64,000 bases of DNA. Origin: Bacteroides luti (lineage in GTDB: Bacteria; Bacteroidota; Bacteroidia; Bacteroidales; Bacteroidaceae). The DNA lies in contig NZ_FQTV01000012.1 of NCBI RefSeq assembly GCF_900128905.1, positions 1-64,000 of the forward strand, written 5' to 3'. Shown piece by piece: positions 1 to 64,000 of the stretch. Each line of letters opens with the position of its first letter. The first letter of the stretch is position 1. The position numbers and the translations under genes were made by a program. The notes below the pieces were generated by a model. The model made no database searches. It was given only the letters and a program-made list of their open reading frames with translations, and was not told the origin of the DNA.

Positions 1-1842
1 CGCGCAGCAATGTTCCGTTTCACCTTTCCTCAGAACGACAGTTCTTTTGTGGTGATCGATGCTTTCGATAAAGGCTCGTACATCCGGATTATCCCCGGAG
101 AGAATAAGATTATCGGTTATACAACCAAGAACAGTGGGGGAGTGCCCGATAACTTTAAGAACTACTTTGTCATTACGTTCGATAAACCGTTTACTTACAA
201 ATACACTTTTGCCGATGGTGCTTTAAAAACAGCCCAGGAGCAAACTGCCGACCATGTAGGAGCTGTCATCGGATTTAAAACCACCAAAGGTGAACTTGTT
301 CACGCCAAAGTAGCCTCTTCCTTTATCAGCTTCGAGCAAGCTTCGCTTAATTTAAAGGAACTGGGTAATGACAACTTTGATCAGGTTGCTGCCAAAGGCA
401 AAGCCGCATGGAATAAAGTGCTGAGCAAAATAGAAGTAGAAGGTGGCTCACTCGACCAATACCGCACGTTCTATTCCTGCATGTACCGCTCTTTGCTTTT
501 CCCTCGTAAGTTTTATGAGCTGGATGCAACCGGAAAAATAGTACATTACAGTCCGTTTAATGGTCAGGTGCTTCCCGGATATCTGTATACTGATTCCGGT
601 TTCTGGGATACTTTCCGTTGCCTGTTCCCATTCCTTAATTTAATGTATCCATCAACAAATAAGGAAATTCAGGAAGGACTTATCAATGTGTACAAAGAAA
701 GCGGATTCTTCCCCGAATGGGCCAGCCCCGGTCATCGTGGATGTATGGTGGGAAACAACTCAGCTTCCATCTTGGTAGACGCTTATATGAAAGGCGTTAA
801 GGTAGCCGATCTTGAAACCCTGTACAAAGGACTTATTCATGGAACAGAGAATGTTCATCCAACAGTATCTTCAACCGGTCGTTTGGGATATGAGTATTAC
901 AACAAACTGGGCTATGTTCCTTACGATGTAAAGATCAAAGAGAATGCAGCACGTACGCTGGAGTATGCTTATGACGACTGGTGTATCTATAAACTTGCCA
1001 AAGAACTGAAACGTCCAAAGAAGGAAATAGACTTGTTTGCCAAACGTGCCATGAATTATAAAAACCTTTTCGACAAAGAAACCAAACTGATGCGCGGCAA
1101 GAATGCCGATGGTAAGTTTATGGCTCCTTTCTCTCCGCTGAAGTGGGGAGATGCTTTCACCGAAGGAAACAGCTGGCATTACACCTGGTCGGTATTCCAT
1201 GACCCACAAGGCCTGATAGACCTGATGGGTGGTAAGGATGTCTTTGTGAATATGCTCGATTCTGTGTTTGCTGTACCACCAGTGTTCGATGCAAGCTACT
1301 ACGGTCAGGTAATTCATGAAATCCGTGAAATGCAGATTATGAATATGGGTAATTACGCTCACGGTAATCAACCCATTCAGCACATGATCTACATGTACAG
1401 CTATGCCGGTCAGCCATGGAAAGCACAATACTGGTTGCGCGAAGTGATGAACCGCATGTACACCTGCAATTCGGATGGCTATTGTGGTGACGAGGACAAC
1501 GGACAAACCTCTGCCTGGTATGTCTTCTCTTCTTTGGGATTCTATCCTGTATGCCCCGGAACAGACGAGTATGTATTAGGTGCACCGTTATTCAAGAAAG
1601 CAACCGTTAAGTTTGATAATGGAAACAAGCTTGTTATCAATGCTCCGGAAAACAGTGATAAGAACCGTTATATCGAAACAATGACGCTCAATGGTAAAAC
1701 CTATACAAAGAATTACCTGAAGCATGCCGATTTACAAAACGGAGGAGAGATCAATATCCGTATGAGTGAAACACCCAATAAGCAACGCGGTACTCAGAAG
1801 GAAGATTTTCCTTATTCGTTTTCAGTTAATGAAAAGAAATAA
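1..1842 (+). CDS. GH92 exo-alpha-mannosidase, N-terminus cut off by window start
   Basis: This is the C-terminal part of a family GH92 calcium-dependent exo-acting alpha-mannosidase, which trims mannose from N-glycans or mannans in the periplasm. The frame is open to the window edge, so the first ATG (position 10) is not the start; about 611 codons are visible and family members usually run to about 740-780. Family signatures are GFWDTFRCLFPF, GHRGCMVGNNSAS and GDEDNGQTSAWYVFS. Numbered from the ATG at 10, E385 (TEGNSW) fits the catalytic acid, D494/D496 (GDED) fit the base pair, and H436-E437 fit the +1-subsite His-Glu of BT3990-type alpha-1,2-mannosidases. The spacing of all three matches my recollection of BT3990 exactly. 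It lies 17 bp upstream of a GH38 mannosidase, probably in the same operon. The GNQP segment, where many relatives have GNEP, is a small oddity. The family call is firm; linkage specificity is inferred. Confidence 0.95.
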   Translation, partial: RAAMFRFTFPQNDSSFVVIDAFDKGSYIRIIPGENKIIGYTTKNSGGVPDNFKNYFVITFDKPFTYKYTFADGALKTAQEQTADHVGAVIGFKTTKGELVHAKVASSFISFEQASLNLKELGNDNFDQVAAKGKAAWNKVLSKIEVEGGSLDQYRTFYSCMYRSLLFPRKFYELDATGKIVHYSPFNGQVLPGYLYTDSGFWDTFRCLFPFLNLMYPSTNKEIQEGLINVYKESGFFPEWASPGHRGCMVGNNSASILVDAYMKGVKVADLETLYKGLIHGTENVHPTVSSTGRLGYEYYNKLGYVPYDVKIKENAARTLEYAYDDWCIYKLAKELKRPKKEIDLFAKRAMNYKNLFDKETKLMRGKNADGKFMAPFSPLKWGDAFTEGNSWHYTWSVFHDPQGLIDLMGGKDVFVNMLDSVFAVPPVFDASYYGQVIHEIREMQIMNMGNYAHGNQPIQHMIYMYSYAGQPWKAQYWLREVMNRMYTCNSDGYCGDEDNGQTSAWYVFSSLGFYPVCPGTDEYVLGAPLFKKATVKFDNGNKLVINAPENSDKNRYIETMTLNGKTYTKNYLKHADLQNGGEINIRMSETPNKQRGTQKEDFPYSFSVNEKK

Positions 1843-1859
1843 CCAATTTAATTAATTAT

Positions 1860-4800
1860 ATGAAAAAACTATTATTAACCGCATTTGTAGCCATGAGTCT
1901 GGGATCTGTCCATGCTCAGCAGGAATACAAAGCTTACGTTGTATCGAATGCCCATTTCGATTCCCAATGGAACTGGACAGTGCAAACATCTATCAACGAG
2001 TATGTTTATAACACATTGGTTCAGAACCTTTGGCTGCTCGACAATTATCCCGATTATGTGTTTAACTTCGAAGGTGGAGTTAAATATCAGTGGATGAAGG
2101 AATACTATCCGCTTGAGTATGAAAAAATAAAGAAATCCATTGCTCAGGGCAGGTGGAATATTGCAGGAAGTAGCTGGGATGCTACCGATCCTAACATGCC
2201 TTCACCCGAATCGTTTTTCCGTAATATTCTGTTAGGACAGGACTTTTATAAAAATGAATTTGGTGTAAAATCAAAAGATATATTCCTGCCGGACTGTTTC
2301 GGATTCGGATATGCCCTTCCTACAATTGCTGCTCATGCCGGATTAATAGGATTCTCTACACAGAAACTGCAATGGAGACATAAACCATTTCATGGAGATG
2401 CTAAATACCCTTTCAATTTCGGTTTGTGGCAGGGAGTAGACGGATCGCGCATCATGGCTGCACTCAATGCAATGAATTACACTTCAAGATGGCAGAATGA
2501 AGACATCAGCAACAACAAAGAGCTTATTGATTTAGCCAAGAGTAGTGTGAACAATACAGCATACAGATATTACGGAACCGGCGATATGGGAGGTTCACCA
2601 ACCATCTCTTCAGTAGCTTCACTGGAAAAAGGAATGAAAAGCAATGGTCCTGTAAAGATCATTAGCTCACGTTCTTACCAGTTGTTCGAAGATTACCTTC
2701 CTTTCGATAAGCATCCTGAACTGCCTGTCTATAAAGGAGAATTGCTAATGGATGTTCATGGTACGGGATGCTACACATCACAAGCTGCAATGAAACGTTT
2801 TAACCGCCGTAATGAGCAGTTGGGCGATGCAGCAGAGAGATCATCTGTTATGGCAGACTTTCTGGGTGGTGTTGCATATCCTGCAGCTACGCTCGACGAA
2901 TCGTGGAAACGATTTATCTGGCATCAGTTCCATGACGATTTAACAGGAACAAGTATCCCTAAAGCATATACTTTTTCATGGAATGACGAGCTAATTGCTC
3001 AAAGTCGTTTTGCTGATATAATTAAAACCGCTACAGGATCTGTTTCACAAGCGCTCGACACAAAAGTTAAAGGTACAGCGGTAGTGGTGTATAATTCCTT
3101 ATCGTCAGCACATAAAGATGTTGTTACGGCAAATATTCCGGTAGCAAGTAAGCCATCCGGTGTAAGAGTGTTCAACAATAAAGGTAAGGAAATGCCGGCT
3201 CAGCTGGTATCTTATGCCAACGGTGTAGCTGCCATTACATTTGCTGCAGATGCTGCTCCGGTAAGCTATTCTGTTTACGATGTTCGCTTCGGTAAAGCAA
3301 ATGCAGGTAAAAGCAGTCTGAAGGTTACAGCAAATATACTTGAGAATAGCGTATATAAAATTACGCTGAATGCCGATGGAGATATCTCCTCTATTGTAGA
3401 CAAACGAGTTAACCGCGAATTGATTAAAAATGGAGCAGCCATTCGTCTGGCCTTTTTCCCTTCAAATGAATCGTTCGAATGGCCGGCATGGGAAGTAATG
3501 AAGAAAGCAGTCGATGGAACACCTGTTTCAGTGAACGAAAATGTACGTATTTCAGTAGAAGAAAACGGTCCGCTTTGTGCCACATTAAAGGTAGAAAGAA
3601 AGCATGCCAATTCTACTTTCGTGCAACACATCCGTTTAACTGAAGGAGCTGCTGACGATCGTATCGATATCATAAACGATGTTGACTGGGCATCACAGAA
3701 TGCACTGCTCAAAGCTGAATTCCCACTCAACCTTTCCAACTCAAAAGCTACGTACGATTTAGGACTAGGCTCTGTTGAAAGAGGTAACAATACCGATACT
3801 GCTTATGAAGTATGTGCACAGCAATGGGCCGATTTAACCGACAAGGACGGAAGCTACGGCGTTTCTATTCTGAATAACTGCAAGTATGGCTGGGATAAAC
3901 CAAATGACAACACCTTGCGTCTTACTTTGCTGCATACACCTAAAACAGACAAGTCATATACTTATCAGGATAAGCAGGACTTAGGTCATCATGTATTTAC
4001 ATATTCCATAGTAGGCCACGTGGCATCTGCCGATCAGAAAGAGAAAACTGCATGGAAAGCCGATGCATTGAATAATCCAATGATTTCGTTCATCTCACCT
4101 AAGCATGCCGGTAAACTGGGTTCAGAGTTCTCGTTCGTAAAAACAAGTACCCCTCAGGTTGCTGTAAAAGCGTTGAAAAGATCAGAAGATGGCCAGTCGT
4201 ATGTTGTTCGTTTATACGAGTTAAACGGTCAGGCAGCCAATAATGTGGAGATTGAATTCCCAACAGCTATCGAGTCGGCTCAGGAACTGAATGGTATTGA
4301 AGAAGCCATTGGCGAAGCAACCATAAAAGGAAACAAACTCATATTCAGCACCACAGCCTACAAACCTAAAACATTCGGTGTAAAACTGAAAAAAGGAGCT
4401 ATCGAATTACCTCAGTCGCTCAATATCCCTGTTGCGCTTGATTACAATGACCAAGCCTTTACGCCCGATGCATTCCGTAATACAGGACGATTTGACAAGG
4501 AAGGAAATTCATATTCGGCAGACCTTATCGGTAAATCAGTAGTAAGTGATGGAATAACCTTCAATATTGCAGCTGTTGATGTAAACAACGTAGTTAAGTG
4601 CAAAAAGAACATTGTCCGTTTGCCGGAGAATAATCAGTGCACCAAGCTCTATATACTTGCATCATCTGTTGATAAAGACCGTAAAGCAACCTTCAATGTA
4701 GATGGAAAACAGTACACCTTCCAGGTGCCATACTATTCAGGATTCTTCGGACAATGGGGACAAACAGGTTTCAGCGAAGGATATGTAAAAGATGCTACCC

Positions 4801-5018
4801 TGGCTTATGTAGGTTCTCACCGTCATACCCGCAAAGGAAACGAAGCTTATACATTTACCTATATGTTTAAGTTCTGCATTTCCTTACCACAAGGAGCCAA
4901 AGAACTGGAACTTCCTGATGATGAAAACATAGCAGTATTTGCTGCAACTCTGTCCAATAACAGTAATGATGATGTTAAGCCTGCATGCGAAATGAGAGCT
5001 TTACCTCTTCAAAAATAA
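1860..5018 (+). CDS. GH38 alpha-mannosidase, secreted
   Basis: This 1052-residue family GH38 zinc-dependent retaining alpha-mannosidase probably acts in the periplasm on mannose-containing glycans. Residues 1-19 are a signal peptide ending in VHA. The zinc and active-site pattern is present: H32 and D34 in NAHFDSQWNW, a likely nucleophile D110 in DATDPNMPSPES, the LPDCFGFGYALP segment near 143-154, and the H355/H358 segment HQFHDD that supplies the last zinc ligand in the family. The C-terminal half is the usual beta-rich mannosidase region. It follows the GH92 gene by 17 bp, so the two enzymes probably act on the same glycan. The start is the only ATG that gives a complete signal peptide. 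No SusC/SusD pair is visible; if this is a polysaccharide utilisation locus, the rest lies upstream of the window. Confidence 0.95.
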   Translation: MKKLLLTAFVAMSLGSVHAQQEYKAYVVSNAHFDSQWNWTVQTSINEYVYNTLVQNLWLLDNYPDYVFNFEGGVKYQWMKEYYPLEYEKIKKSIAQGRWNIAGSSWDATDPNMPSPESFFRNILLGQDFYKNEFGVKSKDIFLPDCFGFGYALPTIAAHAGLIGFSTQKLQWRHKPFHGDAKYPFNFGLWQGVDGSRIMAALNAMNYTSRWQNEDISNNKELIDLAKSSVNNTAYRYYGTGDMGGSPTISSVASLEKGMKSNGPVKIISSRSYQLFEDYLPFDKHPELPVYKGELLMDVHGTGCYTSQAAMKRFNRRNEQLGDAAERSSVMADFLGGVAYPAATLDESWKRFIWHQFHDDLTGTSIPKAYTFSWNDELIAQSRFADIIKTATGSVSQALDTKVKGTAVVVYNSLSSAHKDVVTANIPVASKPSGVRVFNNKGKEMPAQLVSYANGVAAITFAADAAPVSYSVYDVRFGKANAGKSSLKVTANILENSVYKITLNADGDISSIVDKRVNRELIKNGAAIRLAFFPSNESFEWPAWEVMKKAVDGTPVSVNENVRISVEENGPLCATLKVERKHANSTFVQHIRLTEGAADDRIDIINDVDWASQNALLKAEFPLNLSNSKATYDLGLGSVERGNNTDTAYEVCAQQWADLTDKDGSYGVSILNNCKYGWDKPNDNTLRLTLLHTPKTDKSYTYQDKQDLGHHVFTYSIVGHVASADQKEKTAWKADALNNPMISFISPKHAGKLGSEFSFVKTSTPQVAVKALKRSEDGQSYVVRLYELNGQAANNVEIEFPTAIESAQELNGIEEAIGEATIKGNKLIFSTTAYKPKTFGVKLKKGAIELPQSLNIPVALDYNDQAFTPDAFRNTGRFDKEGNSYSADLIGKSVVSDGITFNIAAVDVNNVVKCKKNIVRLPENNQCTKLYILASSVDKDRKATFNVDGKQYTFQVPYYSGFFGQWGQTGFSEGYVKDATLAYVGSHRHTRKGNEAYTFTYMFKFCISLPQGAKELELPDDENIAVFAATLSNNSNDDVKPACEMRALPLQK

Positions 5019-5050
5019 CAGAAACAGTATAACAGATACCAAGATATATA

Positions 5051-5161
5051 ATGAAGAAAATATTAATAACTCTCGTCGGTCGCCAGAGAGGTTTCCAGGC
5101 ACGTTCCGTTGTTGGCGGATACTACATGCTTCTGTTAAAAGATAAGATGCTAGGGAAATAA
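5051..5161 (+). pseudogene. 36-codon remnant, start and C-terminus of a glutaminase-like gene
   Basis: A short open frame begins with a signal-peptide-like start (MKKILITL) and runs directly into QARSVVGGYYMLLLKDKM and a stop codon. The second part resembles the extreme C-terminus of the secreted DUF4965/DUF1793 glutaminase-like proteins common in Bacteroides glycan loci (typically RSVVGG followed by a helix). The simplest reading is an in-frame deletion that removed nearly the whole gene and joined codons 1-9 to the last 20-odd codons. It lies 32 bp after the GH38 stop and ahead of a strong terminator, where a third operon gene would be expected. The family match is from memory. The frame could still be translated as a small peptide. 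Confidence 0.55.
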
Positions 5162-5196
5162 GCCCCCCTTATATTTTTAGGTTAGGTACGTAGATC

Positions 5197-5270
5197 AGTA
5201 TGCCTTTTTCGTATTCCGGAGTTCATTGTAATCCTGAGATACGAAAACAGGCATACTTTTTTTTGTTTTT
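5197..5270 (+). terminator. Rho-independent terminator of the mannosidase operon
   Basis: AGTATGCCT followed by TTTTCGTAT pairs with ATACGAAAA and AGGCATACT across a loop of about 25 nt. The right arm runs directly into a run of eight T. The position after the remnant gene suggests it ends the GH92-GH38 transcript. Confidence 0.85.
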
Positions 5271-5341
5271 TCGCTTCTTTATAAACTAACTTTCATTAAG
5301 TATTGTTTTAAATAAGTAATAAAGAAACTTATTGATATACA

Positions 5342-5905
5342 ATGAAAAAGAATTTATCATTTTTTCTTTTAATCGTTTTCGGCCTTTTGATTCTTATCTA
5401 TTCAAAAGGCTGTAGCAATACTGCTACCATCCCCTTAAAAAGAAATGCGAAACTGGAAGATTCAATAAGAACTTATAATTACGACACAATAAAATTTGCC
5501 CGTTCCAGTTCCAAAAACTCAATTCCCATTGTAAAACTGTATTTAGGATTTTACGGCAAAAAATATTTCATTATAGACACAGGTGCCACGGTTTCAATTA
5601 TCGATTCGGGATGGATTAACGATCATGAGGACCTGATAGAGTATATCCGCAAAACCGATTTTATGAGATTGCAATCCTTCTCGGAAAAAACCAGCAGTAA
5701 TATATCCTACATCATGGGGCTCCCTATAAATGGGGTTTTACACGAGTTTGTTATGCTCGATATTCAGTCCTTAAGAGAAAACTGCCGACTTTCCGGTTAT
5801 GACATCATAGGAATTCTCGGGTCCGACTTCCTGTCTAAAAACAAGTATATAATAGACTATAACAAAAGATGCCTTTACCGGTCTACTACTTCGGTAAAGA
5901 ACTAA
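5342..5905 (+). CDS. retropepsin-like aspartyl protease, exported
   Basis: This 187-residue protein has an N-terminal hydrophobic segment (about 5-21) followed by a Cys at 24, so it is exported and possibly a lipoprotein, although SKGC is a poor lipobox. The mature part has the aspartyl-protease signature IIDTGATVSIIDSG (catalytic D79-T80-G81), and the later ILGSDFL matches the second conserved hydrophobic-Gly segment of the clan AA family. Such proteins act as dimers, each giving one Asp; the substrate is unknown. It has its own short upstream region of about 70 bp and no obvious operon partner. The fold call is firm because of the DTGA motif and length; catalytic activity is inferred. Confidence 0.75.
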   Translation: MKKNLSFFLLIVFGLLILIYSKGCSNTATIPLKRNAKLEDSIRTYNYDTIKFARSSSKNSIPIVKLYLGFYGKKYFIIDTGATVSIIDSGWINDHEDLIEYIRKTDFMRLQSFSEKTSSNISYIMGLPINGVLHEFVMLDIQSLRENCRLSGYDIIGILGSDFLSKNKYIIDYNKRCLYRSTTSVKN

Positions 5906-6127
5906 CAGAGCCTTCTGTTTTTACAAGTTTAACAGCCATTTCCATATAGGGAGGACTTCTATTTTGTTTTATGGACAGAATAAAAACAGCTTGTTATTGT
6001 TTTATGAACAAAACAATAATGGAGGACTATTTTATGAAAATAAAACATATTCTGTTTGTATAATATACAACTGTTTCGTATAATTGTAAAAATAGAATCA
6101 CAGATCTATACTGAAAATATAAAGCTT

Positions 6128-6340
6128 ATGAAAATAGATGTTGTAAAAGCGTGGGTTGATGATGAAAAAGTCTATATCCAAACAAAACAAGGGCAGGTAA
6201 GAAGCTTAGATATTGCTTCTTTTCGTTTGTTGAAGAAAGCCACTCCCGCACAAAGACAGATGTTTGAAGTTGGCAAATATGGCCTTCACTGGCCAGAACT
6301 TGACGAAGATCTATCTTTTGAAGGATTTTTTAGTAATTAA
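6128..6340 (+). CDS. DUF2442 domain protein
   Basis: This 70-residue protein matches the pattern of the small DUF2442 family: an opening strand with a V-x-A-W-VDDEKVYI segment, a central hydrophobic stretch and the closing HWPELDEDLSFEGF. DUF2442 proteins are often paired with DUF4160 or toxin-antitoxin-like genes. No DUF4160 partner is visible here, and the upstream 190 bp contain only two related segments (GGAGGACT and ATTTT followed by TTATG) that do not make a gene. I chose the ATG at 6128 because the residues encoded upstream of it do not fit the family. Function is unknown. Confidence 0.75.
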   Translation: MKIDVVKAWVDDEKVYIQTKQGQVRSLDIASFRLLKKATPAQRQMFEVGKYGLHWPELDEDLSFEGFFSN

Positions 6341-6427
6341 AAAATGCACTAGATGTTATAGCCAATGAAATAGAAGATGCCGCATTAAAACTTTCATGTT
6401 AAATATCTGAATAATGTACATTATATT

Positions 6428-6475
6428 AGCAGAGCTTCTCTTCAAGATAAGAAGAGAAGCTCTGCTGGTTTTTAT
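6428..6475 (+). terminator. Terminator after the DUF2442 gene
   Basis: AGCAGAGCTTCTCTTC pairs perfectly with GAAGAGAAGCTCTGCT across a 7-nt loop and is followed by GGTTTTTA. The 16-bp stem makes this a strong hairpin. Confidence 0.85.
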
Positions 6476-6589
6476 ATTGACTAATGTTGTTTATTCTGAT
6501 TCCAAATCATTTTTTGAATAAAAAGCTAGAAAATTTGTAACATATTTTTATATATATTTATAAGTTTGTAGCCAATCAATTGAAATAAG

Positions 6590-8011
6590 ATGGAATCATA
6601 TAAAATAAAATTAGTTTCTTTAAATGAGAAGCGTGAAAAGCACTTTGAAAAGCCCTCAAATGAATTTGACAGACTTGATTGGAATAGTGAAATAAGTGAT
6701 TGTCACAACATATCTCGTGAAATTGTAGATCTTGCTATAAATTACAAAGATAATAAGAGTATGTTTGACGATTGTCATTTGTTCTTTTCTAAGTTTAAGA
6801 GCTGGTATTATGACTATTTTATGTATAATCAAAAAAATGGCTATATAAAGGAACAAGGGCTTAGTAATAACTCTCTATGGAAAGGAACTATAGAAATAGA
6901 TGATAATTGTAATATAACCGGTTTTGATTCGAGGTTATATTCTTTGAAGATGATTTATGCTGAATTTAGTATTTTAGAGGATGCGTTTCAGACAAAAGAT
7001 ACAAAAGAATTATTGCAAAATATTGATATTAATTATGCTTTACATTACTATGTTTTACAATTGGTAAAATATTCATTAGCACCACCAATTAAAAGGAACG
7101 ATTTTTATAAAAAAAGTAATAATGCATACATTAAGTTAATCGAATTATTGTGCAACCTTCATAGTGCTGAATTAGATGCAAAGTACAAAGACTTAATAGA
7201 ACCTTCATTATTCCCAGTATTAAATAAATATTGTTATTCAGAAGGAATGGGTGACTATGTTTTTGACCTTAATGTTTTAAAATATATAGGGATTTCTACA
7301 TTTTGTGACATAGATAAATTAAAAAAAGAAATAGAATATCATAGGAAAAAAGATGAAATAGAAGAAGCAGTCAAGAACGAGAATAAAAAGGAGGATGAGA
7401 ATGAATCACCAGATAAATCTTTAATGGAGACTGTGTCAAATAATGAATTGCCTAAAAATTCTCAAATAGCTGAACGAGCTGAGATTGATGATTTTTTAGA
7501 AGGACTGAAAGGTGAAATTTGGGAAGGGGATAGTGATGCTGATTCTGATTCTATTTGGAATATAATAGCAGATGCGATAAAAGAAAACTGTAAAAAAACA
7601 AAAAAACTTCCTATAAACACTCGTTTGATTCATTATTTTCTTACTAACCTATATGATTTAGATATAATTAATTCTTTAAAATATGATAAATATATTGGTA
7701 CCTGTGGTTCTAATGGTCAAAATGGTTTACCGTATAGGATCTTTTTGTACTTTAATCTTTTAAATAGGAATTATTCTAATTTTAGTTCTCTAAATGATGA
7801 AAAAAGATTTCCAAATTATTCAGATATTCTTAATATGGGTATTGATGATTTGAGGAAACGTGAAGAGGAAAAAGAATATAAAAATTTAGATCAATATTTG
7901 ACAGGTGGAAAATATGTAAAACCGACTAAAAGAACTAAAGAAATAGACTCTATTACAAGTCGATTAGGGGCATATATACGAGATGAAAATAAATCGAAAA
8001 ATCGAAAATAA
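6590..8011 (+). CDS. uncharacterised 473-residue protein, AT-rich
   Basis: I do not recognise this protein. It is 473 residues, soluble, with no signal peptide or membrane segment. The N-terminal 250 residues are rich in Lys, Asn, Tyr and aromatic residues and look alpha-helical. Residues of about 255-300 form a highly charged linker (EEAVKNENKKEDENES region). A second helical domain follows, and the tail (about 435-473) is basic. The gene is clearly more AT-rich than the flanking housekeeping genes and uses A/T-ending codons, which suggests horizontal acquisition. Its own terminator follows, and it is separated from the next gene pair by 200 bp. Position between a retropepsin-like gene and a phage-like module next to CRISPR makes a defence or mobile-element role possible, but nothing in the sequence proves it. 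Confidence 0.6.
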   Translation: MESYKIKLVSLNEKREKHFEKPSNEFDRLDWNSEISDCHNISREIVDLAINYKDNKSMFDDCHLFFSKFKSWYYDYFMYNQKNGYIKEQGLSNNSLWKGTIEIDDNCNITGFDSRLYSLKMIYAEFSILEDAFQTKDTKELLQNIDINYALHYYVLQLVKYSLAPPIKRNDFYKKSNNAYIKLIELLCNLHSAELDAKYKDLIEPSLFPVLNKYCYSEGMGDYVFDLNVLKYIGISTFCDIDKLKKEIEYHRKKDEIEEAVKNENKKEDENESPDKSLMETVSNNELPKNSQIAERAEIDDFLEGLKGEIWEGDSDADSDSIWNIIADAIKENCKKTKKLPINTRLIHYFLTNLYDLDIINSLKYDKYIGTCGSNGQNGLPYRIFLYFNLLNRNYSNFSSLNDEKRFPNYSDILNMGIDDLRKREEEKEYKNLDQYLTGGKYVKPTKRTKEIDSITSRLGAYIRDENKSKNRK

Positions 8012-8042
8012 TAAATCGAAAAATCGATCATATTTATCGAAA
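7988..8042 (+). repeat. short direct repeats rich in ATCGA at the end of the unknown gene
   Basis: AATAAATCGAAAAATCGA occurs at 7988-8005 and again at 8010-8027, 22 bp apart, followed by a further partial copy (TTATCGAAAAA). The first copy encodes the last Lys/Asn-rich codons of the upstream gene, so the C-terminus may vary by slippage. Confidence 0.6.
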
Positions 8043-8061
8043 AAAAGCATTCTATTTTTGT

Positions 8062-8108
8062 AGCTGTGATTAAGAAACAATGAAGTTCTTAATCACAGCT
8101 TTTTTGTT
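8062..8108 (+). terminator. Terminator after the unknown 473-residue gene
   Basis: AGCTGTGATTAAGAA pairs perfectly with TTCTTAATCACAGCT across a 9-nt loop and is followed by seven T. Confidence 0.88.
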
Positions 8109-8211
8109 TTCTTAGATTAAGGGCCCGGATCTATAAAGCAAGAAGTCTATAAATTATATTAATTTGATCTTTTTCGCATTTAAAAATGGAAGATCTTTAA
8201 ACTCGAATAAT

Positions 8212-9156
8212 ATGGAACGTATTCAATTAGTTCTTAAAGAAAAAAATAACGGGAATCTAAAAGTTGATGTAGTAAAAGCAAATGGCAGAATCTTTGAATC
8301 AATCATTCCGTTGAGTAAATTATCAGGGTTTCGTTTTAATGAAAGGATAAGTGATGAAGATGGGTTACCTTCTGTGGGAATGGAACTTCCAGGGGTATTA
8401 AAAGAAGATGATACAACTGTATATCTGGATAGATCAAATACTTTGTTTTGGCAATACGATGGTACGAAAATATTATACTGTTTACGAAAAAATGATAAGC
8501 CAGATGATGTTTACTTTTATATTCAGCGGTTATTAGAATTGAATAGAATAGGGGGACTTACTCCTGAAACTACCGAAGAATTATTATCTCTTTGCAAGGA
8601 CAATAAGTATGAAGAAATGAAGCATCGCTTGAATGAAGTATGTGGACTTTTCTCATACATTTTTGATGATGAAAGTTATGTTCTGGAAAGGAAAAGTTCA
8701 TTGGCACATCCAGCTGGATATAATCTACAAGGTTTTAATAAAGAATTGCGTGATAAACAAATGGACGAGCTATTTCAAACAATAGTAGGAGCGGCAAACG
8801 CAAAGAATGATAAAGACTTTCATCTTGTGATTGGAATGACAGACGATGGAGATCTGACGGATAATGTTCTAAAAGATATAAACATATATTGGAATGGTAA
8901 GGAAAAACAGTTTATTGATGATTTTATAAATAGGATAGGACAAATGATTAATGCCGAGTTTGCTGCTAAAATAAGGCTCAATTTCATTACTATTAAAGAG
9001 CATCGAATATTAGATGTTGTAGTTCCGAAATGGGAAGGACAGATTCTCTATTTTAAAAACAAACCATTTCTCCGTGTGAACGCTTCTACCCGCATTTTAG
9101 AAGGAATAGAGTTCGAAAACTTTGTATTAAATTCAAATAATAGATTGTATAACTAA
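8212..9156 (+). CDS. divergent Schlafen/AlbA_2-like putative nucleic-acid-binding protein
   Basis: This 314-residue cytoplasmic protein has a novel N-terminal part (about 1-150) and a C-terminal half resembling the AlbA_2 domain of Schlafen-like proteins: VLERKSSLAHPAG, then IVGAANAKNDKDFHLVIGMTDDGDL (the usual A-x-AN...G..IG..D.G core, with the GG reduced to KD), then FIDDFINRIGQMI, ILDVVVPKWEG and KPFLRVNASTRIL. AlbA_2 domains bind DNA or RNA and often occur in regulators and defence proteins. I placed the start at the ATG at 8212 rather than an upstream TTG. The next gene follows after 5 bp, so the two are probably one transcript. The family call rests on motif spacing only. Confidence 0.55.
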   Translation: MERIQLVLKEKNNGNLKVDVVKANGRIFESIIPLSKLSGFRFNERISDEDGLPSVGMELPGVLKEDDTTVYLDRSNTLFWQYDGTKILYCLRKNDKPDDVYFYIQRLLELNRIGGLTPETTEELLSLCKDNKYEEMKHRLNEVCGLFSYIFDDESYVLERKSSLAHPAGYNLQGFNKELRDKQMDELFQTIVGAANAKNDKDFHLVIGMTDDGDLTDNVLKDINIYWNGKEKQFIDDFINRIGQMINAEFAAKIRLNFITIKEHRILDVVVPKWEGQILYFKNKPFLRVNASTRILEGIEFENFVLNSNNRLYN

Positions 9157-9161
9157 AAAAA

Positions 9162-9500
9162 ATGATTATGAAATATGATTTAAGTCAGTTTCCCAAACGT
9201 TGGGATGAAGAATTAGAAGAATATCTTTATGAATTTGAAGGAGAATGGCTTCCAAAAGATGACGTTTTGAGGATATTAAATGATATGAATGCTGCTGTGA
9301 CTATGGGAGATGTTGTTTATAGAATGCATGGTGATGCAGATGATATAAATACAGACTTTGATGATGAATACTATGAAGATGATGAAGATGATGACAGTGA
9401 TGAAGAAGACGATTGTGAGTCTGCTGAAAACTATATCGATAACGATGAAGCCGAGGCAGTTCGCATAGCTAGAGAAATATTTAAGAAATATGGATATTAA
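9162..9500 (+). CDS. small, highly acidic protein
   Basis: This 112-residue protein has an N-terminal folded-looking part (about 1-60: KYDLSQFPKRWDEELEEYLYEFEGEW and a helix LRILNDM) and then a run dominated by Asp and Glu (about 62-95), ending in a helix EAEAVRIAREIFKKYG. I recognise no domain. It starts 5 bp after the AlbA_2-like gene, so the products may work together. A dense acidic stretch next to a putative nucleic-acid-binding protein could mimic DNA or RNA, but this is inference. An alternative start at 9168 would shorten it by two residues. Confidence 0.6.
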   Translation: MIMKYDLSQFPKRWDEELEEYLYEFEGEWLPKDDVLRILNDMNAAVTMGDVVYRMHGDADDINTDFDDEYYEDDEDDDSDEEDDCESAENYIDNDEAEAVRIAREIFKKYGY

Positions 9501-9547
9501 GAACTTATATTTTATGGTATAGTATTGTGTTATTGTATAAAAGCAAG

Positions 9548-9586
9548 AGGGTGTATCACATATCATAATGTGATTCCACCCTCTCT
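9548..9586. terminator. bidirectional terminator between convergent genes
   Basis: GAGGGTG and CACAT pair with ATGTG and CACCCTC around a short loop. It lies between the plus-strand acidic-protein gene and the minus-strand amidase gene, so it can end both transcripts. Confidence 0.75.
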
Positions 9587-9598
9587 GAAATATTCTTT

Positions 9599-10045
9599 TT
9601 ATTTCCAAACTTCATCGGCTGTATTAAAATTGGGACATTCCTTCACCCTCTCCCAAGGATCAATAATACCGTTATAGTTTTTGTCCGGACTCAAATCCCG
9701 ATGGCCTACAACCTTGCTGCCGGGAAACTCCTTGAGTAACTTGCTGACGAGGGCGTGCAGTGCAATCTGCTGAGAGAGTGTGCGGGTATCAGCCGGTTTG
9801 CCGTTGGAGTCCAGTCCGCCTTCGTAGCAGATGCCCAGAGATTTTGCATTGTATCCTCGAGCGTGTGCTCCAACTTCATCGTGGCTCCGCATTGGTTCCA
9901 CTTTGCCGTTTTTACGAATGTAGTAGTGATAACCCCACGAACTGAACCCTCTTACTTTGTGTGCCGCGTTAATGTCTTGTGCCGTAATATCTCTATCAAT
10001 TCTCGTTGCCGAGCAGTGAATTACAATTAAATTTATTTCTCTCAT
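9599..10045 (-). CDS. N-acetylmuramoyl-L-alanine amidase (Amidase_2, endolysin-like)
   Basis: This 148-residue zinc amidase would cut the bond between MurNAc and L-Ala in peptidoglycan. The T7-lysozyme-type residues are visible: LIVIHCSATR (zinc His), GYHYYI, the VGAHARGYN segment, and KVVGHRDLSPDKNYNGIIDPWE near the C-terminus. It has no signal peptide, as in phage endolysins that need a holin or another route. In Bacteroides this gene is regularly found with an HU-like gene, DUF4248 genes and replication genes, as here. The 93-bp repeat array and a coiled-coil gene lie just upstream on the same strand. Confidence 0.92.
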   Translation of the reverse strand: MREINLIVIHCSATRIDRDITAQDINAAHKVRGFSSWGYHYYIRKNGKVEPMRSHDEVGAHARGYNAKSLGICYEGGLDSNGKPADTRTLSQQIALHALVSKLLKEFPGSKVVGHRDLSPDKNYNGIIDPWERVKECPNFNTADEVWK

Positions 10046-10049
10046 GTTG

Positions 10050-10475
10050 TTTTGCCGTAATTTTATTTAAAATGCCGTAATTTGTATTTCATTCCCGTAA
10101 ATAATTTACCAATGCCGTAATCTTGTTTTTGGAATCCCATAAACAGGGCTTTCTGAATCCTCAAATGCCGTAATTTGTATTTCATTCCCGTAAATAATTT
10201 ACCAATGCCGTAATCTTGTTTTTGGAATCCCATAAACAGGGCTTTCTGAATCCTCAAATGCCGTAATTTGTATTTCATTCCCGTAAATAATTTACCAATG
10301 CCGTAATCTTGTTTTTGGAATCCCATAAACGAGTCTTTCTAGAAACTTAAATGCCGTAATTTCTATTTCGTTCCCGTGAATAATTTCCCAAATGCCGTAA
10401 TCTTGATTTGGGAACCCTATAAACAACGGCATTCAGATTCCCGAATGCCGTAATTTTGTTTTTAGTGCCGTAACT
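10050..10475 (-). repeat. 93-bp tandem repeats, about 4.5 copies, with TGCCGTAA core
   Basis: Unit starts (AATGCCGTAA) fall at 10071, 10164, 10257, 10350 and 10444. The first two units are essentially identical over their full length, the third diverges only in its last 20-odd bp, and the fourth is clearly diverged. Each unit contains two related half-units, so the core TGCCGTAA appears about eleven times. The period is a multiple of three, so a minus-strand frame (10063-10326) stays open and would give a 31-residue repeat (GFQKQDYGIGKLFTGMKYK). Because the copies are identical at every base there is no coding signal, and I list it as a repeat. It lies between the coiled-coil gene and the amidase gene and would be transcribed with them. 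Confidence 0.9.
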
Positions 10476-10743
10476 ATTGCCTGTCCTTGCAGCTGGTTAC
10501 CAAACATTGGCCTTTAAGAGCGGTGTTTAGTTGCGCGTTCAACGTAATCATCTCCTGATACATTTGCCTCACTTTCTCGGAAAGCTCGAAGTAATCCTTC
10601 TCAAAACGGGTTACCTGCTCCATCAGGTAGTCGAACTGACTCTTTACCAGTTCGGTGAAATCCTGCACCTGCTTAGCATCCTTCTTTTTCAGAAAAGGAA
10701 GTACCATTTGCAGAATGTTTATTATGCCATCTAAAATTTTCAT
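10474..10743 (-). CDS. small coiled-coil protein of the amidase module
   Basis: This 89-residue protein has an N-terminal hydrophobic helix (KILDGIINILQMVLPFL) followed by a charged helix and a long amphipathic coiled coil (about 25-75), ending in a Cys-containing tail. The layout, one hydrophobic segment plus a coiled coil beside an amidase gene, is reminiscent of small membrane-associated accessory proteins of lysis cassettes, but the N-terminal segment is short for a transmembrane helix. I recognise no named family. It lies upstream of the repeat array and amidase gene on the same strand. Confidence 0.65.
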   Translation of the reverse strand: MKILDGIINILQMVLPFLKKKDAKQVQDFTELVKSQFDYLMEQVTRFEKDYFELSEKVRQMYQEMITLNAQLNTALKGQCLVTSCKDRQ

Positions 10744-11052
10744 TTTTCTTGTTTTTGTTGATTAATAAATGATTTGAGGTAGGAGAGGCTCTCTCTTGTA
10801 CGAGAGAAACCTCTCCGGTTTGCTTGTTTGCTGTGCTTATTGTGCGTTACAAAAGCAGCTACAAGGTATACAACCTTTTTGCTTCACCTATTTACTGTGC
10901 TTATTTGCTTTGCAATGGATGGTAGCAAGATTCTATAGCCTCCCTGGTTTACCGATTTGCTGCTTTTTTATTTGCCCCGCTTTTAGGAAGAGTCCCGGAA
11001 TTTACCGGATGTTCTTTATCAATGCGGACTTAACGAGCACCAGTGTACCTGA
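10744..11052. other. 309-bp gap with hairpin and decayed repeats
   Basis: A hairpin at 10782-10816 (GGAGAGG and TCTCTC pairing with GAGAGA and CCTCTCC) lies just upstream of the coiled-coil gene. The rest holds three imperfect copies of a segment like TTTGCTGTGCTTATT (around 10825, 10888 and 10958). A plus-strand frame through here also crosses the HU gene in antisense and I do not regard it as a gene. Confidence 0.5.
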
Positions 11053-11478
11053 CTATCCCACCTCGTTACCGCCGTTGGTAACCTTTACCGGAAGCTTGGC
11101 TACCTGCGTATATGCAAGCGTTTTTTGCATATTGGTGAGCAACTTACCGGGACGGAAACTGATTCTGGTTCCGCGAATCATGGAAGATGCAAACTCATCT
11201 TCGGTAGTGGCACCATTACTTCTCACCCCAATCTGGAAGCTACCGAAGTTACCCAGGCGAACAATTCTACCCTCGGCCAATGCCTTTTTCATCGATTCCA
11301 GAATTGCTTCCACTGATGCTGCCACATCGGCACGGGTTACGGTACATCGTCCGTTTACCTCTTCGCAAAGCGAATCAAAATCCATTTCACCATACGCCTG
11401 TGCGTGTGCGTAATACTTTCCCGGTTCCGAAATTTTAGACGGGTTCTTTCTCATAACTACTGAATACTTTACACTCAT
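11053..11478 (-). CDS. HU-family DNA-binding protein (Bacteroides module type)
   Basis: This 141-residue protein is an HU/IHF-like DNA-binding protein of the longer kind found next to amidase genes in Bacteroides. The N-terminus KYSVVMRKNPSK precedes the HU fold; ADVAASVEAILESMKKALAEGRIVRLGNFGSF is the helix plus the conserved GxFGxF-type segment, and RGTRISFRPGKLLTNMQ is the arm and C-terminal part. HU-like proteins bend DNA and help replication or recombination. Its presence between the replication genes and the amidase gene supports a phage-derived module. The extended C-terminus ends KVTNGGNEVG. Confidence 0.88.
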   Translation of the reverse strand: MSVKYSVVMRKNPSKISEPGKYYAHAQAYGEMDFDSLCEEVNGRCTVTRADVAASVEAILESMKKALAEGRIVRLGNFGSFQIGVRSNGATTEDEFASSMIRGTRISFRPGKLLTNMQKTLAYTQVAKLPVKVTNGGNEVG

Positions 11479-11697
11479 TTTCTTTACATTTTTAGTTGAT
11501 TAATACTGTGGTAAAGAGCTCTTATCCTTTCTTGTTAACATTACAAAGATAGGGTATGGAGGGGGAGCGGAAACAGTAGAGCGTATTAGGTATAATTGGT
11601 GTGAATTGATTACAATTAGCAGGTGTTTTATTGCCTTAAAAACTTGTTTAAACGGGCAAAAATTGGTAAATTTACAGGAAGTAAAACAAGAAAGACT

Positions 11698-11928
11698 ATG
11701 ATAAAAACAGCAGAAGAATTTAAAATCCGGGCATATACCAAGGTGGAACTGGCTTGCCTTTACAATCCGTACATGACCATTCCCGGAGCCTTGCGCACAC
11801 TTGCCCGGTGGATAGCCGGCAACAGTGGGCTAACAGCCGAGCTTTCCGCTTTGGATTACAATCATCGTAACAGGATTTATACGCCACGCCAGGTTAAGGC
11901 TATTGTAGATTATTTGGGTGAGCCTTAG
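11698..11928 (+). CDS. DUF4248 domain protein (first copy)
   Basis: This 76-residue protein has the DUF4248 pattern: an N-terminal K-IRAYTKVELACLYNP segment, a middle GALRTLARWIAGNSGL, and IYTPRQVKAIVDYLGEP at the end. DUF4248 proteins are small and abundant in Bacteroides phage-like modules; the layout suggests a helix-turn-helix DNA-binding protein. I chose the ATG at 11698 rather than further upstream because the family begins with this segment. It is on the opposite strand to the rest of the module and divergent from the HU gene, with about 220 bp between the start codons, so it may act as the regulator of the module. Confidence 0.85.
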   Translation: MIKTAEEFKIRAYTKVELACLYNPYMTIPGALRTLARWIAGNSGLTAELSALDYNHRNRIYTPRQVKAIVDYLGEP

Positions 11929-12056
11929 AAATTTATCTCTTGGTGATATTGCTTTGTTTTATTTGTGTTTGCATTTATATACACAAGGTAAATAAAAAAT
12001 GTATTATATATTATTGCAAGTGATATTCGGTGGTAATGGAGGGTTGATGTAAAAAA

Positions 12057-12084
12057 ATAGAAGAGTGATAACACTCTTCTATTC
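12057..12084 (-). terminator. Terminator of the DnaB transcript
   Basis: Read on the minus strand, ATAGAAGAGTG pairs with CACTCTTCTAT across a 4-nt loop and is followed by TTTTTTTA. It lies 130 bp after the dnaB-like stop. The remaining gap sequence (11929-12214) shows nothing else. Confidence 0.85.
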
Positions 12085-12214
12085 ATTACTGGTTAGGGAT
12101 AATAGGGAATTTATAACACCTTTAATGGTATTTTGTTTCGTTTGTTATGCAAATATATCTATTTATTTTTTATTTGCAAAAAAATTACATCCTATTTTAT
12201 AAATAATATTACAA

Positions 12215-13606
12215 TTATTTTGCTTGTTTCATCAACCACTCCATAGGCGGTGTGTAATCGCCAATCTTCGTCATACTCTTGTTGTGTGAGAAATATACAT
12301 TGCCCGTTTCCCCGTTACGATGCTTGGCGATGTTTAACACACCAAGTCCTTCGGTGGGATAGCCGCTGTCCTTGTCGGTAGGAATGTTGTAAAGAGCCGG
12401 ACGATAGAGCATCACTACAATGTCGGCATCCTGTTCTATGGCACCACTCTCGCGTAGATCGCTCAGTTGTGGCTTTCCTCCGTAACGATTTTCTGCTTCG
12501 CGATTTAGCTGACTCAGCAAAATCACCGGACAATCCATCTCTTTGGCCAGCAGCTTTGCCTTTCGGGCAGCAGTGGCAACTTCCTGTTCTCGGTTTCGGT
12601 TCTCCTTAACGCTTCCTTTCATATCACTCAGCTGTAGGTAGTCAATGAAGATGATGTCGCACTTACCCCGGCTTTTTAGCATTCTAGATTGAGCGCGGAT
12701 ATAATCCATGCTCATAGACGGACTGTCGTCTACAATGATAGGTAGTTCTGCCAGTGATTCTGCTGTACTGAAAGCCTCGTTCCATTCCTTATCGTCCGTC
12801 ATTCCCGTTCGCCATCGGTAAGGGCTTACATCGCTCTCCATCAGAATTAGTCGGTCACCCAGTCGTTCCCCTTGCATCTCGATGCTGAAAAACACCGCAT
12901 TGATGCCCGTCTTTGCCGCTATTCGTGCAAGGAATAGTGAGAACATGGTTTTTCCTGTGGCCGGACGTGCAGCAATAACCACCAAATCGCCACGTTGCCA
13001 TCCGCCGGTAATCTTGTTCAGGTCGGTAAGCCCCGTATCGGTACCCGTTACCCCGTTTGCCGAATTTTCTATACGTCCCTTCGCCTGGGTAAGCGTGTCG
13101 TTCATAAGTGTCTCCATGTTGCGCAGGTTGTCCGCCTTCACCGCATCTTTCTCTACCCGCGTTGCCAACTCTTGCATTTCGCAAACCACATCTGCAATAT
13201 CCATCGACATGTCCTGAGCTGAGCCCAGTAGTTGAGTGAGTCCTTTTATTATTTCGCGGCGCAGATACAGTTCTTTCACAATGAGGCAGTGCTCCTTAAG
13301 GTGAACTGTGCTGACCACCTGACTGCATAATTTGGTGATGTAATACGGACCTTCTACTTTCTCGAGCTCATTGTTTCGGCGCAGCTCATCGGCAACAGTG
13401 ATGAGGTCTATATCTCTACGTCCGTTGTACATGCGCATCAGGGCGGCGAAGATAATACGGTGATTATCATAATAAAACATATCTGCCCGAAGATGCTGAG
13501 CCACCTCGGGCATGGCTTTCTTTTCCAGTATTGCGCTACCTAAAACTACACTTTCGGCATCAAAATCAAATGGAGATGATATATTCTTGTTCATATCAGT
13601 TTTCAT
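12215..13606 (-). CDS. replicative DNA helicase, DnaB family (accessory copy)
   Basis: This 463-residue protein is a hexameric DnaB-type helicase. The N-terminal domain (about 11-150; DAESVVLGSAILEKKAMPEV) is the primase-interacting region. The RecA-like domain has Walker A ARPATGKT (residues 213-220), Walker B IIFIDYLQLS, and the SQLNREAENR and SGAIEQDADIV segments. It sits 8 bp downstream of a DnaD-like gene on the same strand, so the two are likely cotranscribed as a replication unit. The neighbours suggest a phage- or element-borne helicase rather than the chromosomal one, but the sequence alone cannot exclude that it is the main copy. Confidence 0.93.
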   Translation of the reverse strand: MKTDMNKNISSPFDFDAESVVLGSAILEKKAMPEVAQHLRADMFYYDNHRIIFAALMRMYNGRRDIDLITVADELRRNNELEKVEGPYYITKLCSQVVSTVHLKEHCLIVKELYLRREIIKGLTQLLGSAQDMSMDIADVVCEMQELATRVEKDAVKADNLRNMETLMNDTLTQAKGRIENSANGVTGTDTGLTDLNKITGGWQRGDLVVIAARPATGKTMFSLFLARIAAKTGINAVFFSIEMQGERLGDRLILMESDVSPYRWRTGMTDDKEWNEAFSTAESLAELPIIVDDSPSMSMDYIRAQSRMLKSRGKCDIIFIDYLQLSDMKGSVKENRNREQEVATAARKAKLLAKEMDCPVILLSQLNREAENRYGGKPQLSDLRESGAIEQDADIVVMLYRPALYNIPTDKDSGYPTEGLGVLNIAKHRNGETGNVYFSHNKSMTKIGDYTPPMEWLMKQAK

Positions 13607-13614
13607 CGCTAAAT

Positions 13615-14283
13615 TTATAATCGTTCGTTAAAGAAACATTTCGCTTTCAGGTAATTCACGGCTGTTTTGTAAAACTGCTTGTTGTTTATCCTGCGGCAAT
13701 ACGGTTCAATTTTGGTTATAGCCAGTTCCTTTTCCTCTTTTGTCAGCCTTTTCCATATAAGGATAGCCAGACCGATATCATTAGCTTCCAATCCGGTAGC
13801 CTGGTGAAACTTGTTCCAGAACAGATAGAACTTCTGATCCTTCCTGGCAATTATTTCTGCTTTGGATAGTTCAGGATTACCCGCTTCTTCCTCTACCTTC
13901 TTTTTGGTGGTTTTACGTTTGCCCGTAAGCTCGTCGTAGTTTATTACCTGCACAATTTTTACCCCATACTTAACCGGGATAATAGCAATAAGATTTTCCC
14001 TGACCATTTTCCTGAAGAAGCAACGCGTTTTCCCCACAGTCCAGTTGAATAATTTTGCCCACGAAGGATACGAAAGGAGTGATTGGCCACGTTTGCATAT
14101 TAGTTTATCTCCATTTATTGCAACCTCTCTATCCGCAAAATTTACAGTAGCCAATACAGTAAGAAAAGCCTCCATGTATGACATGTTAGTGTCTCTGTTA
14201 TTGAAATTATGCGTAAGCAACTTTTTAGGGATAAGCACATACCCACTTGTAAGAGCCTCGAAAGGTAGATGGTTATTTTTCAT
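13615..14283 (-). CDS. DnaD-like / winged-helix replication protein
   Basis: This 222-residue protein starts MKNNHLPFEALTSGYVLIPKKLL and has a winged-helix region (CKRGQSLLSYPSWAKLFNWTVGKTRCFFRKMVRENLI) like that of phage replication initiators and DnaD-type helicase loaders, a Lys-rich linker, and a C-terminal helical part with YLFWNKFHQATGLEANDIG. The DnaB-type helicase gene follows after 8 bp, which fits a loader or initiator role. A start at 14427 would add 48 residues; I preferred 14283 because the residues before it are not conserved-looking. The family call is by layout and neighbour. Confidence 0.65.
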   Translation of the reverse strand: MKNNHLPFEALTSGYVLIPKKLLTHNFNNRDTNMSYMEAFLTVLATVNFADREVAINGDKLICKRGQSLLSYPSWAKLFNWTVGKTRCFFRKMVRENLIAIIPVKYGVKIVQVINYDELTGKRKTTKKKVEEEAGNPELSKAEIIARKDQKFYLFWNKFHQATGLEANDIGLAILIWKRLTKEEKELAITKIEPYCRRINNKQFYKTAVNYLKAKCFFNERL

Positions 14284-14569
14284 AAGTGTAATTTTGGTAT
14301 TAAAATTTGTAATAGTTAAAACATTGTTGTTTGTTTTTCGTGGGGCAAAAGTAAGAGCCGATTCAATAGCCTCCAAATAGCTGATACCGTTTTGAGCGAA
14401 AAATGCACTTTTATGCATAAAATTCATATTTTGTCACTATTTTACTTTTTTTTATTGGTGAATAACAGCTTGTATATGTCTTGATTTAGCAAAAATAAAT
14501 ATGCCGATAAAAGTACCGATGGTCAAGGCTTGTAAGTGGCTGTTTTGTAGAGAGGTATAAAAGCAAATA

Positions 14570-14608
14570 TGTTTCTTTGGTGCCGATTAAAGCGCACCAA
14601 AGAAACAC
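14570..14608 (-). terminator. hairpin after the second DUF4248 gene
   Basis: TGTTTCTTTGGTGC pairs perfectly with GCACCAAAGAAACA across a short loop. It lies 78 bp after the stop of the minus-strand DUF4248 gene. No strong T-run follows, so termination is probable but not certain. The rest of the gap 14284-14685 shows no gene. Confidence 0.6.
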
Positions 14609-14685
14609 ATTAGAATTAGATTTATATTACATATAAATCCTGTGGTGTTTTGTTTTTTAGAGAAAAGAAAAAGGCATATATAGCA

Positions 14686-14985
14686 TTAAAAATTCTTTCT
14701 GTCTACAGTTCTTTTGTTTCTGTAGCTATTAATCAGAAAATCATCCGGATATCCCCAATTATTGACTATCACTGTAATCTGTTTGGGTATAAAAATATCG
14801 TTATCAAATGAGAACCCTGCTTCCAGAAGTTCTGCATGCAGTTTTTTATCTTCTTTTATTGCAGTAATAAACATTTTTTTTGCCATGTTGGCACGTGAAC
14901 AGTTTCGGAAATACATAGCAGCTATTTTGGTTATACGAACACATCCTTTGAGCTTATGCTCATAAGCACTATTTGTTATAGTCAT
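14686..14985 (-). CDS. DUF4248 domain protein (second, divergent copy)
   Basis: This 99-residue protein has the same layout as the first DUF4248 copy: a short N-terminus, VRITKIAAMYFRNCSRANMAKKMFITAIKEDKKL, then AGFSFDNDIFIPKQITVIVNNWGYP and a basic tail of about 20 residues not seen in copy one. Identity to copy one is low, so it is an old paralogue or came separately. It is at the end of the phage-like module, facing away from the cas operon, with 530 bp in between holding iteron-like repeats. Confidence 0.65.
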   Translation of the reverse strand: MTITNSAYEHKLKGCVRITKIAAMYFRNCSRANMAKKMFITAIKEDKKLHAELLEAGFSFDNDIFIPKQITVIVNNWGYPDDFLINSYRNKRTVDRKNF

Positions 14986-15208
14986 TAAGTATTTGATTTT
15001 TATTATTAATAAATTGATATTTGTTTAAAAGTGTAAATCGATTTAACTTGTGCAAATGTAAGTATAATTATTCATTCCTGAAACATAAATTCAATATATT
15101 TTTAACATTGTTATGCTCAATATACAAGATTTTCAATTAGTTTTTGCTGCCCACAAAGTGACTTGTTTTTAATCGCTTTTTTATACGGATTATTTACCTT
15201 AAAATTTG

Positions 15209-15305
15209 TTGGCGAATGGATGATGGTTTATTGGTGAATGGTTCTGCAATTGTTGGTGAATGGATTTTTTTTATTGGCGAATGGACTTTTTTTGTTGGAA
15301 GGGTG
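15209..15305 (+). repeat. iteron-like direct repeats, 21-22 bp apart
   Basis: TTGGCGAATGGA or TTGGTGAATGG occurs at 15209, 15231, 15253 and 15274, and a degenerate copy (TTGGAAGGGTGG) at 15294. The start-to-start spacing is 22, 22, 21 and 20 bp, about two helix turns, so bound proteins would sit on one face of the DNA. Such repeats are typical of replication iterons or a multi-site operator. They lie between the second DUF4248 gene and the cas3 promoter region, so either neighbour could use them. The rest of 14986-15515 is AT-rich without a gene. Confidence 0.75.
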
Positions 15306-15424
15306 GGTTGGAGTAAATAGTGAATATTGAACAATGCTTTACGATATTATTTTATTCATTTTGGCATAATCGATATTAATAGTATATTTCTTAATATATT
15401 TTTATTATATTAATTATATTTGAT

Positions 15425-15432
15425 TATATTTG
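15425..15432 (+). promoter_or_regulatory. candidate -7 promoter element of the cas operon
   Basis: TATATTTG is an exact match to the Bacteroides -7 consensus TAnnTTTG, 83 bp upstream of the cas3 start. No clear -33 TTTG is seen at the usual distance, so this is a weak call. Confidence 0.4.
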
Positions 15433-15515
15433 TATGAAATAATCTAATGCTAATTTGAGGTTGTATTTTAGTATAACTCTTAAATTAATAATGAATTACA
15501 TACAAAAATCAGATA

Positions 15516-17759
15516 ATGATTAATACAAATACAACCAAAATCGAACAAGAAAACCCTGTTATTGCTCATATAAAAATAAACGATAATGGTGAATTTGAAA
15601 TTCAAAAATTAGAAGAACATTTAGTAGGTACTGCAGAAATGGCTAAACAATTCTGTAAAGAAATTGATTGTTATTTATGGGGCTATCAGATTGGTATATG
15701 GCATGATATAGGGAAATATAATTCTTATTTTCAGAAATATATTAAGATTAATTCAGGCTATTTGGGCGACGAAGGCACGATGAATAAAACCGACCATTCA
15801 TCGGCTGGAGCAATCTATGCGAAAGAATGTTTTCCACGAATCTGGCAACCGTTAGCTTATATTATTTCCGGCCATCATTCTGGTTTATTAAACTGGGACA
15901 ATGAATTAGGTATTACAGGCGATTTACAATCTAGATTACAAAAAAAAATATCAGAGGATATAAGATTATTTCTTCCAGATAAATATAAGCAACCACTAGA
16001 GTTACCAATACCATTTGATGGAAAATTGAATGAGAAAAATATTCATTTATGGATTAGAATGATGTTTTCATGTTTAGTTGACTCAGACTACCTGGATACT
16101 GAGAGATTTATGAATCCAGACTCTTTTTATAAGCGAGGACATTATTCTTCTATCCCAGACTTGAAAAATAAGTTTGATGCCTATATGGAAAGTCTAAATG
16201 AAAGTGCCTCAAATACGTTTGTTAATACTTTAAGATCCGAAATATATTCTGCGTGTATAAATTCAGGTGAAAGTGAAAATGGATTCTTTACACTCAATGT
16301 TCCTACAGGTGGTGGTAAAACATTATCTTCAATGGGATTTTCTCTTACTCATGCAGTCAAAAATAGTAAAAAACGAATTATTGTAGTTATTCCATATACA
16401 AGTATAATTGTTCAAACAGCTCAGACTTTTCGAGATATATTTGGAGAAGAAAATGTTATTGAACATCATAGTAATTTGGATAATGATAAATGTTCTGAAG
16501 AACATAAACTAGCCATTGAAAACTGGGATGCTCCAATTATTGTGACAACTAACGTGCAATTTTTTGAATCGTTATATTCAAACAGAACATCTAGTTGTAG
16601 AAAATTGCATAACATAGCAAACAGCATTATTATATTGGATGAAGCACAAATGCTTCCTCCTGAGTTTCTAAAACCCATACTTTCAGTTTTAAATGAACTC
16701 AATAAACTTTTTAATGTATCTGTCCTTTTTACGACAGCTACTCTTCCTGTTCTTACAGGAAAGATTGGAACTGGTGAATCTACTTTCAAAGGGATAGAAG
16801 CACCTGTAACTAACATAATAAAAAATACAGATGAAATTGAGACTTGTTTAAAACGGGTATCAATAGAAATGCCCGAGAAGAATGAACAGATATCATATAC
16901 TGATTTAGCTCAGGAGCTACTAAATTACAATCAAGTACTATGTATTTTAAATACACGTAATGAATGTAGTGAACTGTATAAAAGCATGCCAACTGATACG
17001 TTGCATCTGTCACGCATGATGTGCTCTGCACATATAATGAATACAATTAAAGAAATTAAAAGGAAATTGCTCAGTTCAGAGAGCGTTCGTGTTGTAAGTA
17101 CCCAACTTATAGAGGCTGGAGTAGATATGGATTTTCCTGTTGTTTACAGAGTATTTGCAGGATTAGATTCAATAGCCCAGGCTGCAGGTAGGTGTAACAG
17201 AGAAGGTAAACTAAATAAAGAGGGCAAACTCGGAAAGGTAAAAGTGTTCTATTCTGAGAAAGGAGCACCTCGGGGATTTATAAGGAAAGGTGCAGATGCA
17301 TTAACTGATCTGTTATATTCAAATCAATCAAATGATTATCTGTGCAGTAGCACGTTTAGAAATTATTTTATCAGGTTTTACAGCAAAATAAACTCTTTTG
17401 ATAAAGCTAAGATAAAAGAGAATCTTTGGGACGGGGCACGTGAAATGAAGTTCCAGTTTGCAACTGCAGCGAATAATTTCAGGTTAATTGACGATAACGG
17501 TAAAAGTATTATTGTTTGGTATAATGAAAGTACTGAGCTAATTGACTTGCTGAAAAGAAAAGGCCCGGAACCTTGGCTGATGAGAAAACTTCAGCAGTAT
17601 TCAGTAAGTGTACGTGATGCAGATTTTATTCAATTAGCAAAAGAAGGTCGCATAGAAAAGTATCATGATATATGGGTGCAGGCAGATCCTTATCTGTACA
17701 ATACAAAGGTAGGCTTGGTTCGTGATAATCATTGGTTAAATGAAATATTTATAGTATAG
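15516..17759 (+). CDS. cas3: Cas3 nuclease-helicase (type I-C)
   Basis: This 747-residue protein unwinds and degrades target DNA once Cascade has bound it. The HD nuclease domain comes first: H35 in EEHLVGTA, H63-D64 with K67 in WHDIGKY, D93-H94 and H120-H121. The SF2 helicase follows: Walker A VPTGGGKT (262-269), DEAQ (375-378), STQLIEAGVDMDFPVVYR and QAAGRCNREG (motif VI). Length is normal for a fused type I-C Cas3. It is the first gene of the cas operon and cas5c follows after 21 bp. All key motifs are intact, so the protein should be active. Confidence 0.96.
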   Translation: MINTNTTKIEQENPVIAHIKINDNGEFEIQKLEEHLVGTAEMAKQFCKEIDCYLWGYQIGIWHDIGKYNSYFQKYIKINSGYLGDEGTMNKTDHSSAGAIYAKECFPRIWQPLAYIISGHHSGLLNWDNELGITGDLQSRLQKKISEDIRLFLPDKYKQPLELPIPFDGKLNEKNIHLWIRMMFSCLVDSDYLDTERFMNPDSFYKRGHYSSIPDLKNKFDAYMESLNESASNTFVNTLRSEIYSACINSGESENGFFTLNVPTGGGKTLSSMGFSLTHAVKNSKKRIIVVIPYTSIIVQTAQTFRDIFGEENVIEHHSNLDNDKCSEEHKLAIENWDAPIIVTTNVQFFESLYSNRTSSCRKLHNIANSIIILDEAQMLPPEFLKPILSVLNELNKLFNVSVLFTTATLPVLTGKIGTGESTFKGIEAPVTNIIKNTDEIETCLKRVSIEMPEKNEQISYTDLAQELLNYNQVLCILNTRNECSELYKSMPTDTLHLSRMMCSAHIMNTIKEIKRKLLSSESVRVVSTQLIEAGVDMDFPVVYRVFAGLDSIAQAAGRCNREGKLNKEGKLGKVKVFYSEKGAPRGFIRKGADALTDLLYSNQSNDYLCSSTFRNYFIRFYSKINSFDKAKIKENLWDGAREMKFQFATAANNFRLIDDNGKSIIVWYNESTELIDLLKRKGPEPWLMRKLQQYSVSVRDADFIQLAKEGRIEKYHDIWVQADPYLYNTKVGLVRDNHWLNEIFIV

Positions 17760-17780
17760 TAACTTATTAAAATATAATAT

Positions 17781-18491
17781 ATGGAGTATTCTAATAAAGA
17801 GTTCTGTTTAGAAGTGTGGGGAGACTTTGCTTGTTTCACTCGTCCGGAAATGAAAGTTGAGCGTGTAAGTTATGATGTTATTACGCCATCATCTGCACGA
17901 TCTATTTTTGAAGCAATATTTTGGAAACCAGCAATTAAATGGCAGGTTACAAAAATAGAGGTTCTTAATCCTATTAACTGGATTTCAATACGAAGAAATG
18001 AAGTAGGAGCCCTTATGAGCGAACGTGTATCTAATCTTTTTATTGAAGACAACAGGCAACAGCGAGCAGGATTATTGCTTAAGGATGTAAGATATCGTAT
18101 TTATGCAGAACTGATATTTATCCGTCCAAGCGAAAGAATTCAAACAACCAGAATTGTTTCTGATGAGTTGGCTGATAAAGAAGAAAAAGAACTTTATAAG
18201 AAAGATGAAAATCCCGGTAAATACAATGCTATGTTTGAGCGAAGAGCCAGGAAGGGGCAATGTTTTAATCAACCTTATTTGGGCTGTAGAGAGTTCTCTG
18301 CAAACTTTAAACTTGTAGATACAGGCTTGTCTTTAAAAGAACCTATTAACGAATCAAGAGATATGGGATTTATGCTTTATGATATGGATTTTACCAATGT
18401 TAAAGATCCACAGGCTATGTTTTACAGAGCACAAATGCAGAATGGTGTTATAACTGTTCCACCAATAGATAGTGAGGAGGTACGCAAATGA
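17781..18491 (+). CDS. cas5c: Cas5c (Cas5d), crRNA-processing Cascade subunit
   Basis: This 236-residue protein is the type I-C Cas5 that, lacking a Cas6, cuts precursor crRNA in the repeat and stays bound to the 5' handle. The opening EVWGDFACFTRPEMKVERVSYDVITPSSARSIFEAIFWKP is typical, and QQRAGLLLKDVRYRIYAEL follows near residue 93. In Bacillus halodurans Cas5d the catalytic residues are Tyr46, Lys116 and His117; by eye the matching places here may read F47 and K101-D102, which needs a proper alignment. The stop overlaps the next start by 4 bp (ATGA), so it is translationally coupled to cas8c. Confidence 0.93.
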   Translation: MEYSNKEFCLEVWGDFACFTRPEMKVERVSYDVITPSSARSIFEAIFWKPAIKWQVTKIEVLNPINWISIRRNEVGALMSERVSNLFIEDNRQQRAGLLLKDVRYRIYAELIFIRPSERIQTTRIVSDELADKEEKELYKKDENPGKYNAMFERRARKGQCFNQPYLGCREFSANFKLVDTGLSLKEPINESRDMGFMLYDMDFTNVKDPQAMFYRAQMQNGVITVPPIDSEEVRK

Positions 18492-20230
18492 TTCTACAAG
18501 CTTTATATGAATATTATCAAAGAAAAGTTGCCGATGAAGAAAGCAATATAGCACCTCTAGGCTTTGAGAGAAAGGAAATACCTTTTATCATTGTTATTGA
18601 TGAAGAAGGCAATTTTATTAATTTAGAAGATACTCGTGAAGGTGAAAATAAGAGAGCTAAACGTTTTCTGGTTTTAAAAACAAAAGGTAGACCTGGATCA
18701 AACAGCTGGCAAACAGCAAATGTATTATGGGATCATTACGGCTATGTTTTAGCTCAATCAAAAGATGAAACAGATAAGGCTATTGATAGTGCAAAAAAGC
18801 AAAATGAAACTTTTATTAAAGAAGTAAAGAATATCTCGAACAAGTTTTCTGATAATAAAAGTTTTAAAGCGATATTGAAGTTTTATGAAAATCCTGACTC
18901 TTTAGAGCTCGTAAAGGCTCATGAACTTTTTGCTGATTGTATAAAAATAGCAGGATGTAATATATCTTTCAGGATTATTTCGGAAACAGAGCTTGTAGCA
19001 GAAAATGAGGATCTTAAAAAACTTGTAACAGATTCTATAAAAGAAGATGAGGAAAATGTTTCAAAAGGAGTTTGTCTTATAACAGGCGAAAATACTTTAA
19101 TAGCTAAACTACATACAGCAACCGCCATACCCGGAGGTAAAAGTGGAGCTAAGCTTGTTGGCTTTCAAAAAAAATCAGGATATGATTCCTATTACAAGGA
19201 ACAAGGAATGAATGCGCCTGTTTCACTAGAGGCCGAAGATGCTTATACAACAGCTTTAAATACGCTTTTAGGAAAAGATTCTCAAAACAAAATGAGACTT
19301 AACGATATGACGATTCTGTTTTGGGCAGAGAAGGATAATGATATGGAGCATTATTTCAATGCTTTTTTTATTTCTCCACCAAAAGACGATCCTGATAAAA
19401 ATATTCGGGAAATTAGGTCTTTTATGGAATCTATATATACAGGAAAATTAAATCTCGATGGTAGTACACGATTCTATATATTAGGACTTGCTCCTAATGC
19501 AGCACGTATTTCCATTCGTTTCTGGAAAGTAGGAAAGGTTAGTGATTTAGCTGGCAATATAGTTACCCATTTCAACGACTTAATGATAATTAGAAATAAA
19601 AATGATGAGAGAGAATTCTTCTCTTTATTTAATTTGCTTACGCAGGTGGCTGCTCAATTTAAAATGGATAATTTGCCTCCTAATCTGGTTAGTTCAGTTA
19701 TGGTAAGTATTATAAATGGAACCCCATACCCATCTACATTACAACAGCAGTGTATTTGTAGAATACGGGCTGAACAGGAAGTTGGTTATATACGAGCTGC
19801 TATATTAAAAGCTTATATTAACAGAAAAACAAGATTTAATAAGAATATAAATGAAAAAGAAATCACTATGGCACTAGACATTGAAAACAAGAATCAAGGC
19901 TATTTGTGTGGGCGTCTTTTCGCTATCCTTGAAAAAATTCAGGAAGATGCACAACCTGGTATTAACACAACCATAAAAGACCGTTTCTATGGTGCAGCAT
20001 CAAGTACACCGGTGGCTGTTTTTAGCAGACTACTTAATATGAGTAATCATCACCTGGAAAAACTAAATTCAGGTAAAAAAATCTATTACGAAAAAATAAT
20101 TCAGGGAATAATGGCGGGAATTAGTAGTGATGGTTTGCCTACTAATCTTTCTCTCGACGATCAATCTCGTTTTGCTATTGGATATTATCACCAAAGGCAA
20201 GATTTGTTTATCAGTAAAAAAGAAAATTAA
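18488..20230 (+). CDS. cas8c: Cas8c (Csd1), large Cascade subunit
   Basis: This 580-residue large subunit of type I-C Cascade recognises the protospacer-adjacent motif and helps recruit Cas3. It opens [31 protein letters not shown] and contains the Csd1-typical segments [22 protein letters not shown] and [40 protein letters not shown]. The call rests on the Csd1 pattern and on position between cas5c and cas7c. It overlaps cas5c by 4 bp. Length is normal and no frameshift is seen. Confidence 0.94.
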
Positions 20231-20258
20231 TTTATTAAATATGGAAAGGAACAATATT

Positions 20259-21122
20259 ATGTCAGACATTATTAAAAATCGCTACGACTTTATACTACTA
20301 TTTGATGTACAGGATGGGAATCCGAATGGAGATCCCGATGCAGGTAATTTACCAAGAGTTGATGCAGAAACAGGCATGGGGCTTGTAACAGACGTTTGTT
20401 TAAAGAGAAAGGTTCGCAATTATGTTCAAATAAAAAATGAGAATAAAAAACCTTATGATATTTTTATAAAAGAAAAAGCAATATTAAATAACTTAATAAA
20501 AGAAGCTACAGAGCAGGAAATAAACAAAGGCAAGGAAAAAGGAGATAAAACCGAAAGCGCAAGAAAGTGGATGTGTGAAAACTATTATGATGTAAGAACA
20601 TTTGGTGCTGTTATGACTACCGGAGAAAATGCTGGTCAAGTACGCGGCCCAATACAATTTACTTTTGCTCGCTCAATTGATCCAATTATTGCATTGGAAC
20701 ACAGCATTACACGTATGGCTGTTGCAACCGAAAAGGAAGCCGAGGCTCAAAATGGTGATAACCGAACTATGGGACGTAAAAGTACAGTACCTTATGGCTT
20801 ATATTGTACTCATGGATTTATTTCTGCTCACTTAGCAAATCAAACAGGGTTTAATGAAAATGACTTGGATCTGTTTTGGGAAGCGTTAAAGAATATGTTT
20901 GATCAAGATCACTCTGCTGCCAGAGGAATGATGAGTACAAGAAAGCTAGTTGTGTTTAAACATAATACAGCTCTAGGAAATGCTCCAGCTCATCAGCTTT
21001 TTGATTTAGTAAAAGTGGAACGCAATGATAAAACTAAATCATCGCGTGCATTCAGCGATTATTCAGTTAAAATTGATCGTTCAAAATTACCTGAAGGGGT
21101 TGAACTAATAGAAATGGTGTAA
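20259..21122 (+). CDS. cas7c: Cas7c (Csd2), crRNA-binding backbone subunit
   Basis: This 287-residue subunit polymerises along the crRNA spacer to form the Cascade backbone. The opening [30 protein letters not shown] is nearly diagnostic of Csd2, and [30 protein letters not shown] follows near the C-terminus. I chose the ATG at 20259 because an AGGAA motif lies about 8 bp upstream and family members start here; an in-frame ATG at 20241 would add six residues. It follows cas8c by 28 bp and precedes cas4 by 13 bp. Confidence 0.95.
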
Positions 21123-21135
21123 TAAATATCTGTTT

Positions 21136-21804
21136 ATGATAGAATATGATGATGAAGACCTATTGATGCTTTCAGGAATACAGCACATAGCCTTTTGCGA
21201 AAGACAATGGGCCTTCATCCATTTGGAACAACAATGGGCAGAAAATAGATTAACCATAGAAGGACAATTCTTACATGAAAAAGTAGATGATCCTTTATAC
21301 ATGAACCTTAGTAGAGGTGCTGTGATTTTACGGTCGGTCTCTATTTCATCACGGATATTGGGACTTTATGGCTTTTCTGATGCGATTGAACTTTTACCAT
21401 CTAAAACACAAACTAATAGCATTACATGTAAAAAATATCCGGGATATTGGTTACCTGTTCCAATTGAATATAAACATGGAAAGCCAAAGATGGATTCTAT
21501 TGATGAAGTTCAGTTATGTGCACAAGCAATTTGTCTGGAAGAAATGTATTCAATTTCTATTGAAAAAGGATATTTATATTATGGTGAAATACGTCATAGA
21601 ACAGAGGTGCAATTCACCAAAGAATTAAGAGAGTTAACCTTCAGATTATCAGATAGAATGCACGAATTATACAAAAATAATATTACGCCACCACCTCATT
21701 ACGAAAAGAAATGTAAGGCTTGCTCATTACATGATATTTGTATGCCGGAGACTTTCTCAAAAAAAAGAAGTGTGAATTCATATTTGAAAGAAATATTAGA
21801 ATAA
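21136..21804 (+). CDS. cas4: Cas4 exonuclease for spacer acquisition
   Basis: This 222-residue RecB-like nuclease trims pre-spacers and selects those with the right adjacent motif. One iron-sulphur Cys (C21 in AFCERQW) and three near the C-terminus (C193, C196, C202 in KCKACSLHDIC) give the four-Cys cluster of Cas4. The nuclease core includes VPIEYKHGKPK and QLCAQAICLEEMY. It is adjacent to cas1 (3-bp gap), as in other type I-C loci, where Cas4 and Cas1 work as a complex. Confidence 0.95.
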   Translation: MIEYDDEDLLMLSGIQHIAFCERQWAFIHLEQQWAENRLTIEGQFLHEKVDDPLYMNLSRGAVILRSVSISSRILGLYGFSDAIELLPSKTQTNSITCKKYPGYWLPVPIEYKHGKPKMDSIDEVQLCAQAICLEEMYSISIEKGYLYYGEIRHRTEVQFTKELRELTFRLSDRMHELYKNNITPPPHYEKKCKACSLHDICMPETFSKKRSVNSYLKEILE

Positions 21805-21806
21805 TA

Positions 21807-22832
21807 ATGCGGAAACTATTAAATACCTTATATGTTACAACTCCCGATTCCTTCTTGTCAAAAGAAGGCGATAATGTAGTTGTGATGGTGAAAGGAACAG
21901 AAAAATTTCGAATTCCAATTTATAACATCGAAGGAATTGTGAGTTTTGGATATACAGGAGCAAGCCCTGCTCTTATGAAAATGTGTGCAGATAAAAATAT
22001 TGGATTATGTTTCCTTACTGAGCATGGTGAATTTTTAGGAAGAGTATCTGGGCCAATAAAAGGTAATGTACTTCTTAGAAGACAACAATATAGAATAGCA
22101 GATGAAAAAGAGGCTTCTTTGAATCTGAGTCGCATTTTTATTGCTGGTAAGATAGCAAATTGTCGAAACGTTGTACAAAGATCGATTCGTGATCATGGAG
22201 ATGAATTAAATATTCTTGATGCTGCTTCTAAAAATTTACTTTTAAAAAGTAGACAGTCATTTAATGCTATAGACTCAAATCAGTTAAGAGGCATAGAAGG
22301 AGAAGCTGCAACTTCATATTTCGGAGTATTCAATCAATTGATAAAAAACAGTGACTCTAGTTTTTATTTTGGAGGACGAACCCGTCGTCCTCCAAAAGAT
22401 AATGTAAATGCATTATTATCATTTATATATATGCTTCTTGCCCATGAAGTACAATCAGCATTAGAATCAGTAGGGTTGGATCCTTATGTAGGTTTTTTGC
22501 ATACAGATAGACCGGGAAGAGCAAGCCTGGCACTAGATATTATGGAAGAGTTCAGACCATATCTTGCAGATAGGCTTGTGCTTTCGCTAATTAACAGAAG
22601 ACAAGTTTCAGGAAAAGGATTTGTTCAACAAGGTGAAAAAGGCATTATAATGACGGATGAAACAAAAAAAGAGATACTTTTGACGTGGCAAAAACGCAAA
22701 AAGGAAAGTATACAGCATCCTTTTTTAGGTGAAACAGTAAATATTGGTTTGTTACCATATATTCAAGCAATGCTTCTTGCAAGGTATATTCGTGGAGATA
22801 TTGATAATTATCCGGTCTTTGTAATGAAATAG
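21807..22832 (+). CDS. cas1: Cas1 integrase (type I-C)
   Basis: This 341-residue integrase inserts new spacers at the leader end of the array together with Cas2. It opens MRKLLNTLYVTTPDSFLSKEGDNVVV. Conserved metal ligands are visible in GIEGEAATSYF (E164/E166), HTDRPGRASLALD (H232, D244) and the following EEFRPYLADR. I placed the start at the ATG at 21807, 3 bp after the cas4 stop, because residues encoded upstream belong to the cas4 overlap. No damage is seen. Confidence 0.96.
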   Translation: MRKLLNTLYVTTPDSFLSKEGDNVVVMVKGTEKFRIPIYNIEGIVSFGYTGASPALMKMCADKNIGLCFLTEHGEFLGRVSGPIKGNVLLRRQQYRIADEKEASLNLSRIFIAGKIANCRNVVQRSIRDHGDELNILDAASKNLLLKSRQSFNAIDSNQLRGIEGEAATSYFGVFNQLIKNSDSSFYFGGRTRRPPKDNVNALLSFIYMLLAHEVQSALESVGLDPYVGFLHTDRPGRASLALDIMEEFRPYLADRLVLSLINRRQVSGKGFVQQGEKGIIMTDETKKEILLTWQKRKKESIQHPFLGETVNIGLLPYIQAMLLARYIRGDIDNYPVFVMK

Positions 22833-22834
22833 TT

Positions 22835-23125
22835 ATGATGGTTTTAATAACATACGATGTGGGTACTGATTCTCCAGAAGGCAAGAAAAGGTTAAGAAAG
22901 GTAGCAAAACAGTGTGTTAATTATGGACAACGTGTACAAAATTCTGTTTTTGAATGTCTACTCGACCCTGCACAGTTTTCGGTTCTAAAACATAAGCTTG
23001 ATAAGATTATAGATAAAGAGAAAGATAGCATTCGTTTTTATTTTTTAGGAAATAAATGGGAAAAGCATATAGAATATATTGGAAAACTTACTTCATTTAA
23101 TATGGAAGATGAATTAATAATATGA
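22835..23125 (+). CDS. cas2: Cas2, spacer-acquisition partner of Cas1
   Basis: This 96-residue protein dimerises between Cas1 dimers and holds the pre-spacer duplex. MMVLITYDVGTDSPEGKKRLRKVAKQ has the conserved Asp (D8) after the first strand, and the ferredoxin-like fold continues to IRFYFLGNKW. It starts 2 bp after cas1 and is the last gene before the leader. A start at 22838 would remove one Met. Length is normal. Confidence 0.96.
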   Translation: MMVLITYDVGTDSPEGKKRLRKVAKQCVNYGQRVQNSVFECLLDPAQFSVLKHKLDKIIDKEKDSIRFYFLGNKWEKHIEYIGKLTSFNMEDELII

Positions 23126-23293
23126 TATGCGAACCTAGAGTGATTTCGTTTTTGTAGAATAATCGCATGTGCTGAAAATGAATGCCTTAACTTAAAATTG
23201 TTATTTTTTTAGTTGTTTAATTATAGATTATTTATGTTGTTCGCATAATTGTATGTTTAACAAGCTAGTTTTTAGCTTGTTAAATGTTGTGCA
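23126..23293 (+). promoter_or_regulatory. CRISPR leader with two inverted repeats
   Basis: The 168-bp AT-rich region between cas2 and the first repeat is the leader, where the array promoter and integration signals should lie. A perfect 12-bp inverted repeat (TTTAACAAGCTA and TAGCTTGTTAAA, 5-nt loop, 23256-23284) ends 9 bp before the first repeat. A second pair, TATGCGAAC at 23126 and GTTCGCATA at 23239, brackets most of the leader. The hairpin could be a terminator for the cas operon or an anchor for the integrase. Confidence 0.8.
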
Positions 23294-26200
23294 GTCGCAC
23301 CTTGTACGGGTGCGTGGATTGAAACTCTTATGCCAACTTTAGAAACTACATAAATCATGGTCGCACCTTGTACGGGTGCGTGGATTGAAACCAATTGACT
23401 ATAAAATATCCAGTACCAGCTATTGTGTCGCACCTTGTACGGGTGCGTGGATTGAAACCTTTTATCGGATTTGTTTATATGAGCCTATATCTGTCGCACC
23501 TTGTACGGGTGCGTGGATTGAAACATGGAGTTACAGCAAGGTAACTTCTTTCGCTCGAAGTCGCACCTTGTACGGGTGCGTGGATTGAAACAGCAAAAGT
23601 ATAACCTGGTTTAGTCGATGCTTTCGTCGCACCTTGTACGGGTGCGTGGATTGAAACTTAAGCCCAGTTACGATATTGGCGCCTACAGAAGTCGCACCTT
23701 GTACGGGTGCGTGGATTGAAACATAAAACCATTGGTAATCCCGAAAAGTCTTTCTTTGTCGCACCTTGTACGGGTGCGTGGATTGAAACTTATCAAGTAC
23801 TATTATGCAAGTTGCAACTGATGGTCGCACCTTGTACGGGTGCGTGGATTGAAACAAAGTATCGAATACGGCCTTTTCTTCATCCGTCCGTCGCACCTTG
23901 TACGGGTGCGTGGATTGAAACCCAAAATCAACGCCAAGAAGTGCTTATACACAGCGTCGCACCTTGTACGGGTGCGTGGATTGAAACACCTTAGCTTCGA
24001 ATTTGGTAAACTCTTCTATTCGTCGCACCTTGTACGGGTGCGTGGATTGAAACTTAATACTTTTGCGTTATCTTCACCAAAAGCAATGTCGCACCTTGTA
24101 CGGGTGCGTGGATTGAAACTTATCGATACGGTTCAGCGTCTCACGGAACTCCTCGTCGCACCTTGTACGGGTGCGTGGATTGAAACCTGATTCTAAACCT
24201 ATCTTGTAAAGATCACAAAAGCGTCGCACCTTGTACGGGTGCGTGGATTGAAACTTTTTGCCGTTCCAAATGGCGGCAGCCGTAACAGTCGCACCTTGTA
24301 CGGGTGCGTGGATTGAAACAAAAGCTGAAAAGGAAATGAGACACAGAACGATTGTCGCACCTTGTACGGGTGCGTGGATTGAAACATGATTAATTTAGCA
24401 TAAACGCATTCAATATTATGTCGCACCTTGTACGGGTGCGTGGATTGAAACTCAATAAACCAAACTTCATCAACCCTAACTCCTGGTCGCACCTTGTACG
24501 GGTGCGTGGATTGAAACTCTAAGGCCTGAATTATCTATCCCGGTAGCGAAAGTCGCACCTTGTACGGGTGCGTGGATTGAAACTGTATTGGCAATTGAGT
24601 GAAGTAAAAACGGAAAGTCGCACCTTGTACGGGTGCGTGGATTGAAACATTTACTACCTTTTTAGCTCAATGTATTGCGTGTGTCGCACCTTGTACGGGT
24701 GCGTGGATTGAAACAAATAAGCAAGCTACGCCCATACAGATAGCAGCAGTCGCACCTTGTACGGGTGCGTGGATTGAAACTATTTTCTCCTGGCAAACTG
24801 CTATGATAGTTGGTATGTCGCACCTTGTACGGGTGCGTGGATTGAAACTAGCTGAAATGGATAAAGAAAAAAAAGAAAACGCTAAGTCGCACCTTGTACG
24901 GGTGCGTGGATTGAAACATAAATAGTTTTAAGTCCAGCGTTTACACTATCGTCGCACCTTGTACGGGTGCGTGGATTGAAACTTGGATGAAACGCTATTG
25001 AGGTGCACCTCAATAGTCGCACCTTGTACGGGTGCGTGGATTGAAACCCGGATTTAGAACTAATGGGAAGGATGCCTATATAGGTCGCACCTTGTACGGG
25101 TGCGTGGATTGAAACACGTATATATCGTAATACTGAGGAAGAGCGTTTCCGTCGCACCTTGTACGGGTGCGTGGATTGAAACTGTGTTTCGTCATCCGTA
25201 GTATTAGATGCGTTATGTCGCACCTTGTACGGGTGCGTGGATTGAAACAATACATGGCCGTGGGGCAGAGTATGGAAAGCTTAAGTCGCACCTTGTACGG
25301 GTGCGTGGATTGAAACACTCCGTAATAGTAGAAGATGGCATAAGTTACAGTCGCACCTTGTACGGGTGCGTGGATTGAAACACCAACGATTTAACTTATA
25401 CATTTTCAACAAAAGTCGCACCTTGTACGGGTGCGTGGATTGAAACTGCACTCGTATAATCACCCGTAAAGCCGGTATTGTCGCACCTTGTACGGGTGCG
25501 TGGATTGAAACATGTTCACAGGATGGCATCCACACTGCAGATGCGTCGCACCTTGTACGGGTGCGTGGATTGAAACAAGACCGATCTTATACAGATCGCA
25601 GAAGTCCATGCGTCGCACCTTGTACGGGTGCGTGGATTGAAACTCCATTAAGGTGCGCGTAATAAAATGTATAAGTAGTCGCACCTTGTACGGGTGCGTG
25701 GATTGAAACATCCAGAGCTGGAATGAATCCTCACGTTCGCCAAAGTCGCACCTTGTACGGGTGCGTGGATTGAAACCTCACCTGGCAACCGCAGATTAAG
25801 CCGGTTACTTAGTCGCACCTTGTACGGGTGCGTGGATTGAAACGCAGAGTGATGTTCGACTTTATGAACAAGCTCATTGTCGCACCTTATACGGGTGCGT
25901 GGATTGAAACAAAACAGCACGTGAGTTATTCACAGGGTCATAGTGTCGCACCTTATACGGGTGCGTGGATTGAAACTTTACTCTTACTTATGACAGTGAG
26001 CATATACCTAGTCGCATTCTTTATGGGTGTGTGAATTGAAACTCTGATCGCCAGTGGTTACTTGCTTTTAGCGATTGTCGCACCCCTCGTGAGTGCGTGA
26101 ATTGAAACCTTGGTCGGAATGGGGAGGCGATAGCCCTCTTTAGTCGCACCCTTTACGGGTGTGTGGATTGAAACGCGTTTGCATTTGAGGCAACGTTGTT

Positions 26201-26506
26201 CGAATTCAGTCGCATCCTTTACGGGTGCGTGAATTGAAACGCAGTTAAAGCTTCTCAGATTATTGCTGATACTGGTCGTACCCCTTGCTGGTACGTGAAT
26301 TGAAACAAAATGACTGATTGCTTTGCAACAAAGTTAATTAGTCGTACCCTTTACGGGTGTGTGAATTGAAACTTGCAAGAAAGTAAAGCTGTACATAGCC
26401 ATACCAGAGTCGCACTTTATACAGGTGCGTGGATTGAAACAATGAGCAGGGAGAACAAACGCTTCCTCTTGATAGTCGTACTCTTTACGGGTGCATGAAT
26501 TGAAAC
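23294..26506 (+). CRISPR. type I-C CRISPR array, 49 repeats and 48 spacers
   Basis: Repeats are 32 bp, beginning GTCGCACC and ending GTGGATTGAAAC, with a stem of bases 3-9 with 15-21. I counted 49 repeats with start-to-start distances of 65-69 bp, so spacers are 33-37 bp. Repeats 1-39 agree with the consensus, 40 and 41 have one change (G11A), and 42-49 (from 26011) are divergent. Decay at the far end and cas2 at the near end place the leader at 23126-23293. The leader-proximal block is clean, so acquisition was recently active. Long open frames on both strands here are only repeat translations. Confidence 0.99.
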
Positions 26507-26546
26507 CTCAATTGGTAAAGTGCCAACACCTGATTTAAACAAAAAC

Positions 26547-26588
26547 AAAAAGCACAGCAAAATAAAAAAAATATTCGCTGTGCTTTTA
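26547..26588. terminator. Terminator between array and clpB
   Basis: AAAAGCACAGC pairs with GCTGTGCTTTT around an AT-rich loop. It is at the end of both the plus-strand array transcript and the minus-strand clpB transcript. Confidence 0.8.
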
Positions 26589-26608
26589 TTGTTATCCTGA
26601 AACAAATC

Positions 26609-29197
26609 TTAATTCCTGAAAACTAATCCATCACCTAATGTGTCTACTATAATTGGTTTTTCTCTTTCAACCTCCTGCGCAAGTAACTTCTTAGACAAGT
26701 CGTTGAGCAGGTAACGCTGGATAGCTCTTTTCACCGGACGGGCACCAAACTCCGGATCGTATCCGGCTCTTGCGATGAAGTCTGTTGCGGAATCGGTTAA
26801 CTCGAGCGTTACTCCGTTGCCGGCAAGCATCTTCTGGATGCCTTTTATCTGCAGACCCACGATCTGCCTGATCTCGCTCTCGGAGAGTGGAAGGAACATA
26901 ATGGTTTCGTCTATACGGTTAAGGAACTCCGGACGGATGGTCTTTTTCAGCATTGACATTACTTCCTTCTTAGTTTCCTCGATGATGCGCTCTCTGTTGT
27001 CGTTGTTCAGATTCTCGAACTGACTTTGTATGTACGAGCTTCCCATGTTGGAGGTCATAATGATGATGGTATTCTTGAAGTTTACCACCCTGCCTTTGTT
27101 ATCGGTCAGTCGGCCGTCATCCAGTACCTGCAGCAGGATGTTGAATACATCCGGATGTGCTTTCTCTATTTCATCGAACAGCACTACTGAGTATGGCTTG
27201 TGGCGAATGGCTTCGGTAAGCTGACCGCCTTCATCGTAACCTACGTATCCCGGAGGCGCTCCAACAAGTCGGGATACGGAATGTTTCTCCTGATACTCAC
27301 TCATATCTATACGAGTCATCATTGTTTCGTCGTCGAACAGGAACTCGGCAAGGGCTTTTGCCAGCTCGGTTTTACCTACACCGGTGGTGCCCAGGAAGAT
27401 GAAACTTCCGATAGGGCGCCTTGGATCTTGTAACCCGGAGCGACTTCTTCTCACTGCATCGGCCACTGCCTCGATGGCTTCGTCCTGACCAATTACCCGC
27501 TTGTGGAGCTCATCTTCCAGGTGAAGCAGTTTCTCTGATTCACTCTTCAGCATCTTCTTAACCGGAATACCGGTCCAGCGTGATACTACATCGGCAATGT
27601 CTTCGGCTTCTACCTCTTCCTTTATCATGGCACTGCCGCCTTGCATTTGACGCAGCTCTTTTTGAGTAGCCTCAATGTCGGTATTCAATGCCTGAAGCTT
27701 GCCGTATCTTATCTCGGCTACTTTGCCATAATCGCCTTCGCGCTCGGCTTTCTCGGCTTCGAACTTCAGGTTTTCTATCTCAACCTTATCTTGCTGAATC
27801 TTCTCTACCAGGGTTTTTTCACTTTGCCATTTGGCTTTGAATGAATTTTCCTGTTCCTTGAGTTCGGCAATCTCCTTGTTGAGCAGTTGAAGTTTGTCTT
27901 CGTCCTTTTCACGTTTGATGGCTTCGCGCTCAATTTCCAGCTGTTTGATTTTACGGCTTATCTCATCAAGCTCCTCGGGCACGGAGTTTACCTCCATACG
28001 CAACTTCGCAGCAGCTTCGTCCATAAGGTCGATGGCCTTGTCCGGAAGGAAACGGTTGGTGATGTAGCGGTTTGAAAGTTCTACGGCAGCTATGATAGCA
28101 TCGTCTTTAATACGCACGTGATGGTGATTCTCATAGCGCTCTTTCAGTCCACGAAGGATTGAAATGGTGCTTAGAATATCGGGCTCATCTACCTGTACTA
28201 CCTGGAATCTTCTCTCCAGCGCTTTATCTTTCTCGAAATACTTCTGATACTCATTGTAAGTCGTGGCTCCGATAGAACGTAACTCACCACGGGCTAGGGC
28301 AGGCTTTAGTATGTTTGCCGCATCCATTGCACCTTCTCCCTTACCGGCACCCACAAGCGTGTGAATCTCGTCGATGAAAAGGATAATGTTTCCGTCGGAT
28401 TTTATCACTTCGTTGATTACCGATTTCAGTCGTTCCTCGAATTCTCCTTTATACTTGGCTCCGGCCACCAGGGCACCCATGTCTAGCGAATAAATCTGTT
28501 TGTCTTTCAGATTCTCGGGCACGTCGCCCCGAAGAATACGATGCGCCAAGCCTTCAACAATAGCTGTTTTACCGGTACCCGGTTCGCCGATAAGTATCGG
28601 GTTGTTCTTGGTACGCCGGCTAAGGATTTGCAGTACTCTACGAATCTCTTCATCACGACCAATTACAGGATCGAGCTTACCTGTACGGGCTTCTTCGTTA
28701 AGGTTAATGGCATATTTGTTTAATGACTGATATGTGTCCTCGCTGGTTTGTGAGGTAACCTTTTCGCCTTTACGCAATTCGTTAATGGCTGCACGAAGTT
28801 CCTTTTCGTTCATTCCGGCATCCTTCAAAATATTTGCAACGGTACTTTTTACCGTAAGTAGAGCCAGCAACAGATGTTCCAGAGAAACAAACTCGTCGCC
28901 CATCTCTTTAGAATACTGAGTAGCTTTTTGGAAGACCTCATTAGTTTCCCTGCCCAGGTATGGTTCGCCACCGGTTACCTTAGGGAAAGAATCGATCTGC
29001 TTGTCGAGCACGAGCGCTATCTGCTGCCCGTTCATTCCCAGTTTCTGGAAGATAAAATTGGTTACATTTTCGCCAACCTTCATCACTCCATGCAGCACAT
29101 GTGCGGTTTCAATTGTTTGCTGACCGCGACTCTGTGCCAGGTTTACGGCCTCCTGAACCGCTTCCTGTGATTTAATTGTAAAATTGTTGAAGTTCAT
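26609..29197 (-). CDS. clpB: ClpB disaggregase chaperone
   Basis: This 862-residue Hsp100 ATPase pulls proteins out of aggregates together with DnaK. It has the N-terminal domain ([22 protein letters not shown]), AAA1 with GEPGTGKT, the long coiled-coil M domain (about 400-520), AAA2 with GTTGVGKT, and the C-terminal domain with [20 protein letters not shown] chose the ATG at 29197 rather than one 45 bp upstream because it gives the standard ClpB start and length. A sigma-54-like promoter lies 56 bp upstream. It ends at the hairpin beyond the CRISPR array. Confidence 0.98.
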
Positions 29198-29252
29198 ATA
29201 TTTATGTCTCCTATTGAAATTTCTGCTTTTAATAACTAACACCTAAGAAGCA

Positions 29253-29268
29253 CCAAAAGATTTGCCAA
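29253..29268 (-). promoter_or_regulatory. sigma-54-like promoter of clpB (imperfect)
   Basis: On the minus strand TTGGCAAATCTTTTGG fits the -24/-12 pattern (TGGCAC, 5 bp, TTGC) with one change in each box. Further upstream GACAATCTGTC (29345-29355) is a dyad, and TTGACA lies near 29319; the dnaK upstream region has similar TGACA/TGTCA motifs. The remainder of the gap to 29536 shows no gene. Confidence 0.4.
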
Positions 29269-29536
29269 TATTCTTTTTACTTATATTGTAGACACATTTG
29301 CTTTACAGTGAAGACAATTTGACATTTTAAGTTTGTTTCAGTGTGACAATCTGTCTTTATTCTGCATTCTTTTAGTGTGGATATTAGAATCATATTCTAA
29401 GAATAGGAAGCAATTTATACCGGGTTCATTTAGTGGAATCACCCAAAATAACTTCTGAAATGATATATTCAATTAATAATTTAATAGTATCTTTATCCCA
29501 TTAAACAAAGAAAAACCCATGGAAGAAGAAATAAAA

Positions 29537-30100
29537 ATGGCTGAAACAGTGATGCTGATTGATGCATCCTTTCTAAACTTCGTAACCGAAGATATTAAAA
29601 AGAATTTTGAAAGAATGCTGAACAGAGAGCTGCAAGAAATGGATCTTTCTCATCTGTTTACTTATCTTGCTCTGGATGCAGGTATTGTTGAAGGACAAAA
29701 TGAAATTCAGATATTTTTTATATACGATAAGAATTCGGCTCAGCTGGTACATGCTCAGCCATCCGATTTGGAACAGGAACTGAACAGTGTGGCTTTCAGT
29801 AATGAGTTTGGCGAGTTCTGCTTTAATACTTTCCAACCTGAAGATATGGCTTCTCGCGAAGATCTGTTTTTAGAGTCGATGAAAGTTGTTGCTGATGCTA
29901 AGGGTGTGAAAAGAATGATAGTTCTTTCTTTTAATGAGGAATATGGTGATAAGGTAAATGATATTCTTAAAGACGTAAAAGAAAGGGAAATAATTCAATT
30001 CCGCATGAATGAACCTGAAGACGATATTAATTATCGCTGGGAAATGCTTGCTTATCCGGTTATGCAGGCTTTGGGTATTCGTGGAGATGAGTTGCAATAA
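29537..30100 (+). CDS. conserved Bacteroides protein of unknown function
   Basis: This 187-residue soluble protein (MAETVMLIDASFLNFVTEDIKK) has no signal peptide or membrane segment. Its pattern of alternating hydrophobic strands and helices, the acidic character and the close FNEEYGDKVNDILKDVKE segment suggest an alpha/beta fold. I recognise it as a type common in Bacteroides but cannot name a function. A start at 29519 would add six residues; I chose 29537 because GGAAGAAG sits upstream of it like a ribosome-binding site. The LysR gene follows after 24 bp, so they may be cotranscribed. Confidence 0.65.
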   Translation: MAETVMLIDASFLNFVTEDIKKNFERMLNRELQEMDLSHLFTYLALDAGIVEGQNEIQIFFIYDKNSAQLVHAQPSDLEQELNSVAFSNEFGEFCFNTFQPEDMASREDLFLESMKVVADAKGVKRMIVLSFNEEYGDKVNDILKDVKEREIIQFRMNEPEDDINYRWEMLAYPVMQALGIRGDELQ

Positions 30101-30124
30101 TAATTAGAAAATAGTTCCGGTTCT

Positions 30125-31021
30125 ATGTCCGACTTCCGACTAAAGGTATTTCTGTGTGTGGCGCGAAATCTTAGTTTTACTAAGGCTTCGCGAGAGCTGT
30201 TTATTACTCAGCCTGCCATAACTAAGCATATACAAGAACTGGAGAGCCTTTATAAAACCCGTCTTTTTGAACGGTTAGGAAATAAAATATCCTTGACTCC
30301 CGCTGGTGAGTTATTGATGGAGCATAGTGAACGGATTCTTGATGATTACAAACGGCTGGATTATGAAATGCATCTGCTGCATAACGAATGCTCGGGAGAA
30401 CTCCGTCTGGGGGCAAGCACTACGATATCGCAATATGTATTGCCTCCGTTCCTGGCTCGATTTATTGAAAAGTTTCCTCATGTATCCTTGTCGTTGCTCA
30501 ATGGCAATTCTCGTGATGTGGAAAATGCGTTGCTGGAGCATCGTATAGATGTAGGTATGGTGGAGGGAATTATCCGTTTGCCCAACCTGAAATATGCTAC
30601 TTTCCAGAAAGATGAATTGGTTGCAGTGGTGCACACTCGCAGCAAGTTGGCGAAGCTTGATGAGATATCTGTATACGATCTTTATAATATTCCTCTGGTA
30701 TTGAGGGAAAGAGGATCGGGCACACTGGATGTGTTAGAAACGGCTTTGCTGGCTAATAACATCAGATTATCAGATCTTAATGTTCGTATGTATCTTGGCA
30801 GTACGGAGAGCATCAAGTTGTTTCTCGAGAACTCGGAATGTATGGGAATTGTTTCCGTAAGGTCTATTGCTCGTGAACTGGCTGCAGGACTATTTAAAGT
30901 GATAGATATACGTTATCTGGAAATGCAACGGGAATTCTCCTTTGCCCGTTTGCAGGGAGAGGAGAGTGGACTGTCTCAGGTATTTATGCAATTTGCGGCT
31001 CATTATAATAAGAAGTTATAA
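30125..31021 (+). CDS. LysR-family transcriptional regulator
   Basis: This 298-residue LysR regulator has the N-terminal winged helix (FLCVARNLSFTKASRELFITQPAITKHIQELE, about 9-40) and the two-lobed effector domain (LRLGASTTISQYVLPPFLARF, then VGMVEGI and VVHTRSKLAK). LysR proteins activate a nearby gene on binding a small metabolite. The YeiH-type exporter gene follows 74 bp downstream with its own promoter, and LysR-YeiH pairs are common, so the exporter is the likely target. The effector is not known from sequence; a sulphur compound is plausible because YeiH relatives are annotated as sulphate exporters. Confidence 0.93.
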   Translation: MSDFRLKVFLCVARNLSFTKASRELFITQPAITKHIQELESLYKTRLFERLGNKISLTPAGELLMEHSERILDDYKRLDYEMHLLHNECSGELRLGASTTISQYVLPPFLARFIEKFPHVSLSLLNGNSRDVENALLEHRIDVGMVEGIIRLPNLKYATFQKDELVAVVHTRSKLAKLDEISVYDLYNIPLVLRERGSGTLDVLETALLANNIRLSDLNVRMYLGSTESIKLFLENSECMGIVSVRSIARELAAGLFKVIDIRYLEMQREFSFARLQGEESGLSQVFMQFAAHYNKKL

Positions 31022-31038
31022 GGCATTAAAAAAAACGA

Positions 31039-31070
31039 TTGGCACCTTTCGTTTATATACTGTACTTTTG
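31039..31070 (+). promoter_or_regulatory. Bacteroides-type promoter of the exporter gene
   Basis: TTGG at 31039 and TACTTTTG at 31063 are separated by 20 bp, a good match to the -33 (TTTG) and -7 (TAnnTTTG) elements of the phylum's primary sigma factor. The start codon is 26 bp downstream of the -7 element. Confidence 0.65.
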
Positions 31071-31095
31071 CATCATAATAATTAAGTTATAGAAT

Positions 31096-32040
31096 ATGGA
31101 TGCACTTGTTAAGTTTTTGAAGGATAACAATAAGGTTATCTATGTAGCACTGCTTGTTTTTTGTTTTTTACCATTCGTAACTCCTCCTGTAGCTTTATTG
31201 ACAGGTTTGGTTTTTGCATTGGTCTGTGGTAAGGCTTTTCCTAAGTTCAATAAACAATCGTCAAAGTATCTTTTGCAGTTTTCAGTGGTAGGTCTGGGTT
31301 TTGGCATGAATCTTCATCAGGCTATAGCTTCTGGAAAAGATGGGATGATATTTACTATTATATCTGTTGTAGGTACATTACTCTTGGGAACCTTTATTGC
31401 CAGACGGATGAGGGTTGACAAGAAAACCGGTTATCTTATCAGCTCGGGAACTGCTATTTGCGGAGGAAGTGCTATAGCGGCAGTGGCTCCGGTTATAAAA
31501 GCAGATGACGGACAGATTTCGGTTTCGTTGGGTACGGTATTTATTCTGAATGCGATAGCTCTTTTCCTTTTTCCGGTACTGGGTCATTTATTAGGTCTTA
31601 CACAGCATCAGTTTGGTTTATGGTCGGCCATTGCTATTCATGACACAAGTTCTGTGGTTGGAGCGGGTGCTGCTTATGGTCAGGAAGCATTGCAAGTAGC
31701 TACTACAGTGAAATTAACAAGAGCTTTGTGGATTATCCCAGTATCTATTGTTACTTCTTTTATCTTTAAAAGTAAGTCCGAAAAGATGTATACTCCATGG
31801 TTTATTTTCTTTTTTATTCTGGCTATGCTTGCTAATACATTCTTCTCTTTACCGGCAGCTCTCACTACAAGTCTGGTGTGGCTGGCTAGGAAAGGATTAA
31901 CATTGACTCTTTTCTTTATTGGTGCATCACTTTCAAGAGATGTATTAAAGAGCGTAGGCTTTCGTCCGATGCTTCAAGGTGTTTTCCTTTGGATTGTGAT
32001 AAGTATTTCTTCTTTGACCTATATTCTTTTTGTAGGGTAG
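31096..32040 (+). CDS. YeiH/UPF0324 family putative exporter
   Basis: This 314-residue inner-membrane protein has about ten hydrophobic segments and the family segments VVGLGFGMNLHQAI, TGYLISSGTAICGGSAIAAVAPVI and WSAIAIHDTSSVVGAGAAYG. Members are annotated as putative sulphate exporters on modest evidence; the real substrate is open. Control by the upstream LysR regulator is inferred from position. A terminator hairpin follows 67 bp after the stop. Confidence 0.9.
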   Translation: MDALVKFLKDNNKVIYVALLVFCFLPFVTPPVALLTGLVFALVCGKAFPKFNKQSSKYLLQFSVVGLGFGMNLHQAIASGKDGMIFTIISVVGTLLLGTFIARRMRVDKKTGYLISSGTAICGGSAIAAVAPVIKADDGQISVSLGTVFILNAIALFLFPVLGHLLGLTQHQFGLWSAIAIHDTSSVVGAGAAYGQEALQVATTVKLTRALWIIPVSIVTSFIFKSKSEKMYTPWFIFFFILAMLANTFFSLPAALTTSLVWLARKGLTLTLFFIGASLSRDVLKSVGFRPMLQGVFLWIVISISSLTYILFVG

Positions 32041-32106
32041 ATTGCTTGTTTACATTACATATAGATATGATTCATTCTTATTTAATAGAACTTTAGTTTA
32101 TAGAAT

Positions 32107-32140
32107 GAAAAAAGGTTATCATCGCGATAACCTTTTTCAC
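32107..32140 (+). terminator. Terminator of the exporter gene
   Basis: AAAAGGTTATC pairs with GATAACCTTTTT across a 5-nt loop. Confidence 0.85.
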
Positions 32141-32468
32141 CCTAACCATTTTTATCAATGTAATGAGTAAAATTTACTCAGTTTTCTCTTTTTTATTCTA
32201 TGCAAAGATAATTATACCAACTGTACGGTATGTTAAATCTATCTTTTTTAACACAAATAAAATGAATATTTATATATTTTCTACATAATATATATTCTTT
32301 TTCACAAGAAAAGGTCGACTTCAATAATGGAGGGAATATGAATATTATTTTTAATTCATTATTAGTGCAGATAAATAAGAAGCAATGCAGAATATTTGCA
32401 GCACATTTTGGGCAAATAATTATTGGGCGGAAAGGTATTTAAAATAAGATTAAGCTTGATTTTTGTGT
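32141..32468. other. 328-bp gap without a gene
   Basis: AT-rich sequence between the exporter terminator and the end of the minus-strand TetR gene. I see only a small hairpin (TGAGTAAAATTTACTCA, near 32164) and no open frame or promoter worth naming. Confidence 0.5.
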
Positions 32469-33062
32469 TTATGCTTTAATCTCATTATAGTATTTTATAA
32501 ATATATCTTTCAAGAGGGTAGTGTCCAGCCCGTTCTTTAAACACATTTCAAATGATAGTCCCGAATAGATATATCTGAAATGCATAGCAACATAATCAAC
32601 ATCGTATTCCGGTCTAATCTCTCCCGATTTTAGTGCGTTGCTGATGACTCTTTTCCACAATTCCAGTTCACTGTCGAAGACTTTAGCTATAAGTGTACCG
32701 AAATCAGGATAGTATTGTATTGCCTGAAATATAAGATTAAAATAACATCTGCTCAGATTCTTAACACCACAAGACTCTATTGATTTCATAGTTCTATTGA
32801 TTCCTTCAATATAGAAATCTATAAAGTTAATAAGACTGGAATCTTTAAATGCTGCAAATTTGGTTTCAATATTATGAGGAGATAAAACGTATCTATCAAC
32901 AACTTTTATAAAAAGTTCTTCCTTATTTTTCATGTAGTAAAAGATGGCTCCACGACTTAATCCTAGGGCTTTTTCCAAATCTGCGATTGTGACTTTCTCG
33001 AAGTTTTTAGTGAGAAAAAGTTTGAATGCACCAAATAGTATTTTGTCTTCTGTATCTTTCAC
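32469..33062 (-). CDS. TetR-family transcriptional regulator
   Basis: This 197-residue regulator has the TetR helix-turn-helix at about 19-50 (FEKVTIADLEKALGLSRGAIFYYMKNKEELF) and an all-helical ligand domain with several Cys and aromatic residues. TetR proteins usually repress an adjacent efflux or metabolic gene, but no such gene is next to it here. An 18-bp dyad lies 75 bp upstream and could be its operator for self-control. The effector is unknown. Confidence 0.9.
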   Translation of the reverse strand: MKDTEDKILFGAFKLFLTKNFEKVTIADLEKALGLSRGAIFYYMKNKEELFIKVVDRYVLSPHNIETKFAAFKDSSLINFIDFYIEGINRTMKSIESCGVKNLSRCYFNLIFQAIQYYPDFGTLIAKVFDSELELWKRVISNALKSGEIRPEYDVDYVAMHFRYIYSGLSFEMCLKNGLDTTLLKDIFIKYYNEIKA

Positions 33063-33137
33063 GTGTTATTACAGGTAAATAATGTGGATAAAAGTAGATA
33101 CAATTTATTAATTAGTAACTCTTTTCGTAGGTGCTAT

Positions 33138-33155
33138 TATTGTTATTTAACAATA
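33138..33155. promoter_or_regulatory. candidate TetR operator
   Basis: TATTGTT-ATTT-AACAATA has perfect 7-bp arms and lies 75 bp upstream of the TetR start. The position suits autoregulation. Confidence 0.4.
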
Positions 33156-33345
33156 TTAACATCCTTCGTTTGCATAGCTGTCTATTTAGACTTATCTGTA
33201 GTGAATGGAAAATACAATAAGTTGACTGTTTAAAATGCAAAATAGGATTGGGATTCAGACTCTCGACTAGATTCTAATTTGAATTGTTGTTCACACAAAA
33301 GAACGGATTGTTTTGCAAACTCAGATAAATGAGCAGAAGAAAATG

Positions 33346-33386
33346 GATAAAAAAATGGGATTGTCCCGGTTAAGAACAATCCCATT
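33346..33386 (-). terminator. Terminator of the sigma-factor operon
   Basis: On the minus strand AATGGGATTGT pairs with ACAATCCCATT across an 11-nt loop and is followed by a run of T. It lies about 190 bp after the second DUF4252 stop. A 72-codon minus-strand frame over this region (33230-33448) is probably not a gene. Confidence 0.75.
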
Positions 33387-33472
33387 AAGAATAACCCCAT
33401 TGAAAACTTAATTAAGCTATTTGTCTGTAGTATATTTGAAATATTCAATAATTAATAATAGAGGGTATTTGA

Positions 33473-33532
33473 TTTTTCTTCCCAGAACATCATCTTTTTC
33501 TTCCAGAATATCATTTTTTTCTTTCAGATAAT
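33473..33532. repeat. three short tandem repeats
   Basis: A unit of about 21 bp (CTTTTTCTTCCAGAATATCA type) is repeated three times with small changes, between the DUF4252 stop and the terminator. Confidence 0.6.
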
Positions 33533-33574
33533 GTATCGGTGGGAGTTTATTTCTCTATTGATTCTAGAAGATCT

Positions 33575-34039
33575 TTACTTTTTGCCTTTGGTAATATTCT
33601 GAATATCCTGAAGCGTCATATCACCGGTAATCAGTATAAATACAAACTCAGGTTTTTCATCTACAAACATTACCAGTTCGCCAATTTTGTTATTCGGTTT
33701 CTTTTTAATGTAAAAAGTAACATGAGAACCTTCTTCTCTTACACGCATTAGCTCTTCATATCTTTTATTACTGGCATAATTACGGATCTCGCCTTTCATC
33801 ATATTTGAAATAGAAGCTTTTTCACTGGTCAATATTACTATTGACTCAAGTTTTCCTGCAATTCCACCTATATCCAGTCCTTCAGTTTTCATATTAGGCA
33901 TCATCTGAAGCATAGTCTTAGATATAAAAACGGAAGTTACTCCATCCATATCGGCATATTTGTCGATGAGTTTATTCTGCGCAAATGTAATGCTGGTGCA
34001 GCACATTAATATTGCAAATAATACATGTTTTATTTTCAT
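33575..34039 (-). CDS. DUF4252 secreted protein (second of operon)
   Basis: This 154-residue protein has a signal peptide (MKIKHVLFAILMCCTSITFA) and the DUF4252 pattern: a FISKTMLQMMP segment, a central GGIAGKLESIVILTSEK, and a C-terminal VMFVDEKPEFVFILITGDMTLQDI. DUF4252 genes are regularly found with ECF sigma factor genes in Bacteroides, as here. The role is unknown; the secreted location fits a cell-surface or envelope target of the sigma factor. It follows the anti-sigma-like gene by 11 bp. Confidence 0.85.
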   Translation of the reverse strand: MKIKHVLFAILMCCTSITFAQNKLIDKYADMDGVTSVFISKTMLQMMPNMKTEGLDIGGIAGKLESIVILTSEKASISNMMKGEIRNYASNKRYEELMRVREEGSHVTFYIKKKPNNKIGELVMFVDEKPEFVFILITGDMTLQDIQNITKGKK

Positions 34040-34050
34040 CGCTATATTTA

Positions 34051-34584
34051 TTATTGACTGATTTGTTTATTAATAATTTCATTCACTTTATTCATATCTT
34101 CCTGGGCACTTTCTAATTGAGAAACTCCTTTATTCAGATTGTTGGAGACCAATAGTAATGCCTTTTGAGCTTCTTTGTAAGCATCCTGAGGATTTGAATA
34201 AGTATCTGCTAGTACCGGCTTTGGCTGTTCAAGATATGGATAGATTCCTATACTCAGGATTAAACATATACTTGCTGCTATACCGCTTATCAATTGCCAG
34301 TTTATTATTCTTCTTTCCAGACGAGGCTTTTTTATTTTCTCTTTTTCTTCCCACGTGTCGATAAGAAGACTTAATTTCTTTTCTAAATGAGCCGGAACCT
34401 CAATATCGTTGTCTATATCTTTACAACTGCTGTACATCTCCAGAAACAGCTCTTTTTCTGCCAGTAAATGAGGAGGCACTTCCTGAGTCTCAAAAAAATG
34501 CATAATTTCCTTTTCCTGGTCAACCGATGTTTTACCTTCATAAAAATCGGCTATTAATTTCTCTATTTCAAAGATTGTCATCAT
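34051..34584 (-). CDS. membrane protein, likely anti-sigma factor
   Basis: This 177-residue protein has a soluble N-terminal part (about 1-90; EIEKLIADFYEGKTSVDQEKEIMHFF) and one membrane segment (about 97-115), then a periplasmic coiled-coil-like tail. The start overlaps the sigma-factor stop by 4 bp (ATGA), so it is coupled to it. This is the layout of an anti-sigma factor holding the ECF sigma factor at the membrane, but no named anti-sigma domain is recognised, so the role rests on position. Confidence 0.6.
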   Translation of the reverse strand: MMTIFEIEKLIADFYEGKTSVDQEKEIMHFFETQEVPPHLLAEKELFLEMYSSCKDIDNDIEVPAHLEKKLSLLIDTWEEKEKIKKPRLERRIINWQLISGIAASICLILSIGIYPYLEQPKPVLADTYSNPQDAYKEAQKALLLVSNNLNKGVSQLESAQEDMNKVNEIINKQISQ

Positions 34585-35081
34585 TGTCTCAATATATTAA
34601 ATTGTTCGCGTATCGTTTTTCTGGCTCTTGATATCAGAACTCTTATGTTGATGGCATTAAGTCCGGTTATCTGTTCTATCTCTTCAATAGAACATTCGCT
34701 CAGATGTCTTAATTTCATCACCTCCTGTTGCTTTCCCGGCAATTGTGTGATGAGCTGTTTTACACAGTTTAGCTCGTCTTTAATTTCTATCTCGTTAATC
34801 AGAGATGTTTCATTTGATTTACTTACCACTTCTATATCCTGAGTCTCGCTCTCATTTTTAGTTGAGCGAAGATAATCAAAACATATATTTTTAAGTAATA
34901 TAACGCTAAATGATTCCGGATTTCTGATTTCTGCGAGCTCTTCCCGTTTATTCCATAGCTTTAGATACGCTTCTTGTACCATATCTTCCGCATCGCACTG
35001 GTTTCCCAAAAGCTTATAGGCAATCCTGTAAAGCTTTTGATGATGTGGAAGATATTGTTTTTTGAAGCTTTCGGCATCCAT
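34581..35081 (-). CDS. ECF-family RNA polymerase sigma factor
   Basis: This 166-residue sigma-70-family protein has region 2 (YRIAYKLLGNQCDAEDMVQEAYLKLW, about 19-44) and region 4 (VMKLRHLSECSIEEIEQITGLNAINIRVLISRARKTI). It would direct RNA polymerase to envelope- or stress-related promoters. It lies 1 bp downstream of the first DUF4252 gene and overlaps the anti-sigma-like gene by 4 bp, so the four genes form one operon. Confidence 0.95.
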   Translation of the reverse strand: MDAESFKKQYLPHHQKLYRIAYKLLGNQCDAEDMVQEAYLKLWNKREELAEIRNPESFSVILLKNICFDYLRSTKNESETQDIEVVSKSNETSLINEIEIKDELNCVKQLITQLPGKQQEVMKLRHLSECSIEEIEQITGLNAINIRVLISRARKTIREQFNILRQ

Positions 35082-35082
35082 G

Positions 35083-35541
35083 TCATTGCTTATTAGTAAG
35101 TTTGGATATATCCGATTTATTAAATTTACCTTTAATCTTAACTAAAGCAGCTTCTTTGCCGGTTGTAACAACTACCAATTCGCTGATGTCTTCGTTGTTC
35201 ATCTTAACCAATACTCTTACATTTTCGCCGTTTTCATTTGAGCGAACTAATGTTTCATATCCTTCAGCATTCAAGGTTTTTACCATTTCGGCAAATTTAT
35301 CTTTAATCTCTGATGAACATTTGCTCAGATCAAGTACCTGTAAAGAGTCGATGTCTTTTACTCCGCCCAAATCATCACCTTTAGAAAAAGATTTTGCCAG
35401 CGTCATCATAGACTTATCTAATTTTACATTCTCAACGTTAGGTGCATCAGAAAACTCTTTAAACAACTTTTCTATATTCTGGCCAAGGCTCAATTGAGCT
35501 ACCAGGAAAAGTGAGATACACAAAAAATACTTCTTTACCAT
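35083..35541 (-). CDS. DUF4252 secreted protein (first of operon)
   Basis: This 152-residue protein has a signal peptide (MVKKYFLCISLFLVAQLSLG) and DUF4252 layout: DDLGGVKDIDSLQVLDLSKCS, MVKTLNAEGYETLVR and LVVVTTGKEAALVKIKGKFN. It is a paralogue of the last gene of the operon. It is the first gene, 1 bp ahead of the sigma factor. The function of the family is unknown. The two paralogues on either side of a sigma/anti-sigma pair suggest they sense or report the envelope signal. Confidence 0.85.
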   Translation of the reverse strand: MVKKYFLCISLFLVAQLSLGQNIEKLFKEFSDAPNVENVKLDKSMMTLAKSFSKGDDLGGVKDIDSLQVLDLSKCSSEIKDKFAEMVKTLNAEGYETLVRSNENGENVRVLVKMNNEDISELVVVTTGKEAALVKIKGKFNKSDISKLTNKQ

Positions 35542-35641
35542 AATTCTGTAGATTTTTAGATGATTACTTTGTACTAATTAACGCGTTATCGATGTAAATA
35601 CATTAATTAGACGTAACGAAACAGAATGTTGTTACAAATAA

Positions 35642-35692
35642 AATAAAAAAAAGAGCGAAAAGAAAAGATTTTTATTTCTTTCCTCTTCGCTC
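35642..35692 (-). terminator. Terminator of recA
   Basis: On the minus strand GAGCGAAGAGGAAAGA pairs with TCTTTTCTTTTCGCTC (two mismatches) and is followed by eight T. Confidence 0.8.
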
Positions 35693-35696
35693 CTCA

Positions 35697-35798
35697 ATAT
35701 TTTTCTGAATATATTATGCTTTATTCTATCTTCAGATTGCTGGTCATCTTTTGATTTATCTATATTTTCGGAATATATTATGCTTTATTCTCTTTCAG
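35697..35798. repeat. direct repeat duplicating the recA 3' end
   Basis: A segment of about 36 bp is present twice, 64 bp apart; 21 bp (35707-35727 and 35771-35791) are identical. The second copy contains the recA stop and last codons, so the first looks like a duplicated 3' tail. Confidence 0.8.
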
Positions 35799-36818
35799 CT
35801 TTTCAAAGATTAAGCCTTCCAGTTCGTCGGCTAGTTCAGGATTATCATTGACAACCTGTTTTGCACCGTCTCTTCCCTGAGCAAGCTTAGTATCATTGTA
35901 GCTATACCATGAACCGCTCTTCTTGATAATACCAAGTTCGGCACCAAGGTCGATTATTTCTCCTGAACGAGAGATACCTTCGCCAAACATGATATCGAAC
36001 TCTGCTTTGCGGAAAGGAGGAGCAACCTTGTTCTTTACAATCTTCACGCGAGTTTGGTTACCAATTACTTCATCACCATCTTTTAGTTGGCTGGTACGAC
36101 GGATATCCAAACGTACAGAAGCATAAAACTTCAATGCGTTACCACCGGTTGTAGTTTCAGGGTTACCAAACATAACACCAATCTTTTCACGCAACTGGTT
36201 GATGAAGATACAAGTTGTTTTTGTCTTGCTGATAGTAGCAGTTAGCTTACGTAAAGCCTGAGACATTAAACGAGCCTGAAGTCCTAACTTGTTTTCTCCC
36301 ATGTCGCCTTCTATTTCGGCTTTTGGAGTAAGTGCAGCAACAGAGTCGATAACAACAATATCAACAGCAGATGAACGGATAAGCTGATCTGCAATTTCCA
36401 AAGCCTGTTCACCGTTATCAGGTTGTGAAATTAAAAGGTTATCAATATCTACACCCAGTTTCGCAGCATAGAAGCGGTCGAAAGCATGCTCTGCATCAAT
36501 GATTGCAGCAATACCTCCGGCTTTCTGAGCCTGAGCAATAGCATGGATTGCAAGTGTTGTTTTACCAGAAGATTCAGGACCATAGATTTCAATAACTCTT
36601 CCTTTAGGATATCCACCAACTCCTAATGCTACATTTAACGCAATAGAACCGGTAGGGATTACTTCTACTTCCTGCACATTATCATCGCCGAGTTTCATGA
36701 TAGAACCTTTGCCGTAGCTTTTTTCTATCTTATCCATGGCAGCCTGTAAGGCTTTTAATTTTTCGCTTGATGCCATATTTGTTTCAAAATTTAATTCATC
36801 GCTTTCTTTCTTTGCCAT
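35778..36818 (-). CDS. recA: RecA recombinase
   Basis: This 346-residue protein is RecA, which forms filaments on single-stranded DNA and carries out homologous recombination and SOS induction. Walker A is GPESSGKT (80-87); Walker [19 protein letters not shown] and the L2 loop with [26 protein letters not shown] are present. It follows bcp on the same strand by 31 bp. Length and motifs are normal. Confidence 0.99.
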
Positions 36819-36849
36819 AAATTAGTTAAAAGTTTTACTTGTTTATACT

Positions 36850-37296
36850 TTATAAAATTTGTTGAGCATGATTCTTTGTGCTCACTTCTTTAGGTGTAAT
36901 AATGCGCTCAATAATTCCTTCTTCATTAATAATAAAGGTGGTTCTTAATGTTCCCATGTACGATCTGCCATACATTTTCTTTTCGGCCCATACACCAAAT
37001 TGTTCTACCAGTTTCTTTTCTGTGTCGGCTATCAAAGTAAATGGAAGCTCGTTCTTTTGGATAAATTTCTGATGAGATTTCTCATCGTCTACGCTTACAC
37101 CAATTACTTCATATCCGGCTTTTCTTAGTTCGGTATAATTATCTCTGAGGCTGCAAGCCTGAGCTGTACATCCCGAAGTATTATCTTTTGGATAGAAGTA
37201 TAATACCACTTTTTTCCCTCTGTAATTGCTAAGGCTAATTTCTTCGCCTTTTTCGTTTATTCCCAGTATATCAGGGGCTTTATCTCCTACATTCAT
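36850..37296 (-). CDS. bcp: peroxiredoxin Bcp (thiol peroxidase)
   Basis: This 148-residue protein is a Bcp/PrxQ peroxiredoxin that reduces hydroperoxides using thioredoxin. The catalytic segment is FYPKDNTSGCTAQACSLRD with peroxidatic C43 and resolving C48 five residues later. No signal peptide, so it is cytoplasmic. It is next to recA, an arrangement common in Bacteroides. Confidence 0.97.
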   Translation of the reverse strand: MNVGDKAPDILGINEKGEEISLSNYRGKKVVLYFYPKDNTSGCTAQACSLRDNYTELRKAGYEVIGVSVDDEKSHQKFIQKNELPFTLIADTEKKLVEQFGVWAEKKMYGRSYMGTLRTTFIINEEGIIERIITPKEVSTKNHAQQIL

Positions 37297-37374
37297 AATT
37301 CTTAATTGTTAGATTTAATGTTTACAAAGATAAAAATAAAAAGTTAAGTACGGCAATAATTGTTGCAAATCTGC

Positions 37375-38391
37375 TTACTTAATAGAATAATTCAATTTGG
37401 TTGTAACATCTTTTTTTCCCTTTTTTGGTGTTATAAAGATGCTTTTAAATAATTGCAGACTTACTCTTTTTCGTTTAGAGTAAGATTCAAAATTATCGCT
37501 CTTGTAGTCAAAGTCTTTTTGCCAACATGTAGTAGGGGAAACATAACAGTAGGTAGCTTCCTCAATTGAATTATCAGATTCTTTTGCCTTTTCGGCTACG
37601 AGAATGTTTTTCTTAGAAGGAGCTATACATATAATGCCTTTTCTTTTGCATTCATTAATTATTGGCGCAATTATACATTCGTAGTTGTCAACAATTGTTT
37701 GGGTAGAAAAATTGTTATAAACAGAATTACCTATTTTTTGGATGGGCCTTAATTGAATGATATCTAAAGGAACTTTGTTGAACAGATTATTGAACTCAAC
37801 TAAATCAAATAAATTATCCTGGTTAATTGTATAATTAATCCGCAACTTAAGATCGGGATATGTATGCTTTACTTCGGCAATATTTTTAAGTAGTTCAGGG
37901 ATATGTTCAAATTTGCCATTAGTCATGAAGAAATCGTAGGTCTCTTTCTTAAGACCATGCAAGGATAACGTGATCTCATTTAATCCCGCTTCGGCATATT
38001 TGTTTAGGAGTTCTTTGGTTATAAGAGCTCCGTTTGTAGTTATTGAAATATATGGAATGTGATGTTGCTTTCCCAAAGATATAATTCTCAGTATACCTTT
38101 GTATAAGGTAGGTTCGGCTCCACAACCAATTTGCAGTTTTAGTGCCCGGTGAAATATTGAATCAGCAATCAATTCAATATCTTCAATATCTATCTTTTGG
38201 TGTCCTTTTGTTTTTGATTCGGAATCGCTGAAATAGCACATCCGGCATCGGAAATTACATGCAATGACAGGGTCTAGAAAAATTCCTATATATCTTTTGT
38301 TGAAGATATGTAGAAGATAAATTCCTAGTAATTTAATCCTTCTATTCTTAATTTTGCCAAACAGGCTTAAAAGGTGATAGACGTTTTTCAT
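37375..38391 (-). CDS. radical SAM protein of unknown role
   Basis: This 338-residue radical SAM enzyme carries C45-x3-C49-x2-C52 (ACNFRCRMCYFSDS) for the 4Fe-4S cluster. The rest of the barrel is visible: LQIGCGAEPTLYKGI (the Gly-rich GxxEP motif), SITTNGALIT and EITLSLHGLKKETYDFF. The C-terminal 60 residues have further Cys (C-Y-V-S-P-T-T-C) that could bind an auxiliary cluster, but the SPASM pattern is not clear. It lies between carboxynorspermidine synthase and bcp, with a hairpin separating it from the former. Substrate unknown. Confidence 0.85.
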   Translation of the reverse strand: MKNVYHLLSLFGKIKNRRIKLLGIYLLHIFNKRYIGIFLDPVIACNFRCRMCYFSDSESKTKGHQKIDIEDIELIADSIFHRALKLQIGCGAEPTLYKGILRIISLGKQHHIPYISITTNGALITKELLNKYAEAGLNEITLSLHGLKKETYDFFMTNGKFEHIPELLKNIAEVKHTYPDLKLRINYTINQDNLFDLVEFNNLFNKVPLDIIQLRPIQKIGNSVYNNFSTQTIVDNYECIIAPIINECKRKGIICIAPSKKNILVAEKAKESDNSIEEATYCYVSPTTCWQKDFDYKSDNFESYSKRKRVSLQLFKSIFITPKKGKKDVTTKLNYSIK

Positions 38392-38408
38392 GCATATAGA
38401 TAAAAGAA

Positions 38409-38432
38409 GAGGGAAATAATATTATTTCCCTC
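38409..38432 (-). terminator. Terminator of the saccharopine-dehydrogenase-like gene
   Basis: GGGAAATAATATTATTTCCC (38411-38430) is a perfect 20-bp palindrome, extended by GA and TC on the flanks. It lies between the two minus-strand genes, 14 bp after the stop. Confidence 0.6.
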
Positions 38433-38445
38433 CAAACTTTTTATT

Positions 38446-39639
38446 TTAAAGTTCCAAATCTCCGTCGAACACCTCTACCCAAGGTAAGCCTTGTTTGTTT
38501 AGTTGTTCCATGAATGGATCCGGATTAAAGTCTTCTACGTTGTTTACTCCAGGATTTTTCCATTCGCCTTTAAGGAACATCATAGCTCCAATCATTGCAG
38601 GAACACCTGTTGTGTAACTTACGCCCTGAGCACCTGTTTCTTTGTAAGCTGCTTCGTGACTACAGTTGTTATATACGTAATATGTACGTTCTTTACCATC
38701 TTTGATACCGCGGATACGGCAACCGATAGAAGTTTCTCCTGTATAGTTTTCACCAAGATCTCCCGGATTAGGAAGAACTGCCTTAAGGAACTGAATAGGA
38801 ACAATCTTTTGTCCGTTGTAATCTATCTCATCAATACGAGCCATACCAATGTTTTGGATAACACGTAAGTGAGTAAGATATTCCTGACCGAAAGTCATCC
38901 AGAAACGAGCACGCTTCAATGTTGGATAGTTCTTAACCAGAGATTCAAGCTCTTCGTGGTAAATTACATAAGATTCTTTAGGACCGATATTTGGATAATT
39001 CAATGGCTTATGGATCTGATGAGGTTCAGTGATAACCCATTCACCATTTTCGTAATATTTTCCTTTCTGAGTAACCTCACGGATATTGATTTCCGGATTG
39101 AAGTTAGTAGCAAATGCTTTGTGATGATCGCCTGCATTGCAGTCTACGATATCCAGATAATGAATTTCGTCGAAGTGATGTTTAGCTGCATAAGCAGTAT
39201 ATACTCCACTTACTCCCGGGTCGAAACCACATCCTAAGATAGCAGTCAGTCCGGCTTCTTTAAACTTATCCTGATATGCCCATTGCCAGCTATATTCAAA
39301 GTGAGCTTCATCTTTTGGTTCGTAGTTAGCTGTGTCAAGGTAGTTAACTCCTGCAATCAGACAGGCATCCATAATGGTAAGGTCCTGATAAGGAAGGGCT
39401 ACGTTGATTACGATTTCAGGTTTGAAATCATTGAATAAAGCAACCAGTTCATCTACATTATCGGCATCAACCTGAGCCGTTTTTATTCTGTTTCCACCTA
39501 TAGCTTTAGCTATGGCATCACATTTCGATTTTGTACGGCTAGCCAACATGATATCTGTAAATACGTCAGCATTTTGTGCCACTTTATGTGCAACAACGGT
39601 TCCAACACCGCCGGCACCAATAATTAGAACTCTACCCAT
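38446..39639 (-). CDS. carboxynorspermidine synthase (saccharopine dehydrogenase family)
   Basis: This 397-residue NADPH-dependent enzyme joins a semialdehyde to a diamine in the carboxyspermidine route of polyamine synthesis, used by Bacteroidota. The Rossmann start is VLIIGAGGVGTVVAHKVAQ, and GCGFDPGVSGVYTAYAAKHHFDEI and WVEVFDGDLEL fit the family. The closest alternative is a lysine-pathway saccharopine dehydrogenase, which shares the fold. No other polyamine gene is in the window. Its own terminator separates it from the radical SAM gene. Confidence 0.87.
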   Translation of the reverse strand: MGRVLIIGAGGVGTVVAHKVAQNADVFTDIMLASRTKSKCDAIAKAIGGNRIKTAQVDADNVDELVALFNDFKPEIVINVALPYQDLTIMDACLIAGVNYLDTANYEPKDEAHFEYSWQWAYQDKFKEAGLTAILGCGFDPGVSGVYTAYAAKHHFDEIHYLDIVDCNAGDHHKAFATNFNPEINIREVTQKGKYYENGEWVITEPHQIHKPLNYPNIGPKESYVIYHEELESLVKNYPTLKRARFWMTFGQEYLTHLRVIQNIGMARIDEIDYNGQKIVPIQFLKAVLPNPGDLGENYTGETSIGCRIRGIKDGKERTYYVYNNCSHEAAYKETGAQGVSYTTGVPAMIGAMMFLKGEWKNPGVNNVEDFNPDPFMEQLNKQGLPWVEVFDGDLEL

Positions 39640-39764
39640 TTAAGTGTAATTTAATTGTTTTAATATTGATAACTCGGCAAAGATAAATAAATTAATTGAA
39701 GTGGGGAATAATCTTATAATATTTATGTGTCCGTAATAATGGATCTTTACCGTGTTTTGAAAGA

Positions 39765-40763
39765 CTATTTACCCATCCCGCCATTTTTGGCAATTATCCA
39801 TATAATAATGGGTGCTCCAAAGAGTGCGGTAACTGAATTAATAGGCAGTGTTCCCTGACTGCCGGGCATTTGTGAGATAAGGTCGCATACCAGCATAATG
39901 CCACTTCCGCAAAGGATGGAGGCAGGAATAATCATTTTATGATCGGATGTATGAAAAATGCCTCGGGCAATATGTGGAATGGTTACGCCGATAAAGGCAA
40001 TTGGTCCGGTAAAGGCGGTGGATGTTCCTGCCAATAGTGCAGTAGCCAGAATAATCCACAAGCGAGTACGAGAAACAGATACTCCAAGTCCGGTGGCATA
40101 CTTTTCGCCCAGCAATAAAACATTGAGCTTTTTCTGCATAATGAAGGCCAAGAGTGTACCTACGATTATAATTGGTGCCATGATTGACATGTAATCCCAG
40201 CTCACAGCCGAAAGACTTCCAAAAGTCCAAGAAATGAATAGCTTCAATGTATCCGGGTTACTGGTGCTTTGCAGAATGCTGACTATGGCTCCGGCAAAGT
40301 TACCGAACATCATTCCTATAATTAATAAGGATATAGTCTGCGGAACTTTCACAGATACAATAATTATCAGCAGCAATACCCCAACAGCTCCCAGAACAGC
40401 AGCGGTAACCTGTCCCCATCCGGCTATTACAAACCAGGGAAGCGATGAGGCGCCCAAAGTAAGCAAGGCTACTCCAAGACTAGCTCCCGAAGTAACACCC
40501 AGTACATCCGGGCCGGCAAGCGGGTTGCGGAATAGAGTCTGCATCAGCACACCTGCCACGGATAGTGCTGCGCCTGTAAGAATGGCAGTAAGGGCTTTAG
40601 GCAAGCGATAATTGATAATTATTTCCCTATATAAATCGTCTCCGCCACTTCCTGTAAGTGAAGACCATACATCTTTTAGCGAAAGGTTTACACTTCCAAA
40701 AGCTATGTCGCAGGTAAATGCAACAAAGAAAAGGAGTATCAGTAATAGAAATCTTGTTCTCAT
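39765..40763 (-). CDS. FecCD-family ABC permease (iron complex or cobalamin)
   Basis: This 332-residue inner-membrane permease of the BtuC/FecCD type has about nine to ten membrane segments, GVLMQTLFRNPLAGPDVLGVTSGASLG and the ATPase-contact segment GEKYATGLGVS. The start overlaps the upstream substrate-binding gene by 4 bp. No ATPase gene follows; the next gene downstream is carboxynorspermidine synthase. Substrate is either ferric siderophore, haem or cobalamin; the sequence alone does not decide. Confidence 0.92.
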   Translation of the reverse strand: MRTRFLLLILLFFVAFTCDIAFGSVNLSLKDVWSSLTGSGGDDLYREIIINYRLPKALTAILTGAALSVAGVLMQTLFRNPLAGPDVLGVTSGASLGVALLTLGASSLPWFVIAGWGQVTAAVLGAVGVLLLIIIVSVKVPQTISLLIIGMMFGNFAGAIVSILQSTSNPDTLKLFISWTFGSLSAVSWDYMSIMAPIIIVGTLLAFIMQKKLNVLLLGEKYATGLGVSVSRTRLWIILATALLAGTSTAFTGPIAFIGVTIPHIARGIFHTSDHKMIIPASILCGSGIMLVCDLISQMPGSQGTLPINSVTALFGAPIIIWIIAKNGGMGK

Positions 40764-41884
40764 TTCAGCTTTTGCATGTAGGTGAATTCATAATTGGGCA
40801 GCAATTCCGGGTGAAGCGCTTTTATCATGTCACTAAGAATGAGGTAGGGGCGGGCAACAGCACTTTCCCAGTAGTCGTTACCTCCGGTGGCATTCATCCG
40901 TTTATTGTAATTATATACATTTCCTTCTTTGTATGCCTTGAATAGCTTGTATTTAGCATCTATTTTACCCAGTTCATCCAATGAGTTAGCCTGAGAGCCT
41001 ACCCACACATCTGCCTTGCTGAAATTAATCAAAGCCGATTCTATATTGGAAGATATGCTGCCACTGGTGGTATCATTCTCATAGAAATAGGAGCCCCCCG
41101 CATCGCGGAACATCTTTGCATTAAAACTTCTTCCGGCCGGCATTGTCCATGTACCGCGGAAGTCTTGTCCGGATACCAGGGTAGGGCGATCTTTTACTTT
41201 CTGAGCCAATGCAGATACATCTTTATATCTTTTCTCAACATCATTGAACAGACTGTCTGCCAAGTCCGATTTATCGAAGAATGCTCCTATAAACTTTATC
41301 CATTCTGCGCGCGCCAGTAACGAAGTCTCTTGCCATTCAATATTATAGATAACCGACAGTCCGCTTTGAGTGAGTCTTCTAGAATTCTCATCTTCTGCAT
41401 TGTAAGCCGAAGTCATTACTGCTTGCGGATGGAGCACCAGAAGGTTCTCGATATCCAGATTGAAAGCATCTCCCAAATCCTTTACTCTGCCTTCTTTAAC
41501 TCCCTTCAATATCTCCGGATTATAAACCCATGCAGCACTGCATACCCCGGTCACTTTGTCGAGTTCGCCCAGCATTTGCAGAAACTCAAAGTAAGTTGCC
41601 GAATTGGCAACGAGCGATTTCAAAGGAATCTGAATCTTTTTCCCATCCTGTGGAACGCTTGTCTTTACATCTTTCACCAGGTAATATCTGGCATATATTT
41701 CTCCTTTTTTCCAGGGATTAAAGACTGTTACGCAAGTATAACTGTCAGCCTTTCCAATGGAAAAGCCTTCTGCGTATTTTATTTTAAGAGGTTCTCCTGT
41801 AGCCTCACTTTTATTTTTTTGTTTATTGGTGCAACCAGTAAAAAGTATCAGTGTAAAAAGAAGTATATAATGTAGATGTTTCAT
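40760..41884 (-). CDS. ABC substrate-binding lipoprotein (BtuF/FepB type)
   Basis: This 374-residue periplasmic binding lipoprotein has a signal peptide with lipobox FTGC (C18). The two-lobed fold has LVANSATYFEFLQMLGELDKVTGVC and LLVLHPQAVMTSAY segments of the BtuF/FepB class. It is cotranscribed with the permease (4-bp overlap). I see no B12 riboswitch in the 500 bp upstream. Substrate is uncertain between metal chelate and cobalamin. Confidence 0.88.
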   Translation of the reverse strand: MKHLHYILLFTLILFTGCTNKQKNKSEATGEPLKIKYAEGFSIGKADSYTCVTVFNPWKKGEIYARYYLVKDVKTSVPQDGKKIQIPLKSLVANSATYFEFLQMLGELDKVTGVCSAAWVYNPEILKGVKEGRVKDLGDAFNLDIENLLVLHPQAVMTSAYNAEDENSRRLTQSGLSVIYNIEWQETSLLARAEWIKFIGAFFDKSDLADSLFNDVEKRYKDVSALAQKVKDRPTLVSGQDFRGTWTMPAGRSFNAKMFRDAGGSYFYENDTTSGSISSNIESALINFSKADVWVGSQANSLDELGKIDAKYKLFKAYKEGNVYNYNKRMNATGGNDYWESAVARPYLILSDMIKALHPELLPNYEFTYMQKLK

Positions 41885-42280
41885 CGGTTTATTGTTTTAC
41901 TTAGACAAAGGTAATAAAATGCAGAAAGAAAGAAGTTATTTGGCAATCTTTTCTTTCGAGGAACCTAAGCTGTTATACTGAGGCTGATAAACAAATTATA
42001 TTATATAAGTTTTAAATTAGCAGTACGGCTAATTATAAAATAGTCTACACTATTTGTATTTAAAGTCTAGGTTTAATTATAAAAAGGTGTACTGCTATTT
42101 AAGAATATGTTTCGAACAATAGATCTAGCTTATTCTTTATCTATACTAAGCACCGGGGAATGTTTTTTCTGTCAAACGGATGACGCACTCTGACATAACG
42201 GCAGTAATTCTGTCAGAATCTCCAATAAAATAGCAAACATAACTGTCATACCATAAAAGTTTCTATAAGATTTTAGTTTT
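41885..42280. other. divergent intergenic region with TGTCA/TGACA motifs
   Basis: The region between the binding-protein gene and the dnaK promoter has no gene. TGTCA or TGACA occurs near 42171, 42190, 42211 and 42244; TTCTGTCAGAA (42208-42218) is nearly palindromic. These could be activator sites for the sigma-54-type dnaK promoter. Confidence 0.45.
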
Positions 42281-42296
42281 TGGCACGACGTTTGTT
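42281..42296 (+). promoter_or_regulatory. sigma-54-type promoter of dnaK
   Basis: TGGCACGACGTTTGTT fits the sigma-54 consensus (TGGCAC, 5 bp, TTGC) with a single change (TTGT for TTGC). Transcription would start about 12 bp further on, giving an untranslated leader of roughly 85 bp. Sigma-54 promoters need an ATP-driven activator, which would bind upstream. Confidence 0.65.
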
Positions 42297-42393
42297 TCTT
42301 AATTGGCGTATGGTTGCTCCATATACGAAAACAACGTTAGAGAGCAATCGACAACATTAAATAGAATAATAATTAAAAAACAAAATAACAATC

Positions 42394-44316
42394 ATGGGAA
42401 AAATTATTGGAATTGACTTAGGAACAACAAACTCTTGTGTTTCTGTATTCGAAGGAAACGAGCCTGTAGTAATAGCAAATAGCGAAGGTAAACGTACAAC
42501 TCCTTCAATTGTTGCATTTGTAGACGGCGGCGAACGTAAAGTAGGTGATCCTGCAAAACGTCAGGCTGTAACAAACGCAAAGCGTACGGTATTCTCTATC
42601 AAACGTTTTATGGGTGAGAACTGGGATCAGGTACAAAAAGAAGTTGCACGTGTTCCTTACAACGTTGTAAAAGGCGACAATAATACTCCACGTGTTGATA
42701 TTGACGGACGTCTTTATACTCCACAGGAAATTTCTGCAATGATTCTTCAGAAAATGAAAAAAACTGCAGAAGATTATCTTGGACAAGAAGTTACTGAAGC
42801 TGTTATCACAGTTCCTGCATACTTTAGCGACTCTCAACGTCAGGCTACAAAAGAAGCCGGACAGATTGCCGGTCTTGAAGTTAAACGTATTGTAAACGAA
42901 CCAACTGCTGCAGCTTTGGCTTACGGTCTTGATAAAGCTCACAAAGATATGAAGATCGCCGTATTCGACTTAGGTGGTGGTACATTCGATATCTCTATCC
43001 TTGAATTCGGTGGCGGTGTATTCGAAGTTCTTTCAACTAACGGTGATACTCACCTTGGTGGTGACGACTTCGACCAGGTTATTATCGACTGGTTGGCTGA
43101 TGAATTTAAGAATGATGAAGGTGTAGACTTGCGTCAGGATCCAATGGCTCTTCAACGTTTGAAGGAAGCTGCTGAAAAAGCAAAAATTGAACTTTCTTCA
43201 ACTACAACAACTGAAATCAACTTGCCATACATTATGCCAGTTGCAGGTGTGCCAAAGCACTTGGTTAAGACATTGAGTCGTGCTAAATTCGAATCACTTG
43301 CACATAACTTGATTCAGGCTTGTGTTGAACCTTGTCGTAAAGCAATGGATGCTGCAGGATTAAGCAACTCAGATATCGACGAAGTTATCCTAGTAGGTGG
43401 TTCTACTCGTATTCCAGCTGTTCAGGATCTTGTTGAGAAATTCTTCGGAAAGACTCCTTCTAAAGGTGTAAACCCAGACGAAGTAGTTGCTATTGGTGCA
43501 GCAGTTCAAGGTGCTGTATTAACAGACGAAATTAAAGGTGTGGTTCTTTTGGATGTTACTCCACTTTCAATGGGTATTGAAACATTAGGTGGTGTAATGA
43601 CTAAATTGATCGATGCAAATACAACTATCCCTTGCAAGAAGAGTGAAGTATTCTCTACTGCTGCCGATAACCAAAGTGAAGTAACTATCCACGTACTTCA
43701 GGGAGAACGTCCAATGGCAAGTCAGAACAAGTCAATTGGTCAGTTCAACCTTTCAGGTATCGCTCCGGCTCGTCGTGGAATTCCTCAGATTGAAGTATCT
43801 TTCGATATCGATGCAAATGGTATCCTGAAAGTAACTGCTAAAGATAAAGCTACAGGTAAGGAACAAACAATCCGTATTGAAGCTTCAAGTGGTCTGAGCA
43901 AAGAAGAAATTGATCGTATGAAAGCTGAAGCAGAAGCTAACGCTGAAGCAGATAAGCAAGAACGTGAAAAGATTGACAAGTTGAATCAGGCAGATAGCAT
44001 GATCTTCCAGACTGAAAAACAACTTGAAGAACTTGGCGATAAACTTCCTGCTGACAAGAAAGCTCCTATTGAAGCTGCTCTTGCTAAGCTGAAAGAAGCT
44101 CACAAGGCTCAGGATATTGCCGGTATCGACGCTGCAACAGCAGAGTTGAACAAAGTATTCCAGGCTGCAAGTGAACAAATGTATGCTCAGGGTGCTGGTC
44201 AACCAGGTGCTGGACAAGCTGGTCCTGATATGAATGCCGGTGCAGGTGCACAAGGTGGTTCTGACAAACATCAGGGAGACAATGTTCAGGATGCTGATTT
44301 TGAAGAAGTAAAATAA
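42394..44316 (+). CDS. dnaK: DnaK chaperone (Hsp70)
   Basis: This 640-residue Hsp70 has the actin-like ATPase domain ([20 protein letters not shown]), a substrate-binding domain ([21 protein letters not shown]) and the helical lid with a Gly/Ala/Gln-rich tail (residues about 600-640) ending [11 protein letters not shown]. No grpE or dnaJ gene is adjacent. A terminator follows. Control is probably by the sigma-54-type promoter upstream. Confidence 0.99.
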
Positions 44317-44351
44317 TAACTGCTCTACAGAGCAATATGCATTCATAAATT

Positions 44352-44388
44352 AAGCCGCTGTAAATGGTGAATTTACAGCGGCTTTTTG
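44352..44388 (+). terminator. Terminator of dnaK
   Basis: AAGCCGCTGTAAA pairs with TTTACAGCGGCTT across a short loop and is followed by a T run. Confidence 0.88.
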
Positions 44389-44461
44389 TTTCTATATAAG
44401 AAATTATTCATTAGCTTTGGCGCTGAAAATAAAATATACAACACAATCAATAAATAGAAAA

Positions 44462-45511
44462 ATGAGTGTTTTAAAAAACATCAACAACGTAAAAAGAACA
44501 GTTTTGCAGGCATTAACAAAGAATGTTGGTGCTTCTTTGAATGCAAATGGAGGTAAATTGAATAAGGCTGATATAAAGAGGGTGCTCATTGTCCGACCTA
44601 ACCATCGACTGGGTAATCAGTTATTAATAACTCCTATTGTTGAAGATGTAACCAATTTCTTTCCGGATGCAAAAATAGATTTGTTCGTAAAGGGAAATGT
44701 GGCTCCTATTATATTCCAGAACTATAAAAACATAGATCATATTCTTCGATTACCTAAACAGCATTTCAAACAACTGCTTCAATACATAAAGGGTTGGCTG
44801 AGCATTAGAAAAGAATATTATGATATCGTTATAAATGTAGTTCCAAATTCATCATCAGGACGATTGCTTACTAAATTTGCCAGAGGTAAATATAAATTTT
44901 ACGGTGACGATGTGGAAGAGTTACAGCAGAAGTATAGCGATTATCAGCATATAGCAAAGAATCCGGTTTATAATTTCCGTTATTGTTTGTCAAAGCTGGG
45001 AGTTAGTTGTGATTACAATGAAATACCATCTTTAAATATTAAACTAAGTTCTTCGGAAATTGCCACTGGTAAAGAATTGCTTGATAAGCTGGTTACTGAT
45101 AAAAATAAGAAAACAATTAGTATATATACTTATGCTACCGGCGCAAAGTGCTATGACGAAACATGGTGGCTGGAATTTCATAAACGATTAAAATCAGAAT
45201 ATCCTAATCACAATATTCTTGAAATACTTCCAGTAGAGAATGTTTCACAGATATTATTTAAAGAGCCTTCGCTATACAGTAAAGATATTCGTGAAATGGC
45301 TGCTGTTATAGCAAATACCGAAGTCTTTATCAGTGCGGATGGTGGTGTAATGCACTTGGCTAGTGCTGCACAAACTCCTGTTATTGGTTTGTTCTCTGTT
45401 ACAAGTATAGGTAGGTATGAACCATATAATGGTAAAAGCAAAGGATTGGATACAAACAATCTGACCAATGATGAAATTATCAGTGAAATAAATAAGAATA
45501 TTCTGGCGTAA
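44462..45511 (+). CDS. family 9 glycosyltransferase (heptosyltransferase-like)
   Basis: This 349-residue GT9 transferase resembles lipopolysaccharide heptosyltransferases. RVLIVRPNHRLGNQLLITPIVEDV is the N-terminal Rossmann segment and ISADGGVMHLASAAQTPVIGLFS is the nucleotide-sugar site. The sugar and acceptor are not known; in Bacteroides such enzymes add sugars to LPS core. I chose the ATG at 44462 instead of an upstream TTG. It stands alone, 145 bp after dnaK. Confidence 0.88.
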   Translation: MSVLKNINNVKRTVLQALTKNVGASLNANGGKLNKADIKRVLIVRPNHRLGNQLLITPIVEDVTNFFPDAKIDLFVKGNVAPIIFQNYKNIDHILRLPKQHFKQLLQYIKGWLSIRKEYYDIVINVVPNSSSGRLLTKFARGKYKFYGDDVEELQQKYSDYQHIAKNPVYNFRYCLSKLGVSCDYNEIPSLNIKLSSSEIATGKELLDKLVTDKNKKTISIYTYATGAKCYDETWWLEFHKRLKSEYPNHNILEILPVENVSQILFKEPSLYSKDIREMAAVIANTEVFISADGGVMHLASAAQTPVIGLFSVTSIGRYEPYNGKSKGLDTNNLTNDEIISEINKNILA

Positions 45512-45557
45512 GCAGTGAGGTAGTTCTTTATCTCATAAGGAATTAAAATAATCAGAA

Positions 45558-45598
45558 TGAAGGCTGTTCCCGATAATAAGGATGCAGCCTTCTTTTTG
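45558..45598 (+). terminator. Terminator of the glycosyltransferase gene
   Basis: GAAGGCTG pairs with CAGCCTTC around an 18-nt loop and is followed by a T run. Confidence 0.75.
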
Positions 45599-45623
45599 TT
45601 TATAGGATGGAAGGCTTGAAAAG

Positions 45624-45749
45624 GTGAGGGATGACCTGAAAAGTGATAGATGGAGTGACTGATGAGTGAGGGATGATTTCTGTTTTATAGAGAATAACTA
45701 TTTTGATATTCAAATAGTTATACGTTTGCTGGTGAGGGGTGATGGATGA
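45624..45749. repeat. purine-rich GTGAGGGATGA repeats around a palindrome
   Basis: GTGAGGGATGA at 45624 and 45666 and GTGAGGGGTGATGGATGA at 45732 flank TAACTATTT and AAATAGTTA (45695-45720). No gene is present. Confidence 0.65.
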
Positions 45750-45806
45750 CATTAGCTTTTATTATTCTTGGTGTTGATCATTAGATGCGATTTAAATGAA
45801 ATAGCA

Positions 45807-45842
45807 AAGGCTGCTTCCTTTTGTATATCTGGAAGCAGCCTT
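45807..45842. terminator. bidirectional terminator upstream of DUF3570 stop
   Basis: AAGGCTGCTTCC pairs perfectly with GGAAGCAGCCTT around a 12-nt loop; no clear T run on the plus strand. It would also end the minus-strand operon. Confidence 0.75.
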
Positions 45843-45893
45843 ATATATTGATTTCTGTTTTGTGTTAATTACTGGAGAAGTCTTTATTAAGCG

Positions 45894-47117
45894 TTACTTA
45901 AATTTAAGAGCCAGACTTATTGAATGAGATGTTAGTTTAGTGCTACGGTCGTAGTAACTATACCTCATCTCGATAGTATTAAGTTGTTTAATTCCAAATA
46001 TTCCGTTGGCCGATGTTACACGAAAGTTTACCCCGAAAAGATTACTTGTAAATTTAGATAAGTCGAAATCACTTGTGTAATATAACTCATTATCAGCTAA
46101 CATGTGCTCCTTGTAAGGCTTGAAATATTCAATACCCGACTGGCGATAATATCTATAGAACGGAGCGATAGAAATAAACGGAGTTATTTTGTATGGAATC
46201 TCTAGCTCTGCTGTGTGAGCAGTGAGTTTCCAACTGTCTGTATAGTAACGATAGAATCCCCGCAAAATAACTTTATCTCCTAAAAAGTAATTAGCCCGCA
46301 GGCCAATAGGCAACTTAAATCTGTTATCGGGTAATTTCTCAGAATAAGCATTGTCTCCGTTGTCTCCAAAGTAAACACGTTGGTAGGCAGTTCCCAGTAA
46401 TCCTTTCTGGTAACCGATATCTGTAAGCAACGACATTTGCAGTCGCTGATTTACGACCTGAGCCAGTCCCAATGAAAGATTATACGAATTACGCGGAGCA
46501 TTATCTCCCTGATTGTATTTAAGATTTGGACTGGTAGGACGTAGTTCCGCAGGTAATATTACCTTCCAGGTATCCAGAAAGACTGAGGCTTTAGCCGAAA
46601 ATTCTGTATTCTTATCTTGTGTACTCTTTGAAAACAGAATATTACCTCCTATAGAAGTATAGTCGAACTCATTTGAAAAGGAAAGTCCCCCTCCAAGTGA
46701 ATAATTATGTTTTGTGTTTTCAAATAAATAACTTACCGAAGGAGAAACGCGTACATCACCACTAGATGCATGAGAAACAGCATGTGAAGATGCAGATGTA
46801 ACAATGGTGTTTAAGTCGATCTGATCTGAAGAAGCAGAGCTATAAACATCGACTCCCAATTCGATTCCAAAAATATGTTTATTATTTCTTTTGTCGAATT
46901 TGCTCAGTTGAAGGTCAATTGAATTACCCGATTCGTCAAGTCTTTCACTACCAATACCACCGGTAACGGCCGAATTATTTCCGTTCTGGTGATAATAACT
47001 AGTTAAGAAGTTAACCTCATCAATCTTTAATTTTCTATACTTCGTGCTATCTGTTTGTGCCTTTGTAATATTCATAAACAGCATTAGTGCTGCTACTGTC
47101 ATAACAATCTTTTTCAT
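45894..47117 (-). CDS. DUF3570 outer-membrane-like protein
   Basis: This 407-residue protein has a signal peptide (MKKIVMTVAALMLFMNITKA) and a mature part rich in alternating hydrophobic and polar residues with Tyr and Phe, ending SLALKFK, as in outer-membrane beta barrels. It matches the DUF3570 pattern and its usual partners: thioredoxin, ApbE and DUF4266. It is the last gene of this four-gene operon. Role unknown; a barrel next to a flavin-transferase suggests a redox or export function. Confidence 0.85.
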   Translation of the reverse strand: MKKIVMTVAALMLFMNITKAQTDSTKYRKLKIDEVNFLTSYYHQNGNNSAVTGGIGSERLDESGNSIDLQLSKFDKRNNKHIFGIELGVDVYSSASSDQIDLNTIVTSASSHAVSHASSGDVRVSPSVSYLFENTKHNYSLGGGLSFSNEFDYTSIGGNILFSKSTQDKNTEFSAKASVFLDTWKVILPAELRPTSPNLKYNQGDNAPRNSYNLSLGLAQVVNQRLQMSLLTDIGYQKGLLGTAYQRVYFGDNGDNAYSEKLPDNRFKLPIGLRANYFLGDKVILRGFYRYYTDSWKLTAHTAELEIPYKITPFISIAPFYRYYRQSGIEYFKPYKEHMLADNELYYTSDFDLSKFTSNLFGVNFRVTSANGIFGIKQLNTIEMRYSYYDRSTKLTSHSISLALKFK

Positions 47118-47131
47118 TTTACCTCCTTCTG

Positions 47132-47350
47132 TTAATTACAACCACAACCGCCACCTGTTCTGCCTCCATTACCACCTGATGCACCTTCTCTATAAAGCAA
47201 GAAGTTACTTTCATATTTCTCAATTTTGCGGCTTGAAAGACTCATTTCTGCATCATTGATTCTTGATTTCTGAAAAGGTTTTACCGTTTTACAGGATGGA
47301 AATATTAATGTGCTACACACTAATACTAAAAAGAATAGTTTCTTTTTCAT
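47132..47350 (-). CDS. DUF4266 lipoprotein with Gly/Cys-rich tail
   Basis: This 72-residue lipoprotein has a signal peptide with lipobox FPSC (C20), a short body and a tail rich in Gly ending GGGCGCN. EGASGGNG (about 55-62) resembles the D/E-G-A-S/T sites that ApbE flavinylates, but it is not an exact match. Its start overlaps the ApbE stop by 4 bp. The operon links it to ApbE, thioredoxin and DUF3570, so it may carry a flavin or redox-active Cys; this is inference. Confidence 0.85.
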   Translation of the reverse strand: MKKKLFFLVLVCSTLIFPSCKTVKPFQKSRINDAEMSLSSRKIEKYESNFLLYREGASGGNGGRTGGGCGCN

Positions 47351-48273
47351 TCTACAATTTTAATATTTTTAGAGAGAAATAGCTTATTATTATCATCAAC
47401 CAGAATACATTCAATGCCGTTTAACTGGTTGATAAGATTTAATCCCTGATTAACCCCTAGAATGCTTACCGGTGTAGCCATTGCATCAGCCAATTCAGCA
47501 TTTGAAGTTATTATTGTTACACTTTTTATTCCTTTTATTGGATATCCGGTTTTGGGATTTATAGTATGAGAATATAGTTGATTATCGATCATTACGAATT
47601 TCTCATAATTCCCAGATGTTGCAATAGACTTATTAGTAATATTGAGTGTGGGGAAATATGTCTGCTTTAGATTAGGATTAGCTATACCTACTGTCCACGG
47701 AGAACCATCTTCCTGATACCCCCAGGCGTTTAAGTCGCCGGAAGCGCTGACAATACCATCATTAACACCAGCTTCCAGCATTACGCGCTTGGCACAATCG
47801 GCAGCATATCCTTTACCAATTCCGCCAAAACCAATACGCATACCTTTATTTTTAAGAAATACTGTTTTGGCATTATTATCGAGCAATATATTTCTGTAAT
47901 CTATAAGATGTACCGATTTTTTGGCTTCCTGCATACTTGGTAACTTAGTCATTGATTCATTAAAGTTCCAGAAATTTTTATCAAGAGAACCATAAGACAG
48001 ATCAAAGTATCCCTGAGTAAGTGTTGATATTTTTTGTGCTCTGTATACCAAATTAAAAAACTCATCAGGAACTTCAACCGGTTTTATTCCGGCGTTTCGG
48101 TTTACTTCATTCGTTATGCTGTCGTCACTATAAGTAGTAAGCAGTCGTTCTATACGTTTTACTTCGTCAATGCCACAAGCTATCTGTTCATTTCCCAGCT
48201 TTTCATTTGCACTCAATGCCAGAAATTCGAACTGATTACCCATTAGTTTGGTCTGTACCTTTACAAGAATCAT
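47347..48273 (-). CDS. apbE: FAD:protein FMN transferase (ApbE family)
   Basis: This 308-residue protein transfers FMN from FAD to a Thr or Ser in a target protein. FGGIGKGYAADCAKRVMLEAG and SGDLNAWG fit the ApbE core, and ELADAMATPVSILG carries the metal-binding Asp and Thr. No signal peptide or lipobox is seen, which is unusual because most ApbE proteins act outside the cytoplasm. The neighbouring DUF4266 lipoprotein is the obvious target. It follows the thioredoxin-like gene by 7 bp. Confidence 0.93.
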   Translation of the reverse strand: MILVKVQTKLMGNQFEFLALSANEKLGNEQIACGIDEVKRIERLLTTYSDDSITNEVNRNAGIKPVEVPDEFFNLVYRAQKISTLTQGYFDLSYGSLDKNFWNFNESMTKLPSMQEAKKSVHLIDYRNILLDNNAKTVFLKNKGMRIGFGGIGKGYAADCAKRVMLEAGVNDGIVSASGDLNAWGYQEDGSPWTVGIANPNLKQTYFPTLNITNKSIATSGNYEKFVMIDNQLYSHTINPKTGYPIKGIKSVTIITSNAELADAMATPVSILGVNQGLNLINQLNGIECILVDDNNKLFLSKNIKIVE

Positions 48274-48280
48274 TCTCTGA

Positions 48281-48721
48281 TTATTTTAAATAGCAACTAA
48301 TGTCTTTTATATAATCGTTCACCGTGTTTTTCTTATCAAATCCATTCCAGTTTTTTAAGCTCTTCCCATTTGCATCAGTCAATACCAGGAAGGGAAAAGA
48401 TCCTTCTGGATCATACGTTTCAGCCAATTTATCATTCAACTCCTGTTGCTCTTTTGGCAGTTGATTTTTTTTCTGACGAGGAAAGTCAGCAATAAGTAAT
48501 ACTAAATTCTTATCGGCAAATGATTGAAACTCGGGAGTATCGAAAATTGTTTTCTTAAACAAGATACATGGACCACACCAATCGGATCCCGAGAACTTTA
48601 TCAAGATAAGCTTGTTTTCCTTTTTTGCTAAAGTCTCAGCTTCATTAATGTTATATACTTGCGCTTTAGCATAGGTTGATACAAGTATTATGCCTAGAAT
48701 GAGAAATATCTTTTTAACCAT
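48281..48721 (-). CDS. thioredoxin-fold protein, exported
   Basis: This 146-residue protein has a signal peptide (cut after AKA) and WCGPC (C49-C52) in a thioredoxin fold (FSGSDWCGPCILFKK). It probably reduces or forms disulphides in the periplasm, and may act on Cys in the DUF4266 tail. First gene of the thioredoxin-ApbE-DUF4266-DUF3570 operon. Confidence 0.92.
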   Translation of the reverse strand: MVKKIFLILGIILVSTYAKAQVYNINEAETLAKKENKLILIKFSGSDWCGPCILFKKTIFDTPEFQSFADKNLVLLIADFPRQKKNQLPKEQQELNDKLAETYDPEGSFPFLVLTDANGKSLKNWNGFDKKNTVNDYIKDISCYLK

Positions 48722-49040
48722 AACTTAAAAAATTTATATAGATGTACTAGAGAAGATAATAATAAAACCGGAATTTATTTTACTTGGTAACTATTTTCCG
48801 ACGGACACAAATCTATATTATTTTATGAAGATAATAAGCGATATCATGTTAAAAGAGATTTCTAATAGAAAATAATTGAGAATAAAATAGTTTATTTTTT
48901 GAAAAGACTCTTAATTAATAGGGAAATGATAGAATTTTTATCTGTTTTTAATTATGTACCCTAAAAAAATACGCGGAAAAGTATTCAACTACTTTTCCGC
49001 GTAAATTCAGAAATGATTTAAAATATTATTTCCCCCAAAG
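48722..49040 (-). terminator. gap with the terminator of the GH2 gene
   Basis: At 48971-49002 ACGCGGAAAAGTA and ACTTTTCCGCGT form a strong hairpin followed, on the minus strand, by a T run. The rest of the gap shows no gene; the redox-operon promoter must lie within about 200 bp of 48721. Confidence 0.8.
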
Positions 49041-52001
49041 TTATTTTTTATATACTTCAACTTCAATGATGCCTAATCTGTTGCTTGATTTTCCTTGTTC
49101 TTTAATTTCTTTCTTTCCGGTAATCTCTACAATATTATATGCATCTTGTTCTTTGTTTTCTCCGGTAAGTTCAACTTTAACCACTTTCCCGTAAGTAGGA
49201 TTAATAGGAATTGTTATATAGCCAAGACTTTTCTCGGTGTCTCCCTTAAATACTTCTTTTCCATCAATAGTAATGCGAATAGGGTAGGTCTTGTTTCTCC
49301 AGCCATTCAATTTGAATACCAGCTCGGAAATAGTATCATTACGTTCCAATTCATACGCAATCCAGTTTTCTCCTTGTTTGCCGCTACTTACCCATTCTGA
49401 TTCTTCATTATCATCATAGCAGAAATTTGCTTTATCTTCGTTACTTCCGGCAGTAGCCTTCACAATGTGAATAGGAATTCTGCTTACGGTAAATGAAGGA
49501 GTAGAAGGAGTTTCTCCTCTTTCAAGGTAGGAGGGGAGCTTTTCTCCCTGGAAATATGCTGATAGACCATTCTCTTGTTTCATTGCTTTAGAGGCTAAAG
49601 CAATAGAAGCAGCTTGTAATCCGGCTGATGAGGCTGTGATATTTATCTGACCAGCATCTGTTAATGTGCGGATTAAAACACGATTCACTCCACATTCTAC
49701 AGGAAGTTCTTTTGCCAGAATATAATTGTCTTTACCTTGTGCAATACCTCCTCGCCATTCAGCAGGACCATTCATGTTGAAAGAAATAAGGTTGTTGGCA
49801 GTAGGACATCTGTTACCATCTTTGTCTACAACTTCAAATTCTACTAAAGCCATGTCGGCTCCGTTCGCAATTAGTCCGTCGGGACTTTGATAACTCTTCA
49901 TACGGATAGCATAAGGAGCACCTGCTGTGTGAAGTTCATCACGACTGATTTCTTTTCCATCTTTGTCATAAGAGATAGCAATCAAGTTACCTGCTTCCCA
50001 TTGTACATTCTTAAATGTGAAAAGGAATTGATAGCTTTGTTCGCCATAGCCCAAAGATTTACCATTCAGAATCAATTCTACCTTGTTTCCGGAAGAAGCA
50101 ACATAAATATCTTTTTTAACCTGTGGAGTATAATTCCAATGACCAATAATGTGTGTGTGAGGTTTTTCTACATCAACCCATCCATCCCACATAACCTGAT
50201 GCACAAAGAAACCATCTTTAGGTAATCTCATGGCATCTACTTCACCGCTTCGACGATAATTCTCTTCTCCGCGGAAGTGAGTGTTAGTGTCAGAGAAAAC
50301 AATATTTACCCCACCAGAGCTTACCCGTTCGCCAGTGCCTGGTCGTTCGCGGTAATAATCATACCAGCGAATAATATCTTCTATTGCATGAGAGTCTTGA
50401 TTTCTGTTGTAGTCGAAAGCACTTGCACCTCTGTATAATGGTCCGTCTCCGTTTTTATGAAAAGGAGCGGTATACTCATCCCAATATTTGCGTAATCCTT
50501 CATCACGAGAATACTCCATTGCCCACATAGGGTGACGAGCACTCTTATTTATATAAAGCATTTCTCCACCATATTCAGCAGTTTTGCTGCTTAGCATTTC
50601 GCGTGAACCAATAGCTCTGCCACCACATGGATCATAGAGATTTCTGATAGCCAGCATCTCTTTCATGTGATCTTCAGAAATGTTTTCGTTGCCACATTCA
50701 TAAAATAAGATACTTGGATTATTACGGTTATATATAATAGCATCTCTCATTACTTCTGTTCGTTGTTCCCATTTTCTTCCGGTGATATCACTTTCTGCAT
50801 CTCCGGCAGGCATAGCCTGAATCAAACCAACTCTATCACATGATTCTACATCTTGTTTCCAGGGAGTAATATGCATCCAACGGACTAAATTACCGTTACT
50901 TTTTACCATAAGTGAATTGCTGAAATCACTTAACCATGCAGGAACCGACATACCAACTGCCGGCCATTCATTGCTGGTTCTTTGCGCATAACCTTTCATT
51001 TGAATAATGCGGTCGTTCAGCCAAATCATTCCTTTTTCATATTTTGTTTTGCGGAATCCGGTTCTTGTTTTTACTACATCGGTTGCTTTACCGTTTACGC
51101 GTACAACGGTATATACATTATATAGATAACCATATCCCCAGCTCCAGAAATGTAATCCGTCAACTTTTTCGTTGGCTTTAATAATACCCTTTTCTCCAGC
51201 AGCTAAAGTTTTAGTTTCTCCTTTTATTTCTTTTACTATATTTCCATCCATATCCTCAACGAAAGCTTCGAAAGATATTTCCTGAGGTTTTTGAGTTTCA
51301 TTCTTTACTTCAGATTCGGCACAAATTATAGCCGATTTCTTTTTGATATCAATATCCTTGGCATAAACGTATGTTCCCGTTGTTTGCAGATTGCTATAAA
51401 GCGGAAGTGTTTGATACACTTTTGGTGTTATATGAAGATTTACATTTTTAGGTAAACCACCATAGTTGGCATTAAAATTCTTGTTACTCCACTGGAAAGT
51501 AGTTCCACTTTTTTTCTCTTTATAATCCCACGAATTATCTATTCTTACTGCAATAACATTTTCCTTTTTTCCGAAATTTACTAAATCGGAGATATCGAAT
51601 CCACAAGCCATCACTCCATTCTCATGAATACCTATAGCCTTGCCATTCACGTAAAATTCACCAGCCTGACGAACTCCCTCAAATTCCAAAAAGACTTTTT
51701 TACCTTTATCGGAAGAAGACAATTTAAAGTGTTTTCTATACCATACAATTCCAGTAGTATGATTATCAATTGCTACTTTAAAAGCATCATCCTCATTAAA
51801 AGCATGAGGTAGAGTAACCTTTTTCCAGGAGCTGTCATCAAATTTTTGTTGCGATGCTTCTGAGGCGTCACCAATAAATAGCAACCAACCTGGATTGAAG
51901 TTGTACTTAGCTCTTTCGTTCTCATTAAATGTTTGCTTACTGGCAAAACTTTGTATGGGCAATAGCAGGGCTATTAAGAGATAAAGAAAAATGTGTTTCA
52001 T
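49041..52001 (-). CDS. GH2 glycoside hydrolase, secreted (beta-galactosidase-like)
   Basis: This 986-residue family GH2 retaining glycosidase has a signal peptide (residues 1-20), a sugar-binding jelly-roll domain, an immunoglobulin-like domain, and a TIM barrel. Catalytic acid/base is E439 (ECGNEN) and the nucleophile is probably E496 (AMEYSRDE). The C-terminal 350 residues contain a DUF4982-like domain and a discoidin-like part. The exact substrate (galactoside or other) is not decided by sequence. It stands alone. Confidence 0.93.
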   Translation of the reverse strand: MKHIFLYLLIALLLPIQSFASKQTFNENERAKYNFNPGWLLFIGDASEASQQKFDDSSWKKVTLPHAFNEDDAFKVAIDNHTTGIVWYRKHFKLSSSDKGKKVFLEFEGVRQAGEFYVNGKAIGIHENGVMACGFDISDLVNFGKKENVIAVRIDNSWDYKEKKSGTTFQWSNKNFNANYGGLPKNVNLHITPKVYQTLPLYSNLQTTGTYVYAKDIDIKKKSAIICAESEVKNETQKPQEISFEAFVEDMDGNIVKEIKGETKTLAAGEKGIIKANEKVDGLHFWSWGYGYLYNVYTVVRVNGKATDVVKTRTGFRKTKYEKGMIWLNDRIIQMKGYAQRTSNEWPAVGMSVPAWLSDFSNSLMVKSNGNLVRWMHITPWKQDVESCDRVGLIQAMPAGDAESDITGRKWEQRTEVMRDAIIYNRNNPSILFYECGNENISEDHMKEMLAIRNLYDPCGGRAIGSREMLSSKTAEYGGEMLYINKSARHPMWAMEYSRDEGLRKYWDEYTAPFHKNGDGPLYRGASAFDYNRNQDSHAIEDIIRWYDYYRERPGTGERVSSGGVNIVFSDTNTHFRGEENYRRSGEVDAMRLPKDGFFVHQVMWDGWVDVEKPHTHIIGHWNYTPQVKKDIYVASSGNKVELILNGKSLGYGEQSYQFLFTFKNVQWEAGNLIAISYDKDGKEISRDELHTAGAPYAIRMKSYQSPDGLIANGADMALVEFEVVDKDGNRCPTANNLISFNMNGPAEWRGGIAQGKDNYILAKELPVECGVNRVLIRTLTDAGQINITASSAGLQAASIALASKAMKQENGLSAYFQGEKLPSYLERGETPSTPSFTVSRIPIHIVKATAGSNEDKANFCYDDNEESEWVSSGKQGENWIAYELERNDTISELVFKLNGWRNKTYPIRITIDGKEVFKGDTEKSLGYITIPINPTYGKVVKVELTGENKEQDAYNIVEITGKKEIKEQGKSSNRLGIIEVEVYKK

Positions 52002-52111
52002 TGGTTTTATAAGATAAATGTTTGTGTAGCAAAGATAAAAAGGATTATAAAATTCTATTTGTAAGAAAATTCTTTTGCATGTTGTTTTGTACAGATTAAA
52101 TGGAAAAAAAG

Positions 52112-52146
52112 AAGAGAGGCTGTGTTATCGTACACAATCTCTCTTT
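52112..52146 (-). terminator. Terminator of nfo
   Basis: On the minus strand AGAGAGATTGTGT pairs imperfectly with ACACAGCCTCTCT and is followed by a T-rich run. It lies 31 bp after the nfo stop. Confidence 0.7.
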
Positions 52147-52176
52147 CAATAATAAGTTAATTATAAATTTTGGTAT

Positions 52177-53016
52177 TTATTCAAAGCTTCTTAGTAGCGC
52201 AATCTCTTCTTTCCAAAGTGTTTCATCAGGAGTTTCAAGAATGATAGGTATGTTATCAAAGCGAGGATCTTTCATTATTCGTTGGAAGAATTCGAGCCCG
52301 ATAAATCCTTTCCCAATATTATCATGCCTGTCTACTCGTGTACCTAACGCTTTTTTTGAGTCATTCAAGTGAATCGCCCGCAGATAACTAAAACCAACTA
52401 TTTCATCAAAATCTCTGAATACTTTATCATAATTTTCTTCATCAAGAAAATCGTAGCCGGCAGTAAATGTGTGACATGTGTCAAGACATACTCCTACGCG
52501 TTCTTTATCTTCTACTCGATCAATAATGTATTTTAAATGCCAGAATTCATTACCCATATTGGTTCCTTGTCCGGCTGTGTTTTCTATAACAGCTGTAACT
52601 CCTTTAGTTTTGTTTAAAGCAATATTGATAGATTCGGCAATTCTGTCCAGACATTCTTCAGGAGTCTCTTTGCTTAGGTGACTTCCCGGGTGGAAATTTA
52701 GCAACTTTAATCCAAGTTGTTCACAGCGTTGCATCTCATCAAGAAAAGCTGCACGACTTTTTTGTAGACCTTCTTCCTCTGGATGACCAAGATTAATTAA
52801 ATAACTGTCGTGAGGCAAGATGTATTCAGCTTGTAAGTTGTATTTCTCACAGTTCTCCTTGAATAAATTAATATTTTCAGGGGTAAGTGGTTTTGATACC
52901 CATTGACGTTGATTCTTTGTAAAAAGAGCAAAAGCATTTGCTCCGATTTCATGTGCATTTACAGGAGCGAATTCTACTCCGCCAGATGCACTAACATGTG
53001 CTCCTATATATTTCAT
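52177..53016 (-). CDS. nfo: endonuclease IV
   Basis: This 279-residue AP endonuclease cuts DNA 5' of abasic sites. [31 protein letters not shown] opens the TIM barrel, and [34 protein letters not shown] and [21 protein letters not shown] carry the three-zinc ligands. Length and motifs are normal. Confidence 0.97.
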
Positions 53017-53209
53017 ACTGTTTATATTATTAAGATCTTTATTCTTAAATGTTGTTGTTCAGGCAAACATAAGAGCTTTGAACAACAATTTGAAGATAAA
53101 GATAGTAATAATTACGTTCGGAAGTACATCTTTATTATATAGTTGATATTTTTTTTGGAAAAGAATATTTGATATCAGATAAAAACAATGATAATAATAC
53201 AAATAAAAA

Positions 53210-53248
53210 GTGGGCAAATAATACTATTTAGATGTATTATTTGCCCAC
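53210..53248 (-). terminator. Terminator of the trpB2 gene
   Basis: GTGGGCAAATAATAC pairs perfectly with GTATTATTTGCCCAC across a 9-nt loop. On the minus strand a T run follows. Confidence 0.88.
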
Positions 53249-53273
53249 AATATTTATGTTATAAGTCTCCTAA

Positions 53274-54641
53274 TTATGCAAGGCTGCCAATCTTTTCAAG
53301 ATTTTCAGCAATTTCTTCATCGGAAAGACTATAGTTAATCAGATCACCTTGAAGATATTTATCGTATGATGCCATATCAATTAGTCCATGACCGGAAAGA
53401 TTGAACAGAATAACCTTTGCTTCACCTGTTTCTTTGCATTTGTTTGCTTCGTTTATAGTTGCTGCAATAGCATGACAAGATTCAGGAGCTGGAATAATAC
53501 CTTCAGCTTGAGCAAATAAACAACCAGCTTTAAATGTATCAAGTTGTTGCAAGTCAACCGCTTCCATTAGTCCGTCCTTTATCAGCTGAGAAACAATTGT
53601 TCCTGCACCATGATAACGAAGTCCTCCTGCATGAATATTTGCCGGAGTGAAGTCGTGTCCTAGTGTAAACATTGGTAATAAAGGAGTGTATCCCGCTTCA
53701 TCACCGAAATCGTATTGGAACTTACCTCTTGTTAGTTTAGGGCAAGAAGCAGGTTCTGCAGCAATAAATCTTGTTTTCTTTCCTTCAAGAATATTATGAC
53801 GCATGAAAGGGAAAGTGATTCCACCGAAATTAGATCCACCACCAAAACAAGCAATAACCATGTCCGGGTATTCTCCCGCCATTTCCATCTGCTTTTCAGC
53901 CTCCAGACCAATAATTGTTTGGTGTAGAGAAACCTGGTTTAATACAGATCCAAGTACATATTTACAGTTAGGAGTTGTTGTTGCCAGCTCAATAGCTTCT
54001 GAAATAGCCGTACCAAGAGATCCCGGATGATTAGGGAACTGAGTTAGAATATCTTTTCCTGCACGAGTTGACATTGATGGAGAAGCTGTTACCTGAGCTC
54101 CGAAAGTCTGCATAATTGAGCGACGGTAAGGCTTTTGCTCATAGCTGATTTTAACCATATATACAGCTAGTTCAAGTCCGAATGCTTTTGCTGCATAAGA
54201 AAGAGCAGCTCCCCATTGTCCTGCACCCGTTTCAGTAGTAATGTTGGTAACACCTTGTTTCTTGCAGTAGTATGCCTGAGCAAGTGCAGAATTTAATTTG
54301 TGTGAACCAACAGGACTAACGCTTTCATTTTTGAAATATATATGAGCAGGTGTTCCAAGTGCTTTTTCCAATCCATAAGCACGTACCAAAGGCGTACTAC
54401 GATAGTTTTTATAAAGCTCACGTACTTCTTCAGGTATTTCAATCCATGCATCGGTTGTATTTAATTCTTGTTTGCAGAGTTCTTCTGCAAAAATAGGGTA
54501 TAAATCTTCAGCTTTTAGTGGTTGTTTTGTTGCTGGATGAAGAAGTGGCAGTGGTTTATTTACCATGTCTGCCTGAATATTGTACCAGTAATGTGGAATT
54601 TCATCTTCAGGAAGTATGAATTTTTTTTGTCTATCACTCAT
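53274..54641 (-). CDS. tryptophan synthase beta-like protein (TrpB2 type)
   Basis: This 455-residue PLP enzyme of the TrpB2 subgroup makes tryptophan from indole and serine. SVSPVGSHKLNSALAQAYY carries the PLP lysine (K115); TGAGQWGAALSYA and CFGGGSNFGGITF bind the phosphate. TrpB2 proteins stand alone without trpA, as here. It probably salvages indole, with the canonical trp operon elsewhere. Confidence 0.92.
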   Translation of the reverse strand: MSDRQKKFILPEDEIPHYWYNIQADMVNKPLPLLHPATKQPLKAEDLYPIFAEELCKQELNTTDAWIEIPEEVRELYKNYRSTPLVRAYGLEKALGTPAHIYFKNESVSPVGSHKLNSALAQAYYCKKQGVTNITTETGAGQWGAALSYAAKAFGLELAVYMVKISYEQKPYRRSIMQTFGAQVTASPSMSTRAGKDILTQFPNHPGSLGTAISEAIELATTTPNCKYVLGSVLNQVSLHQTIIGLEAEKQMEMAGEYPDMVIACFGGGSNFGGITFPFMRHNILEGKKTRFIAAEPASCPKLTRGKFQYDFGDEAGYTPLLPMFTLGHDFTPANIHAGGLRYHGAGTIVSQLIKDGLMEAVDLQQLDTFKAGCLFAQAEGIIPAPESCHAIAATINEANKCKETGEAKVILFNLSGHGLIDMASYDKYLQGDLINYSLSDEEIAENLEKIGSLA

Positions 54642-55085
54642 AATGTCTTCTTTAATAGGTTTAATGCTTACAAAATTATATATTATTTTTGTATATGCCG
54701 AATAAATGTTTCTTTTTTCTGCTTATTTATTTGTATTTGTGAATTATGAATGGAAATTCCTAAGTATTCTTTTTGATTGATAATTCACTATATAAATAAA
54801 ATGTATTAAAGTAGAATATGAAGTATAGTCTATTTTTTGATTTTAAATGAAATGCGACTTGTGTAGTATCATTACCTGTTTGTATAATTAATATAATTGT
54901 TTTTTATATTGAATAAATAGATCATTATAAATGAAGTTGTATATTTTTAAATGATCTTGGTTTAATACGCTTTATTTTAATAGTTTAGGTTGTGAATTTG
55001 GATTCTGAAGAATAAAATTAGACAGTTTTTATTTGTATATTTCCTATCCTTTTTGTTCCTTTGTTGCTAGTAAAAGCATAAACAA
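54642..55085. other. 444-bp AT-rich gap without a gene
   Basis: The sequence between the divergent trpB2 and DUF4738 genes contains runs of A and T and no convincing open frame, hairpin or known element. Confidence 0.5.
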
Positions 55086-55643
55086 ATGAAAAAAATAATT
55101 CCCTATTTCCTTTTGCCGATTTTTATTTTATGTTTCTCGGCATGTAACAATAAAAGCAATAAGCAAGAAAAAAAGGAAACTATAGTGAAAGATAGCGTTG
55201 ATTCTGCTGGAGTTCAACGAATGCAGGAGTCAAAAAGCGAACAAATCGTTAAATTAAAGGGCAAATCCTATCATATAGCGCTTCATCGTTTAGCATGTGA
55301 TTCTCTTACTCGTGTGAAAACTGAAGCTGGAGATTGGTTCTTAGATAACAAAATATCCCTTCAAATAACGCTTGACAATGGAACAAAAGTTTTTAGCAGA
55401 ACTTTTACGAAGAAAAGTTTTGCTTCAATAGTACCAGACGATTTCCTTTCTAAGTCAATTCTTGAAGGAATGGTCTTTGATAAAATTGTCGATAATAAAT
55501 TTAGTTTTGCTGCCAGCGTTTGTTATCCTCAAACCGATCTTTATTTCCCAATGCAAATTACTATATCCTCTGATGGGTCTGTAAGCATGGCAAAAGAAGA
55601 ACTTATGGAAGAAGCCTATTCTGATTCAGAGGATAAGGATTAA
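55086..55643 (+). CDS. DUF4738 lipoprotein
   Basis: This 185-residue protein has a signal peptide with lipobox FSAC (C20), then a Lys/Gln-rich linker and a beta-rich domain. The VSMAKEELMEEAYSDSEDKD tail is acidic. The layout and residues fit the small Bacteroides lipoprotein family DUF4738. It stands alone with unknown function. Confidence 0.7.
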   Translation: MKKIIPYFLLPIFILCFSACNNKSNKQEKKETIVKDSVDSAGVQRMQESKSEQIVKLKGKSYHIALHRLACDSLTRVKTEAGDWFLDNKISLQITLDNGTKVFSRTFTKKSFASIVPDDFLSKSILEGMVFDKIVDNKFSFAASVCYPQTDLYFPMQITISSDGSVSMAKEELMEEAYSDSEDKD

Positions 55644-56089
55644 ACGTCGTATAGCTGCTAAAAAAGTTTTTTCACCTACAAGCATTGAAGAATCTAAACT
55701 TGCTTCTTGTTCTTTTTTTATAAGTAAAGGAGAAGTTAAGGTTCTTCTCGGCAAGAGAGTGTAGCGTATATTTATATTATAGATAGAAGTCTTATCTCTT
55801 TCACTAAAATGCAGAAAATATCTTTTTATTATTATTTTAATCTTGTATTTTTATTGTTAAAGTGTTAGTAAACAATAGTGTACTTGTTGTTGAAAAACAC
55901 ATTCAATAGAAGATTGTTTTTTCATAACTTTCATTCATAAATTCATTTATTTGTATATTGTTTTTTAATTTGTATTTATGAATAAACATTTATTTTGTTA
56001 AACTGTTGTTATTTTATGGATTAAGATAATTTTTTATCTAAATAGTGAATATTTTGTTAAAATGACGAGATATGCCAGATATAATAATT
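55644..56089. other. 446-bp gap without a gene
   Basis: AT-rich sequence between the DUF4738 gene and the promoter of the capsule-export pair. A weak hairpin with a T run may end the first gene (near 55690-55720); nothing else was found. Confidence 0.4.
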
Positions 56090-56097
56090 ATCTTTGC
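56090..56097 (+). promoter_or_regulatory. candidate -7 element of the capsule-export genes
   Basis: TATCTTTG is an exact match to TAnnTTTG, 51 bp upstream of the ATG at 56148. No -33 element is at the expected distance. It argues for the later start codon, because a start at 56094 would lie within the promoter. Confidence 0.45.
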
Positions 56098-56147
56098 CTC
56101 CCGAATATAAAAATACTGAAAAAACTAGAAAAACTAGAATTATAACC

Positions 56148-56948
56148 ATGAACCAAAGAAATTACATTTTTCTTTTATTGTTAGCTATAGTATGTTTTTC
56201 TTCATGCTCTTCTTATAAGAATGTACCTTATTTGAAAGAATCGGAAAAGTTTACTGCAGAGGATTATGCAAAAAGTGCAGTTCTTTATGATGCACGAATT
56301 ATGCCGAAAGACTTGCTAACAATAACAGTTAGTACTATAACTAATCCAGAAGATGCTTATCCATTTAATCTAACAGTTCCGTCTCCAATTTCTGCAGCTA
56401 AGAATATTACAACTCAGCCTGCAATGCAAACATATTTGGTAGATAATGACGGTAAGGTTAATTTCCCGGTTCTTGGACTAATGAAGTTAGGTGGATTAAC
56501 AAAGACTGAAGCTGAAAACTTACTTAAATCCAAACTTAAAGAATATCTAAAAGAAGATCCAATAGTTACTGTTCGCCTAACAAACTATAAAGTATCAGTA
56601 ATTGGAGAAGTTAATCGTCCCAATACTTATACCGTAGAGAATGAAAAAATAAATATATTTGAGGCCCTGGCTTTAGCTGGTGATCTTACCGTGTATGGAA
56701 AAAGAGAGAATGTTAAGATTATCCGTGAGATGGAAGATGGACAGAAAAAAGTTGTAGTGCTTAGCTTGAATGATAAGAATATAATATTTTCCCCATATTT
56801 TTATCTGCAACAGAATGATGTTGTATATGTACAACCAAATAAAGCCAAAGCTCAAGGATCTGATATTGGCTCTATGACAAGCATTTTAATATCCACGACT
56901 TCAATACTAGTGTCATTAGCCGGATTGATAGTTACTATTCTTAAATAA
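56148..56948 (+). CDS. polysaccharide export lipoprotein (Wza/BexD type)
   Basis: This 266-residue outer-membrane lipoprotein has a signal peptide with lipobox FSSC (SSCSSYKNVPY), the Poly_export domain (DARIMPKDLLTITVSTI) and a SLBB domain (VSVIGEVNRPNTYTVENEKINIFEALALAGDLTVYGKRENVKIIR). Wza-like proteins form the exit pore for capsule or exopolysaccharide. A C-terminal hydrophobic segment (about 245-265) is present. Partner kinase follows 31 bp later. No polysaccharide-synthesis genes follow. Confidence 0.93.
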   Translation: MNQRNYIFLLLLAIVCFSSCSSYKNVPYLKESEKFTAEDYAKSAVLYDARIMPKDLLTITVSTITNPEDAYPFNLTVPSPISAAKNITTQPAMQTYLVDNDGKVNFPVLGLMKLGGLTKTEAENLLKSKLKEYLKEDPIVTVRLTNYKVSVIGEVNRPNTYTVENEKINIFEALALAGDLTVYGKRENVKIIREMEDGQKKVVVLSLNDKNIIFSPYFYLQQNDVVYVQPNKAKAQGSDIGSMTSILISTTSILVSLAGLIVTILK

Positions 56949-56979
56949 TGTATAATAAGCTAATAAATATAAAAGTTTT

Positions 56980-59391
56980 ATGTCTGAAGAATTTAATAAA
57001 GTAGGTGACGAAAATCAATCTGAGGAAATTAATATTCAAGAGATCATTTTCAAATACCTATCGTATTGGAAATGGTTTGTTATTTCAATCATTGTTTGTT
57101 TAGCTATTGCTTTTCTTTACTTAAGATATGCAACTCCTGTTTATAATGTTTCTGCTGCTATTATTATCAAAGATGATAAGAAAGGAGGAAATGGTACTAG
57201 CGAACTTTCTGTTTTTGAAGGTATGGGATTATTAGGTGGTTCTAATAATGTTGATAATGAAATAGAAGTTTTAAAGTCAAAATCTACAATAAAGTCTGTT
57301 GTTAATGCTTTAGGGTTACATACATCTTATAGACTAAAAGGGGCTATTTCTTCTAGTGAACTTTACTTGAATAGTCCTTTAGAGGTAAGAATGGATCAAC
57401 AAGCTTTAGATACACTGTCTTCTGGGATTGTTTTGAATCTAACAATTAATCCAGATAGAAGTATTCAGGTTAAGGGACTTGTTAACCAGGAAGAAATTAG
57501 CCAAACGTTATCTACTCTTCCTTCAATATTAAGAACATCTGTTGGAGACTTGACAATCTCTTATCGTCCTAATATTCCATCGGTTGTTAATAAAGAAATT
57601 GAAGTAACCATTAACAGACCAATAAGTGTCGCAAAAAGTTATTTGAGTAGACTTGCTATTGCCCCAACCTCTAAAACTACATCGGTTGTGAATCTTTCAT
57701 TGTCTGAAACGAATCGTAAACGTGGGGAAGACTTTTTAACTAAACTAGTTGATGTGTATAACCTTGATGCAATGGCTGATAAAAATAAAGTTGCATTAAA
57801 TACAAAACTGTTTATTGATGACCGTATTGCAATTATTGATAAAGAACTAGGATCAGCAGAGAAGAATGTTGAGCAGTATAAGCGTAGTCAGAAAATGACG
57901 GACTTGCAAACTGATGCTCAATTATCTTTGCAAACAAGTAGCGAATACGAGAAAAAATTGGTTGAAGCTGAAACCCAGTTAAATCTTGTGAACTATTTGC
58001 AAAAGCATATTTCAAACAGAGCAAACAGGTATTCATTGGTTCCTAGTAATGTTGGTCTTGAAGATCCTACATTAATTGCTACTATTAATGAGTATAATAA
58101 ATCATTATTGGAACGCGAACGTTTATTGCGCACAGCTTCGGAAAATAATCCAACAGTTCTTGCTCTTAATGGAAAAATAGATGCTTTACGTGGTAATGTT
58201 ACTGCAGCTATTGCAAGTGTACACAATGGATTGACTATAGCAAAAAATGATGTAAATCGACAAGCTAAATTATTTAATAATCAAATAGGGAACGCTCCAA
58301 CTCAGGAACGTGTCTTTACTGAACTATCTCGTCAACAGCAAATTAAAGCCAGCTTGTTCGAAATGTTGCTTCAAAAGCGAGAAGAGAATAATCTATCTTT
58401 GGCTGCTACGGCAAATAACGCAAAGATGATTGATGAGCCACTTGCTTCTGGAACTCCTGTTTCTCCAAAAGGTTCTATAATTTATTTAGTTGCTTTTATT
58501 CTTGGAATTGTTATACCTATTGTAATTATTTACATCAGTGATTTATTCCAATACAGAATCCGTTCGCGTGCAGATATTGATAAACTGAGCAAGTTACCAT
58601 TTTTGGCTGAAATACCGACTCATGAAGCTGAAACTAATGTTGCTGTTAGAGAGAATGATAATAGTTCTATTGCTGAAGCTTTCCGTGTGCTTCGTACTAA
58701 TTTATTGTTCTTGTTGGGAGTCGACAAAAAAGTAATATTGTTTACTTCTACTATGGGAGGAGAAGGGAAGAGCTTTGTAAGTTTGAATGCAGCAATTAGT
58801 CTTGCTCTTTTAAATAAGAAAGTGCTGATTATAGGTTTGGATATTAGAAAGCCTCGTATGGCTGAATATCTTAATTTGAGTGCTAAAAAAGGTATCACAA
58901 ACTATTTATCAGGATTTGAAGATGATTTAGATAGCTTGATTGTTCCATCGGGTATTAATCCAAATCTTTTTGCTTTGCCTGCAGGTCCGGTTCCGCCTAA
59001 CCCTTCAGAACAATTAGTAAAAGATTCTTTGGATAAAGCTTTTGAGCATTTCCGTGAGAATTTTGATTATATTATAGTAGACTCTGCTCCAATTGGTCTT
59101 GTAACAGATACATTTATTCTTAATCGTGTAGTTGATGCTACTGCATACGTTTGCCGTGTGAACTGGACTAACAAGACTGCTCTTAAGTATTGTAATGATG
59201 TAATGGCACAAAAGAAGCTAAAGAATATGTCTTTAGTAGTCAATGGCATTGATATGGCGAGAAAAGGTTATGGATACGGTTATGGCTATGGTTACGGTTA
59301 CGGCTATGGTTATGGCTATGGAGAGGATAATACTGGAAAGAAGAAGAAATCCAGACGTAATAAGTCAAAAGATGAAGATATTAATTCTTAA
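56980..59391 (+). CDS. Wzc-type tyrosine kinase / chain-length regulator
   Basis: This 803-residue inner-membrane protein regulates polysaccharide chain length and export. The Wzz domain is at the N-terminus, with membrane segments at about 31-51 and 505-525. The cytoplasmic BY-kinase has Walker A GGEGKS (593-598), Walker A' D621 (LIIGLDIRKPR) and Walker B IIVDSAPIG. The tail has nine Gly-Tyr pairs (763-780) and a Lys-rich end; these Tyr are probable autophosphorylation sites. The hexamer repeat could change length by slippage. Confidence 0.95.
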   Translation: MSEEFNKVGDENQSEEINIQEIIFKYLSYWKWFVISIIVCLAIAFLYLRYATPVYNVSAAIIIKDDKKGGNGTSELSVFEGMGLLGGSNNVDNEIEVLKSKSTIKSVVNALGLHTSYRLKGAISSSELYLNSPLEVRMDQQALDTLSSGIVLNLTINPDRSIQVKGLVNQEEISQTLSTLPSILRTSVGDLTISYRPNIPSVVNKEIEVTINRPISVAKSYLSRLAIAPTSKTTSVVNLSLSETNRKRGEDFLTKLVDVYNLDAMADKNKVALNTKLFIDDRIAIIDKELGSAEKNVEQYKRSQKMTDLQTDAQLSLQTSSEYEKKLVEAETQLNLVNYLQKHISNRANRYSLVPSNVGLEDPTLIATINEYNKSLLERERLLRTASENNPTVLALNGKIDALRGNVTAAIASVHNGLTIAKNDVNRQAKLFNNQIGNAPTQERVFTELSRQQQIKASLFEMLLQKREENNLSLAATANNAKMIDEPLASGTPVSPKGSIIYLVAFILGIVIPIVIIYISDLFQYRIRSRADIDKLSKLPFLAEIPTHEAETNVAVRENDNSSIAEAFRVLRTNLLFLLGVDKKVILFTSTMGGEGKSFVSLNAAISLALLNKKVLIIGLDIRKPRMAEYLNLSAKKGITNYLSGFEDDLDSLIVPSGINPNLFALPAGPVPPNPSEQLVKDSLDKAFEHFRENFDYIIVDSAPIGLVTDTFILNRVVDATAYVCRVNWTNKTALKYCNDVMAQKKLKNMSLVVNGIDMARKGYGYGYGYGYGYGYGYGYGEDNTGKKKKSRRNKSKDEDINS

Positions 59392-59428
59392 TTAGATGAC
59401 AATATTGGTTATTCATTGAATAATATAA

Positions 59429-59478
59429 TAAAAAAAGAACGGGCACAGTAATTCCAATGTGCCCGTTCTTTTTTTTCT
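59429..59478. terminator. bidirectional terminator between Wzc and serine dehydratase
   Basis: AAAGAACGGGCACA pairs with TGTGCCCGTTCTTT; a T run follows on the plus strand and an A run precedes it, so both convergent genes can use it. Confidence 0.88.
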
Positions 59479-59487
59479 GTACAGTGT

Positions 59488-60696
59488 TTACATCTGCTTA
59501 TAATCTTTAGCCAATCCTCCTTCTCCTGTTTCTTTATATAGAGAAGGTAAGTCGTGTCCAGTTTGTTTCATTACCTGAACCACTTTGTCGAATGATACCC
59601 GGTGAATACCGTCGGTATACGAAGAGAATAGATTTGCATCGAGTGCACGTGCTGCCGCATAAGCATTTCTTTCAATACAAGGAATCTGAACCAATCCACA
59701 GACTGGGTCGCATGTCATACCAAGGTGATGTTCCAGTCCCATTTCTGCTGCGTATTCTATTTGCGCCGGACTACCTCCAAATAACTGATTGGCTGCTGCC
59801 GAAGCCATTGCACATGCTACACCAACTTCTCCCTGACATCCAACTTCGGCCCCGGATATAGAAGCGTTTGTCTTAACAATGTTTCCTATTAAACCAGCGG
59901 TGGCTAGTGCTCGATGAATTCTTGCATCACTAAATTCCCGACTTTCCTGTAAATGATATAATACAGCCGGAACAACGCCGCATGATCCACATGTAGGTGC
60001 AGTAACAATTTGTCCTCCTGAGGCATTCTCTTCACTGACTGCCAAGGCATAAGCAAATACCAATCCGCGTGATCTTAAGGACTGTTTATATCCGCTGGAA
60101 CGAATAAAATAAGTAGCAGCTTTTCTTCTCAGGTTTAAAGGACCAGGCAAAACACCTTCCTGTTCCAAGCCTCGTTTAATGCTAGCCTTCATTGTTGCCC
60201 ATACTTCTGCCAGATAATCCCATATATCGCTATCTTCACATTCCTGAACATATTCCCAGTAGCTCTTTCCGCTGATTTGACACCAGTCTAGAATTTCCTG
60301 CATACTGTTCATACCATATATTTCTCTGTTATCCCCGCCAATCGGACCTTCTTCAGTAGACAGCGCACCTCCGCCAATACTATATACCGTCCAGTTTTCA
60401 AGTTCCGTTCCATCTTTATCGAATGCTTCGAAGGTCATTCCATTGGGATGGAAAGGTAGGAAAATTTTAGGTTGCCAGATGATATTTACAGAAGCATGCG
60501 GCTGGAGTACGCTGATAATGGCAGCGTCTGTAAAGTGACCTTTGCCTGTTGCTGCCAGACTACCGTAAAGAGTTACGTTGAATGACGTAGCTTCCGGATG
60601 GCGCGACAGAAACAGTTCGGCAGCTTTCTTTGGTCCCATAGTGTGACTGCTCGAAGGACCGCTACCTATTCTGTATAATTCCTTAATTGATTTCAT
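59488..60696 (-). CDS. sdaA: L-serine dehydratase (single-chain, iron-sulphur)
   Basis: This 402-residue enzyme converts L-serine to pyruvate and ammonia using a 4Fe-4S cluster. The N-terminal domain (RIGSGPSSSHTMGPKKAAELFL) and the C-terminal domain with APTCGSCGVVPA and MTCDPVCGLVQIPCIERNAYAAARA carry the cluster ligands. Both domains are joined in one chain, unlike the alpha/beta two-subunit type. No regulator gene is adjacent. Confidence 0.96.
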   Translation of the reverse strand: MKSIKELYRIGSGPSSSHTMGPKKAAELFLSRHPEATSFNVTLYGSLAATGKGHFTDAAIISVLQPHASVNIIWQPKIFLPFHPNGMTFEAFDKDGTELENWTVYSIGGGALSTEEGPIGGDNREIYGMNSMQEILDWCQISGKSYWEYVQECEDSDIWDYLAEVWATMKASIKRGLEQEGVLPGPLNLRRKAATYFIRSSGYKQSLRSRGLVFAYALAVSEENASGGQIVTAPTCGSCGVVPAVLYHLQESREFSDARIHRALATAGLIGNIVKTNASISGAEVGCQGEVGVACAMASAAANQLFGGSPAQIEYAAEMGLEHHLGMTCDPVCGLVQIPCIERNAYAAARALDANLFSSYTDGIHRVSFDKVVQVMKQTGHDLPSLYKETGEGGLAKDYKQM

Positions 60697-60722
60697 TTAA
60701 ATAAATTCTGTTGTGTTATATA

Positions 60723-61757
60723 CTAATACCATTTTTTCTTTTTTAGGAACAGATAAGCAATGACGCCAACTACAAACATAACGATCCATGCAATAAGATA
60801 GCCATATTTCCAGTCGAGTTCCGGCATTATTTTAAAGTTCATTCCCCATACACCTACAAGAAAGGTCAATGGAATAAAGATAGTAGAAACAACTGTGAGT
60901 CGTTTCATTATATCATTCATTCGTAAATCGTTATTGGAAATATAAAGATCTACTAAAGAGGAGAGGGTTTCCCTGCAAATTTCTATTGTTTGAAGAACAA
61001 ACTGCAGATGATCATTTACATCGCTGAAAAATATTCTGTTTGTTTTGTGAAGCAATTTGCTATCGCTTAGAATCAGTTTACTGAATTGGTCTTTTAATGG
61101 CAACACAGCTCGCTTTATTCGTAAATATTGCCTACGGCTTTCCTGAATCTTGATACCGATATCGCTGGCAGTAGTGATAGTAAGCATACGCGATTCCATT
61201 TCTTCGAGCGAATCTTCTACAGTAGATATTACGTTACGGTAGTTTGCCATTACATCATTTAGCAGAACACTTAAAAGATAGTCGCTTTCGCGGTTTCTTA
61301 TTTTGAGTATGTTACCTTTTATTGCAGTTACTACATCATTAAAGAAAGAGTTTTCGTCCTCAAAGAACGAAAGAACAAAGTTTTTACCCTGAATGATGCA
61401 AACTTGTTGCTTTAGTAACTGATTGTTGTTCCCCAGATGAAATAGTTTAAGAACCAGAACCATGTGTGATTCATATTCTTCAATTTTCGTAGGATGATGA
61501 GGATTGAGAATATCCTGAATAATAAGAAAGTTTATTCCAAAATAATTCCCTATCTCACGAATAGTTTCAATATCCTGAAGTCCGTGAATTTGCAACCAGT
61601 TAATAGCATTATCCTTAATCTCACCTCTTATTTCGCTGAATTTATTTGCTGAAAATTCATGCATTTCTGTCTCGTTATAGGTGCAAAGATGCAAATGAGT
61701 GGGAGTATTACTCACCCCCATATAGGTTAATTTTTCGCTAAGCAGATTATTCTTCAT
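60723..61757 (-). CDS. corA: CorA-family magnesium transporter
   Basis: This 344-residue inner-membrane channel takes up Mg2+ (and Co2+/Ni2+). The large cytoplasmic part is helical; the C-terminal two membrane segments contain the signature GMN (305-307) followed by FKIMPELDWKYGY. The gene is 26 bp upstream of sdaA on the same strand. A cluster of TGTACA-centred dyads lies 110-190 bp upstream. Confidence 0.95.
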   Translation of the reverse strand: MKNNLLSEKLTYMGVSNTPTHLHLCTYNETEMHEFSANKFSEIRGEIKDNAINWLQIHGLQDIETIREIGNYFGINFLIIQDILNPHHPTKIEEYESHMVLVLKLFHLGNNNQLLKQQVCIIQGKNFVLSFFEDENSFFNDVVTAIKGNILKIRNRESDYLLSVLLNDVMANYRNVISTVEDSLEEMESRMLTITTASDIGIKIQESRRQYLRIKRAVLPLKDQFSKLILSDSKLLHKTNRIFFSDVNDHLQFVLQTIEICRETLSSLVDLYISNNDLRMNDIMKRLTVVSTIFIPLTFLVGVWGMNFKIMPELDWKYGYLIAWIVMFVVGVIAYLFLKKKKWY

Positions 61758-61870
61758 ACATTCTCACTTTTTTTGTGCAAACGACTAGAACAAATGTAAT
61801 GATTAACTTCGAGAGAACAATAACTTTTCGACTTTGTTTGTATATTCTTTCTTTAAATATTCATGAATTG

Positions 61871-61943
61871 TTGTACAAAAGAATGCATTCTTCTGTACAA
61901 AACAATTAATTCTTTTGTACAGAAGAAAACAATCTTTTGTACA
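61871..61943. promoter_or_regulatory. TGTACA-centred dyads upstream of corA
   Basis: TTGTACA occurs four times in 75 bp. Sites 1 and 2 form a 30-bp near-perfect palindrome (61871-61900, one mismatch). Site 3 is the centre of TTCTTTTGTACAGAAGAA (61910-61927), also one mismatch from perfect, and site 4 follows at 61937. Such a cluster looks like an operator for a dimeric regulator, or alternatively a small palindromic element. Confidence 0.6.
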
Positions 61944-62047
61944 AGGGTTTAAAAAGGTATGGTGAATGATTTAAAAAAGGATGCGAATGGCTAAAATGAA
62001 CAATAAGAGAAGTATGATTCTTTAAGGCAGAATGTAGATTCAGAATA

Positions 62048-62090
62048 ATAAATGGAGCTATTCCAAGTTTTGGGATAGCTCCATTTATTA
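62048..62090 (-). terminator. Terminator of mutS2
   Basis: AATAAATGGAGCTAT pairs with ATAGCTCCATTTATT around a 10-nt loop. It is about 100 bp after the mutS2 stop. Confidence 0.85.
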
Positions 62091-62190
62091 AGCTTTTTCT
62101 GATAGTTTTTATCTGAAGTTTTTTTCAAATATTCAAATCTTGAAGACGCAGTTTTACTTTCAGAGCAACCTCATGAGAAGTTGCTGCGAT

Positions 62191-64000
62191 TTATGCAAGA
62201 TCAACAACTGTAATTCCGGCTCCACCAAACTGTACATGTTCGTCCTGGAAATGGGCAACGCCATGTACTGTTTGCAGATATTGACGGATAAGCTGACGCA
62301 GAATACCGGTTCCTGTTCCGTGAAGAATGCGAACCCTGCTCATACCAACCAGAATTGCATCGTCAACGAAATAGGTTACGGCCTGCAAAGCCTCATCGCC
62401 ACGCATACCGCGAACGTCGAGGTCTTGTTTGAAGTGCAGCTTCTTTTCGTACATTTCATCCTGAGTCTGAGAACTTACAAACGAACTTTTCTGCTCCTTC
62501 TTAGCAACCGGCTGACTATTTGTGCGTTCCAGCTTATCTAGCTTAACGGTAGTTTTTATCATTCCAAAGGCAACAATGGCATTTTTGCCGCTAATCTCCA
62601 GAAGTTCACCTACTGATGTCTGACCTTTCATCTTAACTAAGCAGCCCGGTTTAAGAGGTTCAACCTTCACTTCCTTAGGAATAACCTTTTCGGGAGTGCT
62701 CTTTTTCTCTTTTTTGCGGCTCTGCTTATCACGAAGTTTCTCCATTTTGCGAGCAATCTTTTCGTCATGCTCTTTAGAACCTATTTCATCAATTGATTCT
62801 TTAAAGTCGCTAAGTTCCTTGCGTGCCAGCCTGGTTCGCTCTTTTTCCGCCTGAGATTCCTTAATCAATCGGATGGTATTCTCAATCTTTGCGTTCGATT
62901 CGGTCAGCAATCGCTCAGCATCTTCCTTCGCTTTCTTAATAATTTCCTTGCGTGAACTGTTTAGCTCCTCAATTTCCTTCTGATAGCGGGCAATGGTTTC
63001 CTCCATCTGTTTTTCACGTTGGCGGATATTCTGACGTTTATTCTCCCAGTATCGTTTATCGCGTACAATGTCCTGAAGGTATTTATCCGCATTGATGTAT
63101 TCACTTCCCACTATCTGAGAAGCATCTGCGATGACCTCTTCCGGAAGCCCAATCTTGCGTGCAATTTCCACAGCAAAAGAACTACCTGGATTACCAATCT
63201 GAAGTTGGAAAAGTGCCTGCATCATGTGTCGGTCGTAAAGCATGGCTCCATTTACCACCCCTTCATTGTCTTCGGCAAAATGCTTCAGATTCTGATAGTG
63301 AGTAGTAATTACTCCGAACGTCTCTTTTTCGTTGAAGCGTCTAAGCACAGCTTCGGCAATGGCACCACCAATTTGTGGTTCCGTACCGCCACCAAACTCA
63401 TCAATAAGGATAAGACTTCGTTCGTTGCAACCCTTCATCATGTTTTTCATGTTGAGCAGATGCGAGCTGTATGTACTTAAATCGTCCTCAATAGATTGTT
63501 CGTCGCCAATATCAATAAACAGGTTGCTGAATATTCCGGCATGACTTCTTTCGTGAAGCGGAATAAGCATACCGCATTGCAGCATATATTGAAGTAAACC
63601 TACAGTTTTAAGGCATACGGATTTACCGCCTGCATTTGGCCCAGATATAATAAGTATGCGTTGTTTTTTGTTTAGTTCCAGCTCCAGTGGCACAACTTTT
63701 TTGCCGTGCTTGGCTAAAGATAGTTGTAACAACGGATGAACAGCATCGGTCCAGTCAATAAGTTGCTTGTCTTCTAAAGCTGGTTGGATGGCATTGATTT
63801 GTATGGAGAAATGAGCCTTGGCGCGTATAAAATCAATCTCGGCAAGGAACTCGTAACTTTGAAGAATTTCAGGAACAGAAGGGCGTAGCAATTTGGAGAA
63901 TTCAACCAGGATTCTGATAATCTCTCGTCGTTCTTCACCTTCCAGCTCACGGATTCGGTTGTTTGCCTCCACAACTACGGCAGGTTCAATGAATACAGTC
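62191..64000 (-). CDS. mutS2: MutS2 family protein, N-terminus cut off by window end
   Basis: The visible C-terminal part (about 602 residues) of MutS2, which suppresses recombination or rescues collided ribosomes. The frame is open to the window edge; MutS2 is usually about 830 residues. Walker A GPNAGGKS, DEFGGGTEP (Walker B) and THYQNLKHFAED are present, then the coiled coil (KRQNIRQREKQMEETIARYQ), the KOW-like GCLVKMKGQTSVGELLEI and the Smr nuclease domain with DLDVRGMRGDEA and HGTGTGILRQLIRQYL near the C-terminus. Confidence 0.96.
   Translation of the reverse strand, partial: TVFIEPAVVVEANNRIRELEGEERREIIRILVEFSKLLRPSVPEILQSYEFLAEIDFIRAKAHFSIQINAIQPALEDKQLIDWTDAVHPLLQLSLAKHGKKVVPLELELNKKQRILIISGPNAGGKSVCLKTVGLLQYMLQCGMLIPLHERSHAGIFSNLFIDIGDEQSIEDDLSTYSSHLLNMKNMMKGCNERSLILIDEFGGGTEPQIGGAIAEAVLRRFNEKETFGVITTHYQNLKHFAEDNEGVVNGAMLYDRHMMQALFQLQIGNPGSSFAVEIARKIGLPEEVIADASQIVGSEYINADKYLQDIVRDKRYWENKRQNIRQREKQMEETIARYQKEIEELNSSRKEIIKKAKEDAERLLTESNAKIENTIRLIKESQAEKERTRLARKELSDFKESIDEIGSKEHDEKIARKMEKLRDKQSRKKEKKSTPEKVIPKEVKVEPLKPGCLVKMKGQTSVGELLEISGKNAIVAFGMIKTTVKLDKLERTNSQPVAKKEQKSSFVSSQTQDEMYEKKLHFKQDLDVRGMRGDEALQAVTYFVDDAILVGMSRVRILHGTGTGILRQLIRQYLQTVHGVAHFQDEHVQFGGAGITVVDLA

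Follow-up and report, generated by a model that had tools for sequence, protein, structure and literature searches.

Two spacers of the CRISPR array of Bacteroides luti, situated 21 positions apart, encode the same peptide, which raises the question of what the system had encountered to store one site twice. The array lies within the window analysed here, a 64,000-nucleotide stretch of contig NZ_FQTV01000012.1, downstream of a type I-C cas operon (cas3, cas5c, cas8c/csd1, cas7/csd2, cas4, cas1c and cas2; 15516..23125, + strand) that was recognized with profile models. The type I-C models of Cas5c, Cas8c, Cas7 (Csd2) and Cas1c exceeded their cut-offs, and Cas3, Cas4 and Cas2 were also matched by their models. 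The array itself (23294..26506, + strand) is composed of 32-nt repeats, GTCGCACCTTGTACGGGTGCGTGGATTGAAAC, and spacers of 33-37 nt. Beside the cas operon its repeats are perfect, whereas those of the far end, at 26.0-26.5 kb, are degenerate; hence the 23.3 kb end, on the side of the leader and operon, was taken to be the younger. In its gene content (cas3-cas5c-cas8c-cas7-cas4-cas1-cas2) and its TTC PAM the system is the same as other type I-C systems, and nothing unusual was seen; TTC is the commonest, canonical type I-C PAM (PMC8482600), and was present 5' of the protospacer at the sites matched by spacers 14, 34, 35 and 44. Separately, spacer 26 (24983-25015) was found to hold a perfect 20-nt palindrome, TATTGAGGTGCACCTCAATA.

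When their reverse complements are read from the third base, spacer 14 (24187..24222, - strand) encodes FCDLYKIGLES and spacer 35 (25577..25611, - strand) encodes MDFCDLYKIGL. The nine common codons, FCDLYKIGL, occupy 24194..24220 in the former and 25577..25603 in the latter, both on the - strand. The original prediction, that the two spacers encode nine identical residues with exclusively synonymous differences, was exact in its coordinates and was borne out; its count of 7-8 differing bases resolves to 7 of 27, the remaining 20 being identical. When 7 bases of the 27-mer were changed at random 400,000 times, the peptide never survived intact. Peptides of 4-5 residues are common to spacers by chance in this array, and across 300 shuffled arrays the longest of the tested lengths to occur was 7 residues, reached once, with none of 8; a common peptide of nine residues is therefore far beyond chance. 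The only other common peptides of more than 5 residues, considering all spacers in six frames, derived from unsplit degenerate repeat units in two entries.

When 399 genomes of the host family were searched by pattern, the peptide appeared, apart from the host's own two spacers, only in a congener (G149). Spacer 14 matched this genome at 36/36 positions, inside an open radical-SAM gene of 269 aa and in the predicted frame, and the GAA that follows the protospacer on the coding strand is TTC on the spacer strand, so that the expected PAM was indeed present beside a perfect site. The gene resides in a Mu-like prophage encoding a MuA-type transposase (phrog_310, 1.9e-34), a MuB-type ATPase transposition protein (phrog_296, 2.3e-33), a Mu portal (Portal_Mu, 1.4e-82) and DUF3164. 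By these transposition and portal genes it can be likened to hankyphage, a Mu-like transposable phage of Bacteroides (PMC12135933, PMC6199706); the term 'Radical SAM' is absent from the main text of one hankyphage paper (PMC12135933). Matches were judged against a shuffled-spacer null, in which the maximum identity was 0.735 in 1,440 tests; spacers 14, 34 and 35 attained 1.00, 0.94 and 0.83, respectively. A candidate match of spacer 10 to G149 (25/34, PAM TTT) equalled the null maximum and was dropped.

No exact donor of spacer 35 turned up among viral contigs, genome contigs or 159 genomes of the genus. A protein search of the latter showed that six genomes hold relatives of the radical-SAM gene, the copy in G518 being the closest after that of G149 (75% identical). 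Spacer 35 matched the G518 gene at 29/35 positions; the six differing bases include changes to two amino acids (GS for DF). The TTC in this homologue arises from the Glu (GAA) codon, at the place where such a codon had been predicted. Spacer 34 (25512..25544, + strand), which adjoins spacer 35 and encodes MFTGWHPHCRC, matched a minor-head gene of the same G518 prophage at 31/33 positions with a TTC PAM, all 11 residues being identical, and this site is 2.3 kb from the radical-SAM site. Amongst the 159 genus genomes, only G518 and the host itself contain spacer 34 within 3 mismatches.

Two further observations concern spacers 34 and 44. The spacer 34 pattern FTGWHPHCRC was present in 65 viral contigs (IMG/VR loci L079-L143), and when the prophage was counted, 64 sites had TTC and 2 had TTT directly before the protospacer register; TTC being almost universal there, many phages already present type I-C systems with a usable target at this conserved position of the head gene. 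Spacer 44 (26175..26208, - strand) matched the template repeat of a diversity-generating retroelement (DGR) in the G518 prophage at 26/34 positions with TTC, a weaker match that barely exceeds the null maximum. The corresponding identity to the variable repeat was 22/34 (template and variable repeats, L073:14726-14839 and L073:14422-14535), and all 14 template-to-variable differences in this retroelement fall at A positions of the template.

The original prediction had also anticipated that a single protein family would contain the motif. Scanning the back-translated peptide against viral contigs gave 44 matches, of which 40 were in one radical-SAM family, in agreement with that expectation; the other four (L003, L011, L021 and L041) lay in unrelated or very short frames and were discarded as chance matches. 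The family proteins are mostly about 270-290 aa and are characterized by FKTFASIEPIID...FCDLYKIGLxSGKKY (a signature also given as SIEPIID...FCDLYKIGLxSG) together with the cluster motif CxxxCxxC. The latter reads GCSNGCTYCY in G149, and its cysteines, at alignment columns 30, 34 and 37, are at least 90% conserved among 31 sequences. The Pfam Radical_SAM profile matched with E 9e-5 and 23.1 bits, below its curated cut-off of 29.5, and DUF5131 (PF07505) scored 22.3 bits, below its gathering cut-off of 28.9; by these profile comparisons the family appears related to DUF5131 without being a member. The profile search also matched it to phrog_13321. A structure model built from 31 members (mean pLDDT 92) adopts a radical-SAM-like TIM-type barrel, its best solved structural match being the radical-SAM enzyme SuiB (E 1.6e-5); HydE and QueE also ranked near the top. 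The FCDLYKIGL motif includes the strand at residues 206-211 of the modelled barrel and is nearly invariant in the alignment, the members of which were selected by that same motif; closer relatives retrieved by whole-protein search retain (D/E)L(Y/F)KIG, with changes around it.

Searches for other possible sources of the two spacers were negative. The peptide alone had no match in named phages, and no gene copy was detectable in the plasmids searched. A search of the host's own genome yielded no copy of the radical-SAM gene; the spacers thus do not appear to be self-targeting, and that candidate explanation was dropped. The gp34 protein of Parabacteroides phage PDS1 (phrog_13321; near DUF5131) has about 46% full-length identity to a viral family member, and in PDS1 the gene lies between those for SSB and ASCH proteins. 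Across PDS1-like phages it is placed among replication and recombination genes, but the motif there reads SYPFVDLFKIGLQSG, unlike that of the spacer-targeted family; although the gene is present, these phages were rejected as donors owing to the diverged motif.

The original prediction attributed the spacer pair to the same conserved site of two diverged genes, most likely in related phages. The first part of this was upheld, and the relatedness of the phages was not. The G518 prophage differs from that of G149 in its terminase family, portal and head set, and it has a reverse transcriptase with a template and variable repeat pair (DGR). In a protein comparison of the two prophage regions, strong common genes were limited to the radical-SAM gene (74%) and one small gene (84%), with three further matches being weak (24-39% identity). 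'Related phages' was accordingly replaced by unlike phages sharing a gene. As these prophages strongly share only two genes, and PDS1-like phages hold the radical-SAM gene among replication and recombination genes, we interpret the radical-SAM gene as accessory and as passing between Bacteroidota phages that are otherwise unlike. In G518 (G518:C4:579740-580549; L072/L073) the radical-SAM gene is flanked by the minor-head and major-head genes and runs opposite to both, an arrangement that an inserted accessory gene would be expected to show.

Taken together, it is very probable that one type I-C system acquired the two spacers independently, each from a different, diverged copy of a single phage gene, the radical-SAM accessory gene. 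Both would have been taken up at TTC PAMs beside the FCDLYKIGLE codons, which specify a strongly conserved strand of the enzyme barrel; constraint at the protein level would have held the peptide constant whilst the DNA diverged at silent positions. As the DNA would have diverged in this way with the peptide remaining identical, a crRNA from one gene copy would mismatch the other. The G149 site, examined over the register of spacer 35, retains TTC and pairs at 22/35 positions; with 13 mismatches, PAM-proximal positions 1, 3 and 7 among them, spacer 35 is predicted to be unlikely to clear a G149-type phage. Given such silent divergence, a second spacer would have been of use. Judged by how far each lies from the leader and cas operon, spacer 35 was probably acquired before spacer 14; acquisition at different times, as had been proposed, fits the separation of the two spacers when judged from array order.

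Independence of the two acquisitions is the point at which another reading competes. Under primed adaptation, a later phage of the G149 type would have been partly matched by spacer 35, the older of the two, which then directed the uptake of spacer 14 at the same codons. The TTC retained by the G149 site in the spacer 35 register, with its 22/35 match, is consistent with this, as are reports from type I systems of priming despite 13 mutations and of uptake near an existing protospacer (PMC6990116). Moreover, with random placement within this gene only 3.4% of PAM pairs overlap by at least 27 bases. Against these points stand the three PAM-proximal mismatches, the 21 positions between the spacers and the fact that spacer 14 is not accompanied by a group of further spacers matching G149, and a single case cannot separate priming from coincidence at a common gene. 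We consider priming unlikely. Were it true, an accessory gene common to unlike phages would let the memory of one phage prime immunity to an unrelated one.

Duplication of one spacer within the array followed by drift would account for the 20/27 identity across the common codons, but was refuted: spacer 14 has a perfect external protospacer in a real prophage gene, and wholly silent differences in the common codons are not expected of array drift. In addition, the PAM-side ends of spacers 14 and 35 fall 7 bases apart along the gene, and a separate TTC accompanies each register in a homologous gene; the probability left to duplication is negligible. Chance likeness of unrelated spacers can be dismissed with near certainty, for although peptides of 4-5 residues do recur by chance in this array, none of 8 was common in the 300 shuffles and both spacers map to one gene family with TTC PAMs.

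Independent acquisition from two copies of one gene invokes no new mechanism, since phage genes targeted by CRISPR had already been seen to carry silent changes, and the pair is a clear new example of that phenomenon. Such changes were reported in 2009 for a CRISPR-targeted phage lysozyme/lysin gene in Yellowstone Synechococcus mats (PMC2612747). That case is alike in that the targeted phage gene was conserved at the protein level, with viral variants falling to about 70% protospacer DNA identity through silent or conservative changes. It is unlike the present one in that a single spacer was compared with a pool of viral reads, whereas in the present array the same codons are stored in two synonymous versions, one per spacer, and each spacer can be linked to a homologous gene in a prophage. 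A limited keyword search of open-licence literature found no description of a single array in which two spacers target the same codons.

Two previously anonymous spacers thus have a named target, one that includes a perfect protospacer with its PAM, and they offer a clear case from nature of a CRISPR target that diverged silently with the encoded peptide held fixed. On our reading of the radical-SAM gene, the array of B. luti twice sampled an accessory gene moving between unlike phages, and spacer matches to such genes therefore identify a gene family, not one phage lineage.
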